DNA of 64,000 bases from Archangium sp. (GTDB lineage Bacteria; Myxococcota; Myxococcia; Myxococcales; Myxococcaceae), in assembly GCA_030695565.1 (NCBI GenBank), contig JAUYRZ010000028.1, forward strand, positions 1 through 64,000. The letters run 5' to 3'. The notes beneath the pieces were generated by a model. That model made no database searches. It had not been told where the DNA came from and saw nothing but the letters and a program-made list of their open reading frames with translations. This document shows, piece after piece, positions 1 to 64,000 of this stretch; position 1 is the stretch's first letter; each line of letters starts with the position of its first letter. The translations under genes were made by a program, and so were the position numbers.

Positions 1-119
<119 letters not shown>

Positions 120-124
120 GTTAT

Positions 125-164
125 GCCCCCACCTCGTGAAAACGAGGCTGGGGGCTTTTTTTTT
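125..164 (+). terminator. Intrinsic terminator of the rRNA operon
   Basis: GCCCCCACCTCGT and ACGAGGCTGGGGGC form a long GC-rich stem (125-155) closed by a GAAA tetraloop with one internal mismatch. A run of nine T follows (156-164). Its position directly after the 5S gene makes it the rRNA operon terminator. It is the only textbook rho-independent terminator I found in the window. Confidence 0.93.
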
Positions 165-207
165 GCCCTTTTTGCCCGCCTCCGTTCGAGGCGTTGAGAG
201 CCGCTTC

Positions 208-603
208 ATGATCCTCAATGTGCTGAACGACGCAACCGAGAAGCCCACGGACACCCAGGTGAAGGCGGCGCTGGGGCCGGTGTGGGAGCACTTCGAGGCG
301 TTGCAGCAGCTCGCCGCCTCGTGCGAGCGGGAGTGGCGGCACTACGGCAAGAAGTACGGCTGGAAGCTGAAGGTGCACGCCGACGACAAGGTGCTCTTCG
401 AGATCACCGTGGCCGAGGCGCTCTTCATGGTGGCCCTGTCTCTTCGGGAGCAGGAACGCCAGGAGCTCAAGGCCGACACGGCGAACGAATGGGCGACCCG
501 TTCACCCGATGGCTACGTGAAGCTCGAGGTGCGCGACGCGGCCTCGAGGGAACGTGCCGTCGCGTTGATTCGCTTCCTGATGGCCCAGCGCGAGTTGGCT
601 TGA
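208..603 (+). CDS. DUF3788 family protein
   Basis: A 131-residue cytoplasmic protein of unknown function. The central YGKKYGWKLKV segment followed by a hydrophobic stretch (EALFMVALSLREQE) matches the DUF3788 family, whose members are short single-domain proteins. The open frame extends upstream into the 5S gene, so the start was set at ATG 208, after the terminator. There is no signal peptide or membrane segment. The stop lies one base from the end of the opposing gene at 605. No molecular role is established for this family. Confidence 0.75.
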   Translation: MILNVLNDATEKPTDTQVKAALGPVWEHFEALQQLAASCEREWRHYGKKYGWKLKVHADDKVLFEITVAEALFMVALSLREQERQELKADTANEWATRSPDGYVKLEVRDAASRERAVALIRFLMAQRELA

Positions 604-604
604 G

Positions 605-958
605 TCAGTTCGCGATCTCGACCTGCGCGCCTGGGAGCTGGGAGAGCTGATCCACGGTCCAGTCGGTGGGGCGGGTCGACTCGAACTGCGCAGGGTCGAG
701 GTCGGCGAGCACGAAGGTCACCGAGGTGCGGCGCGCGAAGCGGTTGATTCCGCTGCGGGTGCCCAGCTCGGCCAGGGTGCGCGCGGTCTCTCCGTCGTGA
801 AGGCGCCCCCCATCGGTGAAGGTGACTCCGCTGGAGTAGTGCTTGGAGGTCCACGTCATCGTGCGGTGATCGACCCGGAACATCTCGCACACGGGATCGG
901 AGAAGCCTTCGGGCCAGACGATGGCGATGGCGCACTCGACGGTGTTTTCGCAGTCCAT
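605..958 (-). CDS. Hypothetical protein
   Basis: A 117-residue protein I do not recognise, starting at ATG 958 and ending against the convergent DUF3788 gene. It is acidic and mixed alpha/beta in appearance, with no signal peptide, membrane segment or obvious catalytic motif. It lies 62 bp downstream of the spermidine-synthase-like gene on the same strand and may share its transcript. Codon use resembles that of its neighbours. It could be a poorly conserved lineage protein. Confidence 0.55.
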   Translation of the reverse strand: MDCENTVECAIAIVWPEGFSDPVCEMFRVDHRTMTWTSKHYSSGVTFTDGGRLHDGETARTLAELGTRSGINRFARRTSVTFVLADLDPAQFESTRPTDWTVDQLSQLPGAQVEIAN

Positions 959-1020
959 GGGCGGCGCCAGGACGGAGGCCCGGGCGATTCATTCACCGCC
1001 GGCGGCCGGCCGGCCGTGGG

Positions 1021-3009
1021 TCACCAGCGCACCGCACGCCACAACGACGAGTGGTCGTCAGTCCACAGCGGCACGTCGGACGGCGGATTCTCATCGGTCA
1101 CCGCCAGGCCCGCCCAGGACTCGCTGTTCCGCGCCAGCAGCAGCCACCGCGCCGGCAACGCCCAGTTGCTCTTCGCCTGGCTGAGGATCACCGCGGGCAC
1201 CAGCCCCACTTCTTTCCCCACCCGCGAAGCGACCGGCACCAGCTCGAGCGAGCGATTCGACAGGTGCAGCGCCAGCACCCCGCCCGGGGCGAGGTGCGAG
1301 GCGTACAGCCTCATCGCCTCCCTGGTGAGCAGGTGCACGGGCACCGAGTCACTCGAGAACGCGTCGAGCACGAGCACGTCGAAGGCCTGCGGTGACTCCC
1401 GCTCGAGCGTGGTGCGCGCGTCGCCCAGCGCGACCTCGACCTTCGCCTTCGAGCCCGAGAGAAACGTGAACGAGTCGCTCTGCGCGTAGTCGATCACCGC
1501 GGGGCTGATCTCGTAGAACCGGTACACATCGCCGGGCCGCCCGTAGGCCGCGAGCGTGCCGATGCCCAGGCCGATCACGCCCACCCTGCGCGGCGTGGCG
1601 CGCTCGAGTGAGAGCAACTGCCCCACGCCACTCTCCGGCGCGTAATAGGTCGTGGGCAGCTCGCGATGAAAACGCTGCTGCGCGCCGTGCACCGTGCGCC
1701 CATGCATCAGCAGGTTCGTCTCATCATCGCCGTCACCCGAGAGCGCGATGCGCACCACTCCGAAGAAGTCGCGCCGTGAAGCGAGCACACCGACCTGGTT
1801 GTTCACCGTGCCGATCAGCAACAACATCGCCACCACGGCAATCAGCGGCCACGCGGCCCGAATCACGTTGCGCGAAGACTGCCGCAGCGCGATCGCGCCG
1901 AGCACGAACACGATGCCCAGCTCGAACTCGTAGAAGCCCGAGAACAGCGTCGGCGCGAGGAGGCCCGCGAAGACGCCGCCCATCGCGCCACCCAACGCCA
2001 TCGCCGCGTAGAAGCCCGTGAGCTGCGACTCGGGTGGTTTCGTCCGGGCGAGCTCCCCATGTGACGCGACACACGCGGCGAACAAGAACAACACGAACAC
2101 CGCGATGCGAAGGAGCAGGGGAAGATCGATGTCCTGACTGCGCAGCCCCGCCACGCCCAGCGCCAGCACCGCGAGCACCGGCAAGACGATCGCGCGTCGG
2201 TACCAACGCTCGCTCTCGAAGGTGACGATGAAGCTCAGCAGGTAGGCGATCAACGGCAGCACCCAGAGAAACGGAATGGGCGCGACCTCCTGCGTCAGGT
2301 GATTCGTCACCGCGAGCAGCAGCACCACCGGCCCCGCAGACAACGCGAGCCAGCTCGCCAGCGGCCGGGGCGCCGTACTCCCCTCGCGTTTCGGCGCCGT
2401 CTCGCCACTCAGGCCGCGGCCCGCGAACGTCAGACCGACCCCCCACGCCACGAAACCCGCCGCCCACAACCAACCCTGTGCCCGCAGCGGAGCCGCCGGC
2501 TCCAATAAAAATGGATACGCCAGCAGCCCCAGCAACGAGCCCGCGTTCGACACGGCGTACAGCCGGTACACCGAACCGGTGCTCACGCCCGAGCTCGACG
2601 CCCACGCCTGCAGCAGCGGCCCCGTCGTCGCGAGCGCGAAGTACGGCAAGCCCACCGAGAGCAACAACGTCAGCAGCAACCGCGCGATCGGGTACGTGCT
2701 GTCGGGCGGCCGCAAGGTGGCGCCTGGAATGACCGGACCGCCCCACCACGCCGCGGTGAGCGCGAGCGACAGAGCCGAGACCACCACCAGCGTGAGCTGC
2801 GCCGTCACCTGGCGTCGAGGCGACAAACGCCCCACCAGGCCGTGTGTCCACGCGTAGCCGCCGAGCAGCAGCAGCTGAAAGAACAGCTGGCAGGTGGTCC
2901 ACACGGCCGCTGAGCCACCGAACCACGGCAACAGCGCGCGCGCCGCCATGGGCTGCACCAGGAACAGAAGAATCGCCCCCAGGGAGACGGTGACGACGAA
3001 GCGAGTCAT
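1021..3009 (-). CDS. Spermidine-synthase-like membrane protein (MFS-like fused to methyltransferase-fold domain)
   Basis: A 662-residue inner-membrane protein. Residues 1 to about 420 hold many hydrophobic helices of the MFS-like type seen in fused spermidine synthase homologues. The remainder is a soluble Rossmann domain of the polyamine synthase type. Its nucleotide-binding loop is VGVIGLGIGTLAAYG, followed by the YEISP acidic strand and a DVLVLDAFSSDSVP motif. Such fusions are common in Proteobacteria and Myxococcota; their substrates are mostly untested, and true spermidine synthesis should not be assumed. It is divergent from the hydrolase gene at 3109. Confidence 0.8.
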   Translation of the reverse strand: MTRFVVTVSLGAILLFLVQPMAARALLPWFGGSAAVWTTCQLFFQLLLLGGYAWTHGLVGRLSPRRQVTAQLTLVVVSALSLALTAAWWGGPVIPGATLRPPDSTYPIARLLLTLLLSVGLPYFALATTGPLLQAWASSSGVSTGSVYRLYAVSNAGSLLGLLAYPFLLEPAAPLRAQGWLWAAGFVAWGVGLTFAGRGLSGETAPKREGSTAPRPLASWLALSAGPVVLLLAVTNHLTQEVAPIPFLWVLPLIAYLLSFIVTFESERWYRRAIVLPVLAVLALGVAGLRSQDIDLPLLLRIAVFVLFLFAACVASHGELARTKPPESQLTGFYAAMALGGAMGGVFAGLLAPTLFSGFYEFELGIVFVLGAIALRQSSRNVIRAAWPLIAVVAMLLLIGTVNNQVGVLASRRDFFGVVRIALSGDGDDETNLLMHGRTVHGAQQRFHRELPTTYYAPESGVGQLLSLERATPRRVGVIGLGIGTLAAYGRPGDVYRFYEISPAVIDYAQSDSFTFLSGSKAKVEVALGDARTTLERESPQAFDVLVLDAFSSDSVPVHLLTREAMRLYASHLAPGGVLALHLSNRSLELVPVASRVGKEVGLVPAVILSQAKSNWALPARWLLLARNSESWAGLAVTDENPPSDVPLWTDDHSSLWRAVRW

Positions 3010-3108
3010 CTAAGTCTGCGTTCTCATGGCGTAGCGCGTACGTGCGGGCCTTCAGCACACTGTCGCACACCGCAACCGAAAGACGGATCAGACAGATGAT
3101 GAAGGACG

Positions 3109-4638
3109 ATGAAGATCAACCAACCCCGACCTTCTCTCCCCGTCTCGCAGCCCCGCAGCGCGCCGCAGCTTCCGGCCCGGCCTCCGCCGCGCGCTGCCAA
3201 CGACGGTTTCGAGAAGAGCAGTCCGAGCCTGGTCTCTCTGGGCGCTGCTTCGGTGGAGAGCCCCGGGGAGCAGCTGATCGCCCTCGCCCGCAGCGTGATG
3301 GGCACCAAGGCGCACGACCTCAAGCTCGCCAACAACACCAAGCTCGGCGAAGCGATGCAGGACTGGGTGCCGGACACCGTGAACTGCGCGAACTTCGTCT
3401 CCGGGCTGCTCGAGGCTTCGGGCCAGATCGGCAAGGGAGGCGGCCACGCGGCGGTCACCACGCTGGTCTCCAAGCTCAAGCAGAACCCGAACTTCACCGA
3501 GGTCTCGCTGGAGAACGCGAAGCCCGGTGACGTGGTCGCCTTCGAGTACAACAAGAAGGACGGCACCAAGGGCCACCACGTCGTGGTCTTCGAAGGCCGC
3601 GATGCGAAGGGCAACCCGAAGTTCATCGGCTCAAACAACATCAACCAAGACGGCACGCAGTCGATCAGCTCGACCACCGGCTTCCCCAAGAGCTGGAAGC
3701 CGATGGCGGTGATGCACTACTCCGGGCCTCCGCCCGCGAATGTGCAGGTGCCCACCGGGCCTGCTTCGCCTTCTCCCTCCGCTCCGACGGCGCCTTCAGG
3801 TCCGGCCGCGCCTTCCGCGGGCACGGCGTCGAACGTCGACGGCATCACGGCTGATCAATCCACCTGGATGCGCAACGGCAAGACCGGCCCCGGCGTGGAG
3901 GATCTGCAGAAGAAGCTCGCCGCGGCTGGGTTCGATCCCGGCCCGCTCGATGGTGAGTTCGGCCCGAAGACGCAAGCGGCGGTGCGCGCGTATCAGCAGG
4001 CCCATGGTCTGCAGGTCGACGGCATCGTCGGGCCTGAGACGCGCGGCGCCCTGATGGGTCAGCCCACGGGCCCCACGCCGAGTGGTGGCGAGCCGCCTCC
4101 CACGCCGGTCGATCCCACGACTCCGGCCACGCCTTCAGGCAACACCGCGACCGCTCGCGAGCTCGAAGCGATGGCGCTCAAGAAGCACGGCCCCGAGTTC
4201 CTCCAGAAGGTGAAGGAGATGTCGACTCGCCTGGGCGTCAAGCCGGAGTGGGTGCTCGCCGTCATGAAGAACGAGAGCGGCATGAGCACCACGGCGAAGA
4301 ACCCCAATGGCGGCGCGACTGGCTTGATTCAGTTCATGCCTGCCACGGCGCGGGGCCTCGGCACCACGACGGAGGCGCTCAGCAAGATGAGCGCGACCGA
4401 GCAGCTCAAGTACGTCGAGAAGTACTTCGCGCCCTTCAAGGGGAAGATCAAATCGGGCACCGACTTGTACATGGCCACGTTCTGGCCGGCCGGCGTGGGC
4501 AAACCCGACGGCTACAACATCGGCGGCGCCGAGGTCGCTCGCGTGAACAAGATCTTCGACCTGGATAGGAACGGGCAGATCACTGCCGGTGAGTTCAGGC
4601 GGTATTACGCGCAGAAGTTCCCTGAGTTGGCCGCGTAA
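3109..4638 (+). CDS. Multidomain peptidoglycan hydrolase (CHAP/NlpC-like + PG-binding + SLT + EF-hand)
   Basis: A 509-residue protein predicted to cut peptidoglycan. Residues 55-205 form a cysteine amidase/peptidase-like domain (Cys93 in NCANFV, His156/His157 in KGHHVVV). Residues 255-315 are a PG_binding_1 domain (VEDLQKKLAAAGF, DGEFGPKTQAAV). Residues 350-440 are a lytic-transglycosylase (SLT) fold with candidate catalytic Glu389 in MKNESG and the GLIQFMPATARGLG motif. Residues 484-495 form an EF-hand-like calcium loop (DLDRNGQITAGE). Pro-rich linkers join the domains. There is no Sec signal peptide; the N-terminus is low-complexity and carries a DGFEK motif, so export by another route is inferred. 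A GGAG-type ribosome site is not obvious. Confidence 0.82.
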   Translation: MKINQPRPSLPVSQPRSAPQLPARPPPRAANDGFEKSSPSLVSLGAASVESPGEQLIALARSVMGTKAHDLKLANNTKLGEAMQDWVPDTVNCANFVSGLLEASGQIGKGGGHAAVTTLVSKLKQNPNFTEVSLENAKPGDVVAFEYNKKDGTKGHHVVVFEGRDAKGNPKFIGSNNINQDGTQSISSTTGFPKSWKPMAVMHYSGPPPANVQVPTGPASPSPSAPTAPSGPAAPSAGTASNVDGITADQSTWMRNGKTGPGVEDLQKKLAAAGFDPGPLDGEFGPKTQAAVRAYQQAHGLQVDGIVGPETRGALMGQPTGPTPSGGEPPPTPVDPTTPATPSGNTATARELEAMALKKHGPEFLQKVKEMSTRLGVKPEWVLAVMKNESGMSTTAKNPNGGATGLIQFMPATARGLGTTTEALSKMSATEQLKYVEKYFAPFKGKIKSGTDLYMATFWPAGVGKPDGYNIGGAEVARVNKIFDLDRNGQITAGEFRRYYAQKFPELAA

Positions 4639-4644
4639 CGCGTT

Positions 4645-4661
4645 CCCCCTCGGGGAGAGGG
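4645..4661. repeat. Partial copy of dispersed palindrome family A
   Basis: CCCCCTCGGGGAGAGGG sits between the hydrolase gene and the convergent HAD gene. It resembles the arm of the better copies at 16177, 28728, 49021 and 61318. It is short and degenerate, so assignment to the family is tentative. Confidence 0.4.
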
Positions 4662-4672
4662 CGCCTCCGGTT

Positions 4673-5551
4673 TCAGAGCGTGTCCACCAGCTTCAGGATC
4701 TGAGCGAAGTTCGACAACGTGTGCGTGGGGGCGAGCTGCTGTGCTCCCCCTTCGAACACGTGCGCTGCGTGACGCCGGGTGATCGCCGGCGAGCTGATGA
4801 TGTCCAACCGCTCGCGGTACTCCAGGCTCACGTAGGTGCCGTACTCGGCCCACGCGTCGTGACAGCCCAGCAGCTGCGCGACCGCGACGTCTTTCTTCAC
4901 CGAGTCGCCCACCACCAGCACCTCAGATGCCTTCATGTCGTACGTGGCGAGGATCTGCTCGAGCCCCGACGGGTTCGGCTTCTCCCAGTCGCGGGGCAGC
5001 TCGAATGACGGGCATGCCGCGCGGTACTCGCCCTTCACCTGCCGCTGCAGAATGTCCGGAGCGACCAGCGCCGCGCCATCGGGCCCTTCGGGAAAGGTGA
5101 AGCCGGGCATCGTGTAGAGCGCCGTGAGCCATTGATCGAGGCCCAGCCGCTTGACCCGCTGCTCCGCCGGGTTGCGCGGGGCATCGGTCAGCGCCACCAC
5201 CACGAGGTTCTTCGCCTTGAGGGTCGCCAGCGTCTCCGCCACGCCCTTGTAGGGCTTCAAGTATTTGCGCCGCGCCTCGGAGAAGGCCATGCGCGCGGGC
5301 TCGATCACCAGCTTGTCGAAGCTGCCGAACTCGGGGAACTCCGCGAAGATCGAGCTCTCTTGCAGGGCGAACGGGTACTCGTTCGATTCGTACTTCGAAT
5401 AGACCTGCTTGAGCGACTGCACGACCTTGATGCGCGGGAAGCCGGTCGCCAGTTGCACCGCGTCGACCATCGCCTCGACCGCCGGCACGATGTAGTCGAT
5501 CCACGAGTACAGCGTGTTGTCCATGTCGGTCACGACGAGGCGGATGGCCAT
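4673..5551 (-). CDS. HAD-superfamily hydrolase
   Basis: A 292-residue cytoplasmic HAD phosphohydrolase. Motif I is DMDNT near the N-terminus (nucleophile Asp), motif II is the LTDA segment, motif III is the Lys in EKPNP, and motif IV is GDSVKKD. An inserted helical cap lies between motifs I and II. The frame is open further upstream, but ATG 5551 (MAIRLVVTDMDNT) puts the start where HAD proteins normally begin. Divergent from the FHA gene at 5598 with 46 bp between. The substrate cannot be read from sequence; the overall pattern resembles phosphoglycolate or nucleotide phosphatases. Confidence 0.82.
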   Translation of the reverse strand: MAIRLVVTDMDNTLYSWIDYIVPAVEAMVDAVQLATGFPRIKVVQSLKQVYSKYESNEYPFALQESSIFAEFPEFGSFDKLVIEPARMAFSEARRKYLKPYKGVAETLATLKAKNLVVVALTDAPRNPAEQRVKRLGLDQWLTALYTMPGFTFPEGPDGAALVAPDILQRQVKGEYRAACPSFELPRDWEKPNPSGLEQILATYDMKASEVLVVGDSVKKDVAVAQLLGCHDAWAEYGTYVSLEYRERLDIISSPAITRRHAAHVFEGGAQQLAPTHTLSNFAQILKLVDTL

Positions 5552-5597
5552 GGGCGCGGCGAATAGCACGAAGCTGTGGCATCGTTCGGCCTCGCGC

Positions 5598-7349
5598 ATG
5601 TGGCAGCTCCTCATCAACGGCCCCGGCTATTTCGATACCGCGTACGACCTCCCCGAGGGCGTGACGCAGGTCGGCCGCGCTGACGAAAACGACGTCGTGC
5701 TCTCCGGCGATCTCGTCTCGCGCAAACACTGCCGCGTTCACGCCAAAGACGGCAGCGTGGTCTTCGAAGACCTGGGCAGCCGCAACGGCACCAAGCTCAA
5801 CGGCAACCCGGTGGTGGGATCGGTCGATTTGAAATCGGGCGACGTGGTCGGCATCGGCGAGAACTCGCTGGCCCTGCGCAAGATGGCCAACTCCGAGGCC
5901 TTCGAGACCGACATGGTCGACACCGGCGGCGGCGGCAAGGTGAAGCGCTTCGGCCAGGGCGTCGACATCAACGAAGCGGTGATGCTCGCGCGCGACATCA
6001 AGGAGTCGAGCGTGCTCCGCGCGTTGGACAACTTCGCGCCGTTCGACATTGCGCCCCCGCCCATCGGGCCCGGCGCTTCCGACACCGACGAGAACGAAGG
6101 CGGTGCCGACGGCGCTGCGAGCAAGACAGCGCACCCCAGCGAGAGTGGCGAAGGCGGCGGCAAGGTGGCGGTGCAGTCGTTGGTGCTGCTCTACCGGGTG
6201 GCCGAGTGCCTCGCGCGGGCGCCCAGCCTGCAGGAGTTCCTCGACGAGACCTGCGACCTGGTGATGAAGCGCGTGAGCGCCACCACCGGCGTGGTGCTGC
6301 TCAAACACGCTTCGGGCGTGATGGTGCCTTCGGCCGTGCGCCACCAGCACAAGCTCGCGCGCGGTGAAGTGCCGGTGTCTGACGCCATCCTCGAGGCGGC
6401 GCTCTCCAAGGGGCAGGCCATCGCCGTGGCCAACGTGCTCGACGACAGCCGCTTCGCCGATCGCGACTCGGTGGTGCTCTACGGCATCGATCAGGTGCTC
6501 TGCATACCCATCGGCACCAGGGCGCCGTTCACCGGCGTGCTCTACCTGAACCGCACCCGCGCTGATCAAGAGCCGGTGGAAGCACTGCTCGACGTGTGCA
6601 CCGCCATCACCCAACTGCTCGAGACCGGCGTCGCGAAGTTCCAGGAGTCACCGGGGAGCGCGCGCGTCGATCGGTTGAAGCTCGGCCTCGAGCGTCTCTA
6701 CGCCCCCGAGGTGGCCGAGCGGCGCGCGGTCGAGCTGCGTGCGGCCGGCAAGGTGAGCCAGGTCTCGGAGATCAACGGCACCGTGCTCCATGCCGAGCTC
6801 TGTGGCCTGGCCGCGGCTGCCGCGAAGCTTCCCGCAGAGCGGCTGGCCGAGCTGGTCGCCGAGTGGCAACGCATCGCCGCCCAGCTGCTGATGAGCTTCG
6901 AAGGCGCCATCGACGTGGTGGCCGGAGACACCGTACGTGCCGTCTTCGGCGTGCCCTACCCGAAAGGGGATGACGCGATCCGCGCCGTGCGCGCCGCGAT
7001 GACCCTGCGGTCGGAGTGGGAGCGACTCTCCCTCAAGCGGGGCGGCAAGGACCGTTTCAGCGTGCGCGCGGGGCTGACCACCGGTCGGGTGTTCGCCGGC
7101 GCGGTGGGCACCGAAGCCCGCCTCGACCCCGTGCTGCTCGGTGATCCCGTGGTGGTGGCTGGCCTGCTGTGTGCCAGCGGAGAGCCCGGGCAGGTGCTGC
7201 TCACCGGCAAGTCGCTCGCGCACGTGGGCGCCCGCTTCGACGTGACGCCCCTGGGCGAACGGTTACTGGTCGGCCAGAAGACCAAGGTGGCCGTCTTCGA
7301 AGTGCTCGATGAAGACTCTGATTCGGGCACGCTCTCCGGAATCCGGTAA
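5598..7349 (+). CDS. FHA-GAF-adenylate cyclase-like signalling protein
   Basis: A 583-residue cytoplasmic signalling protein. Residues 20-95 form an FHA phosphothreonine-binding domain (VGRADENDVVLSGDLVSRKHC, in which the GR, SRKH and GSRNGT motifs are intact). Residues about 200-340 look like a GAF domain. Residues about 385-570 are related to class III nucleotide cyclases. Key catalytic positions differ: the first metal-binding Asp position reads HAELCGL, and the usual Asn-Arg transition-state pair is replaced in GDPVVVAGLLCA. Cyclase activity is therefore doubtful and a regulatory role is likelier. ATG 5598 was chosen because FHA starts within 30 residues. Ser/Thr kinase genes nearby could supply phospho-ligands (inference). 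Confidence 0.8.
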   Translation: MWQLLINGPGYFDTAYDLPEGVTQVGRADENDVVLSGDLVSRKHCRVHAKDGSVVFEDLGSRNGTKLNGNPVVGSVDLKSGDVVGIGENSLALRKMANSEAFETDMVDTGGGGKVKRFGQGVDINEAVMLARDIKESSVLRALDNFAPFDIAPPPIGPGASDTDENEGGADGAASKTAHPSESGEGGGKVAVQSLVLLYRVAECLARAPSLQEFLDETCDLVMKRVSATTGVVLLKHASGVMVPSAVRHQHKLARGEVPVSDAILEAALSKGQAIAVANVLDDSRFADRDSVVLYGIDQVLCIPIGTRAPFTGVLYLNRTRADQEPVEALLDVCTAITQLLETGVAKFQESPGSARVDRLKLGLERLYAPEVAERRAVELRAAGKVSQVSEINGTVLHAELCGLAAAAAKLPAERLAELVAEWQRIAAQLLMSFEGAIDVVAGDTVRAVFGVPYPKGDDAIRAVRAAMTLRSEWERLSLKRGGKDRFSVRAGLTTGRVFAGAVGTEARLDPVLLGDPVVVAGLLCASGEPGQVLLTGKSLAHVGARFDVTPLGERLLVGQKTKVAVFEVLDEDSDSGTLSGIR

Positions 7350-7424
7350 TCCATTTCGCGGTGGTCGCCAGCGTGGCGTGCGCTCGAGGGTGCGCACAGC
7401 GCGCGGCTGTGTTCAGAAGCCTGC

Positions 7425-7928
7425 ATGACCATCGAGATCGGTAACCGAGTCCCTGACGTTGTTTTGTACGAGTCCACCGCCTTCGGTGAGGCGTGCCCGC
7501 TGTCGCCCGAGAAGGTGTCGGTCGTAGAAGGCACCAAGGGCAAGAAGGTCGTCATCTTCGGCCTGCCCGGCGCCTACACGCCCACCTGCTCCGCCAAACA
7601 CGTGCCCGGTTATGTCGAGCAGCTCCCGGCGCTCAAGGCGAAGGGCGTCGACGAGGTGTGGTGCGTGTCGGTCAACGACGGCTTCGTGATGGCGGCCTGG
7701 GGCAAGGAGCTGGGCGCGTTCGGCAAGCTGCGCCTCATGGGTGATGGCAGCGCTGAGTTCGCGAAGAAGGTCGGCCTCGACACGGACCTCACTGCCTACG
7801 GCATGGGCGTGCGGATGAACCGGTTCTCGATGTTGGTCGAGGATGGCGTGGTCAAGCGCGTGAACGTCGAGGCGCCCGGCAAGTTCGAGGTCAGCGACGC
7901 GGCGACGATGTTGGGCCAGCTCGGGTAA
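7425..7928 (+). CDS. Peroxiredoxin, Prx5 type
   Basis: A 167-residue thioredoxin-fold peroxidase of the Prx5 (AhpE/hybrid) type that reduces hydrogen peroxide and alkyl hydroperoxides in the cytoplasm. The peroxidatic Cys55 lies in PGAYTPTCS, the canonical Prx5 motif. The following CVSVNDGFVMAAWGK segment is also typical. Length matches the family. No C-terminal glutaredoxin domain is fused, so an external thiol donor is needed. It is a single transcription unit or follows the FHA gene by 75 bp, and it is convergent with the kinase gene at 7941. Confidence 0.92.
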   Translation: MTIEIGNRVPDVVLYESTAFGEACPLSPEKVSVVEGTKGKKVVIFGLPGAYTPTCSAKHVPGYVEQLPALKAKGVDEVWCVSVNDGFVMAAWGKELGAFGKLRLMGDGSAEFAKKVGLDTDLTAYGMGVRMNRFSMLVEDGVVKRVNVEAPGKFEVSDAATMLGQLG

Positions 7929-7940
7929 GAAGTTTGGCCC

Positions 7941-9560
<1,620 letters not shown>

Positions 9561-9640
9561 GGCCCTGGCACCTTACAACTCGACGCCCGGCTTTGGCGGC
9601 TGGAGTTCGGCCCTGCTTCGCAGCAGAGTCCGAAGTCCGA

Positions 9641-10423
9641 ATGCTCACCACTCTCCTGATCGCAGTGACGCTGGCGCAGCCCAAACCCGAGCTCATCGAC
9701 GCGGCCGCGTTTCGCGACAAGCTGCTGGTGCTGACCGATGGAAAGAACCACTACGTGGCCGTCGACCCCGACGCGCCGTACGGCGAGACCACCTTCACCA
9801 GCGGCGACGGCAAGGTGTTCACCCGCATTCCCGTCGCGGGCGGGGGCAAGAACGGCACCGAACAGTGGAGCGTCTCCGTGTGGGATCCACGCGTGCGTCA
9901 CGGGGGGAACTCTCCGGCGAGCATCGAAATGCAGGACTCCGGCAAGAGCTACTCGGTGACCTGCGCGAAGAAGGTCACCCCGATGACCCGGGTGCCTGCC
10001 GAAGAGGCGAAGAAGCTGCTGGCCGCCGCGACCTTCAATGGCCCGACGTGGACGCGCATTCCCGAGAAGCTGCTGCGTGACGACACCGGCGTCTACTACC
10101 TGGTCGACAGGTTCCGTTCGCGCGACGAAACCGACCGCCGCGACTTCCGGGTGTTCGCCGGCCAGAAGGGCAACATGAAGCAGCTGCCCTTGAAGGACGT
10201 GGTCGACGACGCGCAGGGCATGATCCTCTCCACGAAGACCGGCAACCTGCGGCTCATCACCACCACCGACGGCAAGTTCGAGGGCAAGTGGATTCAGGGC
10301 AAGACCACCACGCTGCTCGTCGAGGTGCCGCTCGACGACTACAACACCGGCCGCATGGTCTACATGGACCTGGGGCCCTACTCGGGTCAGCGCCTGGGCA
10401 CGCCCTGCGACGACCTCATGTGA
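9641..10423 (+). CDS. Hypothetical exported protein
   Basis: A 260-residue protein that I do not recognise. ATG 9641 gives a short hydrophobic N-terminus (MLTTLLIAVTLAQ) that looks like a signal peptide; an upstream ATG in frame would bury it. The body is rich in short beta-type segments with several charged turns and has Cys residues near positions 105 and 255. Its stop codon abuts the stop of the convergent histidine kinase with no base between. Likely periplasmic; function unknown. Confidence 0.65.
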   Translation: MLTTLLIAVTLAQPKPELIDAAAFRDKLLVLTDGKNHYVAVDPDAPYGETTFTSGDGKVFTRIPVAGGGKNGTEQWSVSVWDPRVRHGGNSPASIEMQDSGKSYSVTCAKKVTPMTRVPAEEAKKLLAAATFNGPTWTRIPEKLLRDDTGVYYLVDRFRSRDETDRRDFRVFAGQKGNMKQLPLKDVVDDAQGMILSTKTGNLRLITTTDGKFEGKWIQGKTTTLLVEVPLDDYNTGRMVYMDLGPYSGQRLGTPCDDLM

Positions 10424-12124
10424 TCAAGACATCAACGCCTGCAGCGCGGCGACCTGGTTGAGCGTGCGCTCGACCATCGCCAGCGAGACGGGCTTGATGA
10501 GGCAGTCGTTCATACCCGCGCTGCGGCACCGTTCGAGCTCTTCGGGCATGGCCGAGGCGGTCAAGGCGATCACCGGCACCAGGGCCACGTCGCTGTCGAG
10601 GGCCCGAATGCGCTCGGTCGCCTCGTAGCCATCCATCACCGGCATGTGGCAATCCATCAGCACCAGGAAGACGGGCTGACTCTCCACCACCGCGAGCGCC
10701 TCCTGCCCGTTGGTGGCGGTCAGCGTGCGGTAGCCGGCTTTCTCCACCAACCCACAGGCCACCCGCAGGTTGATGGGGTTGTCGTCGACCACCAGCACCG
10801 GCAACACCTGGGCGGCGGGCCTGGGCACCGGCAGTGGCTCGGCTTCGATCAACGCCGCCAGGCCGGTCTGCAGGGGAATGGTGAAACGCAAGGTGGTGCC
10901 TTTGCCCGGCTCGCTGGCCACCTCGAGGGAGCCGCCCAGCAAGGCCACCAGCTCGCGGCTCAGCGCGAGGCCCAGACCGGTGCCGCCATAGCGCCGGGTG
11001 ATGCCCGCTTCGGCCTGCGCGAAGGCCGAGAAGAGGCGGGGCAACACGTCTTTGGCGATGCCGATGCCGGTGTCGGTGACCCGAAACTCGAAGAGCCCTT
11101 CGGCGGCCTGTTTGACCGTGAGGGTGATGGACCCTTTGGGGGTGAACTTGATGGCGTTGTTGAGCAGGTTGTTGAGCACCTGCCGCAGGCGCAAGGCGTC
11201 ACCGCGCATCGCCCTGGGGAGCGCGGGCACCTCGAGGCTCAAGCGCAGCCCGCGGCCCAGCGCCACCGGTTCGTGCAAGGCGCGCAGGTCTTCGAGTTGG
11301 CGGAGCAGATCGAAGTCGGTGGGGTCGAGCTCCATCTTTCCCGCTTCGACCTTCGACATGTCGAGCAGGTCGTTGAGGAGCACCACCAACGAGCGGCCGC
11401 TGCGTTGGAGCAGCTCGAGGTGTTCACGTTGTTCGAAGGTGAGCTCCGACTGCAGCAGCAGGTCGGTCAACCCGAGCACCCCGTTCATCGGCGTGCGCAG
11501 CTCGTGAGAGACGTTGGCCAGGAAGTTCGTCTTGGTCTGGGCCAGCCGCGCCGCTTCTTCGAGCCCGCTGCGGCGGGTGCGCTCGAACAACAACGCGAGC
11601 ACCACGAACGCGAGCACCAGGCCCACGGCGCGCACCGCCATCATGGGGGCGCTGGGGTGCAGCCAGGGCGTGAAGTGGCCTGCCGACTTGAGCAGCTCGA
11701 TGACGATCACCGCGGCCGCGTCGATGACCAACCAGGTCACCCCGGCGCGCATGCCCAGGCCCAGAATGGCGGTGGCGAAGACCACCCCGAACCAGGCCAG
11801 CGTGCCGGGCTGCAGGCCCACTTCACCGGCGACCGCCACGCACATCAGGGCGCTGGAGAGCGCGAAGAGCACGTGACCCGAGGCGTTGGGGGTCTTTCGC
11901 ACCCGAAGCAGCACGAGGCTCAGCACGGGGCCGGCCAGGAAGAGCATGCCGGGGATGGCCCGGGTGACATGGCCGCTCAGCAGCGAGACCGCCACCTGCC
12001 CGAGCACCACCAGGAAGGCGAAGGCGGCGTTCGAGCCCATCACCAGCGCCTGCCGGCGCAGCTCGGGGGAGGCCCGAATCTCAGGGTGAAGCCACTGCTC
12101 CCAGCGGTTCTTGAACGACGCCAT
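10424..12124 (-). CDS. Hybrid sensor histidine kinase/response regulator
   Basis: A 566-residue membrane sensor kinase. About six hydrophobic helices occupy residues 25-185 with no large periplasmic domain. HisKA follows with the phosphoacceptor in FLANVSHELRTPMNGV. The HATPase domain has N box NNLLNNAIKF, G1 DTGIGI and G2 GGTGLGL. A C-terminal receiver domain carries the phospho-Asp in LMDCHMPVMDG and the conserved Lys in IKPV. A phosphorelay to a separate Hpt protein is expected for this layout. Start ATG 12124 was preferred over an in-frame ATG 24 codons upstream because it sits just before the amphipathic pre-membrane segment; this is uncertain. Confidence 0.88.
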   Translation of the reverse strand: MASFKNRWEQWLHPEIRASPELRRQALVMGSNAAFAFLVVLGQVAVSLLSGHVTRAIPGMLFLAGPVLSLVLLRVRKTPNASGHVLFALSSALMCVAVAGEVGLQPGTLAWFGVVFATAILGLGMRAGVTWLVIDAAAVIVIELLKSAGHFTPWLHPSAPMMAVRAVGLVLAFVVLALLFERTRRSGLEEAARLAQTKTNFLANVSHELRTPMNGVLGLTDLLLQSELTFEQREHLELLQRSGRSLVVLLNDLLDMSKVEAGKMELDPTDFDLLRQLEDLRALHEPVALGRGLRLSLEVPALPRAMRGDALRLRQVLNNLLNNAIKFTPKGSITLTVKQAAEGLFEFRVTDTGIGIAKDVLPRLFSAFAQAEAGITRRYGGTGLGLALSRELVALLGGSLEVASEPGKGTTLRFTIPLQTGLAALIEAEPLPVPRPAAQVLPVLVVDDNPINLRVACGLVEKAGYRTLTATNGQEALAVVESQPVFLVLMDCHMPVMDGYEATERIRALDSDVALVPVIALTASAMPEELERCRSAGMNDCLIKPVSLAMVERTLNQVAALQALMS

Positions 12125-12208
12125 GAAGCTCAATTCTTCACCCCACCCCGACCAGTTCGTCGCTCTTTTCGCAGCGCATCGCGCTAACAATGGCATCCCC
12201 GAGGCGAG

Positions 12209-12748
12209 ATGACAGAGAAGCTGATTTTTGCGCAGACCTTCGAGGGGTTACTCCGCTCGCTCACGGGAAAACTGACCCCCCGGCTGGCCACGGGCCTGCG
12301 CGAACGGGGCTTCGACCCGGGGGCCCCGCTGCTGCCGGCGTACCCCCAGGCGGTCTTCATCGAGGTGGTGTCCTTTTTGTCCCGGGAGCTGTACCCGGGG
12401 TTGGATTCTGAAGCGGCCGTCTGCGCCGTCGGCCGGAGCTTCATGGACGGGTACGGCGAGACCATGGTGGGCCGGGCGATGATGGCCATGATGCGGCTGA
12501 TCGGCCCGAGGCGAACGCTGGAGCGGGTGTCGCGCCAGTTCCGCACCGGCAACAACTTCTCCGAGACGAAGCTCACCCCGATAGGAGCGACGGAGTACCA
12601 CCTGTGGGTCAACGAGGTCCGCCTTCCGGGCTGGTACATCGGGCTGCTGTCGAGGGGCCTGGAGCTGGCCGGGGGCCAAGACGTGAAGGTCGAGGTGATC
12701 CAATGCGATCAGGCGGGCGGCCACTTCAGAGTGCGATGGACGGTTTGA
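12209..12748 (+). CDS. DUF2378 (TIGR02265) family protein
   Basis: A 179-residue protein of the DUF2378 family, a paralogous group largely restricted to myxobacteria. Recognisable features are the GLRERGFDP segment, the GRSFMDGYGETMVGRAM core, LIGPRRTLERVSRQFRTGNN, and the C-terminal LPGWYIGLLSRGLELAGG block. It is cytoplasmic with no membrane segment. Function is not established for the family. It precedes the kinase gene at 12843 by 94 bp and may share regulation. Its presence is one of the strongest taxonomic clues in the window. Confidence 0.88.
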   Translation: MTEKLIFAQTFEGLLRSLTGKLTPRLATGLRERGFDPGAPLLPAYPQAVFIEVVSFLSRELYPGLDSEAAVCAVGRSFMDGYGETMVGRAMMAMMRLIGPRRTLERVSRQFRTGNNFSETKLTPIGATEYHLWVNEVRLPGWYIGLLSRGLELAGGQDVKVEVIQCDQAGGHFRVRWTV

Positions 12749-12842
12749 ATCTGATCACGCAACGGAAGGGCGCCGCTGGCCGACAACCTTGGTTGGTGCG
12801 ATGCGAGGCCTTTACGTGTTGAATCAGCGCACTTTTCAACCC

Positions 12843-15053
12843 ATGAGTCAGGGGCAGACCAGCCAGCGATTGAGGCCGTTCAAGCCGCTCCGGTTCGGGC
12901 GGTACACCCTCTTGATGCCCATCAGCACGGGCGGCATGGGGGAGATCTTCCTGGCCCGGCTCGAGGGCTCGCACGGCTTCGACAAGTTGTGCGTCATCAA
13001 GAAGATCCTCCCGCACCTCGCGCAGGACCAGGACTTCGTCGCGCGTTTCGTCGACGAGGCGCGCATCCTGGTCAAGCTCTCGCACGGCAACATCGCCCAG
13101 GTGCTCGACATGGGCGTGCACGAGGGCGAGCCGTACATCGCGCTCGAGTTCGTCGACGGCAAAGACCTGCGCCGGGTGCTCTCGCGCATGCGCGATCGCC
13201 AGCTGCCCCTGCCGCTGTCCTTCGTGCTCTCGGTGATGACCCGGGTGCTCGACGCGCTCGCCTACGCGCACCGCAAGCGGGGCGATGACGACAAGGAGCT
13301 CGAGCTGGTGCACCGCGACGTGAGCCCGCAGAACGTGCTCATCAGCTACGAGGGCGAGGTGAAGGTGATCGACTTCGGCCTCGCCAAGTCGGCCCTCTCG
13401 CTCTCCAAGACCAACCCCAGCATCGTGATGGGGAAGTTCATGTACATGGCGCCCGAGCAGGCGCGCCACAAGACGGTCGATCGCCGCAGCGATCTCTACG
13501 CGGTGGGCCTGTGCCTGTGGGAGCTGGTCACCGGCAAGAACCCCTTCGAAGACGTGCCGTCGGGTGAGCTGATGGGCAAGGTGGGCAACCCCTCCATCCC
13601 CGCGCTCAACACCATCGAGCCGCTGTGCCCGCAGGCGCTCTCCGACGCGGTGGGCAAGGCCCTCGCCCCGGATCCCGCGAACCGTTTTCAGAACGCCGAA
13701 GAGTTCCGCGGAAAGCTGCAGTCGATTCTCCAGGACATCGACCCGCTCTCGGGCGCGGAGACCACCTCGCGTTTCATGCGTGACGCCTTCTCCGCCGAGT
13801 ACCAGGCCGAGCGGCGCATGCTCCACACGGTCAGGGAGCAGGCCAAGGCGTTGGGTGAGGTCGAGGCCAGCGACGAGACGGTGCCCGAAGCGCCGGCTGA
13901 AGAGACGATGCAGAACGCACCTTCGCCGTTCGCCACCCACCCCACGCCGCTGTCGATGCCGGCCATCAACGTGAAGCTGGGGCCCGCCGACGACGAGACG
14001 CCCGCGGCCAGCCGGTTGGGTTTGCAGCCCGAGGCGTTGTCCTTTCAACCGACGCGCAAGGCGGGTGGCAGCTCGTCGAAGTCGAACGAGGTGCACGAGA
14101 AGGAGACGATGCCTTCGATTCAGCTGAAGACGGAGCAGCAGGCGCCGCCGCCTTCAGCGCCGCAGCCGATCCGGGCGCGGCTGTTGGCGAAGTCATTCGA
14201 CCAGGACGCCACCGAGGCTTCGACGCCGGCCATCGCCGAGCCCGAGCCGCTGCCTTCCATCGTGATCGACGGCATCCCTTCGGAGCCCATCAACACCGAA
14301 CTGGAGATCCCCGCGCAGCAGCTGCCGCCGCCCCCTCGCGCCTCGAAGGCCAGCCTGCAGAAGCAGGAAGGCGCGAAGAAGACGGGCAAGAGCGCCAAGG
14401 TCGAGAAGCGCGCCGTGAAGGAGACCCGGGAGCTCAAGGAGGGCGCGCGGCCGGAGAAGCTGGGCGAGCGCCCCGTGCCCAGAGTGAAGATTTCTTCGCC
14501 CGTGCGCACCGATACGCAGGTGCTGCCGCAGGTGTCTGACCGCGCTTCGCCGGGCGTTCCCACCGCGAAGAAGGCCGGTACGCGCGCCATCTGGTTCGTG
14601 CTGCCGGCGCTCGCGGTCGCGGCGGTCGTCGGCACCATCGCGTGGGACATCTACAGCGATCGCGCCGAGCGTCAGCGGGTGGCCGACGAGCAGGAGACGC
14701 CTCAGGAGAACATCGTCGAGCCCGAGCCCGCTCCGAAGCGGGTCAAAGCGGCTCTTCCTGAGCCTGAGCCCGAAGCCGTCAAAGCAGAAGCCCCTCAAGA
14801 GGCCCCGAAAAGGAAGCAGGCCGTGGCCGCGCCGAAGGTCGCGAAAGTGTCGGCCACCCCTGGTGAAGGTGCCATGCGCGCGTTGCAGGGCGACTTCGAT
14901 CGCCTGGTCGACGAAGCGGTGCAGCGCAAGTTCAGGCTGCAGATCAGCGCGCTGGAAGGCCAGGTGGACGACAAGGGCAGCGACCCGGCGTTCGTGAAGA
15001 AGGTCCAGGCACTGCACGAGCAGGTCAAGACGGCGCTCGCCAAACAGCAGTAA
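12843..15053 (+). CDS. Large transmembrane Ser/Thr protein kinase
   Basis: A 736-residue eukaryote-like kinase. The kinase domain covers about residues 15-290: glycine loop STGGMGEIFLA, Lys in VIKKIL, catalytic loop VHRDVSPQNVLI, DFG at DFGLAKS, and MYMAPEQ. The HRDVSPQN variant of the catalytic loop is common in myxobacterial kinases and keeps the essential Asp and Asn. A long Pro/Ala/Glu-rich linker follows, then one transmembrane helix at about 582-602 and a short helical C-terminal domain. ATG 12843 was chosen over upstream in-frame starts because it lies nearest the kinase fold. The ABC ATPase gene starts 12 bp after it, suggesting co-transcription. Confidence 0.88.
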   Translation: MSQGQTSQRLRPFKPLRFGRYTLLMPISTGGMGEIFLARLEGSHGFDKLCVIKKILPHLAQDQDFVARFVDEARILVKLSHGNIAQVLDMGVHEGEPYIALEFVDGKDLRRVLSRMRDRQLPLPLSFVLSVMTRVLDALAYAHRKRGDDDKELELVHRDVSPQNVLISYEGEVKVIDFGLAKSALSLSKTNPSIVMGKFMYMAPEQARHKTVDRRSDLYAVGLCLWELVTGKNPFEDVPSGELMGKVGNPSIPALNTIEPLCPQALSDAVGKALAPDPANRFQNAEEFRGKLQSILQDIDPLSGAETTSRFMRDAFSAEYQAERRMLHTVREQAKALGEVEASDETVPEAPAEETMQNAPSPFATHPTPLSMPAINVKLGPADDETPAASRLGLQPEALSFQPTRKAGGSSSKSNEVHEKETMPSIQLKTEQQAPPPSAPQPIRARLLAKSFDQDATEASTPAIAEPEPLPSIVIDGIPSEPINTELEIPAQQLPPPPRASKASLQKQEGAKKTGKSAKVEKRAVKETRELKEGARPEKLGERPVPRVKISSPVRTDTQVLPQVSDRASPGVPTAKKAGTRAIWFVLPALAVAAVVGTIAWDIYSDRAERQRVADEQETPQENIVEPEPAPKRVKAALPEPEPEAVKAEAPQEAPKRKQAVAAPKVAKVSATPGEGAMRALQGDFDRLVDEAVQRKFRLQISALEGQVDDKGSDPAFVKKVQALHEQVKTALAKQQ

Positions 15054-15065
15054 GGGAGCGGGCGG

Positions 15066-15842
15066 ATGGCGCCGCTCCTCGAGATCGACTCTCTGTCTGC
15101 CGGGTATGGGGAGACCCCCGTGCTCTCAGGCGTCTCGTTGCGGCTGGAGCGCGGTCAAGCGTGGGTGGTGCTCGGGCCCAATGGCGCGGGCAAGTCGACC
15201 CTGGTGCGCGCGGTGATGGGGTTGATCGCGCCCTCGAGCGGCACGGTGAAGGTGTGTGGTCTGCCGGTGCCGGGCACTTCTTCGCGCGAGCTGTCGAAGG
15301 TGGCCGCGTGGGTGCCGCAGACGATGGATGACGCGACGGGCTTCACCGGTCTCGAGGTGGCGTTGATGGGGCGCGCGCCGCACTTGTCCGCGTGGGGGCT
15401 GCCCGGTGCGCGAGATGAAGAAGCGGCGCATGGGGTGATGAAGGAGCTCGGCGTCGATCATCTTTCGGCCCGGCCGCTGAGCGAGGTGTCGGGCGGTGAA
15501 CGCAGGCGCGTGTGGCTGGCGCGGGCGTTGGTGCAGGTGCCGAAGCTTCTGGTGCTCGATGAGCCCACCGCGTTTCTCGACATCAGGCACCAGGTGGAGA
15601 CCCTGCGGGCCGTGCAGCGCCGGTTGTCGGCGGGGCTCGGGGTGCTCGCGGTGCTGCATGACGTGAATCTGGCCATGCATGTGGCCACGCATGCGCTGCT
15701 GCTCAAGGACGGAACGTGTGTGGCGCAGGGGCCGGTGAAGGAGGTGCTCACCGCGGCGGCGCTCTCGGCGTTGTTCGAGATCCCCATGCACCCGGCCGCA
15801 GAGGCAGAGCAGGTGTTCGTGCCCCGGTGGGAGGGGACGTGA
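15066..15842 (+). CDS. ABC transporter ATP-binding protein (FecE/BtuD/HmuV type)
   Basis: A 258-residue ABC ATPase of the type that powers import of iron-siderophore, haem or cobalamin. Walker A is GPNGAGKST, the Q-loop is WVPQTMDD, the signature is EVSGGERRRV, Walker B is LLVLDEPT, followed by the D-loop and the H-loop LHDVN. Length fits the family. No BtuC-type permease or binding protein is in the window, so it must work with subunits encoded elsewhere. It overlaps the TonB-like gene by 4 bp (GTGA), which supports a link to outer-membrane TonB-dependent uptake. Confidence 0.85.
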   Translation: MAPLLEIDSLSAGYGETPVLSGVSLRLERGQAWVVLGPNGAGKSTLVRAVMGLIAPSSGTVKVCGLPVPGTSSRELSKVAAWVPQTMDDATGFTGLEVALMGRAPHLSAWGLPGARDEEAAHGVMKELGVDHLSARPLSEVSGGERRRVWLARALVQVPKLLVLDEPTAFLDIRHQVETLRAVQRRLSAGLGVLAVLHDVNLAMHVATHALLLKDGTCVAQGPVKEVLTAAALSALFEIPMHPAAEAEQVFVPRWEGT

Positions 15843-16492
15843 AGGCGTGGGTGCTGGCCGTGGGGCTTTCGCTCGGGCTGCACGGGGGGCTGGTTTTGAT
15901 GTTTCGCGGGGAAGAAGTGGTGGTGGTGCCTGCGCAGTCTCGCGTGGGCGATGGCTTCGTGAACTTCACTCCGGTGGTGGCTCCTGCGGCTCCGGTGGCG
16001 GTGGCTCCCGTGGTTCCGAAGGTCGTGCGCGCCCGGCCTGGCGCTGACCTGGGCATGGCTCCGGTGGTGGCGGAGGAAGGCCCGGCAATCGCTCGCGGCC
16101 TCCTGCAAGAGCTCCCGCTCCCCCCTGGGGGAGAGGGTATTGAAGGCGTTGACGAGGTCTCCGAGGGCAATCCTGGCCCTCACCCCGACCCTCTCCCGAA
16201 GGGAGAGGGAGACGCGGTCGACGTGGTGGCGCTGGTGCACTCTCGCCTCGCGGCGATGGCAGAGGGGTGTTACCCGGCCGCGGCGCGCCGTTTTCAGCAG
16301 CGGGGCACCGTGCAGCTTTCGTTCTGCCTCGATGCCAGCGGCGGGGCGGCGTCGACTTCGATCACCCAATCCAGCGGGGCGGCGCTGCTCGATGCCGCGG
16401 CGCAGGGCTGCGTGGTGCAGAAGGCCGCACCGTTTCCACCCGAAGCGGCCTCACGCTGCTTCTCGGTGCCGGTTCGCTTCGGCGCTCGTTAA
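15839..16492 (+). CDS. TonB-like energy-transduction protein
   Basis: A 217-residue protein starting at GTG 15839, in a GTGA overlap with the ABC ATPase. An N-terminal membrane anchor (AWVLAVGLSLGLHGGLVLMF) is followed by a Pro/Val-rich spacer and a C-terminal domain of about 65 residues resembling the TonB or AgmX beta-alpha-beta fold (GTVQLSFCLDASGG). Between them a stretch of about 33 residues is encoded by two facing copies of a dispersed palindrome (16112-16210) and reads as PGGEG and DPLPKGEG. Its role is presumably coupling the proton gradient to an outer-membrane receptor; the receptor is not in the window. Confidence 0.7.
   Translation: MKAWVLAVGLSLGLHGGLVLMFRGEEVVVVPAQSRVGDGFVNFTPVVAPAAPVAVAPVVPKVVRARPGADLGMAPVVAEEGPAIARGLLQELPLPPGGEGIEGVDEVSEGNPGPHPDPLPKGEGDAVDVVALVHSRLAAMAEGCYPAAARRFQQRGTVQLSFCLDASGGAASTSITQSSGAALLDAAAQGCVVQKAAPFPPEAASRCFSVPVRFGAR
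16112..16210. repeat. Pair of facing copies of dispersed palindrome family A inside the TonB-like gene
   Basis: The first copy (16112-16137) contains CCCCCCTGGGGGAGAGGG. The second (16177-16210) begins CCCTCACCCCGACCCTCTCC and ends GAAGGGAGAGGGA; it differs from the copy at 28728-28761 at one position in 34. The two copies face each other across a 39-bp centre. The whole block is in frame with the gene and adds a low-complexity linker. This is dispersed repeat DNA captured by a coding sequence. Confidence 0.8.
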
Positions 16493-16510
16493 TCTGGGGC
16501 AGGCACTTCC

Positions 16511-16936
16511 ATGACAGAGACCCACCAGGTGAAACGCGAAACGCTGCCCGATGGGCTCCGGCTCACGGCGGGTGACTGCACCTTCGTCTACCGGCGTCTT
16601 CGTTCGGGCGCGCTGCTGGTGGTGATCAGCGGCGACGATCGAGGTCAGTTCGGCAACGAGAGCCTCGATGAGCTGCGCATGGAGTTGATGCGCCACAAGC
16701 CGCTCGAGCTGTTCGTCGATGCGCGCGCCGCCGTCGGCGTCGCCCTGAGCGTCAGCCAGGACTGGACGAAGTTCTTCTCGACCAACCGCGAGAACCTCAA
16801 GCGGGTCAGCGTGCTGGTGGGCTCGAAGGTGGTGACCCTGACCATCGAGATCGCCCAGCACCTCTCGCGCACCGGCAACCTGATTCAGATCTACTCGGAC
16901 CCCGCCATGTTCGACGCGCGGGTGGGCGATCAGTAG
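16511..16936 (+). CDS. Conserved hypothetical protein, STAS/SpoIIAA-like size
   Basis: A 141-residue cytoplasmic protein I cannot place with certainty. Alternating strands and helices, with RLRSGALLVVISGDDRG followed by ELRMELMRHKPLELFVDARAAVG, resemble the SpoIIAA/STAS-like arrangement in which a helix follows a DxR turn. No catalytic residues stand out. It starts 18 bp after the TonB-like gene and overlaps the end of the convergent mltG by 7 bp. Confidence 0.6.
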   Translation: MTETHQVKRETLPDGLRLTAGDCTFVYRRLRSGALLVVISGDDRGQFGNESLDELRMELMRHKPLELFVDARAAVGVALSVSQDWTKFFSTNRENLKRVSVLVGSKVVTLTIEIAQHLSRTGNLIQIYSDPAMFDARVGDQ

Positions 16937-17940
16937 ACGTCGTACTTCTTGCGCATCTCTTCGTGCTCCGCCGCGTCGCGCGAGGGGTGCAGCTGCTTCT
17001 GCGCGTCGTGCAGGTAGTAGAGGAACTCGCTGGGCGTGGGCCGCAAGGCTGCCTCGAGTGACGAGTACGTCGGCGCTCCGATCGGCGTGGGCGGCAGGCC
17101 CTTCTTGCGGCGCGTGTTGTACGGATCGCCGTCGTCGCGCAGCTTCACCAGGAACGCGCTGCGATCATTCCACGACTTGAGCTCGTAGCGGCTGGTGGCA
17201 TCCACGCCGAGGGGGAAACCCTTGTCGATGCGTTTCCACAAGATGCCGGCGACCAGCGGGCGATTGGAAGGCAGCGGCTCTTCACGCTCCAGCATCGAGG
17301 CCATGATGACCAGCTCGTGAAGCGAGCGTTTGTAGCCGCGCACTTCCATTTCCAGCGGGGTGAAGACGCGCGCCGTGAATTGGTCGAGCTGCTTCTGCAC
17401 CAACACCCGCGGGTCGATGCGGCCCTTCGGCAGCAAATACGTCTCGGGGTAGAGGTAGCCCTCGAGCGTTCCTTCGGGGAGCGTGAACGGCGCGACGTAA
17501 CCCTCGCGCGAAGAAGCGGCCTTCACGTAGGCGCCGGCATCGGCCCGGCCCGCGGCCACCAGCGCCTCATCGACGTCGCGAATGCGCCAGCCCTCGACCA
17601 CCACGAAGGCCTCGTCTTCTGCGAGCGGCGGCTTCTCCAGCGCAGTGGCGAGCTCCATCGGCGAGAGCGCGCGCGAGAGCTTGAACTTGCCCGCCTTGAG
17701 CGCCAGCCCGCCGCGTTTCCACACCACGTAACGGAACACGAGGGTGTCTCCGATGAGACCGATCTTCTGGAGTTGCCCCCCGACGCTGCGTGCGTTGGCG
17801 CCTTTGGGCACTTCGAGCTCGAGCTCTTCGGTGCCGGCGCCCGGCGCCGTGGCCTGGCTGTTGAGCTGAAAGGCAAAACCACCCACGCCGAGAACGGCGA
17901 CGAGCAGCAGGACGAACCCCACCAGGAGCAAGCGCTTCAC
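16930..17940 (-). CDS. mltG: Endolytic transglycosylase MltG
   Basis: A 336-residue inner-membrane peptidoglycan hydrolase that cleaves nascent glycan strands and helps set their length. One N-terminal membrane helix (about 3-24) precedes a LysM-like region and the YceG catalytic domain. The catalytic Glu218 lies in the diagnostic ASMLEREE motif. The family blocks GYLYPETYLLP, FPLGVDATSRYEL and YNTRRKKGLPPTPIGAP are all present. Length matches the family. It is a single gene on the minus strand; pabC or tmk, common neighbours in other bacteria, are absent. Confidence 0.95.
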   Translation of the reverse strand: MKRLLLVGFVLLLVAVLGVGGFAFQLNSQATAPGAGTEELELEVPKGANARSVGGQLQKIGLIGDTLVFRYVVWKRGGLALKAGKFKLSRALSPMELATALEKPPLAEDEAFVVVEGWRIRDVDEALVAAGRADAGAYVKAASSREGYVAPFTLPEGTLEGYLYPETYLLPKGRIDPRVLVQKQLDQFTARVFTPLEMEVRGYKRSLHELVIMASMLEREEPLPSNRPLVAGILWKRIDKGFPLGVDATSRYELKSWNDRSAFLVKLRDDGDPYNTRRKKGLPPTPIGAPTYSSLEAALRPTPSEFLYYLHDAQKQLHPSRDAAEHEEMRKKYDVY

Positions 17941-18095
17941 GGCAGGGAAGTTTTCACGACCGGGCGCCGACTGCGAGCCCGCTTTGGTATGGAGGCGCGA
18001 TGACCTTCGCGACCGGCCGACCTGTTCGACCAGTTCGAAGCCCGGTCACCGGCTCTACAGCGACGAAGACGGAATCCTGGTGTGCGCCGCGCGGC

Positions 18096-18680
18096 TCAAT
18101 CCAGGGTGAGCTTCTCGTCGAGATCCGCCTCGGTGAGGATCGGCTGGGGCAGGGTGTCGAGCAGCGGTCGAAGCAGGTTGAGCGCGGGCGGCACGTAGCG
18201 CTCCACCTCGGCGCCCAGCTCCTTCACGTACACCCGGGTCACCTCGACGAGGTGCTGGTCTTTCGAGGGGAAGCTGCCCGCAGCGCGCGCCGACCACGCT
18301 TCGCGGCCATCACCACACCGCGCCAGCGTGCCGGAGAGCTCGGCTTCGAACCCATCGCCGACGGCCTTGAGCAGGGGCTTCAAGAAGAGCACGCCTTCGA
18401 TGGCGTCTTCGCCGCCGCAGACCTCTTCGAGCTTCGGTGCGTCTGCCAGCACGACCTCCTTCTTCACCAGGAAGTCGCGTTTCTGGTTCACGTAGCGGCG
18501 CGCGATGAGGGCGAACGCTTCGCCGGCTTTCTGGCTTTGATCCGGCAGGGGCTGCACCACGATGGCCAGCCGCTTCACGGCCTTCTGATCCGCCGCGGCC
18601 CAGTCATCCCGCACCGTGGCTGACTTCACGATGGCGCAAGCCGGGAAGACCGCGAGGGCGAGCAGGAACAATCGCTTCAT
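18096..18680 (-). CDS. Lipoprotein (MXAN_6521/LA_1396-like)
   Basis: A 194-residue lipoprotein. ATG 18680 gives a signal peptide ending in a lipobox (LLALAVFPAC), with the lipidated Cys near residue 15. Blocks such as IVKSATVRDDWAAAD, LIARRYVNQKRDF and PILTEADLDEKLTLD match a myxobacterial lipoprotein family I recall as MXAN_6521/LA_1396; that name is from memory. The family has no known biochemical function. It is divergent from the prolyl oligopeptidase gene with 62 bp between. The 155 bp between it and mltG holds no gene I can support. Confidence 0.7.
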   Translation of the reverse strand: MKRLFLLALAVFPACAIVKSATVRDDWAAADQKAVKRLAIVVQPLPDQSQKAGEAFALIARRYVNQKRDFLVKKEVVLADAPKLEEVCGGEDAIEGVLFLKPLLKAVGDGFEAELSGTLARCGDGREAWSARAAGSFPSKDQHLVEVTRVYVKELGAEVERYVPPALNLLRPLLDTLPQPILTEADLDEKLTLD

Positions 18681-18742
18681 GGCGGCGCAATCTACGCACA
18701 ATCGCATCGACGTCTCATCGCGCTCTTGCTGTGGTGCTCGCC

Positions 18743-20893
18743 ATGCGGACTCCCTTCTCGCTGTTGGGCCTCTCCCTGCTGTCGGCGTGCACTTCTTCGA
18801 ACACGGCGACCACCGCACCCCCCGCCGCCCAACCAGCGCCCGTGGTGGCCACCGCCGCGCCGCCTCCCCTGAAGGTCGAAGACCCGCACCTGTGGCTGGA
18901 AGAAGTGAACGGCGAGAAACAGATCGCCTGGGTGAAGGAGCGCAACGCCGTCTCGCAGAAAGAGCTGGAGAGCGCGCCCGGGTTCAGCGAGCTGCGCACG
19001 CGGCTCAAGGCGATCTACGACTCGAAAGACCGCATCCCCAAGGTCAACGCCCAGGGGAAGTTCCTCTACAACTTCTGGAAAGACGAAGCGCACCCGCGCG
19101 GGTTGTGGCGTCGCACGTCGCTTACCGAGTACCGCAAGCCCGCACCCAACTGGGAGCTGGTGCTCGACCTCGACGCGCTGGGCGCCGCGGAGAAGCAGAG
19201 CTGGGTGTGGCACGGCTCGCAGTGTCTGCCTCCGAAGTACGAGCGCTGCCTGGTCAGCCTCTCGCCGGGCGGTTCCGATGCCGAAGTGGTGCGCGAGTTC
19301 GACGTGGTGAAGAAGGCCTTCGTCGAAGGCGGCTTCACGCTGCCCGAGGCCAAGTCGCAGGTCGGCTGGAAGGATCTCGACACCCTCTACGTGGCCACTG
19401 ACTTCGGCCCCGGCACGCTGACCACCTCGGGTTACCCGCGCATCGTCAAGGAGTGGAGACGCGGCACGCCGCTGAGCGACGCGAAGCTGCTGCTGGAAGG
19501 CGAAGCGGCTGACGTGTCCGTCTACGGCTACCGCGAGTTCGATCACGGCAAGACGCGCGACTGGGTCGGCCGCGCCAGGACCTTCTTCACCGAAGAGGTC
19601 TGGCTGCGCGAGGGTGAGAAGCTGGTGAAGATCGACAAGCCCGACGACGCGGCCGTTTCAGCGTGGGACGACCAGCTCCTCCTGCGGCTGCGCTCCGACT
19701 GGGTCATCAACGAAAAGATCTACAAGGCGGGCTCGCTGCTCGCGATTCCCCTCGAGGCGATGAAGGCGGGCAAACGTGACTTCGCCGTGCTGTTCGAGCC
19801 TTCGCCCACCACCTCGCTCGACGCGTTCGTGGGCACGAAGACGGCGATGATCATCACCGTGCTCGACGACGTGAAGAGCGTGGTGTTCGTCGCGACGCGC
19901 AGCAAGAAGGGGTGGGAGCAGAAGAAGCTCGAAACCCCGAAGGTGGGCACCTTCGCCGTCGACGCCTACGACAGGGATCTCAACGACGACTACTGGTTCT
20001 ACGACGCGGGCTTCACCACGCCTTCGTCACTTTCACTGGGCTCGTTGAACAAGCCGAAGCGTGAGCTCATCAAGACCTCGCCCGCGTTCTTCAAGGCCGA
20101 GGGGCTCGAGGTCACCCAGCACTTCGCGGTCTCGAAAGATTCCACCAAGGTGCCCTACTTCCAGGTCGCGAAGGCCGGGCTCACGCTCGACGGCACGACG
20201 CCCACGCTGCTCGAAGGCTACGGCGGCTTCGAGGTCTCCCTCACGCCGTACTACGACGCGACGGTGGGAGCGGCCTGGCTCGAGCGCGGCGGCGTCTTCG
20301 CGTTGGCGAACATTCGGGGTGGTGGTGAGTACGGGCCGGCCTGGCATCGCGCGGCGCTCACGCACAACCGGCAACGCGCGTACGACGACTTCGCGGCGGT
20401 GGCGGAAGATCTGATCTCCCGCAAGGTCACCAGCAGCACGAAGCTCGGCATTCTCGGTGGCAGCAACGGCGGCCTGTTGATGGGCGTGATGCTGACGCAG
20501 CGCCCTGAGCTGTTCGGCGCCATCGTCTGCCAGGTGCCGCTGCTCGACATGAAGCGCTACCACCTGCTGCTCGCCGGCGCGTCGTGGATGGAGGAGTACG
20601 GAGACCCCGGCAAGCCCGATGACTGGCTCGCGCTCTCGCAGTTCTCGCCGTACCAGAACGTGAAGGCGGGCAAGAAATACCCGCGCACGCTCTTCACCAC
20701 CTCCACCAAAGACGACCGGGTGCACCCGGGTCACGCGCGGAAGATGGTCGCGCGGCTGCTCGAGAACGGGGCCGACATTCTCTATTACGAGAACATCGAA
20801 GGGGGTCACGGCGGCGCGGCAGACAACGCGCAGAAGGCGCAGATGAACGCGCTGGCGTTCACCTTCCTCGCCAGACAGCTCGGTCTCCCGTGA
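18743..20893 (+). CDS. Prolyl oligopeptidase family serine peptidase (S9A), lipoprotein
   Basis: A 716-residue peptidase that cleaves short peptides, usually after proline. The N-terminus is a lipoprotein signal (LLSACTSS), so the enzyme is exported and membrane-anchored. A beta-propeller region (about 45-440) precedes the alpha/beta-hydrolase domain. The nucleophile Ser is in ILGGSNGGLLMG, Asp is in KDDRVHPGHA, and His is in EGGHGG. ATG 18743 was preferred over the in-frame start 4 codons upstream. It overlaps the antiporter gene by 4 bp (GTGA), so the two are probably translated together. Confidence 0.9.
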   Translation: MRTPFSLLGLSLLSACTSSNTATTAPPAAQPAPVVATAAPPPLKVEDPHLWLEEVNGEKQIAWVKERNAVSQKELESAPGFSELRTRLKAIYDSKDRIPKVNAQGKFLYNFWKDEAHPRGLWRRTSLTEYRKPAPNWELVLDLDALGAAEKQSWVWHGSQCLPPKYERCLVSLSPGGSDAEVVREFDVVKKAFVEGGFTLPEAKSQVGWKDLDTLYVATDFGPGTLTTSGYPRIVKEWRRGTPLSDAKLLLEGEAADVSVYGYREFDHGKTRDWVGRARTFFTEEVWLREGEKLVKIDKPDDAAVSAWDDQLLLRLRSDWVINEKIYKAGSLLAIPLEAMKAGKRDFAVLFEPSPTTSLDAFVGTKTAMIITVLDDVKSVVFVATRSKKGWEQKKLETPKVGTFAVDAYDRDLNDDYWFYDAGFTTPSSLSLGSLNKPKRELIKTSPAFFKAEGLEVTQHFAVSKDSTKVPYFQVAKAGLTLDGTTPTLLEGYGGFEVSLTPYYDATVGAAWLERGGVFALANIRGGGEYGPAWHRAALTHNRQRAYDDFAAVAEDLISRKVTSSTKLGILGGSNGGLLMGVMLTQRPELFGAIVCQVPLLDMKRYHLLLAGASWMEEYGDPGKPDDWLALSQFSPYQNVKAGKKYPRTLFTTSTKDDRVHPGHARKMVARLLENGADILYYENIEGGHGGAADNAQKAQMNALAFTFLARQLGLP

Positions 20894-22194
20894 TTTCACG
20901 CAAGCGGGTGGTCCGGCTGCTGGCGCTCATCGTGGCGATCGCCACGATGCCGGCGCTGGCAGAGGGGTCGGGTCACGGCGATCCCGCGGCGCCCGTCATT
21001 CTCGCGCTCGCCGTCATCCTGGTGGCGGCGAAGCTCGGGGGCGATCTCGCCACGCGCCTCGAGCAGCCGGCCGTGCTCGGTGAGCTGATGGTGGGCGTGG
21101 TGCTGGGCAACGTCTCGTTGCTCGGCCTCACCGTGTTCGAGCCGATCGCCAGCAACGCCTTCATCGACATGTTCTCGCGCGTGGGGGTGATCATCCTGCT
21201 GTTCGAGGTGGGCCTCGAGAGCACCGTCAATCAGATGATGAAGGTCGGCGTCTCGGCCTTGCTGGTGGCCTGCATCGGCGTGGTGGTGCCGTTCGTGCTC
21301 GGCTACTTCGTCACCCGCGCGTTGCTCCCGGCGAGCTCTCCGTACGTGGCGCTCTTCATCGGCGCGACGTTGACCGCGACCTCGGTGGGCATCACCGCGC
21401 GCGTGCTCAAGGATCTCGAGAAGAGCCAGACGCAGGAAGCGCGCATCGTGTTGGGCGCGGCGGTGATCGACGACGTGCTCGGCCTGGTCATCCTGGCGGT
21501 GGTCACCGGGGTGATCTCCGCTGCCGACCAGGGCAAGGAGCTCGCGCTCAGCGAGGTGGTGATCACCTTGAGCAAGGCGGTCGGCTTCCTGGTCGGCTCG
21601 TTGGTGCTGGGGGTGTGGCTCTCGCCGCGTTTGTTCCGGCTCGCCTCGCTGCTGCGGGCGCGCATGGTGCTGCTCGCCTTCGGGCTGGGCTTCTGTTTCA
21701 CGCTGGCCTGGTTGGCCGACTTCATCGGGCTGGCGCCCATCGTGGGCGCGTTCGCCGCTGGCCTCATCCTGGAAGACGTTCACTTCAAGGACTTCAAAGA
21801 GAAGGAGCCCCAGACCCTCGAAGAGCTGGTGCACCCGATCTCCTACTTCCTGGTGCCGGTGTTCTTCGTCTTGATGGGCATGCGCACCGATCTCCATTCG
21901 TTCGTGGCGCCGGGTGTGCTCTGGCTGGCCGCGGCGCTCTGCGTGGTGGCGGTGGCGGGCAAGCTGGTCGCCGGGCTCGGTGCGCGCGGCACGGGCCTCG
22001 ATCGCCTGAGCATCGGCGTGGGCATGGTGCCCCGCGGTGAAGTGGGGCTCATCTTCGCCAGCATCGGCAGCCAGCTGACGGTGAAGGGAGAACGCGTGGT
22101 CGACGCGAACATCTTCTCCGCGGTGGTGGTGATGGTGATCGTCACCACGATGGTGACGCCGCCGGTGCTGAAGTGGTCGCTCAACCGAAGGTGA
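20890..22194 (+). CDS. CPA2-family cation/proton antiporter
   Basis: A 434-residue inner-membrane antiporter exchanging Na+ or K+ for H+. It has about 12 hydrophobic helices after a cleavable-looking N-terminus. Features are QPAVLGELMVGVVLG in the first membrane segment pair, the paired acidic site in GAAVIDDVLGLV (tandem Asp of electrogenic antiporters), and MVPRGEVGLIFASIG near the C-terminus. No RCK/TrkA domain follows, unlike KefB/KefC. The start is GTG 20890 overlapping the peptidase stop. Ion specificity cannot be told. Confidence 0.9.
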   Translation: MISRKRVVRLLALIVAIATMPALAEGSGHGDPAAPVILALAVILVAAKLGGDLATRLEQPAVLGELMVGVVLGNVSLLGLTVFEPIASNAFIDMFSRVGVIILLFEVGLESTVNQMMKVGVSALLVACIGVVVPFVLGYFVTRALLPASSPYVALFIGATLTATSVGITARVLKDLEKSQTQEARIVLGAAVIDDVLGLVILAVVTGVISAADQGKELALSEVVITLSKAVGFLVGSLVLGVWLSPRLFRLASLLRARMVLLAFGLGFCFTLAWLADFIGLAPIVGAFAAGLILEDVHFKDFKEKEPQTLEELVHPISYFLVPVFFVLMGMRTDLHSFVAPGVLWLAAALCVVAVAGKLVAGLGARGTGLDRLSIGVGMVPRGEVGLIFASIGSQLTVKGERVVDANIFSAVVVMVIVTTMVTPPVLKWSLNRR

Positions 22195-22200
22195 CCCGGC

Positions 22201-22335
22201 TTACACCGCCTCCGACAGCTCCATCGTGGGCCGCTCGAGCTGCTTCTTGCGCTTGAGGCTCGAGGTGCGCTGCAAAATCTCCTGCACCTCTCCTGCCCCG
22301 TATTGCCGGGGACGCTGCGTGCGCTGTCGCGGCAT
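22201..22335 (-). CDS. Small conserved-looking protein, 44 residues
   Basis: This short frame runs ATG 22335 to TAA 22201, 33 bp downstream of the AgmX/PglI gene on the same strand. The product starts MPRQRTQRPRQYGAGEVQEI and continues with a basic helical stretch ending MELSEAV. The pattern (an aromatic residue, acidic residues, then EVQEIL) resembles the N-terminal helix found before SHOCT-like or LiaF-type segments, but it is too short for a family call. It may be a real small gene of the same operon or the remnant of a longer one. No clear ribosome site is visible. Confidence 0.4.
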   Translation of the reverse strand: MPRQRTQRPRQYGAGEVQEILQRTSSLKRKKQLERPTMELSEAV

Positions 22336-22368
22336 GACGCGGCGTGCACCGGCCCCCGCCGTGACGCT

Positions 22369-23658
22369 TCAGTTCGCCGCGCTGAAGATGAAGGGCATAG
22401 TCACGGGCACCTCGTCTTCCGGGGAGAAGGGCAGCACCCACGCACGCATCAGGCCCGAGATGCACTGCTGCACCTGCGCGCTGCGCAGCGAGTCTTCTTC
22501 GAAGCCCACACCACTGACACGCCCGCGGCTGGTGATGGCGAACTTGATCACCAGGCGGCCCGCGAGCTTCGGGCTGCGCTTGAGTTCGCGCTCGTAGCAG
22601 CTCTGGATGGCGCCTTTCCGGCCGTTGAGCCACTGGGTGAGCGCGCGTTCATCGACCTCGGGCGTGTCGATCACGAGTTTCTCGGTCTGCATGCGCGAGG
22701 TGATGGGGTGGGCGGTCGCTTCGCGCAGCTCGACACGCTTCACACCCTGGGTGCCGAGCACCTCGATCTCCGAGGTGCCGCCGGTCTCGTCGCCTTTGCG
22801 CTGGCTGGCCGTCGCGTCTTCCACCGAAGCCACTGCGACACCGGGCTGGGTGCCCCGCAGCGCTTCGGAGATCTCCATCACGCCGGTGTCTTTCAAGATG
22901 TCTCCGAAGCCGCTCTGGCCATCACCGTGTGAGCCGATGACGCCCATCATTCCCATCGTGCGCACGCGCTTCTTGAGCGCCTCAGCCGTGAGCGGCGTGC
23001 TGGGCCTGGTGGGTTCGGTGTTCTTCGGCTTCGGCGCCTCGGCGACGGTGGGCCTCTCGGGCTCGCTCGACTTCGGCGGTCTGGGCAGCGGCATCAGCAC
23101 GCTGGCCCACCGATCGACGTTCATCTCTTCGATGGTCAGGTCGTGCTCTTCGGGAACGGGCTGCGAGGAGAGATAGCCCGCGCCCGCGAAGTGCGCGCCG
23201 ATCGACACGGCCAGAATCACGATGAAGGAACGATCGAGCTGCGCGACGAGACCGCGTGCACCCTTCGGAAGCTCGGCGGCCACCGGCGTCTTCGGCGGCT
23301 CGACGAACTGAAAGAGCAACGACACCTCGCCAATCGACACCCGGCCCTTCGCGTCTTCAGGCAGTGCCAACGAGAGCTTCGAGCCGTGCGCGGTGGCTCG
23401 GGCGACGTACGCGTGCAGCGGCGCATCGGCGCCCTCGAGGGAGACCCGGCCCTGGGTGTTGGCGTCGAAGAGCAGCGCCGTGCCCTGTTTGGTGAGATCG
23501 AACACCGCGGTGGTGACCGGCACCTCCGCCATGGGAACGAGGAAGGTGCTCTTCGCGTCGGTGCCGACGGTGATCTTCGCGCGCCCGGTAAAGGTGCGGT
23601 CTTCGACGATTCGGCCAGCTTGAATGAGCGCGACTCGGAGCGCGCGGCGGGTGCTCAT
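22369..23658 (-). CDS. AgmX/PglI-type gliding motility protein
   Basis: A 429-residue envelope protein of the AgmX/PglI C-terminal family, connected in Myxococcus with adventurous gliding. The N-terminal half is beta-rich with an FHA/GltG-like look (GRAKITVGTDAKSTFLV). A membrane helix at about 150-170 precedes a Pro-rich periplasmic spacer. The C-terminal TonB-like fold contains AIQSCYERELKRSPKLAGRLVIKFAI and the conserved Cys in QQCISGLMRAW. It may energise an outer-membrane partner. It stands alone with only the 44-residue frame downstream; other agl/glt genes are not here. Confidence 0.85.
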   Translation of the reverse strand: MSTRRALRVALIQAGRIVEDRTFTGRAKITVGTDAKSTFLVPMAEVPVTTAVFDLTKQGTALLFDANTQGRVSLEGADAPLHAYVARATAHGSKLSLALPEDAKGRVSIGEVSLLFQFVEPPKTPVAAELPKGARGLVAQLDRSFIVILAVSIGAHFAGAGYLSSQPVPEEHDLTIEEMNVDRWASVLMPLPRPPKSSEPERPTVAEAPKPKNTEPTRPSTPLTAEALKKRVRTMGMMGVIGSHGDGQSGFGDILKDTGVMEISEALRGTQPGVAVASVEDATASQRKGDETGGTSEIEVLGTQGVKRVELREATAHPITSRMQTEKLVIDTPEVDERALTQWLNGRKGAIQSCYERELKRSPKLAGRLVIKFAITSRGRVSGVGFEEDSLRSAQVQQCISGLMRAWVLPFSPEDEVPVTMPFIFSAAN

Positions 23659-23720
23659 GGCTCCATGGACACCGGCGCGGCAAATTGGTTCCAGCCTCAG
23701 CGTTCATGCATGATGGCTGC

Positions 23721-24035
23721 ATGGCCCCTCGTCTCCTGGAGTCGAAGTCTCAGTTCCTGGACCGGCTCAGAGCGCACGCGAAGAGCCTGGGAACACAGCC
23801 CATGGGCTTCGGCGGCCATCACTTCTCCCACGCCGTGGTGCAGGAAGAGGGGGTGTTCCGGGTGCGCCAGCTGGTCCTTCCCCGGGACAAGTACGAAGCC
23901 TGGGTCAAAGAGCACCGGAGCTTCATGCCCGAGCACGCGGAGATGCTGAGCGAGCCTGTCGGGGCGATCGTGCTCGAAGCGCCGACCCTCGATGGGCTGA
24001 TCAGCCAGCTGGAGGCCGGCCGCTGGCCGTACTGA
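23721..24035 (+). CDS. Hypothetical protein
   Basis: A 104-residue protein, not recognised. ATG 23721 was chosen; in-frame ATGs 5 and 12 codons upstream are possible. It is soluble, mixed alpha/beta, with a His-His pair in [11 protein letters not shown] and a short C-terminal helix. No signal peptide. It is divergent from the AgmX/PglI gene and is followed by the calcium-repeat lipoprotein gene 49 bp later. Confidence 0.55.
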
Positions 24036-24084
24036 TTTGGCCGTGCACTTGCGCAGTCTGCCAGTGCCGTTGATCATCGCCGCG

Positions 24085-26106
24085 ATGCTTCGTTTCCGCC
24101 TCGGACTGCTGTGTTTCGCCGCCCTCGTCGCGGCGTGCGGCAAGTCACAAACGGCGGAGTGCGACCCGGGGAAGATGTACTCCTGCTACAGCGGCCCCGC
24201 CGGGACCGACACCGTGGGCGTCTGCCGCAAGGGCTCGGCGCTCTGCATGGCGGCCGGCAAGCTCGGCGTCTGCGAAGGCGAGATCATCCCCGAGCGCGAG
24301 CTGTGCGACGGCGATGACAACAACTGCAACGGCCAGGTCGACGAAGGCGTCACCAACGCCTGCGGTGGTTGCACGCTGCTGGAGCACCAACCCGGAGAGC
24401 CCTGTGAACCCTGCGGCACGTACGCCTGTGCGGGCCGCGAGGTCATCAACTGCAGCGGAGGCCGGCTCAACAACTGCGGTCAGTGCAACACCCCCGACGT
24501 GACCGGCCTCAACGCCGCGTGCGTCGGTGAGAACGGGTGCCCCGGCGCGAACGCGTGTCCTGACGCGGGCAGCGACCCGGTGTGCGTGGCGGTGCAGAAG
24601 AACAACTGTGGTGCCTGCGGCGCGACGGCGGTGCCGGGCATCGGCGACATGTGCAACACCGGCGGCTGCGCGGGCACCCTGGCGTGCAACATGGCGGGCC
24701 TGGGCTCGGTGTGTGGAGGCCCCGCGCGCAACAACTGCAACGCGTGCGGCCTGCCGAACGTGGTGGGCCTCGGCCAACGCTGCACGTTGAGTGGACCGGG
24801 CTGCGGCATCAAGGGCTGCAACGCCGCGGGCAGCGACGTCGAGTGCGTGCCCAGCCAGGTGGATCCCGACTCCGATGGCGTGGCAGACCCGTGCGACACC
24901 TGCCCGATGGTGTCGAACCCCGCGCAGACCGATGGCGACGGAGACGGTTTCGGCGACGCGTGCGACAGCTGCCCTGCGGTGGTGAACCCGAATCAGCTCG
25001 ACACGGATCGGGATGGGCGCGGCGACGCCTGTGACAACTGTCTCACCGCCGCCAATCCCACCCAGCTCGACGCCGACAACGACGGCATGGGCGACGCGTG
25101 CGACACCGACGCCGACAACGACGGCGTGCCCAATACGACCGACAACTGCCCCCTGCTCGCCAACGCGAACCAGCTCGATGGCGACGGTGATGGCAAGGGT
25201 GACGCGTGTGACAACTGCGCGCAGGTCGCCAACGCCAACCAGCTCGACGGTGACGGCGATGGCAAGGGCGACGCGTGCGACAACTGCGCGGCGATCGCCA
25301 ACGCTTCGCAGGCCGACGGTGATGGCGATCAGAAGGGCGACGTCTGTGACAACTGCCCTTCCGTGAGCAACACCGCCCAGACGAATGACGACGGCGATGG
25401 CTGGGGAAACGCCTGCGACAACTGTCCTGGGATCTCCAGCACGAACCAGACTGACTTCGACTCGGATGGGCGCGGCGATGCGTGCGACCTGGTGATCTCC
25501 GAGGTGACCGCGGCGGGGCCGGGCGGGGCGGATGATGAGTTCGTCGAGCTCTTCAACCCGTCGAGCCAGGCGGTGTCGGTGGCGGGTTGGGTGCTGCAGT
25601 ACCGCGCTGCGACGGGCGCGAACTGGTCGGCCACCACCTTGTTGCCGGCGGGCGCCTCGATTCCCGCGCGTGGGTTCTACCTGGTGACCTCGGTCGTCAG
25701 CTCGGTGGCCTACACCGGCAGCGCCACGCCCGACTACGTGGCCCGTTCGACTGCGGGCGCCGTGAAGATGCTCGCGTACGCAGCAGCTGGCGGCAACGTG
25801 CGGTTGGGCCTGCCCGGCGCCTCGACGACCCTGGCCAACACCGACCCATCGATCAGCGACACGGTCGCGTACGGTACCGGCATCAACGGAGAAGGCAGCG
25901 CGGCGCCAGTGGGTGCGTGGGGCGCGAGCGGGCCGTACACGGGCGCCTCGATCGAGCGAAAGGCCTCGGCGACCTCGACGTCCGCGACGATGTCGGGAAC
26001 CGAAGCGACCGCTGGCAACGCGCGGGACACCAACGACAACGCCGCCGACTGGGTCACCCGGGCCGCCCGCGAGCCGCAGAACAGCAGCTCGGCCCCCGAA
26101 CTCTGA
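24085..26106 (+). CDS. Surface lipoprotein with MopE-like motif, thrombospondin type 3 repeats and lamin-tail domain
   Basis: A 673-residue cell-surface lipoprotein (lipobox FAALVAAC near the N-terminus). A MopE-like motif ([15 protein letters not shown]) is followed by Cys-rich repeats of the NNCGACG type. About eight thrombospondin type 3 repeats with DGDGDGxGDACDNC calcium sites follow, three of them nearly identical at DNA level. The C-terminal 200 residues form a lamin-tail (LTD) domain ([14 protein letters not shown]). Calcium binding and a role in the outer surface or adhesion are inferred. ATG 24085 was chosen because it directly precedes the signal peptide. Confidence 0.85.
25159..25365 (+). 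repeat. Three 69-bp tandem coding repeats
   Basis: Units start at 25159, 25228 and 25297, an exact 69-bp period. Each encodes a 23-residue thrombospondin type 3 unit with the core [15 protein letters not shown]. Units 1 and 2 are almost identical in protein and close in DNA, while unit 3 has diverged more. This is expansion inside a calcium-binding gene; it is not a CRISPR array because there are no unique spacers. Confidence 0.85.
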
Positions 26107-26165
26107 ATTCGCCTCGGGCAGTCTTCGGGTGAGGGCGCGGGCCGGGGCTTGCGCGCCTCGGGGCT

Positions 26166-26194
26166 TTGACGTCGAGTTGCGGGGTTGCTAGTAA
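26166..26194 (+). promoter_or_regulatory. Candidate sigma-70-type promoter for the ATPase-nuclease gene
   Basis: TTGACG (26166-26171) and TAGTAA (26189-26194) are separated by exactly 17 bp. The -35 matches consensus at five of six bases; the -10 is weak (three of six). The -10 falls inside the first unit of the 16-bp repeat array, so a protein bound to the array would block the promoter. This is a reading of sequence only. Confidence 0.45.
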
Positions 26195-26248
26195 GCAGGG
26201 TTGCTACTTAGCAATGTTGCTACTTAGCAAGCTTGCTAAGTCAGCGCC
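26185..26248. repeat. Four-unit 16-bp palindromic direct-repeat array
   Basis: Four units start at 26185, 26201, 26217 and 26233 with an exact 16-bp period. Units 2 and 3 share TTGCTACTTAGCAA, a dyad of TTGCTA and TAGCAA around CT. Unit 1 is a variant (TTGCTAGTAAGCA) and unit 4 keeps TTGCTAAGT. Across units 3 and 4 lies a perfect 20-bp palindrome, ACTTAGCAAGCTTGCTAAGT (26222-26241). The array is clearly more AT-rich than its surroundings and ends 7 bp before the ATPase-nuclease start codon. It is a probable protein-binding array (operator or recognition site). Confidence 0.85.
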
Positions 26249-26255
26249 CCACTCC

Positions 26256-27839
26256 ATGTTCTCCGCCAGCACGCCCACCTCGCCCGAAGGCTTCTTCAAT
26301 CGTGCTCGCGAGTTGGCGCGCCTCGAAGATGCCGTCGACAAGTTGCAGCGAGGCGCGCCGAAGTGGCTGTGTCTCGTCGGCCCTCGCAAGGTGGGCAAGA
26401 CCAGCCTGCTGCGCGAGGCCGAGCGCCGCACGCGCGCCAGGGCCCGGGCTCCCGGGTTCGTGGTGGTCGACGTCTTCGAGACGCTCCCGGTGTCGCTCGA
26501 GGTCTTCCGCCACCTCGCGGTTCAGGCGATCGAGGTGTTGCTCTCTCGCGACGCCGGCCGATCACTGGCCGCGGAGTTCGACGTGCCTGCGGCGTGGAGA
26601 GCCGCGCTGGTGCAGTCGAACCGGTTTCGCGGGCTGCCTTCGGCTCTCCAGACGACGCTGGGTGAGCTGCCCACCACGCCCCTCGAGGGCCCCGGGCTGA
26701 CCGCCGTCCTCAACCTGCCCGAGCGGCTTGCCGAGGCGTTGGGCGCGCACCTGGTCGTCGCGCTCGACGAGTTCCAGGAACTCGCTGCGTTGTCGGGGGT
26801 GCGCGGAGGCCCCGACGTGATGTCGCTGCTGCGCAGTGTGTGGCAGCGGCACCGGCGCACCACCTACGTCGTGTCGGGTTCGGCGCGGAGCACGCTGCTC
26901 GAGCTGGCCACCTCGCAGGGGTCGCCGTTCTTTCAGCACTTCGAGGTCATGGAGGTCGAGGCCTTCGACGAGACCCACGCGGTCGAATTGCTCGTGCACG
27001 CCAGCCGTGACACCTCACAGCGCATCGACGAGGCGCTGGCCCGGCGCATCTTCAAGGTGGTGGGGGGCAGCCCGTTCTACCTCCAGATCATCGGAGAGGC
27101 GGTCACCGAGGAGCAGGGCACCGTCGACGCCCGGTTGCGGGGCGCTCTTCAGCGCGCGCTGTTCTCCGAGACGGGGCGGCTCTCGCTCTACTTCTTGAAC
27201 GAGTTTCAGCGGCTGGTGGGCCGCGCCACCACCCTGGCCGCCACGCTCAATGCGCTGGCGCCGGGTCCACGCACGCTGACCGGGGTGGCGAAGAGCATCG
27301 GCGGCGCCTCTGCAGCAGCAGCCGGCTATCTCCAGCGGCTGGGCGACGCGGTCATGCGGAACGCGGAGGGCCAGTGGCAGCTCACCGATGCCACCTTCGC
27401 CTTGTGGCTGCAGTGGAGGCAACCGGGCGGCACCGTCTTGCCGATGAAGCTGGTGGGTGATGAAGCCGAGCTGGCCGTCGCCCAGGCGCTCGCGCACCTC
27501 GGCTTCGAGCTGGTCTACCAATCGCGCGGCTCGCGTGGGGCGTTCGACCTGCTGGCGACCCGCGGTGCGCGGATTCTCGCGGTGCAGGTCAAACGCAGCC
27601 CCTTGCCGCTGCGCTTCACCAAGGCGGCGTGGGGGCGCATGGAGGCCGACGCCGAGCGCTACGGCTGGCAATGGCTCATCGCGCAGGTCAGCCCCGACGG
27701 CGTGGTTCAGCTGCTCGACCCTTCGAAGGCCACGCGGCGTGCGGGGGTGAGCTTGAGTGAGGCCACCGTGATGGAGCGCCCTCTCGATTGGTTGGAGCGG
27801 CGTCAGAGCGCGACCAGGGCGAAGAAGACCCGGCGATGA
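26256..27839 (+). CDS. P-loop ATPase fused to a PD-(D/E)xK-like nuclease domain
   Basis: A 527-residue cytoplasmic protein. Residues 10-270 form a P-loop ATPase of the archaeal-type/STAND-related group: Walker A GPRKVGKTS (42-50) and Walker B VVALDEF with Asp171-Glu172, then the VVSGSARSTL sensor strand. A winged-helix-like segment lies at about 320-400. Residues about 410-480 resemble a restriction-endonuclease fold: GDEAELAVAQAL helix, then Asp431 in AFDLLA and Gln444-x-Lys446 in AVQVKRS, fitting the D-(D/E/Q)xK pattern. An upstream TTG would extend the frame through the repeat array; ATG 26256 is preferred because the ATPase fold begins 10 residues later. It shares a 4-bp ATGA overlap with a LysR gene. 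DNA targeting or defence is inferred. Confidence 0.8.
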   Translation: MFSASTPTSPEGFFNRARELARLEDAVDKLQRGAPKWLCLVGPRKVGKTSLLREAERRTRARARAPGFVVVDVFETLPVSLEVFRHLAVQAIEVLLSRDAGRSLAAEFDVPAAWRAALVQSNRFRGLPSALQTTLGELPTTPLEGPGLTAVLNLPERLAEALGAHLVVALDEFQELAALSGVRGGPDVMSLLRSVWQRHRRTTYVVSGSARSTLLELATSQGSPFFQHFEVMEVEAFDETHAVELLVHASRDTSQRIDEALARRIFKVVGGSPFYLQIIGEAVTEEQGTVDARLRGALQRALFSETGRLSLYFLNEFQRLVGRATTLAATLNALAPGPRTLTGVAKSIGGASAAAAGYLQRLGDAVMRNAEGQWQLTDATFALWLQWRQPGGTVLPMKLVGDEAELAVAQALAHLGFELVYQSRGSRGAFDLLATRGARILAVQVKRSPLPLRFTKAAWGRMEADAERYGWQWLIAQVSPDGVVQLLDPSKATRRAGVSLSEATVMERPLDWLERRQSATRAKKTRR

Positions 27840-28771
27840 AGCTCGAGCTGCGCAGTGATCGGCTGAGGTTGTTCGACGCGGTGGTGCGGCTGGGTGGTTT
27901 CTCGGCCGCCGCGCGGAACCTCGGCCTCACCCAGTCGTCGGTCAGCCAGACCATCGCGGCGCTCGAGGCCGACGTGGGGCAGCCGCTCTTCGATCGCTCG
28001 AGTCGGAAGCTGCGCCTCACTGAAGCGGGTGAGGCGCTCCGCAGCCATGCGACGACGGTGCTCGATGCGCTCGAGCAGACGCGCGCGGCGTTGCAGCAGC
28101 TCGATCAGGTGGTGACCGGAACGCTCGCGCTGGGCGCCACCGATACCCTGGCGACGCACTTGCTGCCGCCGGTGTTCGCTGCGTTCCGTCGTGCCCACCC
28201 GGGGGTGGAGCTGCACCTCGACAACCGCACTTCACCTGCCATCGCCGAGAAGGTGGCGGCCCGGGAGTTGGATCTCGGGGTGGTGTCGTTGCCCCTGCCC
28301 CGCGGCTCGACGGCGGTGGAGGCGCTCACTCAGGTGCCGCTCGTCGAGCAGCGTGACGTGGTGATCGTTCCCCGCGGGCATGTGCTGGAGAAGAAGAAGC
28401 AGGTGCGGTTGCAGGACCTGGCGAAGTTCCCGCTGGTGTTGCTCGATCGCACCACCGCGTCACGCGCCTGGCTCGAGCGGCACTTCGCGATGCTGAAGCT
28501 CAGCCCTCGCGTGGCCATGGAGATGAGCAGCCTGGAGGTGCTCAAACGATTGGTCGAGCTCGACTTCGGGATTTCCGTCGTGCCCGAGCTGGCGGTGAGT
28601 GGGGAGGTCGCGGCGAAGCGGCTGATCGCGTTGCCGCTGGCTGGAGCGGAGCGACGGATGGTCGGCCTGCTCTTGCCGAAGGTGCCGACGCGGGCGGCCA
28701 GCGCCTTCGCTGCGCTGACCCGAAAGGCCCTCACCCCGACCCTGTCCCGAAGGGAGAGGGAGCGCTACTGA
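27836..28771 (+). CDS. LysR-family transcriptional regulator
   Basis: A 311-residue LysR-type regulator. Residues 1-60 are the winged HTH (DAVVRLGGFSAAARNLGLTQ, SSVSQTIAALE), and the rest is the periplasmic-binding-protein-like effector domain. It overlaps the ATPase-nuclease gene by 4 bp (ATGA), so the two are probably translated together. The last 14 codons (ALTPTLSRRERERY) derive from a dispersed palindrome copy and are not expected in the family. The effector and targets are unknown. The stop overlaps the convergent monooxygenase stop by 7 bp. Confidence 0.9.
   Translation: MKLELRSDRLRLFDAVVRLGGFSAAARNLGLTQSSVSQTIAALEADVGQPLFDRSSRKLRLTEAGEALRSHATTVLDALEQTRAALQQLDQVVTGTLALGATDTLATHLLPPVFAAFRRAHPGVELHLDNRTSPAIAEKVAARELDLGVVSLPLPRGSTAVEALTQVPLVEQRDVVIVPRGHVLEKKKQVRLQDLAKFPLVLLDRTTASRAWLERHFAMLKLSPRVAMEMSSLEVLKRLVELDFGISVVPELAVSGEVAAKRLIALPLAGAERRMVGLLLPKVPTRAASAFAALTRKALTPTLSRRERERY
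28728..28761. repeat. Dispersed palindrome family A, forming the end of the LysR gene
   Basis: The 34-bp copy begins CCCTCACCCCGACCCTGTCC and ends GAAGGGAGAGGGA. It matches the copy at 16177-16210 at 33 of 34 positions. It supplies the last codons of the LysR gene and lies between two convergent genes, a typical place for such repeats, where they may act as bidirectional terminators or mRNA-end stabilisers. Confidence 0.8.
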
Positions 28772-30057
28772 GTGACGTAGATGCCGGCCACGCACATCTC
28801 GTCTTGCGTGCGCGCGCCCCAGTTTCGATTGCGGGGCACCACGCGCTGGCCGTTGATGACCGGCTGATTGGCCGCGGTGTTGTCCCACGTGCAGGACACC
28901 GAGAGCTCATCGCCGGGGTTGATCACGATCGGCTCCTTCAAGGTGTACGCGAGCTGCCAGTGGAAATCCCATCGGGGGATGTCGACCGCGCAGGTGGTGC
29001 TGCCGTCGGCGCGTTTGATCTCCAGCCTGGCGGACTGACCGAGTTGATGGAGGTGCATGGTGGTGGCGTAGAGCTTGAGGGGACGGCCATCGACGAAGTT
29101 CTGATTGATGATCGACGAGAACCGCGTGGGGTCGATGTCGAAGGTGTGGGTGACGTCTCTCTGATTCGCGGGGATCGCCATGGTGTCGGCGGTGATCCAG
29201 CGCGGGTCACTGACGGCCTGCACACCCGCGAAGCGCCGCACCTTGTCTTCCAGGCGCAGGTCGAGCACCGAGAGGTCGGGGCCGATCTCCGCGTTCAGCG
29301 TGTTGTAGTGAATCTGAAGGTAGATCTTCGCGCCGACCGGAACTTTCAGCCCGGTGCCTTCTGGAAAATCCACGCCGCGATTGCCGGGCACGAAGGTGCC
29401 GATCCAACCGCCTTCTTGCCCGAGGGGAATGTCGTAACACTCCCAACCAGGCCCGGGCTCGGCGGCATCGCGCGCTTCCCACGTCGGCACGTGACTGGGG
29501 TTCAAGAAGAAGATGTCGGCGTGGTGCACCAACGACTTGATGCCCGGCCTCAGCTCGTAGCCGGTGATGTACTTCGGCACGTCGAAGGGCCAGTCGATGA
29601 GGAAGCAGCGGTACTCGTCGGGTGACTGCGTGGGCGTGAAGGGCTCTTTGATCGGCAACGAGAGATCGACCCGGGTGAGCCGATCGACCGCGCCCGGCAG
29701 CGGAGCGAAATCAGCCGCCGCGCCCTCCAGCGATCCTTCGGCGATCCACTTTTCGATCACGTCGCGCTGATCCGCGCCCAACGACTGCGTGGGCGAATAC
29801 TCAGCGCAGCTCTCCCTGCCGGGAAACGGAGGCATGCGCCCGGTGCGAATGGCATCGAGCGCCAACGGCTCGACCGCTTTCCAGTCAGCCAACGTCTTCA
29901 ACGCGAAGGGCGCGATGTTGCCCGCTTCATGACAGCTGGCGCACTTGCGCTCGATGATCGGCGCGACGTCTTTGTGCCAGGTGAGCACCTGAGGTGCGGG
30001 CGCAGGCGTGCACGCGGCGATGGAGAACGACACCCCGAACAAGAAGGCTCGGTTCAT
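28765..30057 (-). CDS. Cytochrome c / type II copper monooxygenase lipoprotein (paralogue 1)
   Basis: A 430-residue exported lipoprotein (lipobox SIAAC, Cys16). Residues 25-115 are a cytochrome c-like domain with haem site Cys39-Cys42-His43 and candidate distal Met75 in GRMPPFP. Residues about 130-430 match the copper type II ascorbate-dependent (peptidylglycine hydroxylase-like) monooxygenase fold. The full expected copper ligand set is visible: His178-His179 and His250 for one copper, His335-x-His337 and Met421 (DEMC) for the other. The substrate is unknown. The fusion could pass electrons from haem to copper. Divergent from the two-haem gene at 30214. ATG 30057 chosen for the signal peptide. 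Confidence 0.85.
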   Translation of the reverse strand: MNRAFLFGVSFSIAACTPAPAPQVLTWHKDVAPIIERKCASCHEAGNIAPFALKTLADWKAVEPLALDAIRTGRMPPFPGRESCAEYSPTQSLGADQRDVIEKWIAEGSLEGAAADFAPLPGAVDRLTRVDLSLPIKEPFTPTQSPDEYRCFLIDWPFDVPKYITGYELRPGIKSLVHHADIFFLNPSHVPTWEARDAAEPGPGWECYDIPLGQEGGWIGTFVPGNRGVDFPEGTGLKVPVGAKIYLQIHYNTLNAEIGPDLSVLDLRLEDKVRRFAGVQAVSDPRWITADTMAIPANQRDVTHTFDIDPTRFSSIINQNFVDGRPLKLYATTMHLHQLGQSARLEIKRADGSTTCAVDIPRWDFHWQLAYTLKEPIVINPGDELSVSCTWDNTAANQPVINGQRVVPRNRNWGARTQDEMCVAGIYVTQ

Positions 30058-30093
30058 GGCGCGCAGGCTCGACCAGGCGTCCGCTAATTTCAA

Positions 30094-30105
30094 GACCGAA
30101 CGGTC
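30094..30105. promoter_or_regulatory. Candidate TetR-type operator in divergent promoter region
   Basis: GACCGAACGGTC is a palindrome (arms GACCG and CGGTC) in an AT-rich stretch of the 156-bp gap between the divergent monooxygenase and two-haem genes. The GACCGNNCGGTC form is typical of TetR-family (NemR-like) operators. No TetR gene is in the window, so a regulator encoded elsewhere is required. The remaining bases of the gap hold no gene I can support. Confidence 0.5.
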
Positions 30106-30213
30106 ATGTTTTCTAAACAATCTGCCATCGAGACCTTTGCGTTTCTGGCGGGTTAGCGTGTCCATTCCGCAGCCATTTCTGGAAGCCCGGATTCTCTCCC
30201 GCACGGAGGTCGC

Positions 30214-31638
30214 GTGTCACAACTCCCCTTGAGGTCACTCGTGGTGTTGGCGCTGTTTGCGTCAGCCAGCGCGTGGGCCAAACCGCCCGCCCCGGCGGCC
30301 TTCTGCGCCAAGTACCCCACCGCGCCCACCTGCGTCGGCACGGTGCCCGCGTGCACCTACTGTCACGTGGCCGCCCCGCAGCGGAACGTCTACGGCACGG
30401 CGCTCGAGACGTGGCTCTCTCCGGGCGCGACGAGGCCGTTGTCTGACGGCGACTTCACCTCGGCGTTGCCCGCTGCGCTGACCGCGGTGGAAGGCCTCGA
30501 CAGCGACGGCGATGCGGTCACCGACCTCACCGAGATTCAGCGCGGCACGTTGCCGGGTGATCCGAACAGCTTCCCCACCGACATCCCGTGCGCGGGCGGG
30601 GTGAACCCTGAATACAAGGTCTGTCAGTACGACCTCAAATACGTCTACCGGAAGCTGCTGCTCGACTTCTGCGGCTTCTCGCCGACGTACGGAATGATCA
30701 AGACGTTCCAGGCGCTGGCCACCGACGACCTGAAGCGCACCTTTCTCGATCAAGAGCTCGACCGCTGCCTGGGCACTGACTTCTGGCGCGGCAAGAACGG
30801 CACGTTGTGGAAGCTGGCCCACCCGAAGATCCGCCCGGTGGGTTCGCTCAAGGCAGGTGTTGAAGACCAGGGCCAGATTCCGTTGGCCGACTACTACGAC
30901 GACTACGCGCTCTTCACCTGGGCGCACACCGACGATCACGACGTGCGCAGCGTGCTCACCGCCGACTTCTTCGTGGCGCGTTCGGGCAGCAACCCCACCG
31001 TCTACACACCGGTCACTACCAAGAGCACGCAGCGCATCGATCAAGCGCACCGCGCCGGCAACATGACCTCTGCGTGGACCCTGACCTACTTCGTGATGTT
31101 CACCGCGCTCCCGCGCAACGCCGCCTCGCAGATGTACCGCGCGTATCTCGGCCTCGACATCGCCAAGCAGGAGGGTCTCTACAGCGTCGCGACCGAGCCG
31201 CGTGACTACGACGCCAAGGGCGTTCAGGCCCCTGCGTGCGCTGCCTGTCACGCGACGCTCGACCCGCTCTCCTATCCGTACCGGAACTACAACGGCCTCT
31301 CGGGCGGGCAGAACCTGTGGAACACCTACCAGCCCAACCGCCTCGAGACGTTCTTCGCCAACCAGGGCGCGACGCTCGCGATGACCCCGGAGAGCGGCGT
31401 CATCTTCAACCAGCCGGTCACCTCGCTCATGCAGTGGGCGCAGGTCGCGGCGAACTCAGACGCGTTTCTGCGCGCCACGGCCACCGATTACTGGAAGCTG
31501 CTGATGGGCCATGCACCCACCGCTGAAGAGAACGCCGAGTTCGTCGCGCTCTGGCAGGCGCTCAAGACCACCCACAACTATCGGGTCAAGCCCATGCTCC
31601 ATCAGCTCATCCGCACGGAGGCCTACGGTGCGCCTTGA
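30214..31638 (+). CDS. Exported protein with two haem c motifs
   Basis: A 474-residue secreted protein with a clear Sec signal peptide (VVLALFASASAWA). The first haem motif is Cys47-x-x-Cys50-His51 (CTYCH), the second Cys342-x-x-Cys345-His346 (CAACH). Between them is a calcium-like DSDGDAVTDLTE segment. The region around the second haem (ACAACHATLDPLSYPYRNYNGLSG) recalls the C-terminal DUF1588-like part of planctomycete cytochrome proteins, but the DUF1592/DUF1595 parts are not evident. Start is GTG 30214 with GGAGGT upstream. It is the first gene of a five-gene forward run and probably transfers electrons in the periplasm. Confidence 0.72.
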   Translation: MSQLPLRSLVVLALFASASAWAKPPAPAAFCAKYPTAPTCVGTVPACTYCHVAAPQRNVYGTALETWLSPGATRPLSDGDFTSALPAALTAVEGLDSDGDAVTDLTEIQRGTLPGDPNSFPTDIPCAGGVNPEYKVCQYDLKYVYRKLLLDFCGFSPTYGMIKTFQALATDDLKRTFLDQELDRCLGTDFWRGKNGTLWKLAHPKIRPVGSLKAGVEDQGQIPLADYYDDYALFTWAHTDDHDVRSVLTADFFVARSGSNPTVYTPVTTKSTQRIDQAHRAGNMTSAWTLTYFVMFTALPRNAASQMYRAYLGLDIAKQEGLYSVATEPRDYDAKGVQAPACAACHATLDPLSYPYRNYNGLSGGQNLWNTYQPNRLETFFANQGATLAMTPESGVIFNQPVTSLMQWAQVAANSDAFLRATATDYWKLLMGHAPTAEENAEFVALWQALKTTHNYRVKPMLHQLIRTEAYGAP

Positions 31639-32332
31639 ACATTTGACGTTGGTGCTGGCGATTGCGTTGACCGGTTGCCCCGGGAAGATCGTGGAAGACG
31701 CGGGCACGGGCGGCGGTGCAGGTGGCGGGCTGTCGACCGGCGGTGGCACTGCCACGGGCGGAGGCAGCGGCGGTGGCTCGGGATCCGACGCGGGGTACGC
31801 GAGGTCGGCCAAGGGCAACCTGCGCTTCAAGGGCAACGAGCGGCTCACCTTCGATTACGCGGTGGCGCTGGGCATTCCGTTCGATCAGCTCTGCAACGAG
31901 CTGGGCCAGTACCCCTGCACCTTCACCGTGCACACCGTGGCGCTCGGCGGCGTCGACCCCTACGGCAAGGGCTTGTTCGAGACGCCGCCGGTGACGGGCG
32001 CCACCACGGCCATCGTGGTGGAGCGCGTGGCGCTCGCCTCGTGCGTGAAGCGCGTGACGATGGATCTGGCCACGCCCGCGGCGGCGATCGTCTTCAAGTC
32101 GATCCCCGTGTCGGGCAGCAAGCTGACGAACCCGCAGGGCCCTGAAGTGCGCCTGGCCCTCACGGAGCTCGCCCAGCGCGGTTGGCTGCGAGATCCCACC
32201 GAAGCCGAGCTGCAGCAGCTCATTCAACTCAACACCGACATCGAAGCCACCAACGTGGCTGACCCCGCCACCACGTGGATGAAAGCGGCGTGTTTCGCCG
32301 TGCTCTCGTCGGCCGAAGCCGTCTTCTACTGA
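31628..32332 (+). CDS. Hypothetical lipoprotein
   Basis: A 234-residue lipoprotein starting at GTG 31628, overlapping the previous gene by 11 bp. The signal ends in the lipobox LTGCPGK. A Gly/Ser/Thr-rich linker (GGGTATGGGSGGGSGSD) follows, then a beta-rich domain of about 180 residues with two Cys that may form a disulfide. No catalytic motif is visible. Its place between the two-haem protein and the Tat-exported protein suggests an accessory role in the same secreted system. Confidence 0.65.
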   Translation: MRLEHLTLVLAIALTGCPGKIVEDAGTGGGAGGGLSTGGGTATGGGSGGGSGSDAGYARSAKGNLRFKGNERLTFDYAVALGIPFDQLCNELGQYPCTFTVHTVALGGVDPYGKGLFETPPVTGATTAIVVERVALASCVKRVTMDLATPAAAIVFKSIPVSGSKLTNPQGPEVRLALTELAQRGWLRDPTEAELQQLIQLNTDIEATNVADPATTWMKAACFAVLSSAEAVFY

Positions 32333-32345
32333 GGAAGAAACAGCC

Positions 32346-33890
32346 ATGACGCTCAAGAAGAATGGTCGCCTCTCCCGCCGCGAAATCCTCCACGCGCTCT
32401 CGTTGTGCGCTGCTGGTTCCACCACGCTCGCGCCGTTTCTCAGCGGCTGCCGCAGTGCGCTCGACACGCCCGAATCACTCGAGAAGCGGGGCGGCCGCCG
32501 CGATGCGCTCGATGGCAAGCCGAAGTTCCTGGTGGTGATCTCCGCTGCCGGTGGCGCGAGCATCGTCGACAGCTTCCTGGCCGTGCGCGCCTCGGAGTCG
32601 AACAACGCGGCCAACATCAACTGCTTCCCGGACGCCTCCGTTCAGGCCGTGGCGAACAGCCCGTTTCGCGCGGTGAGGTACTCCGCGAGTTCGCTCGGCG
32701 CCATCCCCGCGAGTTTCGCCGCGGACCAGCTGGCCTTCGTGAACAAGTACAAGGACCAGATGTTGGTGGCCACCTCGGTGGGCACCTCGGTCAACCACGT
32801 CATCGCCCAGAAACGGTCGCTCACCGGCAACGGCGCGTGGCGTGGCCGCACCTTGCAGGAGGTCGTAGCGCTGCAGTTCGGCAGCGGCATGCCCTTGCCC
32901 AACATCAACATGGGCACCTCGGGCTACACCGAGCGCGGCACCGACGATTCGTTGCCGGCCTCGTGTTTCGGCGAAGTGGTGACCAGCCCCTCGCTCTGGC
33001 CACTGGGCCTCGACGGCACGCGGGGCATCGAAGGCGCGCCTCCTCGCAACGTGATGGAGCTCGCGCGCGCCACCCGCAATCGCCTCGACGCGGAGTCGGT
33101 GTTCGGCCAGACCTTCCAGGACGCCGACGCGATGGCCCGCTGGAACGAGCAGCGCAAGATCGGCCAGCCGCGCATCGAGACGCTCGATCTGATCACCAGG
33201 CTCAACGTGCTGCCCGACATGCCGCCGAGCATCCCGCTCACGCAGTACGGCCTCCAGACCTCGCCCGACGGCGCGCAGGTGCGATCGGCGTACCCCGACT
33301 TCTTCACCGACCCCATCCAGGGCCAGGCGGCCCTCGCGTTCTTGCTCTTCAAGCACCGCGTCTCGTCGTCCGTCACGCTGGGGCCCGACTTCAACGTGGT
33401 GCTCGGTGGGCCGAGCTTCCTCAAGAACCCGCCGCTCGCGTTCGACTACAGCCACAACGATCACCGCGGCGCGCAGGCCTTCATGTGGGCGCGCATCCTC
33501 TCCACCATCGACGCGTTGATCGGCCTGCTCAAGAACGAGCCCTTCGACACCACCACCGGTGAGACGTTGTGGGATCGCACGATGATCTACGTGGCCACCG
33601 ACTTCGGCCGCACCCGCGTGCGCCCGCCCAACACCACCGTCTTCGGCACCGGCCACGATCTCAACAACGGCTTCCTGCTGATCTCCCCGATGGTGAAGGG
33701 CAACACCGTGCTCGGTGGCGTCGACCCGAACACCGCGCTCACCTACGGCTTCGATGCGCGGACGGGCGTCGCCATCCCCGGGAAGATGACCTCCAACGAG
33801 CCCGACATCTTCTCCGGCGTGTTGACCGCGATGGGCGCTGACCTCTCAGGCAGTGGCCTGCCCGACGCGAGCGCCTTCAAGAAGGCCTGA
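32346..33890 (+). CDS. Tat-exported DUF1501-like protein
   Basis: A 514-residue protein with a twin-arginine signal (SRREIL followed by a hydrophobic run and SGC). The body resembles DUF1501, a member of the alkaline-phosphatase-like superfamily often encoded beside DUF1592/DUF1588 cytochrome proteins. Supporting segments are FLVVISAAGGASIVDSFLAV near the N-terminus, IYVATDFGRTRVRP, and GHDLNNGFLLISPMVKG. Metal ligands are not fully assigned, so activity is unproven. Tat export implies folding, and perhaps cofactor loading, in the cytoplasm. Confidence 0.75.
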   Translation: MTLKKNGRLSRREILHALSLCAAGSTTLAPFLSGCRSALDTPESLEKRGGRRDALDGKPKFLVVISAAGGASIVDSFLAVRASESNNAANINCFPDASVQAVANSPFRAVRYSASSLGAIPASFAADQLAFVNKYKDQMLVATSVGTSVNHVIAQKRSLTGNGAWRGRTLQEVVALQFGSGMPLPNINMGTSGYTERGTDDSLPASCFGEVVTSPSLWPLGLDGTRGIEGAPPRNVMELARATRNRLDAESVFGQTFQDADAMARWNEQRKIGQPRIETLDLITRLNVLPDMPPSIPLTQYGLQTSPDGAQVRSAYPDFFTDPIQGQAALAFLLFKHRVSSSVTLGPDFNVVLGGPSFLKNPPLAFDYSHNDHRGAQAFMWARILSTIDALIGLLKNEPFDTTTGETLWDRTMIYVATDFGRTRVRPPNTTVFGTGHDLNNGFLLISPMVKGNTVLGGVDPNTALTYGFDARTGVAIPGKMTSNEPDIFSGVLTAMGADLSGSGLPDASAFKKA

Positions 33891-33895
33891 GGGTC

Positions 33896-34555
33896 GTGCG
33901 GCCGCTTTGGGTCCTCTGGGCGCTGGCCGTCACCGGCTGCGCTTCGGTGGGCGTATTTCAACAGCCCGAGACGCTGGGCAAAGGGCACTGGCAAGCCGCC
34001 GCGGAGCTCAGCTCCCAGGCGCAGGCCAGCACCGATTCGCTCTCGCTCTATCCCGCGTTCGGGGTCGCGTTTCGGTACGGCCTCACCGAGACGATCGACG
34101 TGGGCGCGAAGATCGGGCCATCCGGTCTCGAGGCGCAGGGCAAGTTCATGCTCACCCCGCGCGAAGGCGTGGTCATCTCACTCGCGCCGTTGCTGGGGGG
34201 CACCTTCAACATGCCTTCGGGGCTCCTCTTCGGCACCGCGCAGGCCGCCTTGCCGGTGCTCATCGGCGTGCCCTTGAGCAAACGCGTGCAGCTCGTCTTC
34301 GCGCCCCGCCTGCACGATGGGCTCATCGTGTTGTCGGCGGGCCAGGCGGGCGGCACGGTGAACACGTTCTCGCTGGGCGGCGCGGTGGGCGTGGCGGTGA
34401 AGGTGAAGCGGTTTCAGTTCATCCCCGACGTCGGTTTCCTCGCGCCCATCGCCACCACCACCTGGCGCTCCGACCTGCCTTCCGGAACCGTGTGGGGCCA
34501 GGGCCGATGGACCTTTCAAGCCAACGTGACGGTCACGCTGGGGAGTGTTCGATGA
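33896..34555 (+). CDS. Outer-membrane beta-barrel-like lipoprotein
   Basis: A 219-residue protein with a GTG start (33896) and lipobox AVTGCASVG. After the signal it is almost entirely amphipathic beta-strand with Gly-rich turns, ending in VTVTLGSVR. This looks like a small beta-barrel or a barrel-like lipoprotein. It overlaps the downstream monooxygenase gene by 4 bp (ATGA). Role in the secreted redox locus is unknown; it may anchor or transport. Confidence 0.6.
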   Translation: MRPLWVLWALAVTGCASVGVFQQPETLGKGHWQAAAELSSQAQASTDSLSLYPAFGVAFRYGLTETIDVGAKIGPSGLEAQGKFMLTPREGVVISLAPLLGGTFNMPSGLLFGTAQAALPVLIGVPLSKRVQLVFAPRLHDGLIVLSAGQAGGTVNTFSLGGAVGVAVKVKRFQFIPDVGFLAPIATTTWRSDLPSGTVWGQGRWTFQANVTVTLGSVR

Positions 34556-35838
34556 GATTCCTCTTCGTGGTGGTGCTCACCGGTTGTCTCGATCTGAATC
34601 CCCCCGCCGTCACCTGTGAGAACGGCGATGGCACCGCCTTACCGGGCGCCACCTGGAGCGCGCAGATTGCGCCGTTGATGGCCCGCAAGTGCATGTCCTG
34701 CCACCAGGCGGGTGGCAACGCGCCCATGAGCCTCGACACGTTCATGAGGGTGAAGGAGCTCCGCGCCCTGGTGCGCGACGCCGTGGAGACCCGCCGCATG
34801 CCGCCCTGGCCGCCTGCACCGTGTTGCGCCGAATACGAAAATCCGGCGCGGCTGACCGATGACGAACGCGCCTTGATGCTGGCGTGGATCGACGAGGGGC
34901 TTGCCGAAGGCACGCCCAGCCCGGCGCCCGTGATTCCCTCTCGGCCGCTGCTCGACGCCGACACCGTGTTGACCATGCCCGAGCCGTACACGCCGGTAGC
35001 GGTGAGCAACACCGAAGACACCCGCTGTTTCCTTCTCGAAACGGGCTTCACCCAGACCCGCTTCGTCACCGGCATCGACATCAAGCCGGGCGTGCGTGAG
35101 CAGATGCATCACTCGTTGGTGCTGACGGTCTCCGCCGGTGACGTCTCCAAGCTGAGCGCGCTCGACGCCGAGTCACCCGAGCCCGGGTGGAGTTGCCCCG
35201 GCGGCCTCCTGGGCTCCATCAAGAGCGGGCTGGGCGGCAGCTTCTTCGAGCCGCAACGCTTCGAAGGGCGCGGGTTTCAGGTGGATCCCGGCGATCGCGT
35301 GGTGCTCACCATGCACTACAGCCTGCCGGCCACCGGTGGTTTCGCGGCTGACCAGACTTCGGTGCAGCTGAAGACCCAGACCGAGCCGGTGACGCCCATC
35401 GTGACCTTGAGCGTCTACAACCCCGGCTGGCTGGTGGGCGGCCTGCACATCGAGGCCAACGCACCCAGCACGGTGTACGGCTGGGCAGACGCACCCGCGC
35501 GGCTGGCGGGAGGCGCCACCTTCGACCTGCACGCCGTCAACCTGCACATGCACGAGCGGGGAAAGCGGGGTGGGTTGTGGGTGATGCGGGAGGACGGCAC
35601 GCGCGAATGCCTGCTCCAGATCGACCGCTGGGACCATGCCTGGCAAGGCGACTACCGGCTCTCGAAGCCGGTCACCTTGAACCCGCGCGATCGCCTGCTG
35701 GTGGAGTGTGAGTTCGACAACACCGCCGCCAAACAGCGGGTCATCAGCGGCGTGAAGCAGACGCCGCGCTGGCTCAACTGGGGCGAGGATCAGGAGATGT
35801 GCGTGGGCTTCGTCACCGCCACGCTGCGCGCAAAGTAG
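34552..35838 (+). CDS. Cytochrome c / type II copper monooxygenase lipoprotein (paralogue 2)
   Basis: A 428-residue paralogue of the protein at 28765-30057 with the same layout. Lipobox VVLTGC (Cys12); haem site Cys47-Cys50-His51 with candidate distal Met83 in RRMPPWP; copper ligands His186-His187, His255, His332-x-His334 and Met416 (QEMC). Two full sets of ligands in two neighbouring genes argue for two functional enzymes. The frame is open far upstream but ATG 34552, in an ATGA overlap, is the natural start. The substrate is unknown. Confidence 0.85.
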   Translation: MRFLFVVVLTGCLDLNPPAVTCENGDGTALPGATWSAQIAPLMARKCMSCHQAGGNAPMSLDTFMRVKELRALVRDAVETRRMPPWPPAPCCAEYENPARLTDDERALMLAWIDEGLAEGTPSPAPVIPSRPLLDADTVLTMPEPYTPVAVSNTEDTRCFLLETGFTQTRFVTGIDIKPGVREQMHHSLVLTVSAGDVSKLSALDAESPEPGWSCPGGLLGSIKSGLGGSFFEPQRFEGRGFQVDPGDRVVLTMHYSLPATGGFAADQTSVQLKTQTEPVTPIVTLSVYNPGWLVGGLHIEANAPSTVYGWADAPARLAGGATFDLHAVNLHMHERGKRGGLWVMREDGTRECLLQIDRWDHAWQGDYRLSKPVTLNPRDRLLVECEFDNTAAKQRVISGVKQTPRWLNWGEDQEMCVGFVTATLRAK

Positions 35839-35904
35839 TCGCCTGCCGTCCGGCGTGCAGAGAGCGCGCACGTTCAGGCACGCGCGCTGCAAAAGCCGCT
35901 CGAC

Positions 35905-36309
35905 ATGCCGACGCGCGTGGATGACCGGACACAGGTTTTGTTGGTTTCGCTGAAGACCGAAGCACAGCTGCTCAAGGCGTGGATCGAACGCCGCGCCGAG
36001 GTGGCTCAGCGGCGGCAAGACGGGCCGGCCGAGGCGCTGCGGCACCGGGTGGGGTTGCTCGAACGCGAGGTGCCCCGGTTGGAGCGGGAGGTCGCCGGCC
36101 TGGAGGCGTCGCTGCTCGCCCACGCGAAGCCGCGCCCTCCAGTGAGCACGTGGTTGTCGGGTTTCCTGCGGGGCACGGGGCTGGTCATCGCCGCGTTGCT
36201 CTGGGTGGTGGGGGTGGTCTCGGCGACGCCTTCGGTGCGCCTGGATGATCCGGTCCGGCTCGCGTCGATGCTGGGCGTGGTCGCGGTCGTCGCGCTGTGC
36301 CGTCGCTGA
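35905..36309 (+). CDS. Coiled-coil membrane protein
   Basis: A 134-residue protein not recognised. Residues 10-72 are a charged coiled coil (ALRHRVGLLEREVPRLEREV). Residues about 88-106 and 118-132 are hydrophobic and likely membrane helices. It is followed 11 bp later by a second gene of the same build, so the two probably form a pair or came from duplication. It may continue the upstream operon (66-bp gap) or start a new one. Confidence 0.6.
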   Translation: MPTRVDDRTQVLLVSLKTEAQLLKAWIERRAEVAQRRQDGPAEALRHRVGLLEREVPRLEREVAGLEASLLAHAKPRPPVSTWLSGFLRGTGLVIAALLWVVGVVSATPSVRLDDPVRLASMLGVVAVVALCRR

Positions 36310-36320
36310 GGAGATCGACG

Positions 36321-36710
36321 ATGACCGCCGAGATCTCGCAGCTGCAGCAGGAAGTCGCCGAACTCTGGAACCGGTACCGCAAGGAGCAGCCGCGCTTCGT
36401 CGATGACGAGAGCCGCAGCAGGCTGGCGGAACAGAACCGCACGCTGGAGGCGAAGCGCCGTGGTTTGTCTGAACGCAGCGCGGTGTTGCGCACGCAGCTC
36501 GAGCGGCAACGTCAGCAGGCCTCTCAGCTCGCGCCGGTGGTGCGGGTGGCGGGTGGGGTGCTGGGTGGGCTGCTCACCGCGGCGGCGCTCTCCACCATGC
36601 TTGCGCAGCTGGCTGAGTTCTCCACGGAGCTCAGCCGGGGGCAGGGGCTGGTGGTGCTCAGCTGCGCGTTGCTGCTGGTGGCCATCTGCGTGTCGCGCGC
36701 CGAGCAGTGA
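36321..36710 (+). CDS. Coiled-coil membrane protein
   Basis: A 129-residue protein with the same plan as its upstream neighbour: an N-terminal coiled coil (about 1-70, QLQQEVAELWNRYRKEQ) and two C-terminal hydrophobic helices. ATG 36321 has GAGGAG ten bases upstream, a good ribosome site. No family was recognised. The pair could form a hetero-oligomeric envelope structure (inference). Confidence 0.6.
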   Translation: MTAEISQLQQEVAELWNRYRKEQPRFVDDESRSRLAEQNRTLEAKRRGLSERSAVLRTQLERQRQQASQLAPVVRVAGGVLGGLLTAAALSTMLAQLAEFSTELSRGQGLVVLSCALLLVAICVSRAEQ

Positions 36711-36745
36711 CTGAAAGAACCTCTCCCATCGAGCGGCGGAACGGA

Positions 36746-37042
36746 TCAGCTGCTCGCCAGCAACCGCGCCCGCAGCTGCTCATCGCGCTTCAGGCCGCGT
36801 TCTTTCGCCTTCCGCTTCTCTTCGTCGCGATCGCGCGGAGGGCCGTGCACCTCGAGTGAATCGAACAACTCCGTGGTGGCCTTGATCACCTTCTCCACCG
36901 CCCGCTCGAACGCCTTCTCATTGACCTTCGACGGCTTCTGCACGCCCGAGAGCTTGCGAACGAACTGAATGGCCGACGCGCGGATCTCCTCGGGCGTGGC
37001 GGGCGGGTCGAAGTGATGAAGGGTGCGGATGTTGCGGCACAT
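36746..37042 (-). CDS. DUF2277 family protein
   Basis: A 98-residue cytoplasmic protein of the DUF2277 family. The start MCRNIRTLHHFDPPAT and the FVRKLSGVQKPSK segment are diagnostic. The C-terminus is rich in Arg, Lys and Glu. Function is unknown. ATG 37042 was chosen because family members begin with MCRNI; the frame is open 20 codons further. It is divergent from the propeller lipoprotein gene with 140 bp between, in which I see no clear promoter. Confidence 0.88.
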   Translation of the reverse strand: MCRNIRTLHHFDPPATPEEIRASAIQFVRKLSGVQKPSKVNEKAFERAVEKVIKATTELFDSLEVHGPPRDRDEEKRKAKERGLKRDEQLRARLLASS

Positions 37043-37182
37043 GGTGAAGCCTCCAGAAAAGTGTGGTTCCAGCATGACGTCTGTATCGGGGCACGTCATC
37101 AACAGCCCTGCCCAGCGGTGGAGGCCTGCGATTTTGGGTCTCTGGTCACTGGGTTCGTGGCTTGCACAAAGCCGCGCACCCT

Positions 37183-39228
37183 ATGGAACGCCTCAGAATT
37201 CTGAGCCTGCTCGTGGTCTGCGGTCTCTCCGGCTGCCGTGAGAACCAGGTCTCCGCCACCGAAGGCGAGCTGCTCGTGCAGCCCGCGCGCGTCGACTTCG
37301 GTTCGGTCTGGCTGACCCATCGGGACACCGTGACGCTCGAGCTGCAGAACACGGCCCGAGCGGGCCTCGAGGTGACGTTCGAGCTGAGCGCCCCGTTCGA
37401 TGCGCCCGCGTCCGTTCGCATCGGTGGTGGCTCGCGTGTCGAAGTGGAGCTCGGCGTCACTGCTGACCAGCTCGGCCCGATCGAAGGCGTGTTGCTGGTC
37501 AGCGCGAATGGAACGACGCAGCGGGTGCCCTTGCGCGCGACGGCGGTGGCGCCTCCCACGTGTGAAGCGCGCGAGTGCCGAACGCTGACCTTCAATCCGC
37601 TCACCGGTGACTGCGATGAAGTCATCGCCGCCGACGGCGTGAGCTGCGGAGCGACCAACCGGTGCATCAGCGCGGGCGTGTGCGCCGCAGGTGAGTGCAT
37701 TGGCCAGGCGCGTGATTGCGACGACGCGAACGCGTGCACCTCCGATGCGTGCGAAGCCTCGACGGGTTGCGTGCATGAGACCGTCTCCTGTCCACGTTCA
37801 CTGCGCGCGTGCGAAGTGCCGGTGTGTTCGCCTGCCACGGGCTGCGGGCTCGTCCCTGCGGTCGATGGCGTCTCGTGCGGAACCAACGACTGCCTCAACG
37901 CCGAGGTGTGCATCACCGGTCAGTGTGTGACGCGGCCTTCGCCCGACGGCTCGCAGTGCAAGGCCGCCACCTCCTGCCGCGGCCCGGGTATCTGCCGGCA
38001 GCAGACGTGTGAGCTGCCGGCGCCGACGCCGCTGAGCCCTTCGTGGCGCTACACGCCGCAGCCGGGCTTGACGCTCGCGTTCCTGGGTCACGTGGATGAC
38101 TCCGGAAACCTCTACGCCACCGAGACGGGCCCCTTCGTGCGCAACGGTGGTTTCTCGGGTGCGCCCCCGGGGGAAGAAGGAGATCGGATCGTGGCCACGC
38201 CCACGTACCTCGTGTCGTTGAGCCCCACGGGCGCGGTGCGTTTCCGCGTGGAGGTGACCGCGGACTGCAGCGCCTGCACCTACGGCCTCTGGTATTCGAT
38301 CGACTCGGCGGGCCATCGCCTGTTCTTCAACGCGAGGGGCATGACGCAGGCGCGCAGCACCGATGATGGTCGCTTGCTGTGGTCGACGGTGGCCAGCGCG
38401 GGTTTGCCGGCGTACGAGCTCCGGCCCGATGGGGGAACGTCGTTCTCCACCTCCACGCCGATGTTGGTGGGGTCCGATGCGGTGGGGGTGCCGATCATCG
38501 AAGGCATCTCGGATCATCACTCGTATGTGCAGGTCTTCGATCGCGCGACGGGCGCGTTTCGCTGGCAGTTTCATCGCAAGGGTCACCTCTACGGAGCGGG
38601 TGTCGCGCCGGGCGGTGAGCTGTGGACCTCGTCGGCCAATTGCTGGGCGGTCGCTGGCGAGATGGTGCGCCTCGATGGTGCGGGGCAGCAGCAGGCCGCT
38701 TCGTTCGTACAGTGGATGCCTTCCATCTACGGAGAGGGCGTGGCGATCGGTTCGGCGAATGGAAAGCTGCAGATGCTCAACGGTGCGATGGCCTTGACGG
38801 ATCTCTCGACGATGACGGGCTCGAGCTCGTCGTCGACGCCGTTCATCACTGGGCAGCAGCTGGTGCTCTGGGATGGCAATGCCCAGGTGCTGCGATCGGT
38901 GAACCTGAGCAGCGGCGTTCGCGCGTTCGAGTACCGCGGTGTCACGGGCTCTTCGCCCGACTTCGAGTTGCTGCGTGATGGTGGCGTCGCGTGGACGGCG
39001 CAGCTCCCCGATGCGGGCTTGCTGGGCGCGGTCAATGCGCGTGGTGAAGAGGTGATGCACTGCCCGTTGTCGACGCCGGTCGACAGCTCGACCGCGATCA
39101 TCCGCGGCCGGGCGTTCATGTTCTCGCACGGCGACATCGTGGCCTACGACGTGCCCGGCCTCGACGTGGAGCCGAGCGGTTGGGTCTCGCGGTTGGGCTC
39201 ACTGCAGCGCGGCTTCGGCGCGCGCTGA
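37183..39228 (+). CDS. Lipoprotein with ASH-like, Cys-rich and beta-propeller domains
   Basis: A 681-residue lipoprotein (lipobox VCGLSGC). Residues 30-125 are an immunoglobulin-like ASH/MSP-type domain (PARVDFGSVWLTHRDTVTLEL). Residues 125-285 are Cys-rich repeats (GVSCGATNRCISAGVCAAG), typical of myxobacterial surface proteins. Residues 300-680 look like a PQQ-type beta-propeller with YxxD/W repeats. It is probably exposed outside the cell; binding partners are unknown. ATG 37183 is placed directly before the signal peptide. Its stop is 6 bp from the convergent livH stop. Confidence 0.75.
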   Translation: MERLRILSLLVVCGLSGCRENQVSATEGELLVQPARVDFGSVWLTHRDTVTLELQNTARAGLEVTFELSAPFDAPASVRIGGGSRVEVELGVTADQLGPIEGVLLVSANGTTQRVPLRATAVAPPTCEARECRTLTFNPLTGDCDEVIAADGVSCGATNRCISAGVCAAGECIGQARDCDDANACTSDACEASTGCVHETVSCPRSLRACEVPVCSPATGCGLVPAVDGVSCGTNDCLNAEVCITGQCVTRPSPDGSQCKAATSCRGPGICRQQTCELPAPTPLSPSWRYTPQPGLTLAFLGHVDDSGNLYATETGPFVRNGGFSGAPPGEEGDRIVATPTYLVSLSPTGAVRFRVEVTADCSACTYGLWYSIDSAGHRLFFNARGMTQARSTDDGRLLWSTVASAGLPAYELRPDGGTSFSTSTPMLVGSDAVGVPIIEGISDHHSYVQVFDRATGAFRWQFHRKGHLYGAGVAPGGELWTSSANCWAVAGEMVRLDGAGQQQAASFVQWMPSIYGEGVAIGSANGKLQMLNGAMALTDLSTMTGSSSSSTPFITGQQLVLWDGNAQVLRSVNLSSGVRAFEYRGVTGSSPDFELLRDGGVAWTAQLPDAGLLGAVNARGEEVMHCPLSTPVDSSTAIIRGRAFMFSHGDIVAYDVPGLDVEPSGWVSRLGSLQRGFGAR

Positions 39229-39233
39229 GGGCT

Positions 39234-40181
39234 TCAGACCTTCTCGGCCTGCGCGCGCCCGAACAGACCCTCGGGGCGGAACAGCAACACGACGATCAAG
39301 AACCCGAAGGCCACCGCGTCACGCCAGCTCGAGGCCGTGTAACCGACGATGAACTCTTCGCAGAGGCCGAGCAACAGCCCGCCCACCACCGCGCCGGGGA
39401 GATTGCCGATGCCGCCGATCACCGCCGCCACGAAGGCCTTGAGCCCCACCATCACGCCCATCAGCGGCTGAATCGACTTGTCCTTGATGGCGTAGAGAAT
39501 GCCGGCGCCCGCGGCGAGCGCGCTGCCCAGCATGAAGGTGCCCGCGATGATGCTGTCGACCGGAATGCCCAGCAGCCCGGCCACCTTGTGATCGTGCGAG
39601 ACCGCGCGCATCGCCTTGCCGAAGCGGGTGCGGAACACGAGGTACTGGAGCCCGGCCATCAGCGCGATGGCGATCAGAAACGAGATCACCTGCCAGTTCC
39701 AGATGATGACGTCATTGTCGCCCAGCACCAGCCACTCCGAGGGCGTGATGATGGCGGGGAAGCGTCGTGAAGCTGCGCCCGGGAGCACCGTGACGTTCGT
39801 GCCGTTCAGCATGAACGAGAGGTCGAGCTGGAAGCCGTACGAGAGCGCGAAGCTGATGCCGATCGCCGTGATGAGCGAGGTGAGCCGGGGCTTGTCGCGC
39901 AGGGGCCGGTAGGCGAAGCGTTCGATGAAGAAGCCGAACGCCGCACAGGCGCTGAGCGAAACGGCGAAGACCAACAGCACGCCGGGCAGGGTGCCCAGGT
40001 ACTCGCGCCCCATCAGGAAGGCGACCGCGTAGCCCACGTACACGCCCACCATCATCACGTCGCCGTGAGCGAAGTTGATGAGCTTGAGCACCCCGTAGAC
40101 CATCGTGTAGCCGAGCGCGACGAGGGCGTAGATGGTGCCCGCAGCCAAGCCGTTGATCAGGTGCTGAATGAACTCGTACAC
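39234..40181 (-). CDS. livH: Branched-chain amino acid ABC transporter permease LivH
   Basis: A 315-residue inner-membrane permease of the LivH family. The N-terminal block NGLAAGTIYALVALGYTMVYGVLKLINFAHGD (here in parts) is diagnostic, as are RAVSHDHKVAGLLGIPVDSII and LGLCEEFIVGYTASSWRDAV. It pairs with LivM to form the channel. It starts 7 bp after the binding-protein gene on the same strand, so the two are co-transcribed. LivM, LivG and LivF lie about 11 kb away on the other strand. Confidence 0.93.
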   Translation of the reverse strand: MYEFIQHLINGLAAGTIYALVALGYTMVYGVLKLINFAHGDVMMVGVYVGYAVAFLMGREYLGTLPGVLLVFAVSLSACAAFGFFIERFAYRPLRDKPRLTSLITAIGISFALSYGFQLDLSFMLNGTNVTVLPGAASRRFPAIITPSEWLVLGDNDVIIWNWQVISFLIAIALMAGLQYLVFRTRFGKAMRAVSHDHKVAGLLGIPVDSIIAGTFMLGSALAAGAGILYAIKDKSIQPLMGVMVGLKAFVAAVIGGIGNLPGAVVGGLLLGLCEEFIVGYTASSWRDAVAFGFLIVVLLFRPEGLFGRAQAEKV

Positions 40182-40188
40182 GGCGCGA

Positions 40189-41385
40189 TCAGGGCGAGAT
40201 GGTGTCGACGTACTTGAACTTGCCGCCCTCGACCTTGAGCACCACCGCGGGCTTCACCGGGTTGCGCTTCTCGTCGAGGGTGATGTTGCCGGCCACCCCG
40301 GGGAAGTCCTTCGTCGCCGCGATCGCGTCACGCAGCGCGGGCCCGGAAGAATCGGTGGCGCGCTTGAGGCCGTCGATCACCACGCGGGCCGAGTCGTACC
40401 CGAGCGCCGCGAGCGAGTCGGGCACGGCGCCGAACTTCGCCTGGTACCGCTTGATGAAGTCCTGCACCCGGGGCGACGGATCGTCGGCGGAGTAGTGGTT
40501 CGACACGTAGCTGCCTTCGACCGCTGCGCCGCCGAGCTCGAACAACTTCTCGCTGTCCCACCCGTCGCCGCCCATCAGGGTCACCTTGAGGCCCAGCTCC
40601 CTGGCCTGCTCGGCGATCAACGCCACGTCCTGGTAGTAGCCGGGCACGTACACGCCTTCGGGCTTGAGCTTCTTCACGTTGGTCAGCTGCGAGCGGAAGT
40701 CGGTGTCGCCCTTCGAGTACGCGACCACGCCCACGATGGTGCCGCCCATCTCGGTGAACTTCTTCTGGAACACCTCGGTCAGGCCTTCGGAGTACGCGCT
40801 CTTCTTGTCGGTGAGGATCGCGACCTTGGAGAACTTGAGGTTGTCGTGCGCATAGCGCGCCATCACGAAGCCCTGGAAGGGATCGATGAAACAGACGCGG
40901 AAGATGTAGTCGCCGACCTCGGTCACCTTGGGGTTGGTGGAGGAGGGGGAGACCATCGGCACCTTGGCCTCCTGGGCCTTGGGCGCCATGGCCAGCGAGT
41001 TCGAAGAGGCGACCTCTCCGAGAATGGCGACCACCTTGTCCTGGGTGATCAAGCGCGTGGCGGCAGAGGCGGCTTCTTCCGGCTTGCTCTGGTCGTCGTA
41101 CACGCGCACCGCGAGCTTCTTGCCCTTCACGCCGCCCGAAGCGTTCGCCTCTTCCAGCGCCAGCTCGATGCCGTTGCGCGTGGAGATGCCGAACGCCGCT
41201 TCGCTGCCCGTGAGCGACCCGACTTCACCCAGCAGGATGACGTCGCCTTCGGTGGGCTTCGCGTCAGCGACCGGTTTCGGATCAGCCGGCTTCGCATCGA
41301 CGGGCTTCGGAGTCTCGGTCGGCTTCTTCTCGCAGCCGGTGCAGATCGTCAGGGCCGCAAGGGCCGCAAGCAAGGACACGCGCAT
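40189..41385 (-). CDS. livK: Branched-chain amino acid ABC transporter substrate-binding lipoprotein
   Basis: A 398-residue binding protein of the LivJ/LivK (Peripla_BP_6) type. Lipobox TICTGC, a Lys/Pro/Thr-rich linker with PKPVDAKPADPKPVADAKP-like repeats, then the two-lobed domain (GEVGSLTGSEAAFG, GIELALEEANASGGVKG, VAILGEVASSNSLAM, MVSPSSTNPKVTEVGDYIFR). It captures leucine, isoleucine, valine or related compounds and hands them to LivH-LivM. ATG 41385 was chosen for the signal peptide; the frame is open 44 codons further. Substrate specificity may also be urea or amides. Confidence 0.9.
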   Translation of the reverse strand: MRVSLLAALAALTICTGCEKKPTETPKPVDAKPADPKPVADAKPTEGDVILLGEVGSLTGSEAAFGISTRNGIELALEEANASGGVKGKKLAVRVYDDQSKPEEAASAATRLITQDKVVAILGEVASSNSLAMAPKAQEAKVPMVSPSSTNPKVTEVGDYIFRVCFIDPFQGFVMARYAHDNLKFSKVAILTDKKSAYSEGLTEVFQKKFTEMGGTIVGVVAYSKGDTDFRSQLTNVKKLKPEGVYVPGYYQDVALIAEQARELGLKVTLMGGDGWDSEKLFELGGAAVEGSYVSNHYSADDPSPRVQDFIKRYQAKFGAVPDSLAALGYDSARVVIDGLKRATDSSGPALRDAIAATKDFPGVAGNITLDEKRNPVKPAVVLKVEGGKFKYVDTISP

Positions 41386-41431
41386 GGCGCCTTGTAGGGC
41401 TATGAAGGGCCCATTCCAAGAGGGAAGGCTC

Positions 41432-41887
41432 ATGAACGAACTTGAATTTCCGGTGCACAAGCCGGGGCGTACGTCGCTCACCGTGGTGGCCGTGTTGTTG
41501 ATGCTCCTGTGCATCACGTTTCCCGCGGCGATCTATCTGCTGTTCCGCCTGGCGAAGATGCGCGTGAAGGTGACGCCCACGGGGCTCGAGGCGCGCGGCA
41601 TCGTCACCGACGTGGTGAACTTCGACGACGTGGAACGGTTCGGCGTGCTGCACGTGCCGGTCGTCGCCGGCGGGCTGGGTGGCTACCTCGCGCGCATGAA
41701 GCTGAACCACATGAACGAGGGGCTCAACCTGGTGTTCCTGCTCAAGAACGGGAAGACCGTGAAGTTCCTCGCCAACCAGTACGAGCGGCATGACGAGCTG
41801 ATCGAGCGCGTGGCGGCTGCGGTGCGCGCGCCCCGAGAGGAGATCACCATGGGCCTGCTCACCTGGAAGTGGCCCGAGAAGAATTAA
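41432..41887 (+). CDS. Hypothetical membrane-associated protein
   Basis: A 151-residue protein. A hydrophobic segment at about 15-42 (VVAVLLMLLCITFPAAIYLLF) precedes a beta-rich cytoplasmic domain that resembles a bacterial PH-like fold (VTPTGLEARGIVTDVVNFDDVERFG). AGGGAAGG-type purine-rich sequence lies just upstream of ATG 41432 and decides the start. The stop overlaps the end of the convergent hydroxylase gene by 4 bp. Family not certain. Confidence 0.6.
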   Translation: MNELEFPVHKPGRTSLTVVAVLLMLLCITFPAAIYLLFRLAKMRVKVTPTGLEARGIVTDVVNFDDVERFGVLHVPVVAGGLGGYLARMKLNHMNEGLNLVFLLKNGKTVKFLANQYERHDELIERVAAAVRAPREEITMGLLTWKWPEKN

Positions 41888-42996
41888 CGGACGATCGCGA
41901 TCAACCCGAAGGCGAGCGGAGCGAACAGAATTCGCGCGCCTTCGATCGCCTTCGCCCACGACCTGCCTTCCACCAACGAGGGCAGCGACACCACGCTGAG
42001 CACCACCAGCGCGACCGCGGCGAGCTTCGAGGGAGCTGTCAACGCACCACCCCACAGCAGGAAGAAGAACACGCCGATCAGCACGATCACCCAATTGACC
42101 AGCGCGTAGCGCACCGTCGAGGGGCTGCCGCTCGGGTCGTACTTGCGTGAGAAGTCGCGCCGGGGTGCCTCGCCCATCCACGCCGGGCGCCAGGCGGGTG
42201 ACTTGAAGAACACCTTGAGCGCGTCGAGCCTGGTGGGCGCCAGCCGCGCGAGGCGAATCAGGTCGGCGTAGAGCTCCACCTGCGCCCAGAGCGGGTTGTA
42301 GGAGTTCAGCGGCCGCGTGGTGCCATACACGCAGGGCTCGGTCTCGGGCTCGAAGGTGCCGAACATGCGGTCGAAAAACGAGAACGTCGCTGCGTGGTTC
42401 TTGTCGAGGTAGCGCGGGTTGATCGCGTGGTGCACCCGGTGCAACGCGGGCGTGTTGAAGAAACGCTCGAAGGCCCCCAGCGGCGGCACCAGCTCGGTGT
42501 GAATCCAGAATTGGTAGAGCGTGCTCAGGCCGAGAATGACCGCGAAGTGCAGCACCGGCACGCCGAGCAAGGCGAGCGGCAGGTAGAACGGCAGGGTGGT
42601 CATCCACGTGCTGACCGATTGCCGGAGCGCGACCGCGAGGTTGTAGTCCTCCGACTGGTGGTGAACGCCGTGCGCCGCCCAGAGCAGGTTCACTTCGTGC
42701 GATAGGCGGTGCCACCAGTAGTAGGCGAACTCCACGCCGAGGATCGCCGCGACCCAGGGCAACCAGACGGTGGGGAGCGTCCACAGCCGGTGTTCGGCGA
42801 GCCAGACGTAGGCGGTCGACAGCACCACGGTGGAGACGAAGAAGCTCACCAGCTGCTGCATGATGCCGCAGCCCATGTCGGCCATCGCGTCGCCGGGGCG
42901 GTACACCACGCGGCCCTGCTTCTTCGCCACGGCGAGCTCGAGGCCGATGCCGAGGAAGAAGAAGGGAATCGCCAGCGCGATGAGGTTGGGGCCCAC
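41884..42996 (-). CDS. Sterol desaturase/fatty acid hydroxylase family protein
   Basis: A 370-residue integral membrane di-iron enzyme. The three histidine boxes are present: WWHRLSH, HGVHHQSEDYN, and HRVHHAINPRYLDKNH followed by FSFFDRMFGTF. Four to six membrane helices surround them, and the C-terminus has two more. Substrates of this group include sterols, fatty acids and carotenoids; none can be assigned here, though myxobacteria make sterols and hydroxy fatty acids. It lies 9 bp downstream of the MBL-fold gene on the same strand. Confidence 0.9.
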   Translation of the reverse strand: MGPNLIALAIPFFFLGIGLELAVAKKQGRVVYRPGDAMADMGCGIMQQLVSFFVSTVVLSTAYVWLAEHRLWTLPTVWLPWVAAILGVEFAYYWWHRLSHEVNLLWAAHGVHHQSEDYNLAVALRQSVSTWMTTLPFYLPLALLGVPVLHFAVILGLSTLYQFWIHTELVPPLGAFERFFNTPALHRVHHAINPRYLDKNHAATFSFFDRMFGTFEPETEPCVYGTTRPLNSYNPLWAQVELYADLIRLARLAPTRLDALKVFFKSPAWRPAWMGEAPRRDFSRKYDPSGSPSTVRYALVNWVIVLIGVFFFLLWGGALTAPSKLAAVALVVLSVVSLPSLVEGRSWAKAIEGARILFAPLAFGLIAIVR

Positions 42997-43005
42997 GAGG
43001 GGTTT

Positions 43006-43992
43006 CTACTCCGCGTCGGGGGGCAGGGCGATGCTCTCACCCAGATCGAGCACGCCCCATTCGAGCTTCGGGTTCGCGTCGAGGAAGAGCTGCCTGGTGG
43101 CGTCGAGGTTGAGGCCGGGCATCAGGGCCAGGCCCCGCTCCCAGGGCTGGAAGAAGTTGTCGTAGTGCGTGGGGAGCACGCGGGTGGCTTTGCTCTCGCT
43201 CAGCAGGCCGTCGATCTTCGGGCGGGTCTGCTTTTCGCCGGTGACCCCGACGATGAGGGTCTTCGCCGGCAGGCCGTCGAGCTCGCCCGGTTCGTAGGTG
43301 CTGGTGGGGTGGAACCAGACCGTCGTGCCCGCTGCGCTGAGGCGGTAGGTGAGCGTTTCGTCGAGCGCGTAGTTCCAGAACCAGAGCGCGCCGGCGGTCG
43401 GCGAGATGAGGCCGCTCATCGGTTGGGAGACCAGGATGTCGGTGTGGCGCGAACCGCGCACGTCGATGGTGAAGGCGCCGATGGTGAGTTGATCCCCGGC
43501 GTGCACCACCCGGGTCTTCTCTCTGGCCACGCCTCGGCTGAGGGCGAAGTTCACCGTGTTCTGCGAGCCGACCACGAGGGCGCCGGTGCGCGCGGCGATC
43601 ACCGCGGCGTCGAGCAGGTGATCGTAGTGGGAGTGGTTGATCAGGATGACGTCGGCGCGCGGGCAGACCTTTTCGCCAAGCGCGAGGTCGGGGTCGATGG
43701 GGCCGGTGATCAATGCGGTGGGATCAGGTCTCGTCGGCGTGGGATCCATCAGGACGGTGGTGGTGCCGTCGGTCAGCTCGAAGCCGCTGATGCCGAGCGA
43801 CCTCAGCTCGAGTCCGTCGGTGCGGGGCTGCCGCCAGGTCTGCGGCGGCTGGTGCTGCTCGGGGACCTTCCACGGCACGTGCCGGGTGAAGAGGTACCAG
43901 GCGATGACCAGCAGTGCGGGGAGCAGCACCGGCAGGGAGAGCAGGATCTTCGAGCGACGGGAGAGGGCCACGGCGAGGTCGACTCTAGTCAC
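43006..43992 (-). CDS. MBL-fold metal-dependent hydrolase
   Basis: A 328-residue protein with an N-terminal membrane anchor (about 15-35) and a metallo-beta-lactamase-fold domain like that of UlaG and N-acyl phosphatidylethanolamine phospholipase D. The metal motif is NHSHYDHLLD with further His in SRHTDI and LPTHYDNFF. It probably acts on a phosphodiester or ester at the membrane. Its coupling with the hydroxylase gene downstream (9 bp) suggests a lipid-related role (inference). Confidence 0.8.
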   Translation of the reverse strand: MTRVDLAVALSRRSKILLSLPVLLPALLVIAWYLFTRHVPWKVPEQHQPPQTWRQPRTDGLELRSLGISGFELTDGTTTVLMDPTPTRPDPTALITGPIDPDLALGEKVCPRADVILINHSHYDHLLDAAVIAARTGALVVGSQNTVNFALSRGVAREKTRVVHAGDQLTIGAFTIDVRGSRHTDILVSQPMSGLISPTAGALWFWNYALDETLTYRLSAAGTTVWFHPTSTYEPGELDGLPAKTLIVGVTGEKQTRPKIDGLLSESKATRVLPTHYDNFFQPWERGLALMPGLNLDATRQLFLDANPKLEWGVLDLGESIALPPDAE

Positions 43993-44080
43993 GGCCTCGA
44001 GGGGCGTGGGCCATTCGGTGTCGTACGGTTTTGCCCGTCAACGGCTGGCCTCTCGACTTCGGGCTCCCGTACACCCCGGT

Positions 44081-45016
44081 TCATGGCTTCGTGATGGTCA
44101 GGTGCTTCTTCACGGCGTCGCTCCAGTCGGGGCGGCTCAGCGAGCGACTGGTCACGATGATATTCGTCCAGCCGGCGGCGGCGAGTCGACTGCGTTGCTG
44201 TGCGTCGCGTTCGAAGCGCTCCCGGTGGTGATGGTAGTGGTAGCTGTCGAAGTGCAGCGCCACCAAGGCGTCGAGCCACGCGAAGTCGACCTTCATGATG
44301 TAGCGCCCGTTCACGTAGACCGAGTGGCCCGCGGTCGGTGGCGGCAGACCGCGCTTGACGATCTCCTGGCTCAGTTCGACCTCCTTCGACGAATCGAGCG
44401 GGCTCATCCGCGACGCCAGCAGTTCCTCAAGCAGCCCCACACGTGGTCTTCGGTGGCCCAGCGTCGCCAGGTACTGCGTGAGTTCTTCGGGCAGCATCGG
44501 CTTCGACCTGCGCGCTGAGTCCAACGCGATCTCGAGCCGCTCGGGCTTCAAGAAACTGGCGAGATCCACCAACGTTCGCGGAAGCGACGTGATGATCAAA
44601 CCCTGCACCCTTTCAGTGGGCACTTTCTCATCCCGCGTGCGGTGAAAACGAATGCCCGGTGCGACGCGCTGACCTGCCGCAGTCACGTCGATGATCGACG
44701 GTCTGACTTTCGTGAATCCATCGAGCTTGTGCAGAAAGGCGGCCGTTCCGTGCGAGAGCGCGCTTCCTTCGCCAGCGAGCAGCAGACCGCCCATCGCGTG
44801 TTGTGACCACGTGATGGTCGTTCCACGAAGGCGGTACACGCCCCTCAGAAACGGCTCCCACTCCCCGCTCGCCAACCGGCAGAGAACGCCCTTCCTGCTC
44901 AGCTCACGCGCAAGCGCCTGCGTGCGCGACACCAACCCGAACTGCTCCCGAGCCAACACACCCAAATTGTCCACGCCACCCACCCCCAACGCGTTCATAG
45001 CGAGGGGAGCTGACAT
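44081..45016 (-). CDS. AbiEi-like antitoxin domain fused to DUF559/VSR-fold domain
   Basis: A 311-residue protein. The N-terminal third has the AbiEi winged-helix pattern ([23 protein letters not shown]), and the middle matches the common AbiEi-type core ([26 protein letters not shown]). The last 100 residues resemble the DUF559/VSR-like nuclease fold ([34 protein letters not shown]). Where most relatives have VxVEVDG, this one has VALHFDS, so nuclease activity may be lost. No AbiEii toxin gene is adjacent. ATG 45016 chosen; ATG 44998 is also possible. Confidence 0.75.
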
Positions 45017-45027
45017 GTGTGGCGCAG

Positions 45028-45045
45028 GTGCCCTCCCCAGGGCAC
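45028..45045. promoter_or_regulatory. Stem-loop in the leader before purL
   Basis: GTGCCCT, a CCCC loop, and AGGGCAC form a perfect 7-bp hairpin. It lies near the divergent AbiEi-like start and 196 bp before the chosen purL start. It might be part of an untranslated leader or a regulator site. No T-run follows. The rest of the 224-bp gap (45017-45240) holds no other gene I can support, though purL could start at ATG 45181. Confidence 0.35.
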
Positions 45046-45240
45046 CCAACTCACACGAGTCGTCACGACGCTGACCGAGTGCAGCGAAAGCCCGAAGCAG
45101 AGAGGCCAGTCAGGGTCGAGCACTGCACCAGGCCCCACCCAAACCACCACTCCATTCAGGCAAGTCCATCGCCAATACCGATGAGAGCCATCACGTCACA
45201 TCAGCTATCCCGATGGCCACCGATCCGGCACATTGACGCC

Positions 45241-48200
45241 ATGGTCATCATTCCCGGTCCGCCCGCGTTCAGCCCTGCCCGTCTCGCCAAGCGGCATGCC
45301 CGGCTGCAGCAGCAACACCCCGGTCTCACCGACGCGACGGCCGACTTCGTCCACGTGCTCGACGTGGAGCGCCCGCTGACCGAAGCCGAGCTGAGCACGG
45401 TGACGCAGCTGCTCACCTACGGTCCCCGGCAAGACCAACGAGTCATCACCGGCCAGACCTTCGTGGTGATTCCCCGACTGGGCACCCGTTCGCCCTGGTC
45501 ATCGAAGGCGACGGACATCGCCACCAACTGCGGGCTCACCGCGGTGCGGCGCATCGAACGAGGCATCGTCTGGACGCTGGCAGGTGAACTCGGCGGACCA
45601 CCCGCCCTGCACGATCGCATGACCGAATCGGTGCTCCCCGAAGTCGCGGCCGCAGCGCGGCTCTTCGAGCGTCACACGCCCCGGCCGCTCGCCACCGTGG
45701 CGGTGCTCGAACAAGGCCGAGCTGCGCTCGAGCAGGCCAACACCACCCTGGGCCTCGCGTTGGCGCCCGACGAGATCGACTACCTGGTCGACGCCTTCAC
45801 GCAGCTCGAGCGCAACCCCACCGACGTGGAGCTCATGATGTTCGCGCAGGCGAACTCCGAGCACTGCCGGCACAAGATCTTCAACGCCGACTTCGTGATC
45901 GACGGCGTGACCCAGCCCGACTCGCTCTTCAAGATGATCCGCCGCTCGACGGAAGCGAGCCCTGCCGGCGTGTTGAGCGCGTACAAAGACAACGCCTCGG
46001 TCATCGAAGGTCACCGCGCTGGCCGCTTCTTCCCGAACCCCGACGGCGGCATCTACGGAACTCAGACCGAGCCGATGCACCTGCTGATGAAGGTGGAGAC
46101 GCACAACCACCCGACCGCCGTCTCGCCCTTCGCAGGCGCCTCGACGGGCAGCGGCGGTGAGATCCGCGATGAAGGCGCGGTGGGGCGCGGCTCGAAGCCG
46201 AAGGCAGGCCTGGTGGGCTTCTCGGTCTCCAACTTGAAGCTGCCGGGTGCGGTTCGCCCGTGGGAAGTGGACCACGGCAAGCCCTCCCGCATCGCCTCGG
46301 CGCTCGACATCATGATCGACGGCCCACTCGGTGGAGCGGCCTTCAACAACGAGTTCGGCCGCCCGGCGCTGACCGGCTACTTCCGCACCTACGAGCAGGA
46401 ATTCGACGGCCAGCTGCGCGGGTACCACAAGCCGATCATGATCGCCGGTGGCCTGGGCAACGTGCGCACCGAGCACGTGCAGAAGGGCTCGATCCCCGCC
46501 GGAGCGGCGTTGGTGGTGCTCGGAGGCCCGGCGATGTTGATCGGCCTGGGCGGCGGCGCAGCGTCCTCCGTGGCGTCAGGTGCCTCGAAGGAGGATCTCG
46601 ATTTCGCCTCGGTGCAACGTGACAACGCCGAGATGGAGCGGCGCTGCCAGGAAGTGATCGACCGCTGCACCGCGCTGGGCGATCAGAACCCCATCGTCTC
46701 GATCCACGACGTGGGTGCAGGCGGCTTGTCGAACGCGCTCCCTGAGCTGGTGCACGAGAGCCGGCGTGGCGCGCGCTTCGAGCTGCGCAAGATCCCCAGT
46801 GACGAGCTCGGCATGTCGCCGCTCGAGCTCTGGTGCAACGAGAGCCAGGAGCGCTACGTGCTGGCGATCGACGCCGCTGCGCTCCCGCGTTTCGAGGCGT
46901 TCTGCAAGCGTGAGCGATGCCCCTTCGCCGTGCTCGGCCACGCGACCGACGATGGCCGGCTGCAGGTGACCGACTCACACTTCAACGTCACGCCCATCGA
47001 CGTGCCGCTCGAGGTGATGCTGGGCAAACCCCCGAAGATGCGCCGCGACGTGAAGCGGGTGCGTTCTGTCGGCCGTGCGCTCCCCGCCATCGAGGTGAAC
47101 GAAGCGATCGAACGCGTGCTGCTGCTGCCAGCGGTGGGCGACAAGTCGTTCCTGGTCACCATCGGAGATCGCTCGATCACGGGCCTGGTGGCGCGAGATC
47201 AGATGGTGGGCCGGCTGCAGGTACCGGTCGCCGACGTGGCGGTCACCATGACCAGCTACGACGTGCACACGGGTGAAGCGATGGCGATGGGTGAACGCAC
47301 GCCGCTCGCGCTGCTCAACGCCGCCGCCTCCGCGCGCATGGCGGTCGGTGAAGCGCTCACCAACCTCGCGGCCGCGAACATCGAGAAGCTGAGCGACGTG
47401 AAATTGTCCGCGAACTGGATGGCCGCCGCTGGCTCGCCCGGAGAAGACGCACGGCTCTACGAAGCGGTGAAGGCGGTCGGCGTCGAGCTCTGCCCCGCGC
47501 TGGGCATCGCGATTCCCGTGGGCAAGGACTCCATGTCGATGCGCACGGTCTGGGATGGCAAGACCCTGACCGCGCCGCTCTCGTTGATCGTCAGCGCGTT
47601 TTCCCCGGTGAGCGACGTGCGCAAGACGCTCACGCCCGAGCTGCAGCTCGACGTCGGCCCGACTTCGTTGCTGCTCTTCGACCTGGGCCAGGGCCAGAAC
47701 CGGCTCGGCGGCAGCGCGCTCGCGCAGGTGTTCAACGAAGTGGGTGAAGTGCCGCCCGACGTCGACTCACCCCAGGCACTCGCCGAGTTCTTCGCGCTCA
47801 TTCAAGCGCTCAACGCCGAGGGCAAACTGCTCGCGTACCACGACCGCTCCGACGGCGGCCTCTTCGTCACCCTCGCAGAGCTGGCGTTCGCGAGCGGCTG
47901 CGGGCTGACCATCACGCCCTCTGAGCTCGCTGCGCTCTTCTCGGAAGAGCTGGGCGCCGTGGTGCAGGTGCGCGACGCCGACGTGGCCGCGATTCTGGCC
48001 CGGGCGAAGAACGCGAGCGTGGTCGCCACGCCGCGAACCGACGATGCGATCACCGTGGCCGGGCTCACCTTCCAGCGCACCGAACTGCGTGCGCTCTGGT
48101 CGGACACCACCTGGCGCATGCACCGCCTTCGTGACGACGCGAGCTGTGCCGATGAAGAGCACGCGCTGCGCACCGACGCGAAGTTCACCGGGCTCACCAC

Positions 48201-49002
48201 CAAGCTCACCTTCGACGCTGCCGTGCGTGCGCCTGTGCGAGCGACCCGGCCCCGCGTGGCGATCCTTCGCGAGCAAGGCGTGAATGGTCAGATCGAAATG
48301 GCGCAGGCCTTCACGCGCGCGGGCTTCGAGGCCGTCGACGTGCACATGAGCGATCTGCTCGAGGGCCGCTTCGATTTGAGCTCCTTCCGCGGGCTGGCGG
48401 CGTGCGGCGGCTTCTCGTACGGCGACGTGCTCGGGGCAGGTGGCGGCTGGGCGAAGTCGGTGCTCTTCCACGCGCGCACCCGCGAGGTCTTCGAGACATT
48501 CTTCGAGCGGCCCGACACGTTCACCCTGGGCGTGTGCAACGGCTGCCAGATGATGTCGCAGCTCAAGGAGCTCATCCCGGGCGCTGCGGCCTGGCCTCGT
48601 TTCGTGCGCAACCGTTCGGAGCAGTTCGAAGCGCGCGTGGCGATGATGAAAGTCGAGTCGTCGCCTTCGCTGTTCTTCAAGGGCATGGAAGGCAGCGTGC
48701 TCCCCATCGCGGTCGCGCACGGTGAAGGCCTGGTGGAGAAGCAGGGTGACGCGCCGTTCCTGGTGGCGGGCCGGTTCGTCGACAGCCAGGGCGTGGCGAC
48801 CGAGCGGTATCCGCTCAACCCGAACGGCTCGAAGGAGGGCGTCACCGCGCTCACCACCACGGACGGGCGGGCGACCATCCTCATGCCGCACCCTGAGCGT
48901 GTGATTCGCACCGCGCAGCTCTCGTGGCATCCAAAGGCGTGGGGCGACGACAGCCCGTGGCTTCGGTTCTTTGAGAACGCGCGTACGTGGGCAGAAGGCT
49001 GA
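45241..49002 (+). CDS. purL: Phosphoribosylformylglycinamidine synthase, single-chain
   Basis: A 1253-residue cytoplasmic enzyme for the fourth step of purine synthesis: FGAR plus glutamine and ATP gives FGAM. It is the large proteobacterial form with all parts in one chain, close to the usual length of about 1295. N-terminal domain; tandem synthetase halves with [31 protein letters not shown] (in parts) and a second set at SVGKDSM-like [11 protein letters not shown]-terminal class I glutaminase with Cys1099 in [10 protein letters not shown] and His-x-Glu in PHPERV. ATG 45241 gives the best family N-terminus; in-frame starts further up are possible. It stands alone with no other pur gene near. 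Confidence 0.96.
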
Positions 49003-49020
49003 GTGCAGAAGCCGAGAAAA

Positions 49021-49056
49021 CCCTCACCCCAACCCTCTCCCCCGCGGGGAGAGGGA
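49021..49056. repeat. Dispersed palindrome family A, between purL and the WGR gene
   Basis: The 36-bp copy begins CCCTCACCCCAACCCTCTCC and ends GCGGGGAGAGGGA. The inner arms CTCTCCCC and GGGGAGAG pair around a short loop. It lies 19 bp after the purL stop, where such repeats commonly protect or end transcripts. Compared with the 16177 and 28728 copies the loop is changed while the arms are kept. Confidence 0.8.
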
Positions 49057-49080
49057 GAGCAGTGAGGTAGGGTCCTTGCC

Positions 49081-50277
49081 GTGAGGTACGTCGCGCCCGA
49101 TGGAGGCTTCTGGGAGGTCACGCTCGTCGGCAAGGTCGTGCACGCGCGTTGGGGCAAGGGCAGCTCGGTCAAGACGCGTACTGCGCCGTTCAACAGCGTG
49201 GCGCTGGCCAAACACGAGCTCGCCGCGCTGGTGAAGAAGGTGAGCGCGCTGGGCTATCTGCCCGAAGAAAGGCCCACCACCATCGCCGACGTGCTGCGCG
49301 CGCACCCGGAAGACGACTCACCGCTCATCGTCTACGGCGACGAGCTGTTGTCTCAAGGCGATCTCCGCGGAGAAGTCGCCGCGCTGGTGAACCGCGGCAA
49401 GAAGGGTGAGCTCGGCCGCTTCCTGCTCGCCAACGCCCCCGCACTCTTCGGCGGTGCGGAGAACGACGTGCACCAGGGCCATGCAGGTGACCTCGTCTGG
49501 GCCCCCGGCTTCGTGAAAGAGGCGACGCTCTTCGCGCCCGACACCAGCGACGCGAACGAGCTGGTCGCGGTGACCAGGCGTTTCCTCACCGCACCCGTGG
49601 CCGAGTTCGTGCGCGAGCTGAACTTCGGCCTCTCCTGGGAAAACTGGGGCGACGCGGCGATGCAGGTGACGCGCGCGAAGCACCCCGAGCTGATCACCGC
49701 GCTGCGTTTCAACGCCTTCGATCCGCACGAGTTCGCGTTGGCCGACATCGACGCGGGTGACTTCAGCGAGGTCTGGGCGAGGCTGCCCGAGCTGCGCGAG
49801 TTCAGGGCCTGTGCGGGCGTGCTGGAGCCAGGTGAGCTGGTGCTCCCCGAGCTGCGCACCTTCTCTCGATTGGGCGGCTTCACCAGCCGCGAGGTGCGAG
49901 CCCTCACGCGCGCGAAGTGGCCGAAGCTGGAGCGGCTCGAGCTCGGCTTCGGCGACGAGGATCCCACCCTGTTGCTCGCGTGGTTCTTCACCAAGCCCCA
50001 GACCTTCACGCACCTGGCCCTGCGAGGGCTCGAGCTCTCCGCGGAGCTGGTGGAGGGCCTGCTCGACTCAGACCTGCTCAAGCAACTGCACACGCTCGAT
50101 CTCTCCGACGTGGTGCTCGACGACGACGCGGCCGAGCTGCTGCAAGACGGCGCGGAGGAGATGGCCCACCTCGCGAAGATCGCCAGCCCCTGGTTCATGG
50201 ACGAGCTGGGCGAGCCCACCACCCCGGTGCTCGATGATCTCGACAACCTGGTGGAGGACGCGTTCGAGGCTGGGTGA
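49081..50277 (+). CDS. WGR-domain protein with TIGR02996-like segment and Leu-rich repeats
   Basis: A 398-residue cytoplasmic protein with a GTG start at 49081. Residues 1-60 are a WGR domain (FWEVTLVGKVVHARWGKGSS; the signature Trp-Gly is present), a nucleic-acid-binding unit also found in PARPs. Residues 65-100 resemble the TIGR02996 repeat-companion segment (VLRAHPEDDSPLIVYGDELLSQGD). The rest contains irregular leucine-rich repeats (LREFRACAGVLEPGELVLPELRTF). Such proteins are abundant in myxobacteria and planctomycetes; role unknown. Confidence 0.75.
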   Translation: MRYVAPDGGFWEVTLVGKVVHARWGKGSSVKTRTAPFNSVALAKHELAALVKKVSALGYLPEERPTTIADVLRAHPEDDSPLIVYGDELLSQGDLRGEVAALVNRGKKGELGRFLLANAPALFGGAENDVHQGHAGDLVWAPGFVKEATLFAPDTSDANELVAVTRRFLTAPVAEFVRELNFGLSWENWGDAAMQVTRAKHPELITALRFNAFDPHEFALADIDAGDFSEVWARLPELREFRACAGVLEPGELVLPELRTFSRLGGFTSREVRALTRAKWPKLERLELGFGDEDPTLLLAWFFTKPQTFTHLALRGLELSAELVEGLLDSDLLKQLHTLDLSDVVLDDDAAELLQDGAEEMAHLAKIASPWFMDELGEPTTPVLDDLDNLVEDAFEAG

Positions 50278-50345
50278 GCCGCCACCCCGCCACGAGTCTG
50301 CTTCGCCTCATTGCGCGAATTGCCTGAGGCGATGACGCTTCACTC

Positions 50346-50588
50346 ATGATGATCAGCGGCCTGCAGGGAATCCAACGCGCCGAGCGTCAGTTCGAGCGCT
50401 CAGCGCAGCGGGTGGCGGAGGCGACGTCGGACTCGGTGACCATCTCGCCGGAAGCGCGCAGCGGTGGAGCGCCGGACCTCGTGGAGGAGACGGTCTCGAC
50501 CATCAAGGCCGTGGCCGCCTACCGGGCGAACCTCAAAGTGCTCCAGACCGACCAGGAGAACTTCGCCACGCTCAACCAGCTCAAGTGA
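50346..50588 (+). CDS. Miniature flagellar-rod-like protein
   Basis: An 80-residue helical protein. The N-terminus (MISGLQGIQRAERQFERSAQ) resembles the first helix of flagellar rod and hook proteins (SGLQAxxxRLDVxANN), and the C-terminus (DLVEETVSTIKAVAAYRANL, KVLQTDQENFATLNQLK) matches their final helix (DLAEEMVxMIxAQRAYxANxKVI). The variable centre of a rod protein is missing. No flagellar gene is nearby. Similar short rod-like proteins are known in some bacteria. Function unknown. Confidence 0.55.
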   Translation: MMISGLQGIQRAERQFERSAQRVAEATSDSVTISPEARSGGAPDLVEETVSTIKAVAAYRANLKVLQTDQENFATLNQLK

Positions 50589-50607
50589 CCGACTGACGCC
50601 ACGTCAT

Positions 50608-52107
50608 TCACTCCTTCACCACCGCCTCGATGCAGCCGAACGCGCGCTCGAGGTGCCCCTCGGAGTCCTGCTCCAGCGTCAGCGGCAGACCATATCTGCG
50701 GCACAACCACCGCGTGTACGTCACCGCGAAAAATTCGTGCTCGTTGCTCAATTGATATTGATCGAACGCGAACTCGGCTGACTTCGCGGTCCGCCACGCC
50801 GAGTGAATCTTCTGCTGCAGCGACTCGGGCAACACCTGGTGCACGAGGTGCGCGAACTCGTGAGCGAGCGTCCACCCCAGCTCCGAGGTGTCGAAGAGTT
50901 CTTCCACCCGAACACAGGCCAGGCCGTCACCCGCGAGGCCACCCAGGCCATCCCAGGCGCGGTGATCCCTCGCTTCCACCTGGCCCTTGAGCGCCTCGAA
51001 GTCGGGCAGGTCGGTCACGCGAACGTCGAGCGGGAGCACGCGCAACCGGCTGCCCTCGAGCGCCGGAAACCACCGGGCGAGCGGCCTGAGGCTGGCTTGC
51101 GCCACGCGCAGCTCGAGCATGGTGAGCTGCTCGAGGTCCGGCAGCACCGACGACAAACCCTTCACCTCGACGAGATCGGGCAGGGAACGGACCCGGGCGA
51201 TCGCGCGCGCCTCCATCAACGAGCGGGCTGCACCCAATCCCGCCACCAGCGCGAAGTGCCGCGGCGCGACGTCGCGGCCCCGCTCGAACAACCCCGCTGC
51301 TTCCTCCAGTTCGCCCAGTCGCAACTTGGCCGAGCCGACCAACATGAGCCCGCCGGCATTCTTCTTCTCTGCCGCGAGCCGGTGGTCGCCTTCGCGAAGC
51401 TCCTGCGGCGCGGAGACCAGCGCGAGCCGGGTCGCCAGCACCGGGCTGTCTTTCATCAACGCCTTCGCGAGCAGCAGGTGATTGGCTCCAGAGAAAGGAT
51501 CGAGCTCTCCGCGCATCATCAAGTCGACCGTCACGGCCTCAGCGCCTTCGAGGTGACTGAGCACCAGCTGGTGGGCGCTCAAGAGAAAAGCGTACTCCGG
51601 CGTGCCGCGCTGCTGCTTGAGCGCCCCGAAGCCGGCCTCGACCAGGTGCCAGGCCCGCTCCCACGCTTCCACTTGACTGAGCGCCTCGATGCCCGCTGCC
51701 AGCACCGGCCAGCTGCGCGACGAAAGCCCCGCGCGTTCCAGCAGTGAATGGGCCGCCTCGTGCTGGCCTCGTTCGAGCAACGTCGCAGAGAGCTGCAACA
51801 CCCGCGCTTCCGCAGGCAGGACACGCGCGTTCGCTTCGGCCAGCAGGCGGTCGAGCTCGGGATCCGCGGGCGTGGCGTTCAACAACGCGTCGAAGGTGGA
51901 GCCACGATGCCCCAGCAGCGCCTGGCTGAGCTCCAGCCGGCCGGAGTCGAGCAGCCCCTCCGCCAGCTCATGCCGCAAGGCCGGATCGGTGCCGATGACC
52001 GCGCGTGCCCCTTCGACGTCGCCCGCATCGAGCAGGGCCTTCGCCTTGCGCCGCCGTTGCCACCGCTGCAGACCGTCGAAGAAGCCCACTTGAAGACTTT
52101 CTTGCAC
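50608..52107 (-). CDS. TPR-rich protein with C-terminal zincin metallopeptidase domain
   Basis: A 499-residue cytoplasmic protein. Residues 1 to about 350 are helical repeats of TPR type (ARVLQLSATLLERGQHEAAHSLLERAG, in parts). The C-terminal part carries the zinc motif HEFAH in TLAHEFAHLVHQ, with a downstream NEHEFFAVTYT Glu that would be the third ligand (gluzincin pattern). No signal peptide. It is convergent with the mini rod-like gene. The substrate is unknown. Confidence 0.7.
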   Translation of the reverse strand: MQESLQVGFFDGLQRWQRRRKAKALLDAGDVEGARAVIGTDPALRHELAEGLLDSGRLELSQALLGHRGSTFDALLNATPADPELDRLLAEANARVLPAEARVLQLSATLLERGQHEAAHSLLERAGLSSRSWPVLAAGIEALSQVEAWERAWHLVEAGFGALKQQRGTPEYAFLLSAHQLVLSHLEGAEAVTVDLMMRGELDPFSGANHLLLAKALMKDSPVLATRLALVSAPQELREGDHRLAAEKKNAGGLMLVGSAKLRLGELEEAAGLFERGRDVAPRHFALVAGLGAARSLMEARAIARVRSLPDLVEVKGLSSVLPDLEQLTMLELRVAQASLRPLARWFPALEGSRLRVLPLDVRVTDLPDFEALKGQVEARDHRAWDGLGGLAGDGLACVRVEELFDTSELGWTLAHEFAHLVHQVLPESLQQKIHSAWRTAKSAEFAFDQYQLSNEHEFFAVTYTRWLCRRYGLPLTLEQDSEGHLERAFGCIEAVVKE

Positions 52108-52166
52108 ACCCGGGCGGCCGCGCGGGTCCCGCCGTGGTCACTTCCACCACTTCCCAAGGACTTTCC

Positions 52167-52529
52167 ATGATCCGCTCGTTCCTGAAGGCCGCCGCGCTCG
52201 TCACCCTCGTCGCCTCGCCCGCCATCGCTGCCGACTACAAGTGCAACAGCGGCCGCGTCGAGAAGGGCGGCAGCACCAAGTACAACTACAAGGAGTCTTC
52301 GAGCGAGATCGTCATCGAGAAGGGCGGCTCGACCAAGGGCAAGGCCGTCAAGCGCGGCTCGAAGTGGTACGTCGAAGTGGGGGGCAGCACCCAGGCCACC
52401 ATCGAGAACGGGAAGATCGAGAAGGGCGGCTCGAGCTGGGCGACGGCCAGCGACGCGCAGCGCACCTGGGACTGCCCTGCCGACGTGGCGGCCACCCTGT
52501 GGGTCCTGGCGGAGAAGGGCCAGCTCTAA
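52167..52529 (+). CDS. Secreted protein with EKGGS repeats
   Basis: A 120-residue protein with a Sec signal peptide (LKAAALVTLVASPAIAA, cleavage near residue 22). The mature part contains four repeats of the type (V/I)EKGGS(T/S): residues 31-37, 50-56, 69-75 (VEVGGST) and 84-90, spaced 15-19 residues apart, suggesting a small beta-solenoid or beta-sandwich. Two Cys (26 and 103) may form a disulfide. ATG 52167 has CAAGGA upstream. Not assigned to a named family. Confidence 0.65.
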   Translation: MIRSFLKAAALVTLVASPAIAADYKCNSGRVEKGGSTKYNYKESSSEIVIEKGGSTKGKAVKRGSKWYVEVGGSTQATIENGKIEKGGSSWATASDAQRTWDCPADVAATLWVLAEKGQL

Positions 52530-52625
52530 GCCATTTGGTCATGAGGCCGTCGTCTTCGGCCTCACCAGGCTTTTGTTTTCACGCGTTGAGACGGGGCCTG
52601 CGCCGGTGTAGGAGCGGCGCTCCCC

Positions 52626-53630
52626 GTGAAGTCTCTCGCCCCGGTCGCCATCGCCATCGCGGTGCTCGCGTTGCTTCAGGTCCTCACGGCCAGCAGCGAG
52701 TACTTCGTCTACCTCTCGCTCCTGGTGGGCGTGAACGTGGTGTTGGCGGTCAGCCTGAACGTCATCAACGGCATGACGGGGCAATTCAGCATCGGGCACG
52801 CGGGCTTCATGGCGGTGGGCGCGTTCGCCTCGGCGCTGCTGTCCCAGGTGCTCAATCAGTACCGCCTGGGGTTCCTGCCGGAGCCCGTGGAGCACCAGCT
52901 CTTCTTCTTCATTTCCCTGGTGGTGGGGGGCGCTGCGGCAGGGATGTGCGGCTTCATCGTGGGCCTGCCCAGCTTGCGGCTGCGCGGTGACTACCTGGCC
53001 ATCGTCACGCTGGGCTTCGGGGAAATCATCCTGGTGGTGGTGCGCAACACGCCGACGTTCGGTGGCGCGTTGGGCCTCTCGGGGACCCCGCAGTACACCA
53101 GCTTCTTTTCGGTGTGGTTCGCCGTCTTCATCGTGGTGCTCTTCGCGCGCCGGCTGCTGGCTTCCCCGCACGGTCGCAACCTGGTCGCCATTCGCGAAGA
53201 CGAAGTGGCGGCCGAGGCGATGGGCGTGGACACCACCGGCTACAAGGTGCGCGCGTTCGTGGTCTCCAGCTTCTTCGCCGGCGTGGCGGGCGGTCTGTTC
53301 GCGCACTTCCAGAGCATCATCACCCCGGGTGACAGCTTCAGCTTCGTGAAGTCGATGGAGATCGTGGTGATGATCGTCGCCGGCGGCCTGGGCAGCACCA
53401 CGGGCGCGGTGGTGGCGGCGGTGGTGCTCACCCTGCTCCCCGAGGCGATGCGCGCGGTGTTCATTCAGATCGGCGGCGGCAACGTCGCGCTGGCCCAGAG
53501 CATCGATCAGCTGCGCAAGCCCATCTTCGGGGTGTTGCTGGTGGTGATGATGCTCACCCGGCCGCAAGGCATCTTCGGCACGCACGAGGCGTGGGACCTG
53601 TTCAAACGCAAGAAGGGCGCGCGCGCGTGA
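52626..53630 (+). CDS. livM: Branched-chain amino acid ABC transporter permease LivM
   Basis: A 334-residue inner-membrane permease of the LivM family: NVINGMTGQFSIGHAGFMAVGA, GFIVGLPSLRLRGDYLAIVTLGFGE (in parts), REDEVAAEAMGVDTTGYKVRAFV and VAGGLGSTTGAVVAA are typical. It pairs with LivH. GTG start at 52626. It overlaps livG by 4 bp (GTGA) and leads the livM-livG-livF operon. The 96 bp upstream holds no gene. Confidence 0.93.
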   Translation: MKSLAPVAIAIAVLALLQVLTASSEYFVYLSLLVGVNVVLAVSLNVINGMTGQFSIGHAGFMAVGAFASALLSQVLNQYRLGFLPEPVEHQLFFFISLVVGGAAAGMCGFIVGLPSLRLRGDYLAIVTLGFGEIILVVVRNTPTFGGALGLSGTPQYTSFFSVWFAVFIVVLFARRLLASPHGRNLVAIREDEVAAEAMGVDTTGYKVRAFVVSSFFAGVAGGLFAHFQSIITPGDSFSFVKSMEIVVMIVAGGLGSTTGAVVAAVVLTLLPEAMRAVFIQIGGGNVALAQSIDQLRKPIFGVLLVVMMLTRPQGIFGTHEAWDLFKRKKGARA

Positions 53631-54499
53631 GCGACGCACTGCTGCACGCGAAGAAGGTGTCGATTCGGTTCGGTGGCCTCAAGGCGCTCTCCGAGTTCGA
53701 TCTGGAGATCCGCAAAGGCGACCTCAAGGGGCTCATCGGGCCCAATGGCGCGGGCAAGACCACCGCGTTCAACGTGCTCACCGGCGTGTATTTGCCGACC
53801 GAAGGCGAAGTGTTCGTCTGCGGCGAGAAGGTCAATGGCCGCAGGCCGCACCAGATCAACCGCCTGGGGCTCGCGCGTACGTTTCAGAACATCCGGCTCT
53901 TCAAGGAGCTGACGGTGCTCGACAACGTGCGCATCGCGGTGCTGGCCGAGCGCACACCGCTGTTCGATCGCACCCGCGTGGAGTCGCTGAAACGTGGTCC
54001 GTATCCGGGCCGCACCGTCGGCTCCGTGCTGGACGCGCTCGACAACTACCGCGACTGGTGGCGGGCGTTGCTGCGCACTCCGGGGTTTCTACGGGAAGAA
54101 GAAGGCATCGAGAAGCGCGCGAAGGAGCTGCTCGAGGTGATGGGCCTCAGTCACCGGGTCGACGAGCTCGCCCGCAACCTTCCGTACGGTGAACAGCGCC
54201 GGTTGGAGATCGCGCGTGCGTTGGGCACCCGGCCGAAGGTGTTGCTGCTCGACGAGCCCGCGGCGGGCATGAACACGCGCGAGAAGGCGGATCTGATGGT
54301 GTTGATCCGCGAGCTGCGCAGCCGCTTCGAGCTGGGCATTCTGGTCATCGAGCACGACATGAAGCTGGTGATGGGCATCTGCGAACACCTCACCGTGCTC
54401 GATCACGGAGAGACCATCGCGCGGGGTGAGCCGGCGGCGGTGCGTACGGACCCCAAGGTGGTCGAGGCGTATCTCGGGGAGGCGCCTGCTCATGTCTGA
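53627..54499 (+). CDS. livG: Branched-chain amino acid ABC transporter ATP-binding protein LivG
   Basis: A 290-residue ABC ATPase of the LivG type. Walker A GPNGAGKTT, LARTFQNIRLFKELTV (family-specific Q-loop region), signature-like NLPYGEQRRLEIARAL, Walker B LLLDEPAAGMN and H-loop IEHDMKLVMG. The signature reads PYGEQ rather than LSGGQ, which is usual for LivG. GTG 53627 overlaps livM; the stop overlaps livF by 8 bp. Confidence 0.94.
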   Translation: MSDALLHAKKVSIRFGGLKALSEFDLEIRKGDLKGLIGPNGAGKTTAFNVLTGVYLPTEGEVFVCGEKVNGRRPHQINRLGLARTFQNIRLFKELTVLDNVRIAVLAERTPLFDRTRVESLKRGPYPGRTVGSVLDALDNYRDWWRALLRTPGFLREEEGIEKRAKELLEVMGLSHRVDELARNLPYGEQRRLEIARALGTRPKVLLLDEPAAGMNTREKADLMVLIRELRSRFELGILVIEHDMKLVMGICEHLTVLDHGETIARGEPAAVRTDPKVVEAYLGEAPAHV

Positions 54500-55241
54500 A
54501 CCGCGCCGCCTGGGTGAACGTGCGCCGTCGGAGAAGCTGCTCGACGTGAAGGCGCTCGAGGTCGGCTACGGCGCGATCAAGGCGCTCAAGGGCATCGCGT
54601 TGTCGGTGGGGAAGGGCGAGGCCGTCGCGCTCATCGGCGCGAACGGCGCGGGCAAGACGAGCACTTTGCGCGCGATCTCGGGGATGCTCAAGCCGCAGGC
54701 CGGGGTGATCACCTTGCGCGGGGAAAACATCACCGGGCTCAAGTCGCACCAGATGGTGCCGCGTGGAATGGCGCATGCCCCTGAAGGGCGCGGCGTATTC
54801 CCGAACCTGACGGTGCAGGAGAACCTGGATCTCGGCGCGTACCTGCGACGTGACGCTGCGGGCATCGCGGACGACCTGAAGAAGTGTTTCGGCTACTTCC
54901 CGATTCTGAACGAGCGGAAGGCACAGCTGGCGGGCACGTTGTCGGGTGGTGAGCAGCAGATGCTCGCCATCTCGCGCGCGTTGATGTCGCGGCCGACGTT
55001 GTTGCTGCTCGATGAGCCGTCGCTGGGGCTGGCGCCGCAGGTGACGCAGACGATCTTCCGCATTCTTCGCGACGTGAACGCGGGCGGCATGTCGATTCTG
55101 CTGGTGGAACAGAACGCGCATCTCGCGCTGGGTCTCGCGCAGTGGGCGTACGTGCTGGAGACGGGTGAAGTGGCGATGGAGGGGACCGGTCAGGCCCTGC
55201 TCGCCAGCGAAGACATCCGGAAGGCCTACCTCGGCGAGTAA
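54492..55241 (+). CDS. livF: Branched-chain amino acid ABC transporter ATP-binding protein LivF
   Basis: A 249-residue ABC ATPase of the LivF type. Walker A GANGAGKTS, PEGRGVFPNLTVQENL (LivF-specific), signature LSGGEQQMLAISRAL, Walker B LLLLDEPSLGLAP and H-loop LVEQNAHLAL. It works with LivG to power LivH-LivM. ATG 54492 lies in an overlap with livG; an upstream frame start would give an unusual N-terminus. Confidence 0.94.
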   Translation: MSEPRRLGERAPSEKLLDVKALEVGYGAIKALKGIALSVGKGEAVALIGANGAGKTSTLRAISGMLKPQAGVITLRGENITGLKSHQMVPRGMAHAPEGRGVFPNLTVQENLDLGAYLRRDAAGIADDLKKCFGYFPILNERKAQLAGTLSGGEQQMLAISRALMSRPTLLLLDEPSLGLAPQVTQTIFRILRDVNAGGMSILLVEQNAHLALGLAQWAYVLETGEVAMEGTGQALLASEDIRKAYLGE

Positions 55242-55250
55242 GGGGAGAAG

Positions 55251-55279
55251 CAACCGTTCCTCCCGAGGGGAGTCGAGGG
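55251..55279 (-). repeat. Dispersed palindrome family B, after livF
   Basis: Read on the minus strand the copy begins CCCTCGACTCCCCTCGGG and continues AGGAACGGTTG. It matches the copy at 63427-63458 at 26 of 29 aligned positions. It lies 10 bp after the livF stop. The remaining part of the 156-bp gap to the Uma2 gene holds two adjacent AGCGCGCT octamers (55354-55371) and no gene. Confidence 0.65.
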
Positions 55280-55397
55280 TTCGAGCGGGTCATTCGAAGA
55301 CATCACCACGCGGTAGAACAGGCCCGCGCGCTGGCCCCACCGCTTTGTCCATGGAGCGCGCTGAGCGCGCTTCGTGGGCATGGTTTAGACTCGGGTC

Positions 55398-55994
55398 ATG
55401 AACACGCCAGCTCGCCGCCCCGGGCCCTACACCATTGCTGATTGGCTCGCGCAGCCCGAGGGCAGCCGACTCGAGCTCATCGATGGCAACCTGGTGGAAA
55501 AGGCGGCGCCGACGATTCAGCACGGGGTCGCGCAGCTCGGCACGGGCAGCTCCATCCGAGATGCCTTTCATCGAAGGGGCGGAGGCGCGGGCAAGCCCGG
55601 CGGTTGGTGGATCGCAACTGAGGTGGACCTCGTTCTCGACGAGCGTGGATACCGCCCCGACCTCGCTGGCTGGCGCCGCGAACGGATGCCCACCATGCCT
55701 CAGGAGCGACCCCTCACCGTGCGGCCCGATTGGCTGTGCGAGATCGTGAGCGAGTCGAATCGCGCCACTGACACCGTCACCAAGCTACGGCGGTACCACC
55801 AGGCCGGAGTGCCGCATTACTGGATCCTCGATCAGGTCGACCGCACCCTCACCGTCTACCGCCATCAGCCCGACGGGTACCTCGTCGCGCTTCGGGCAGA
55901 GGCCAGCGAGAAGGTCCGCCCTGAGCCCTTTGAGGCAGTGGAGTTCCACGTCGCTGAGTTCTTCGGCGATGACCCAGCTGACGATCCTCCGTGA
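55398..55994 (+). CDS. Uma2 family (DUF820) PD-(D/E)xK-fold protein
   Basis: A 198-residue protein of the Uma2/DUF820 family, which has a restriction-endonuclease-like fold. Features are RLELIDGNLVEKAAPTIQHG, the PDLAGWRRERMP segment with the first acidic residue, and EIVSESNRATDTVTKLRRYHQAGVPHYWILD (in parts). Uma2 proteins are multi-copy in many myxobacteria and cyanobacteria. Biological role is unproven. ATG 55398 matches family starts. Confidence 0.88.
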   Translation: MNTPARRPGPYTIADWLAQPEGSRLELIDGNLVEKAAPTIQHGVAQLGTGSSIRDAFHRRGGGAGKPGGWWIATEVDLVLDERGYRPDLAGWRRERMPTMPQERPLTVRPDWLCEIVSESNRATDTVTKLRRYHQAGVPHYWILDQVDRTLTVYRHQPDGYLVALRAEASEKVRPEPFEAVEFHVAEFFGDDPADDPP

Positions 55995-56048
55995 GCCTGC
56001 GGTGAGGTGATTCGGAGGCGCTGCTCTCGGGTCGGGGTGAACGGGCTT

Positions 56049-56459
56049 TCACTGCTCAGGTTGCGGAGGAGCAACGAGCACGCCGGAGAACCGGCCGTAC
56101 GTCACCGTGTACGTGGCCTCAGCCGAAAGCGTCGGCCACGGATTGAAGAGCACGTACTCGACGAACCGCCCGCTCGGCAGCCGCAGCGAATACCCCGAGC
56201 GCCGCGACTTGAGTGGCTTCGCCCCCGTCCCCACCAGCGCCTGACCCAGCACCACATCCGCCACGCCCAGGCCTGCCGCGCGCGCGACCGAGCCCGCTGC
56301 GATCGACAACAACAACGCGCCACTGCCCCGCGCGAGCAAAGGCCAGTGCCACTTCGCCCACGCGACCCAGGCGAGCCCCAGAAACACAGCCGAGAGCGAC
56401 GACAGCAGCACCGCCTTCATCGCCAGCGCGAGCCGGAAGCGCGCCGAGATGGGCGTCAT
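56049..56459 (-). CDS. Hypothetical membrane protein downstream of nagZ
   Basis: A 136-residue protein with hydrophobic segments at about 13-35, 40-58 and 60-75 and a short C-terminal beta-rich region (RSGYSLRLPSGRFVEYVLFN). Its ATG overlaps the nagZ stop (ATGA), so its translation is likely coupled to nagZ. No family was recognised. Confidence 0.6.
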   Translation of the reverse strand: MTPISARFRLALAMKAVLLSSLSAVFLGLAWVAWAKWHWPLLARGSGALLLSIAAGSVARAAGLGVADVVLGQALVGTGAKPLKSRRSGYSLRLPSGRFVEYVLFNPWPTLSAEATYTVTYGRFSGVLVAPPQPEQ

Positions 56460-57550
56460 GAGTGCACGACCTCGGTGGGATCCTTCCCGGTGAACGTGTC
56501 GACCGACAGCCCACGCCGGAGCGCTTCATGCGCCGGAGTGCCCAACGTGCCGAGCAGCTCTTCAGGCCCGTGAACGAAGCGCCGGTTCATCGCATCGATC
56601 CGCGCGCGCGCCTCCAACACCCGCTCGCGGTTCACCTCGCCGCTCTCCACCGCCTTCACCAACGCCTCGATCGCCGCGCGCTGCACCGACGCGTGATGAC
56701 ACACGAGGAAACAATCGACGCCCGCCTTCACGCCTTCGACCACCGCGCGCTCGACGCTGAAGTGTTCGCTGATCGCCTTCATCTCGAGGTCGTCGCTGAC
56801 CACCACGCCCTGAAAGCCGAGCTCCTTGCGCAGCAGGCCATCCATCACGCGCGCGCTCATGGTGGCCGGTACGCCGGGCTCGAGCGCATCGAAGATCACA
56901 TGCGCGGTCATCACCGAAGCGAGGCCCGCCTTCGCGTACGCCGCGAACGGGAGCAGCTCCACCTGGCGCAGCCGCTCGAGGTCGTGCGGCAACGAGGGCA
57001 GATCGAGGTGCGAATCCTTCGCGGTGTCGCCGTGCCCGGGGAAGTGTTTCGCGCACGAGGCCACGCCGCCGGCCTCCATGCCGCGGGCGAGTGCGACACC
57101 CAGGCGCGCCACCTCGGCGGGATCTCGATGGAACGATCGATCGCCAATCACCGGGTTCGCGGGGTTGGTGTCGACGTCGAGCACCGGCGCGAAGTCGACG
57201 TCGAAACCGAGCGCCCGCACCTCGAGCGCCAGCAACCGCCCCGCGCGTTCGACCAGCGCCGCGTCACCGCTCAGTCCCAGTTGCCGCATGGGAGGCAGGG
57301 CCGTGAACGGAGCGCCGCGCAGCCGCGCCACCCGACCGCCTTCTTGATCGACCGAAGCCAGCAGCGGCCTGCCTGCGCGCGTCTTGAGCGCTTTCACCAG
57401 GCTCGCGACCTGCGCGGGCGAGTCGACGTTGCGCTTGAACAAGATGATGCCGCCCACGCCGTCATCGATCAGGCGTTCCACCTCGGCATCTGCAGAAAGA
57501 CCCGGGAAGCCGACCACGAAGAGACCGGCACATTCACGGAAGAGACTCAT
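56456..57550 (-). CDS. nagZ: Beta-N-acetylhexosaminidase NagZ
   Basis: A 364-residue GH3 glycosidase that removes N-acetylglucosamine from anhydromuropeptides in cell-wall recycling. Substrate loop KHFPGHGDTAKDSHLDLP holds the Asp/His pair, and the nucleophile Asp is in VVVSDDLEMKAI. GGIILFKRNV and SVDQEGGRVARLR are further family motifs. No signal peptide, so it is cytoplasmic as expected. Length fits the single-domain family. It acts in the same pathway as MltG and the CHAP/SLT hydrolase at the level of muropeptide turnover. Confidence 0.95.
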   Translation of the reverse strand: MSLFRECAGLFVVGFPGLSADAEVERLIDDGVGGIILFKRNVDSPAQVASLVKALKTRAGRPLLASVDQEGGRVARLRGAPFTALPPMRQLGLSGDAALVERAGRLLALEVRALGFDVDFAPVLDVDTNPANPVIGDRSFHRDPAEVARLGVALARGMEAGGVASCAKHFPGHGDTAKDSHLDLPSLPHDLERLRQVELLPFAAYAKAGLASVMTAHVIFDALEPGVPATMSARVMDGLLRKELGFQGVVVSDDLEMKAISEHFSVERAVVEGVKAGVDCFLVCHHASVQRAAIEALVKAVESGEVNRERVLEARARIDAMNRRFVHGPEELLGTLGTPAHEALRRGLSVDTFTGKDPTEVVHS

Positions 57551-57676
57551 GGGACGGAGCCGCCAACAGCGGAACGCGGTGCGAGACAGTCGGGAGCGAA
57601 GCGGACGGCTGGCCGAGGCGGAGTGACCATGAACATGAGCGAAGACTTACACGGCTGCGTTACATACGCCCCCGCC

Positions 57677-58318
57677 ATGCGCATCCTCGTCCTTGCTTCG
57701 TTGGTCCTCCTCGCCTGCAAGAGCACTCCGGTCAGGCACGATGAACATGGTCACCGCTTCGACGACGCGGATGCCTGGGCCGCCCGATTCGAAGACCCCA
57801 GACGAGAGGCCTGGCAGAAGCCCTCCGAGGTGATCGCCGCGCTGGGGCTCGCGCCCGACGCGAAGATCGCCGACATCGGGTCTGCCACTGGCTACTTTCC
57901 GGTGCGCATCGCGAAGGCACTCCCGAAGAGCAGGGTGTACGGCCTCGACGTCGAGAGCTCGATGGTCGACTACCTGAACAAACGCGCCGAGCAGGAGCAG
58001 CTCTCCAACTTGAGCTCACACCTCGCGGAGTTCGCCGACGCAAAGATTCCCGAGCCGGTCGACCTCATCTTGATGGTGAACACCTACCACCACATCGAAG
58101 CGCGGCCGGACTACTTCAGGAAGCTGAAGAGCTCGCTCAAGCCCGGTGGGCGGCTGGCGATCATCGACTTCACGCGCGAATCGAAGATGGGCCCCGACTC
58201 AGCCGAGAAGATGCCGCCGGAGCAGGTGGAAGCCGAACTCAAGGACGCGGGCTTCAAGCTGCTCGAGAGTCAGTCCTTCCTGCCCGAACAATACTTCCTG
58301 ATCTTCGGCCCTCAGTAA
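57677..58318 (+). CDS. SAM-dependent methyltransferase-like lipoprotein
   Basis: A 213-residue protein with a lipoprotein signal (VLASLVLLACKS) and a class I methyltransferase fold. Motif I is IADIGSATGYFPVRIAKAL, followed by GLDVESSMVDYL, the LILMVNTYHHI motif-IV strand and GGRLAIIDFTRES. SAM is not known to be available outside the cytoplasm, so an exported copy is odd. Export followed by non-SAM function, or a misread signal, are alternatives. ATG 57677 was chosen; the frame runs far upstream as an antisense shadow of nagZ. Confidence 0.75.
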   Translation: MRILVLASLVLLACKSTPVRHDEHGHRFDDADAWAARFEDPRREAWQKPSEVIAALGLAPDAKIADIGSATGYFPVRIAKALPKSRVYGLDVESSMVDYLNKRAEQEQLSNLSSHLAEFADAKIPEPVDLILMVNTYHHIEARPDYFRKLKSSLKPGGRLAIIDFTRESKMGPDSAEKMPPEQVEAELKDAGFKLLESQSFLPEQYFLIFGPQ

Positions 58319-58380
58319 GGCGCGCCGAAACCGAGGACGATGCTCATCGAGCGGGTGCGACTGGTCGCCTTGTTGACAGC

Positions 58381-58395
58381 ACCTACACTGTAGGT
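58381..58395. promoter_or_regulatory. Palindromic operator-like site upstream of the metallophosphoesterase
   Basis: ACCTACACTGTAGGT is a perfect dyad of ACCTACA and TGTAGGT around one C. TTGACA (58373-58378), an ideal -35, lies 2 bp before it, so the dyad occupies the spacer of a possible promoter. No good -10 is found at the right distance. The site is 84 bp before the downstream gene. The rest of the 160-bp gap holds no gene. Confidence 0.45.
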
Positions 58396-58478
58396 CTGGC
58401 GCGGAGCTGCTCCAGATTCACGAAGAAGTGTGGAGGTGGAGGCGCTGACCTGCCGCAGTCATTACCTTTCGGCGCTCC

Positions 58479-59666
58479 ATGAGCACTGAGCCGACCGCTG
58501 AAGCCCCCACGAGCCTCAAAGACATCCCGGTTTTGTTATTCGTGCGAGGCATCACCCTGCTGACGGTGTTGAGCAGCTTGATCGTCGGGCTGCACTGGTA
58601 CCTCGGCGCGCGCCTCATTCGCGATGCGGGCGTGCCCGAGCCGTTCGCCACCATCGCCTGGGTGATGGTGTGGATCTTCTTCGGGTCGATCTTCGCGGGC
58701 TTTCTGGGCGGCCGGCTGTTTCCGCGCCCCGCGGCGAAGATCTTTCAGTGGTTGGGCTTCGTGTGGATGGGCGCGTTCGGGTTGTTGCTGGTGGTCACCT
58801 CGCTCTCCGATCTCGCGCTGTTCATTGCCTCAAAGTTCACGGTGCTCGAGGCGTCGTGGCAGAGCGCCCGCGCGTTCGGGGTGGCAGCCGTCGTGCTGCC
58901 CGCGTTGGCCTGGGGTTTCTACGTCTCGAGGAGGCCCGTGACGAGGCGCGTGGAGATCGACATCGCCGGCCTCGATCCTTCCCTCGATGGGTTTCGCATC
59001 GTGCAGATCACCGACGTGCACATCGGCGAGACGCTGGGCCGTGACTTCGCAAAGCAGGTGGCTGATCACGTCAACTCGCTCAAGCCCGACATCGTCGCGG
59101 TGACGGGCGACATGATCGACGGCTCCGTCGCGCGGCTGCACGACGAGGTCGCGCCGCTGGGCGAAATGCGCGGCAAGTACGGCGTCTACTACGTGACGGG
59201 AAATCACGAGTACTACCACGGCGGCTCGAGCTGGGAGGCCGAGGGCCGCAAGCTCGGCTTCACCGTGCTGCACAACGAGCACCGGGTGATCGCCGACGGC
59301 AAGCTGGTCATTGGCGGCGTGACCGACGTGGAAGGCGCGCGGTTCTCAGAAGCCCACGCCCCCCGGGTCGACGTCGCGTTCGCGCAGGCGCCCGCGGGCG
59401 TGCCCCGTATTCTGCTCGCGCATCAGCCGCGGTTCGCGAAGTACGCGAAGGACGCGTCGATCTCGCTGATGCTCTCGGGCCACACGCACGGCGGGCAGAT
59501 CTTCCCGTTCATGGTGTTCGTGCGCCTGCAGCAGCCGGTGGTGCGGGGCTTCGAGAAGCTGTACGGCGTGCCGACGTACACGAGCAACGGCACGGGCTAC
59601 TGGGGCCCTCCGTTCCGCATCGGGCCCCGCGGTGAAGTGACCGAGATCATCCTGCGCACGAAGTGA
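58479..59666 (+). CDS. Membrane metallophosphoesterase
   Basis: A 395-residue protein. Four hydrophobic helices (about 15-45, 60-80, 90-115, 125-150) precede a calcineurin-like phosphoesterase domain. All metal motifs are there: D-x-H in QITDVHIG, GD in AVTGDMID, GNHE in YVTGNHEYY, and GHTHGGQ. The arrangement resembles YkuE/YaeI-type enzymes. The substrate is possibly a lipid phosphoester such as UDP-diacylglucosamine-like compounds, but this is inference. Confidence 0.88.
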   Translation: MSTEPTAEAPTSLKDIPVLLFVRGITLLTVLSSLIVGLHWYLGARLIRDAGVPEPFATIAWVMVWIFFGSIFAGFLGGRLFPRPAAKIFQWLGFVWMGAFGLLLVVTSLSDLALFIASKFTVLEASWQSARAFGVAAVVLPALAWGFYVSRRPVTRRVEIDIAGLDPSLDGFRIVQITDVHIGETLGRDFAKQVADHVNSLKPDIVAVTGDMIDGSVARLHDEVAPLGEMRGKYGVYYVTGNHEYYHGGSSWEAEGRKLGFTVLHNEHRVIADGKLVIGGVTDVEGARFSEAHAPRVDVAFAQAPAGVPRILLAHQPRFAKYAKDASISLMLSGHTHGGQIFPFMVFVRLQQPVVRGFEKLYGVPTYTSNGTGYWGPPFRIGPRGEVTEIILRTK

Positions 59667-59729
59667 CCTTCGCCGCGAAGGGGGACTCTCTTGACGCCTA
59701 CACGCTGAGCCGCACACGCTGCGCGCTCG

Positions 59730-60758
59730 ATGGACCCCACCACCTCGGAAAACACCATGCCGGCAGAGGCTCCGAGCCCTGCGCTCACCGCGGCCCGCAA
59801 GGAGCTGTGGCGCCACCTGCCCGCGTGGATGTTCTTCATCTACGGCGTGCTGCTGCTCAACACCGAGCTGACCAACTTCAGCCCCGCGCGTGGCGACCTC
59901 GCGCACACCATCGTCTTTCCGCTGCTGGTCTTCGTGATCTACCAGGTGGTGCGCTTCACCCACGGCACCGGCTCGCGCCGCATGCTGGTGACCAGCCTCG
60001 CGCTCACCTTCGGTCTGCCCACCATCGTCTTCTTCTGGCACACGCCCTCGCCGCTCTCGCCCGAGCTGCTGCTGCGCATCTACGAGTGGTCGAACTTCGC
60101 CTGGGCCGCGCTGCTGGTGTGGCACCTCTGGGTGCACGACCGCACGCACGTCGCGCTCTTCTTCGGGGTCGGCCTGCTCTACGGAGCGGTGCTCGAGAAC
60201 GGCGGCATCGTGCTGGGCTTCTTCCACGAGACCAACCTGACCGACACGATGGTCAAGCCCTTCGTGGCGCCGGTGGCCACCATGATCGGCTGGAGCGTGG
60301 TGCTGGCCATGGCCACCTTCGTCACCTGGCAACTGCGCAAGCGGCTCTCGTGGTTGCGCAAGTCAGCGCTGCTCTCGGCGCTCGCGGTGGGCTCGTTCGC
60401 CACGCTGCTCGATCTGCAGATCGATCCCATCGCCACCGCGGTGGGCTGCTGGGTGTGGCACCACACGCTGCCGGGCTGGTTTCACGGCGTGCCGATGGTG
60501 AACTTCATCGCGTGGATGTGCGCGCTGGTGCCGTTCGGCTACGTGATGTTCCGGGTGCAGGAGCGCCGGGGGCTGGCCGACGGCGCCTCGTGGGACCGCC
60601 AGTCGCTCTTCGATTTGCTCAAGTGGTCCCCAGCCGGGCTGGTGATCGCCGCGCTCGCGTTCATCGGAGTCACCCTGGCGCTCGAAGGTGTCGGCGGCCC
60701 CAGCTGGACCCTGCTCAACGTGTTCACCGCCCGGGTGCTCACCGCCGTCGCCCTCTGA
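59730..60758 (+). CDS. Carotenoid biosynthesis protein-like membrane protein (DUF422/CruF-like)
   Basis: A 342-residue integral membrane protein with about eight helices. YGAVLENGGIVLGFFHE and LQIDPIATAVGCWVWHHTLPG followed by GVPMVNFIAWM match the PF04240 (carotenoid 1,2-hydratase CruF-like) family in which acidic and aromatic residues lie in membrane helices. Family members act on carotenoid ends. No other carotenoid gene is in the window. Start ATG 59730; ATG 59757 is an alternative. A small CCTTCG-CCG-CGAAGG hairpin (59667-59681) lies just after the previous gene. Confidence 0.75.
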   Translation: MDPTTSENTMPAEAPSPALTAARKELWRHLPAWMFFIYGVLLLNTELTNFSPARGDLAHTIVFPLLVFVIYQVVRFTHGTGSRRMLVTSLALTFGLPTIVFFWHTPSPLSPELLLRIYEWSNFAWAALLVWHLWVHDRTHVALFFGVGLLYGAVLENGGIVLGFFHETNLTDTMVKPFVAPVATMIGWSVVLAMATFVTWQLRKRLSWLRKSALLSALAVGSFATLLDLQIDPIATAVGCWVWHHTLPGWFHGVPMVNFIAWMCALVPFGYVMFRVQERRGLADGASWDRQSLFDLLKWSPAGLVIAALAFIGVTLALEGVGGPSWTLLNVFTARVLTAVAL

Positions 60759-60874
60759 AGGTGTTGTTATCACTGGGGTGAAACTTCCATTCGGCAGGTT
60801 TCATCACCTGCTTGCGGCGGGCCGTGCACCTCCGCATTAGTTTCGCCCCGTTCACCCCCCTCGAAGGAGTTCAC

Positions 60875-61306
60875 ATGAAGCGCATTCTTTTGTCGCTCGC
60901 CGTCGCCACGTCGCTCATCGGTTCCACCGCCGCGCTGGCTTGTGAAGGTGATGGCAAACACCAGGCGAGCCTGGAGCCCGCGAAGGCCACCGTCGCAGAC
61001 GTCGCCAGCTGGACCAAGGCGAAGGCCGTCACGCCCATCGACGCCAACGGCAAGGAGACCCGCTCCTCGCAGGGCGTCATCCCCGGCGCCGTGCTGCTGA
61101 CCTCGAGCTCGAGCTACGCGGTCTCCGAGCTGCCGGCCGACAAGAACAGCAAGCTGGTGTTCTACTGCGCCAACACGATGTGCAGCGCGGGGCAGCAGGC
61201 CGCCAAGCGCGCCATGGAGAACGGCTACACCAACGTGGCCGTGCTCCCCGAAGGCATCGCGGGCTGGAAGCAGGCCGGTCAGCCGACCGCCAAGCCGCGC
61301 AGCTGA
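60875..61306 (+). CDS. Exported rhodanese-like protein
   Basis: A 143-residue protein with a Sec signal (LLSLAVATSLIGSTAALA) and a single rhodanese-like domain. The active-site loop is FYCANTMCSAGQQAAKRA, where the first Cys is the likely persulfide carrier, and the C-terminal VAVLPEGIAGWKQAGQP is typical. It probably handles sulfur or disulfides in the periplasm. GAAGGAG lies 6-12 bases before ATG 60875, a strong ribosome site. Confidence 0.85.
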   Translation: MKRILLSLAVATSLIGSTAALACEGDGKHQASLEPAKATVADVASWTKAKAVTPIDANGKETRSSQGVIPGAVLLTSSSSYAVSELPADKNSKLVFYCANTMCSAGQQAAKRAMENGYTNVAVLPEGIAGWKQAGQPTAKPRS

Positions 61307-61317
61307 ACCACCCAACT

Positions 61318-61355
61318 CCCTCTCCCCACACCGGGGAGAGGGTCGGGGCGAGAGG
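61318..61355 (-). repeat. Dispersed palindrome family A, after the rhodanese gene
   Basis: CCCTCTCCCC, a short loop and CCGGGGAGAGGG form the hairpin, followed by TCGGGGCGAGAGG, i.e. the family A pattern in reverse orientation relative to the copies at 16177, 28728 and 49021. It lies 12 bp after the rhodanese stop and 85 bp before the start of the cytochrome gene, and may end the rhodanese transcript. Confidence 0.7.
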
Positions 61356-61421
61356 CCGTCATTGTTCACTACTTGAGAACAGTGACGTTCAAAGAATACG
61401 GATTCTCTTGATGCTGCCTGT

Positions 61422-61438
61422 GAGCCCACAGTGGGCTC
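61422..61438. promoter_or_regulatory. 17-bp dyad directly before the cytochrome start codon
   Basis: GAGCCCAC and GTGGGCTC form a perfect inverted repeat around one A, ending one base before ATG 61440. As RNA it folds into a six-pair stem with a five-base loop over the ribosome-binding region. It could be a repressor site or a translation-blocking hairpin. No Shine-Dalgarno sequence is seen outside it. Confidence 0.5.
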
Positions 61439-61439
61439 C

Positions 61440-61856
61440 ATGAACCGAGCCCTCTTCCTGACGCTGTTTTTCGCAGCAGCCTGTGGTCCCGAGCGCATCG
61501 CGCCAGAGCCCGAACAAACGCCCGCAGTCGAGCCACCACCCGCGATGACCACGGTGGATCCGCTGACCGGTTTCCCCTGCGACGTGCGGCAAGTGCTGCA
61601 GGCCAACTGCGCCAGCTGCCACGCGGGGGTGCAGTACGTGGTTCACTTCACCACCCGCGAAGACCTCAAGAATGCCGGCCACACCGTGCCGCACCTCGGC
61701 GAGGAGATCGCCGTGCGCATGCGCCCTGGCGCCACCAAGCCGATGCCCCCGTACGGCATGCCGCAGCAGCCGACCCTCGCCGAGCGTCAGCTGATCGACG
61801 GCTGGGTGCAGTCGGGCATGCCGGCGGGCGCCTGCGGCCCCCTCACGAAAGACTGA
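61440..61856 (+). CDS. Cytochrome c-like lipoprotein
   Basis: A 138-residue exported lipoprotein (lipobox FFAAAC). After a Pro/Glu-rich linker it has a single haem c site in NCASCHAGV and a likely distal Met in the KPMPPYGMP segment. It resembles the cytochrome domains of the two monooxygenase proteins at 28765 and 34552 but stands alone. It probably passes electrons in the periplasm. ATG 61440 was chosen for the signal peptide. Confidence 0.75.
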   Translation: MNRALFLTLFFAAACGPERIAPEPEQTPAVEPPPAMTTVDPLTGFPCDVRQVLQANCASCHAGVQYVVHFTTREDLKNAGHTVPHLGEEIAVRMRPGATKPMPPYGMPQQPTLAERQLIDGWVQSGMPAGACGPLTKD

Positions 61857-61896
61857 GCCACGGCGTCTGCACGTCTTCAGCCTCCGAAACTGACCC

Positions 61897-62811
61897 TCAG
61901 CTCCGAGCGCACATCGCAGCTGCTTCGAGGAGCGCAGAGGCCATGGGCGTGGGATCGGCGCGGTTCTTCCCGGCGATGTCGTAGGCGACGCCGTGATCAG
62001 GCGAGGTGCGCGGCACCGGAAGCCCCAGCGTCACGTTCACGGTTCGCTCGAAGTCGAGCGTCTTGGTGGCCACCAGGCCCTGGTCGTGGAACATCGCCAA
62101 CGCGACGTCGTAGGGGAACCTCCGGGCGCCCGCGAAGAGGCCGTCAGCCGCGAACGGCCCGCTCACGTCGATGCCCCGGGCCTTCGCCTTCTTGATGGCA
62201 GGCGAGATGATCCGATCCTCTTCGCTGCCCAGGACTCCGCCGTCACCTGCGTGCGGATTGAGGCCACACACTGCGATGCGCGGGCGCCGGCCGAGTGCGG
62301 GGCGCAGGCCGCGATCGAGCAGCTCGAGCTGAGCCACCAGCTTCGGGGTCGAGAGCGCGTCGGCCACCAGGCGAAGCGGAAGATGATTGGTGGCGAGCGC
62401 GACTGAGAGCAGCGGGCCTTTCATCAGCATCATCACCTCGGCGCCGAACGCATCGGCGAGCAGCTCGGTGTGGCCTGAGAACGGAACGCCCGCCTTGGTG
62501 ATGGCTTCTTTGGAGACCGGCGCGGTGCAGATGCCGTCGATCTCACCGAGCTTCGCCGCGGTGACGGCGGACTGGATGTACGCGAGCTGCGCGAGGCCGC
62601 CCGCGCGGGTCGGTTTTCCGGGGCGGCGATCGGCGGCGGCGAGCTGGCTGACCACGCGCAGCTCGAGGGCACCGGCTTTCACCGACGCGTCTCCGAAGAG
62701 CACGGGGATGAGCGCACGTTTCACTTTGGGCAACGCGAGCGCCTTCAACGTCACTTCGGTGCTGATGCCTGAAGGATCTCCGAGAGAAATTCCGATGCGG
62801 GGCCGCGACAT
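61897..62811 (-). CDS. pdxA: 4-hydroxythreonine-4-phosphate dehydrogenase
   Basis: A 304-residue cytoplasmic enzyme of pyridoxal phosphate synthesis (DXP-dependent route). Family motifs are GISLGDPSGISTEV, FSGHTELLADAFG with the metal-binding His, CGLNPHAGDGGVLGSEEDRII (in parts), and AMFHDQGLVATKTL; RTSPDHGVAYDIAGK ends the active site. It is slightly short of the usual 320-330 residues. It lies 13 bp downstream of the sigma-partner gene, so it may be co-transcribed with it. Confidence 0.95.
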   Translation of the reverse strand: MSRPRIGISLGDPSGISTEVTLKALALPKVKRALIPVLFGDASVKAGALELRVVSQLAAADRRPGKPTRAGGLAQLAYIQSAVTAAKLGEIDGICTAPVSKEAITKAGVPFSGHTELLADAFGAEVMMLMKGPLLSVALATNHLPLRLVADALSTPKLVAQLELLDRGLRPALGRRPRIAVCGLNPHAGDGGVLGSEEDRIISPAIKKAKARGIDVSGPFAADGLFAGARRFPYDVALAMFHDQGLVATKTLDFERTVNVTLGLPVPRTSPDHGVAYDIAGKNRADPTPMASALLEAAAMCARS

Positions 62812-62824
62812 GCGCGGACCTTAG

Positions 62825-63799
62825 CTACTCAGCAGAGGGTTCGCCGTGCTTGAGCACCTCGTCCGAGCAGAACCGGCCCAGCTCCGAAACCACGGCGGTG
62901 CGGCGGCCGGGGTACTCGGTGCTGAACCACTGCAACAATCCGATGACCTCGGCGTTGCGATCGAGGTGGCAAAGGCCAGCCATGCGCACCACCCAGGCCT
63001 CGTTGCTCCAGCGACCTGAAGGGCAATGACGCTGATACGCGCCGAGCAGGAAGAGCGACTCTTCTGCGCGATCCGCGTTGAGCAGGCGGCGTGCACTCAG
63101 CGCCGCCTTCATCTCCGTCTTCACGTCGCAAGTGGGGAAGTTCGCTTCGACCTCGAGCTCGTAAGCGGCCTCCGAGACTTCGGGCTCCGAAGGAGGTGAG
63201 GGCGGCGGCGGCAAGACGTCCTTCTCGGGCGCGGCGGCGGGCGCGGGTGCAGAGGTGAACTCGACGCGCGGGTTCGGAGGCGGCGGGGGGGCACGAAGTC
63301 GGGGCTGAACCGCAGCGGTTGCGATCTCCACTTCGGGCTCGGCAGTGACCTCTCGACTGCTCTCGGGGGGAGCGATGGGGGGGGCGGGAGCCGGGGAAAC
63401 CGGGGCGATTTCGAGCTCAGCGGTGGCCCCTCGACTCCGCTCGGGGGGAACGGTGGGGGCGTCGATGGTGATTTCGATCTCCTGCGCCGCCACGGCCTGA
63501 GGCGCCGTCTTCACGGCCGTCACCGTGGAGACCGTCACGGCAGCCCCCACACCGACGGCCATCACGAACGCCACCGCCTTCGCGCCCAGGCCCAGCACGC
63601 CCATGCCACTCGACAGGCTCGCACCGGTCGCCGCGTGGGCAGAGGCGGCAGTGGTGGCGACGGCCACGGAAGCCGCCGGCACGACGACGCCCAGTGCACG
63701 TTCGAGATTGCGACGCACCCGCGCTTCGTCTGCCGTGGTGGGGTCAATGGCCTGCAGCGCGCTCAACGCGGCGCTCGCCTCTTTCGAGAGCGGTTTCAT
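62825..63799 (-). CDS. Sigma-factor partner membrane protein (anti-sigma-like)
   Basis: A 324-residue protein whose start overlaps the ECF sigma stop (ATGA). Residues 1-35 could bind the sigma factor, but the HxxxCxxC zinc anti-sigma motif is absent. A membrane helix at about 70-95 leads to a long Pro/Glu-rich periplasmic spacer and a C-terminal TPR-like helical domain with paired Cys. Two family B palindrome copies (63350-63380 and 63427-63458) encode parts of the spacer as PPESSREVTAE and PPERSRGATAE. An anti-sigma role is inferred from position. Confidence 0.7.
   Translation of the reverse strand: MKPLSKEASAALSALQAIDPTTADEARVRRNLERALGVVVPAASVAVATTAASAHAATGASLSSGMGVLGLGAKAVAFVMAVGVGAAVTVSTVTAVKTAPQAVAAQEIEITIDAPTVPPERSRGATAELEIAPVSPAPAPPIAPPESSREVTAEPEVEIATAAVQPRLRAPPPPPNPRVEFTSAPAPAAAPEKDVLPPPPSPPSEPEVSEAAYELEVEANFPTCDVKTEMKAALSARRLLNADRAEESLFLLGAYQRHCPSGRWSNEAWVVRMAGLCHLDRNAEVIGLLQWFSTEYPGRRTAVVSELGRFCSDEVLKHGEPSAE
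63350..63380 (+). repeat. Dispersed palindrome family B, inside the sigma-partner gene
   Basis: The copy reads CTCTCGACTGCTCTCGGGGG and then GAGCGATGGGG. It is related to the copies at 63427 and 55251 and is translated in frame as part of the Pro-rich linker. It may be duplicated locally from the 63427 copy or inserted independently. Confidence 0.6.
63427..63458 (+). repeat. Dispersed palindrome family B, inside the sigma-partner gene
   Basis: The copy starts CCCCTCGACTCCGCTCGGGG and ends GGAACGGTGGGG. It is 26 of 29 identical to the minus-strand copy at 55251-55279, about 8 kb away in a non-coding gap. Here it encodes PPERSRGATAE in the spacer of the protein. Confidence 0.65.
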
Positions 63800-64000
63800 C
63801 GCAACTCCTCAGACTCGCGCTTCACGAGCTCTTCGAACTGCTGCCGCGCCGAACGGAGTCGCGTGTACAGCGTGTTCAGGTTGATACCGGTGGCGCTGGC
63901 GACCTCGGGCACCGAATAGCCCTCGAGATCGACCAGCAGCAACACCTCGCGCCGCTCTGGCTCCAACTTCGCCAGCAGCTGCTCGACCCGACGCCCGACT
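63796..64000 (-). CDS. ECF-type RNA polymerase sigma factor, C-terminal part (cut by window end)
   Basis: The last 67 codons are visible, ending at TGA 63796-63798. The product includes region 4: LLAKLEPERREVLLLVDLEG followed by YSVPEVASATGINLNTLYTR, the helix-turn-helix that reads the -35 element. Region 2 and the start lie beyond the window. It overlaps the anti-sigma-like gene by 4 bp, the usual arrangement for a sigma and its regulator. Confidence 0.88.
   Translation of the reverse strand, partial: VGRRVEQLLAKLEPERREVLLLVDLEGYSVPEVASATGINLNTLYTRLRSARQQFEELVKRESEELR

Follow-up and report, generated by a model that had tools for sequence, protein, structure and literature searches.

The window (the whole stretch of DNA analysed, 64,000 nucleotides) carries an array of TTGCTA and TAGCAA half-sites between a gene for a thrombospondin-repeat/lamin-tail protein (ending at 26106) and a gene for an archaeal-type ATPase with a nuclease-like tail (ATG at 26256; Table 1). 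As the initial annotation had claimed, TTGCTA half-sites stand at 26185, 26201, 26217 and 26233 at a step of exactly 16 bp, with partner TAGCAA arms. Half-site orientation alternates every 8 bp, and full dyads recur every 16 bp, or 1.5 helical turns. TRF returned a repeat at 26183-26238 (period 16, 3.5 copies, score 77), and a search for TTGCTACTTAGCAA with up to 3 mismatches gave 7 matches in the window against a mean of 0.73 in shuffled sequences, none of which reached 7. The TTGCTA/TAGCAA dyad attributed earlier to the second and third units was recovered as exact TTGCTACTTAGCAA at 26201-26214 and 26217-26230, and the perfect 20-bp palindrome reported at 26222-26241 was confirmed as the last dyad of the array, extended. 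Some details were revised. Arrays in relatives start and finish with complete RCAA-NN-TTGY dyads, so the whole dyad, centred between the units first drawn, was taken as the true unit; and the array stops at 26241, which leaves 14 bp to the ATG at 26256 and not the 7 bp first given.

Table 1. Features of the array, its promoter and the adjoining genes (positions in the window).
Feature	Position	Strand	Remarks
Predicted sigma-70-type promoter, TTGACG-N17-TAGTAA	26166..26194	+	-10 (26189-26194) inside first array unit
Candidate operator-type array, TTGCTA/TAGCAA half-sites, period 16 bp	26185..26241	.	TRF, shuffles, conserved upstream of homologues
Degenerate dyad	26179-26188		
Dyad 1, GCAGGGTTGC	26195..26204	.	
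Dyad 2, GCAATGTTGC	26211..26220	.	
Dyad 3, perfect 20-bp palindrome ACTTAGCAAGCTTGCTAAGT	26222..26241	.	Core 26227-26236
Archaeal-type AAA/STAND ATPase + winged helix + PD-(D/E)XK-like nuclease gene, 527 aa	26256..27839	+	
Codons of predicted winged-helix domain, residues 325-376	27228..27383	+	AlphaFold model; recognition helix 352-365
Codons of PD-(D/E)XK-like domain, residues 398-500	27447..27755	+	Alignments, weak YraN-type matches
LysR-type regulator gene	27836-28771		Start codon overlaps ATPase stop codon

Exact copies of TTGCTACTTAGCAA in the whole 8.5-Mb genome were limited to the two in the array; two further sites with up to 2 mismatches were each isolated and single, and no second such array was found. 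The initial annotation had held that many identical arrays at unrelated loci would speak for a general repeat. None were detected genome-wide, an outcome that favours the finding, and a general genomic repeat was rejected since the array is single in the genome. The nearest relatives of this genome in the collection used were Archangium-like myxobacterial metagenome assemblies. Tandem repeats of 39 and 69 bp at 25068-25356 of the window fall within the part of the upstream gene that encodes thrombospondin type 3 repeats and are ordinary coding repeats.

The ATPase-nuclease matched Pfam AAA_16 and ATPase_2 (PF01637; 47.2 bits against a curated cut-off of 33.2) and was placed in ATPase_2; no match to DUF234 (PF03008) was obtained at E 0.001, and it was left out of that family. 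Walker motifs GPRKVGKTS and VVALDEFQE were conserved across the homologue alignment. An AlphaFold model built from a 29-row alignment (mean pLDDT 88) comprised an ATPase core, residues 325-376 as a winged helix, and a PD-(D/E)XK-like domain spanning roughly residues 398-500. The closest solved structures, by sequence and by structure, were 2QEN (PABY2304; E 4e-14, TM 0.77 by target) and 2FNA (SSO1545), followed in the Foldseek ranking by Orc/Cdc6 and NLR-type proteins. With Walker A and B motifs followed by a winged helix in the same fold, the protein was classed as an SSO1545/PABY2304-type ATPase; unlike SSO1545 and PABY2304, which remain its best PDB matches, it has an added C-terminal PD-(D/E)XK-like domain. 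E405 and Q444 of that domain were invariant in the alignment and D431 and K446 nearly so, and these conserved acidic residues together with the (E/Q)xK pattern (Q444-x-K446) mark the protein as a predicted PD-(D/E)XK nuclease. PADLOC gave a weak partial match to the candidate anti-phage system PDC-S27 (E 8e-6). Homologues were present in 10 of 96 family genomes, with up to three per genome, and also in scattered Myxococcota, Deltaproteobacteria and one Gammaproteobacteria metagenome assembly. Plasmids and viral contigs yielded no relatives, and the phage search returned a single distant partial match; a phage or plasmid element was rejected on these grounds.

Upstream regions of 29 homologues (45-82% identical) were compared, an array being scored as at least two RCAA-NN-TTGY dyads, each with at most 1 mismatch, exactly 16 bp apart and within 120 bp before the start codon. 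Arrays were present in 27 of the 29, against 7 of 8,627 random control windows drawn from these loci, and other dyad spacings from 11 to 24 bp were seen in 0-3 genes each. The motif was clade-specific and fell into at least four classes (TTGCTA, TTGCCA, TTGCCT and TTGTAA); the variants inside arrays were TTGCTA (in the window clade and others), TTGCCAGC, TTGCCTGC, TTGCCTAT, TTGCCACG, TTGCGACT and TTGTAA. Across loci of about 10 kb, dyads of each gene's private motif occurred almost only at the ends of that gene. When 193 genomes of the phylum were searched for tandem dyads of the general form, these were found at ATPase-nuclease genes and in four other places, three of which (G041, G073, G171) proved to have another motif or to be coding repeats, the fourth being at a contig edge (G149). 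The matches in G041, G073 and G171 had no adjoining homologue and were set aside.

A sigma-70-type promoter was predicted over the array in the window, and the overlap with a -10 element described earlier was borne out, the element being TAGTAA at 26189-26194, 17 bp after TTGACG at 26166-26171. The same arrangement was found at loci L041 and L043, and at L042 with a spacing of 16-18; L044 and L045 gave no good match. Sixteen of the 29 genes instead carried TTGNNN-N17-TANNNT with the TTG at -35 to -37 from the start codon (background 6e-5 per position), and in 13 of the 16 a dyad of the array supplied the TTG of the -35 box through its right arm. In two genes of the TTGTAA clade, L058 and L061, TAAGGT at -12 was supplied by the last half-site. 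A TAnnnT element at about -12 would place the transcript start at or beside the start codon, so the mRNAs of this class are predicted to be leaderless or near-leaderless and the array to be DNA upstream of the start point. Overlap of array and predicted promoter was found in 16 of 29 genes and, through the predicted -10, in the window clade. Such overlap of the core promoter in differing ways is the pattern expected of a repressor's operator, judged from promoter predictions; activation would also be possible.

These predicted start points bear on whether the palindromes might act as RNA hairpins in an mRNA leader and not as DNA sites. The window clade would transcribe most of its array if the predicted promoter were used, but the predicted start point of 16 homologues falls downstream of the array, which there gives the -35 box and would not be transcribed; this makes hairpins very improbable. 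An origin- or partition-like site was considered on account of the protein's resemblance to Cdc6/Orc1, a protein with a winged helix that binds repeat arrays next to the gene encoding it, and of the place of Orc/Cdc6 structures directly after 2QEN and 2FNA in the Foldseek ranking. Against it stand the lack of plasmid relatives, the failure to find a clear GC-skew switch at 26 kb, the patchy and dispensable nature of the gene, and the promoter register; this explanation is hardly credible.

An operator role had been proposed in the initial annotation with either the ATPase-nuclease or the LysR-type protein as binder. The role itself is well supported because array and gene are conserved together, because the overlap with the core promoter takes various forms and because the motif co-varies with the recognition helix; the LysR protein did not hold up as binder. 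The LysR gene begins with a start codon that overlaps the stop codon of the ATPase gene, and a LysR gene also adjoins the orthologue in G008, but the array occurs without a LysR neighbour at G009:C535 and in most homologues, and at G010:C6 the interval lacks both array and ATPase gene while the LysR, cytochrome-type and lamin-tail neighbours are present. The LysR gene is dispensable, and a LysR operator was rejected and is given next to no weight. No neighbour gene was common to the homologues, and neighbour orientation was variable (an upstream neighbour was shared by G000, G009 and G011). With no common neighbour, the predicted reader is most simply the ATPase-nuclease itself.

Co-variation between motif and protein was examined at N1, the base after TTGY. 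Residue 357 was R in 12 of 12 genes with N1 = C and N in 3 of 3 with N1 = A; among the 14 genes with N1 = T or G it was G in 9, R in 4 and H in 1. By mutual information with the motif, residue 357 ranked 2nd and residue 354 ranked 9th of 435 variable columns, and both were within the top four columns by share of coincident changes on a tree from which the winged-helix columns had been left out. In the AlphaFold model both residues lie on the predicted recognition helix (352-365). Other columns scored similarly, and the independent-pairs test had too few pairs for significance to be attainable. The co-variation is supportive and short of proof because only about six changes contribute to it, and since four R357 genes read TTGCTA, this single residue does not set specificity alone.

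Taken from the sequence comparisons, the candidate operator-type array is genuine and strongly conserved, and is most likely an autoregulatory site of the ATPase-nuclease. The specific reading favoured here, held at a probability of about 0.78, is that the array is the predicted own operator of the ATPase-nuclease and serves cooperative autorepression. The winged-helix domain would bind RCAA-NN-TTGY dyads, and ATPase dimers placed every 16 bp would occupy the core promoter and keep sigma-70 RNA polymerase from it. Because a 16-bp step is 1.5 turns, adjacent dimers would sit on opposite faces of the DNA and every second dimer on the same face; cooperative assembly at such steps is plausible. 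Dimers would fill the array cooperatively, several adjoining sites would give a steep switch, and exclusion of RNA polymerase would keep synthesis of a potentially harmful nuclease low and self-limited. In most relatives the final array half-site would double as the -35 box of a near-leaderless promoter, and in the window clade the first array unit would contain the -10. Repression as the sign of regulation is drawn from the promoter overlap. Release would follow activation of the ATPase, a change of ATP state or of ligand being the natural guess.

In 8 of 28 homologues (L044, L048, L057, L059, L061, L064, L065 and L066) a second array of two dyads with the gene's own motif was found close behind the stop codon, no more than 30 bp away in seven of them and about 100 bp away in L048. 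In L065 the downstream array was identical to the upstream one over about 34 bp. Downstream arrays did not correlate with neighbour orientation (convergent in 5 of 8 with the array and in about 15 of 20 without), and a tie to a convergent neighbour was rejected. Simple promoter occlusion does not account for these arrays; looping between two arrays, a barrier and mobility are candidates. The downstream arrays of L044 and L066 include the stop codon itself.

The bracketed genes could mean that array, gene and array form a functional unit, in which the ATPase-nuclease bridges or processes the DNA between its private arrays, each paralogue having its own address; the bridging or processing would amount to looping, self-excision or homing. 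This is unlikely, if worth keeping in mind: were it true, the family would consist of one-gene modules, selfish or defensive, that carry their own address, and its protein-DNA code could be read. A related and still more doubtful explanation makes the arrays the termini of a mobile or selfish unit that holds one gene, with the ATPase-nuclease recognising the arrays on either side of its gene and promoting excision, copying or homing of the whole. The usual placing of the downstream array within 30 bp of the stop codon and the identity of the two L065 arrays would fit such ends, as would a genomic context that differs between copies, the patchy occurrence in family genomes and the linking of ORC/CDC6-type NTPases with REase domains to transposon ATPases (PMC10853773). 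However, the downstream array was absent in 20 of 28 homologues; copies within a genome were diverged with different motifs, so recent copying was not seen; target duplications were not seen by eye; G000, G009 and G011 share their upstream neighbour; and no plasmid or viral-contig relative was found. A joined-flank search for an empty site of L065 matched only one flank elsewhere and yielded no clean empty site, and mobility leaves the promoter register unexplained. Assignment to a transposon or insertion sequence was rejected, the second array being confined to 8 of 28 homologues with no near-identical copies, duplications or clean empty site.

Autoregulation through an array is a known kind of system. 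Nuclease-tailed ATPases of the archaeal type are widespread and, to our knowledge, functionally uncharacterised. No operator for the SSO1545/PABY2304 ATPases was described in the open-access papers searched, and no description of such arrays was found in open-access papers, subscription journals being outside the scope of the search; a private, co-varying and sometimes gene-bracketing array in an ATPase-nuclease family seems to be undescribed in the open literature searched. An SSO1545-like ATPase domain, as in the window protein, is found in the promoter-binding transcription regulator IniR of mycobacteria, which differs in having MalT-like and SdiA-like domains, in activating iniBAC and in having no reported nuclease domain (PMC5760070). 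ORC/CDC6-clade NTPase + REase proteins (CR-effectors and prokaryotic relatives) combine an NTPase of the same broad clade with a following REase-fold domain (PMC10853773), a likeness to the window protein in domain layout, by analogy.

If the array is the gene's own operator, ATPase-nucleases would be sequence-specific DNA binders with a known target, and a direct assay and a mutable promoter would be at hand for finding activators. The family would offer a natural code, in which one helix is set against at least four motif classes and paralogues in one genome use different motifs. The own-operator principle may extend to the wider ATPase_2 family, archaeal members included. Bacterial and haloarchaeal ATPase_2 'ATP-binding proteins', often annotated DUF234, likewise have an ATPase, a winged helix and a nuclease-like tail, and inverted repeats are frequent in their promoters, in some cases with a period of 15 bp. 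They differ from the window in usually having one inverted repeat or a 15-bp step and not a 16-bp array, and the window protein differs from those annotated DUF234 in having no PF03008 match.

Promoters of the wider ATPase_2 family were surveyed by simple scoring in a small set. In the genome of the window, the three other ATPase_2 genes (L126, L127 and L129) had inverted repeats or 15-bp-period arrays at their start codons, that of L127 being a perfect inverted repeat of 18 bp; so had many sampled family ATPase_2 genes (L130-L144), with ACTTG-type arrays in L131, L132 and L139. Clearly significant promoter palindromes were found in 3 of 10 plasmid-borne relatives (Protochlamydia, Natrinema zhouii and Mesorhizobium), and that of the plasmid-borne Phocaeicola relative was borderline.

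Several single observations were recorded beside these comparisons. An extra pair of private-motif dyads lies at about -213 and -197 in L050, some 160 bp upstream of its promoter array. A different palindromic array of 16-bp period, TTGTTGCCCAACAA, occurs in two family genomes (L090, G041:C6:258149; L091, G073:C13:66294), with no ATPase of the window kind beside either copy. A two-dyad array GCAAGCTTGCTACGTGGCAAGCTTGC stands at a contig edge in G149 (L085/L097; G149:C345:42-67), a genome in which no homologue was found, and is either a downstream array cut by the contig end or a solo array. Promoter palindromes precede the annotated ATP-binding protein genes of plasmid-borne relatives (L145, L147, L152 and the haloarchaeal L148, L151, L153 and L154), and a short TCATTATCG-TAATCATTA motif near the start codon was spotted by eye in several of the haloarchaea.
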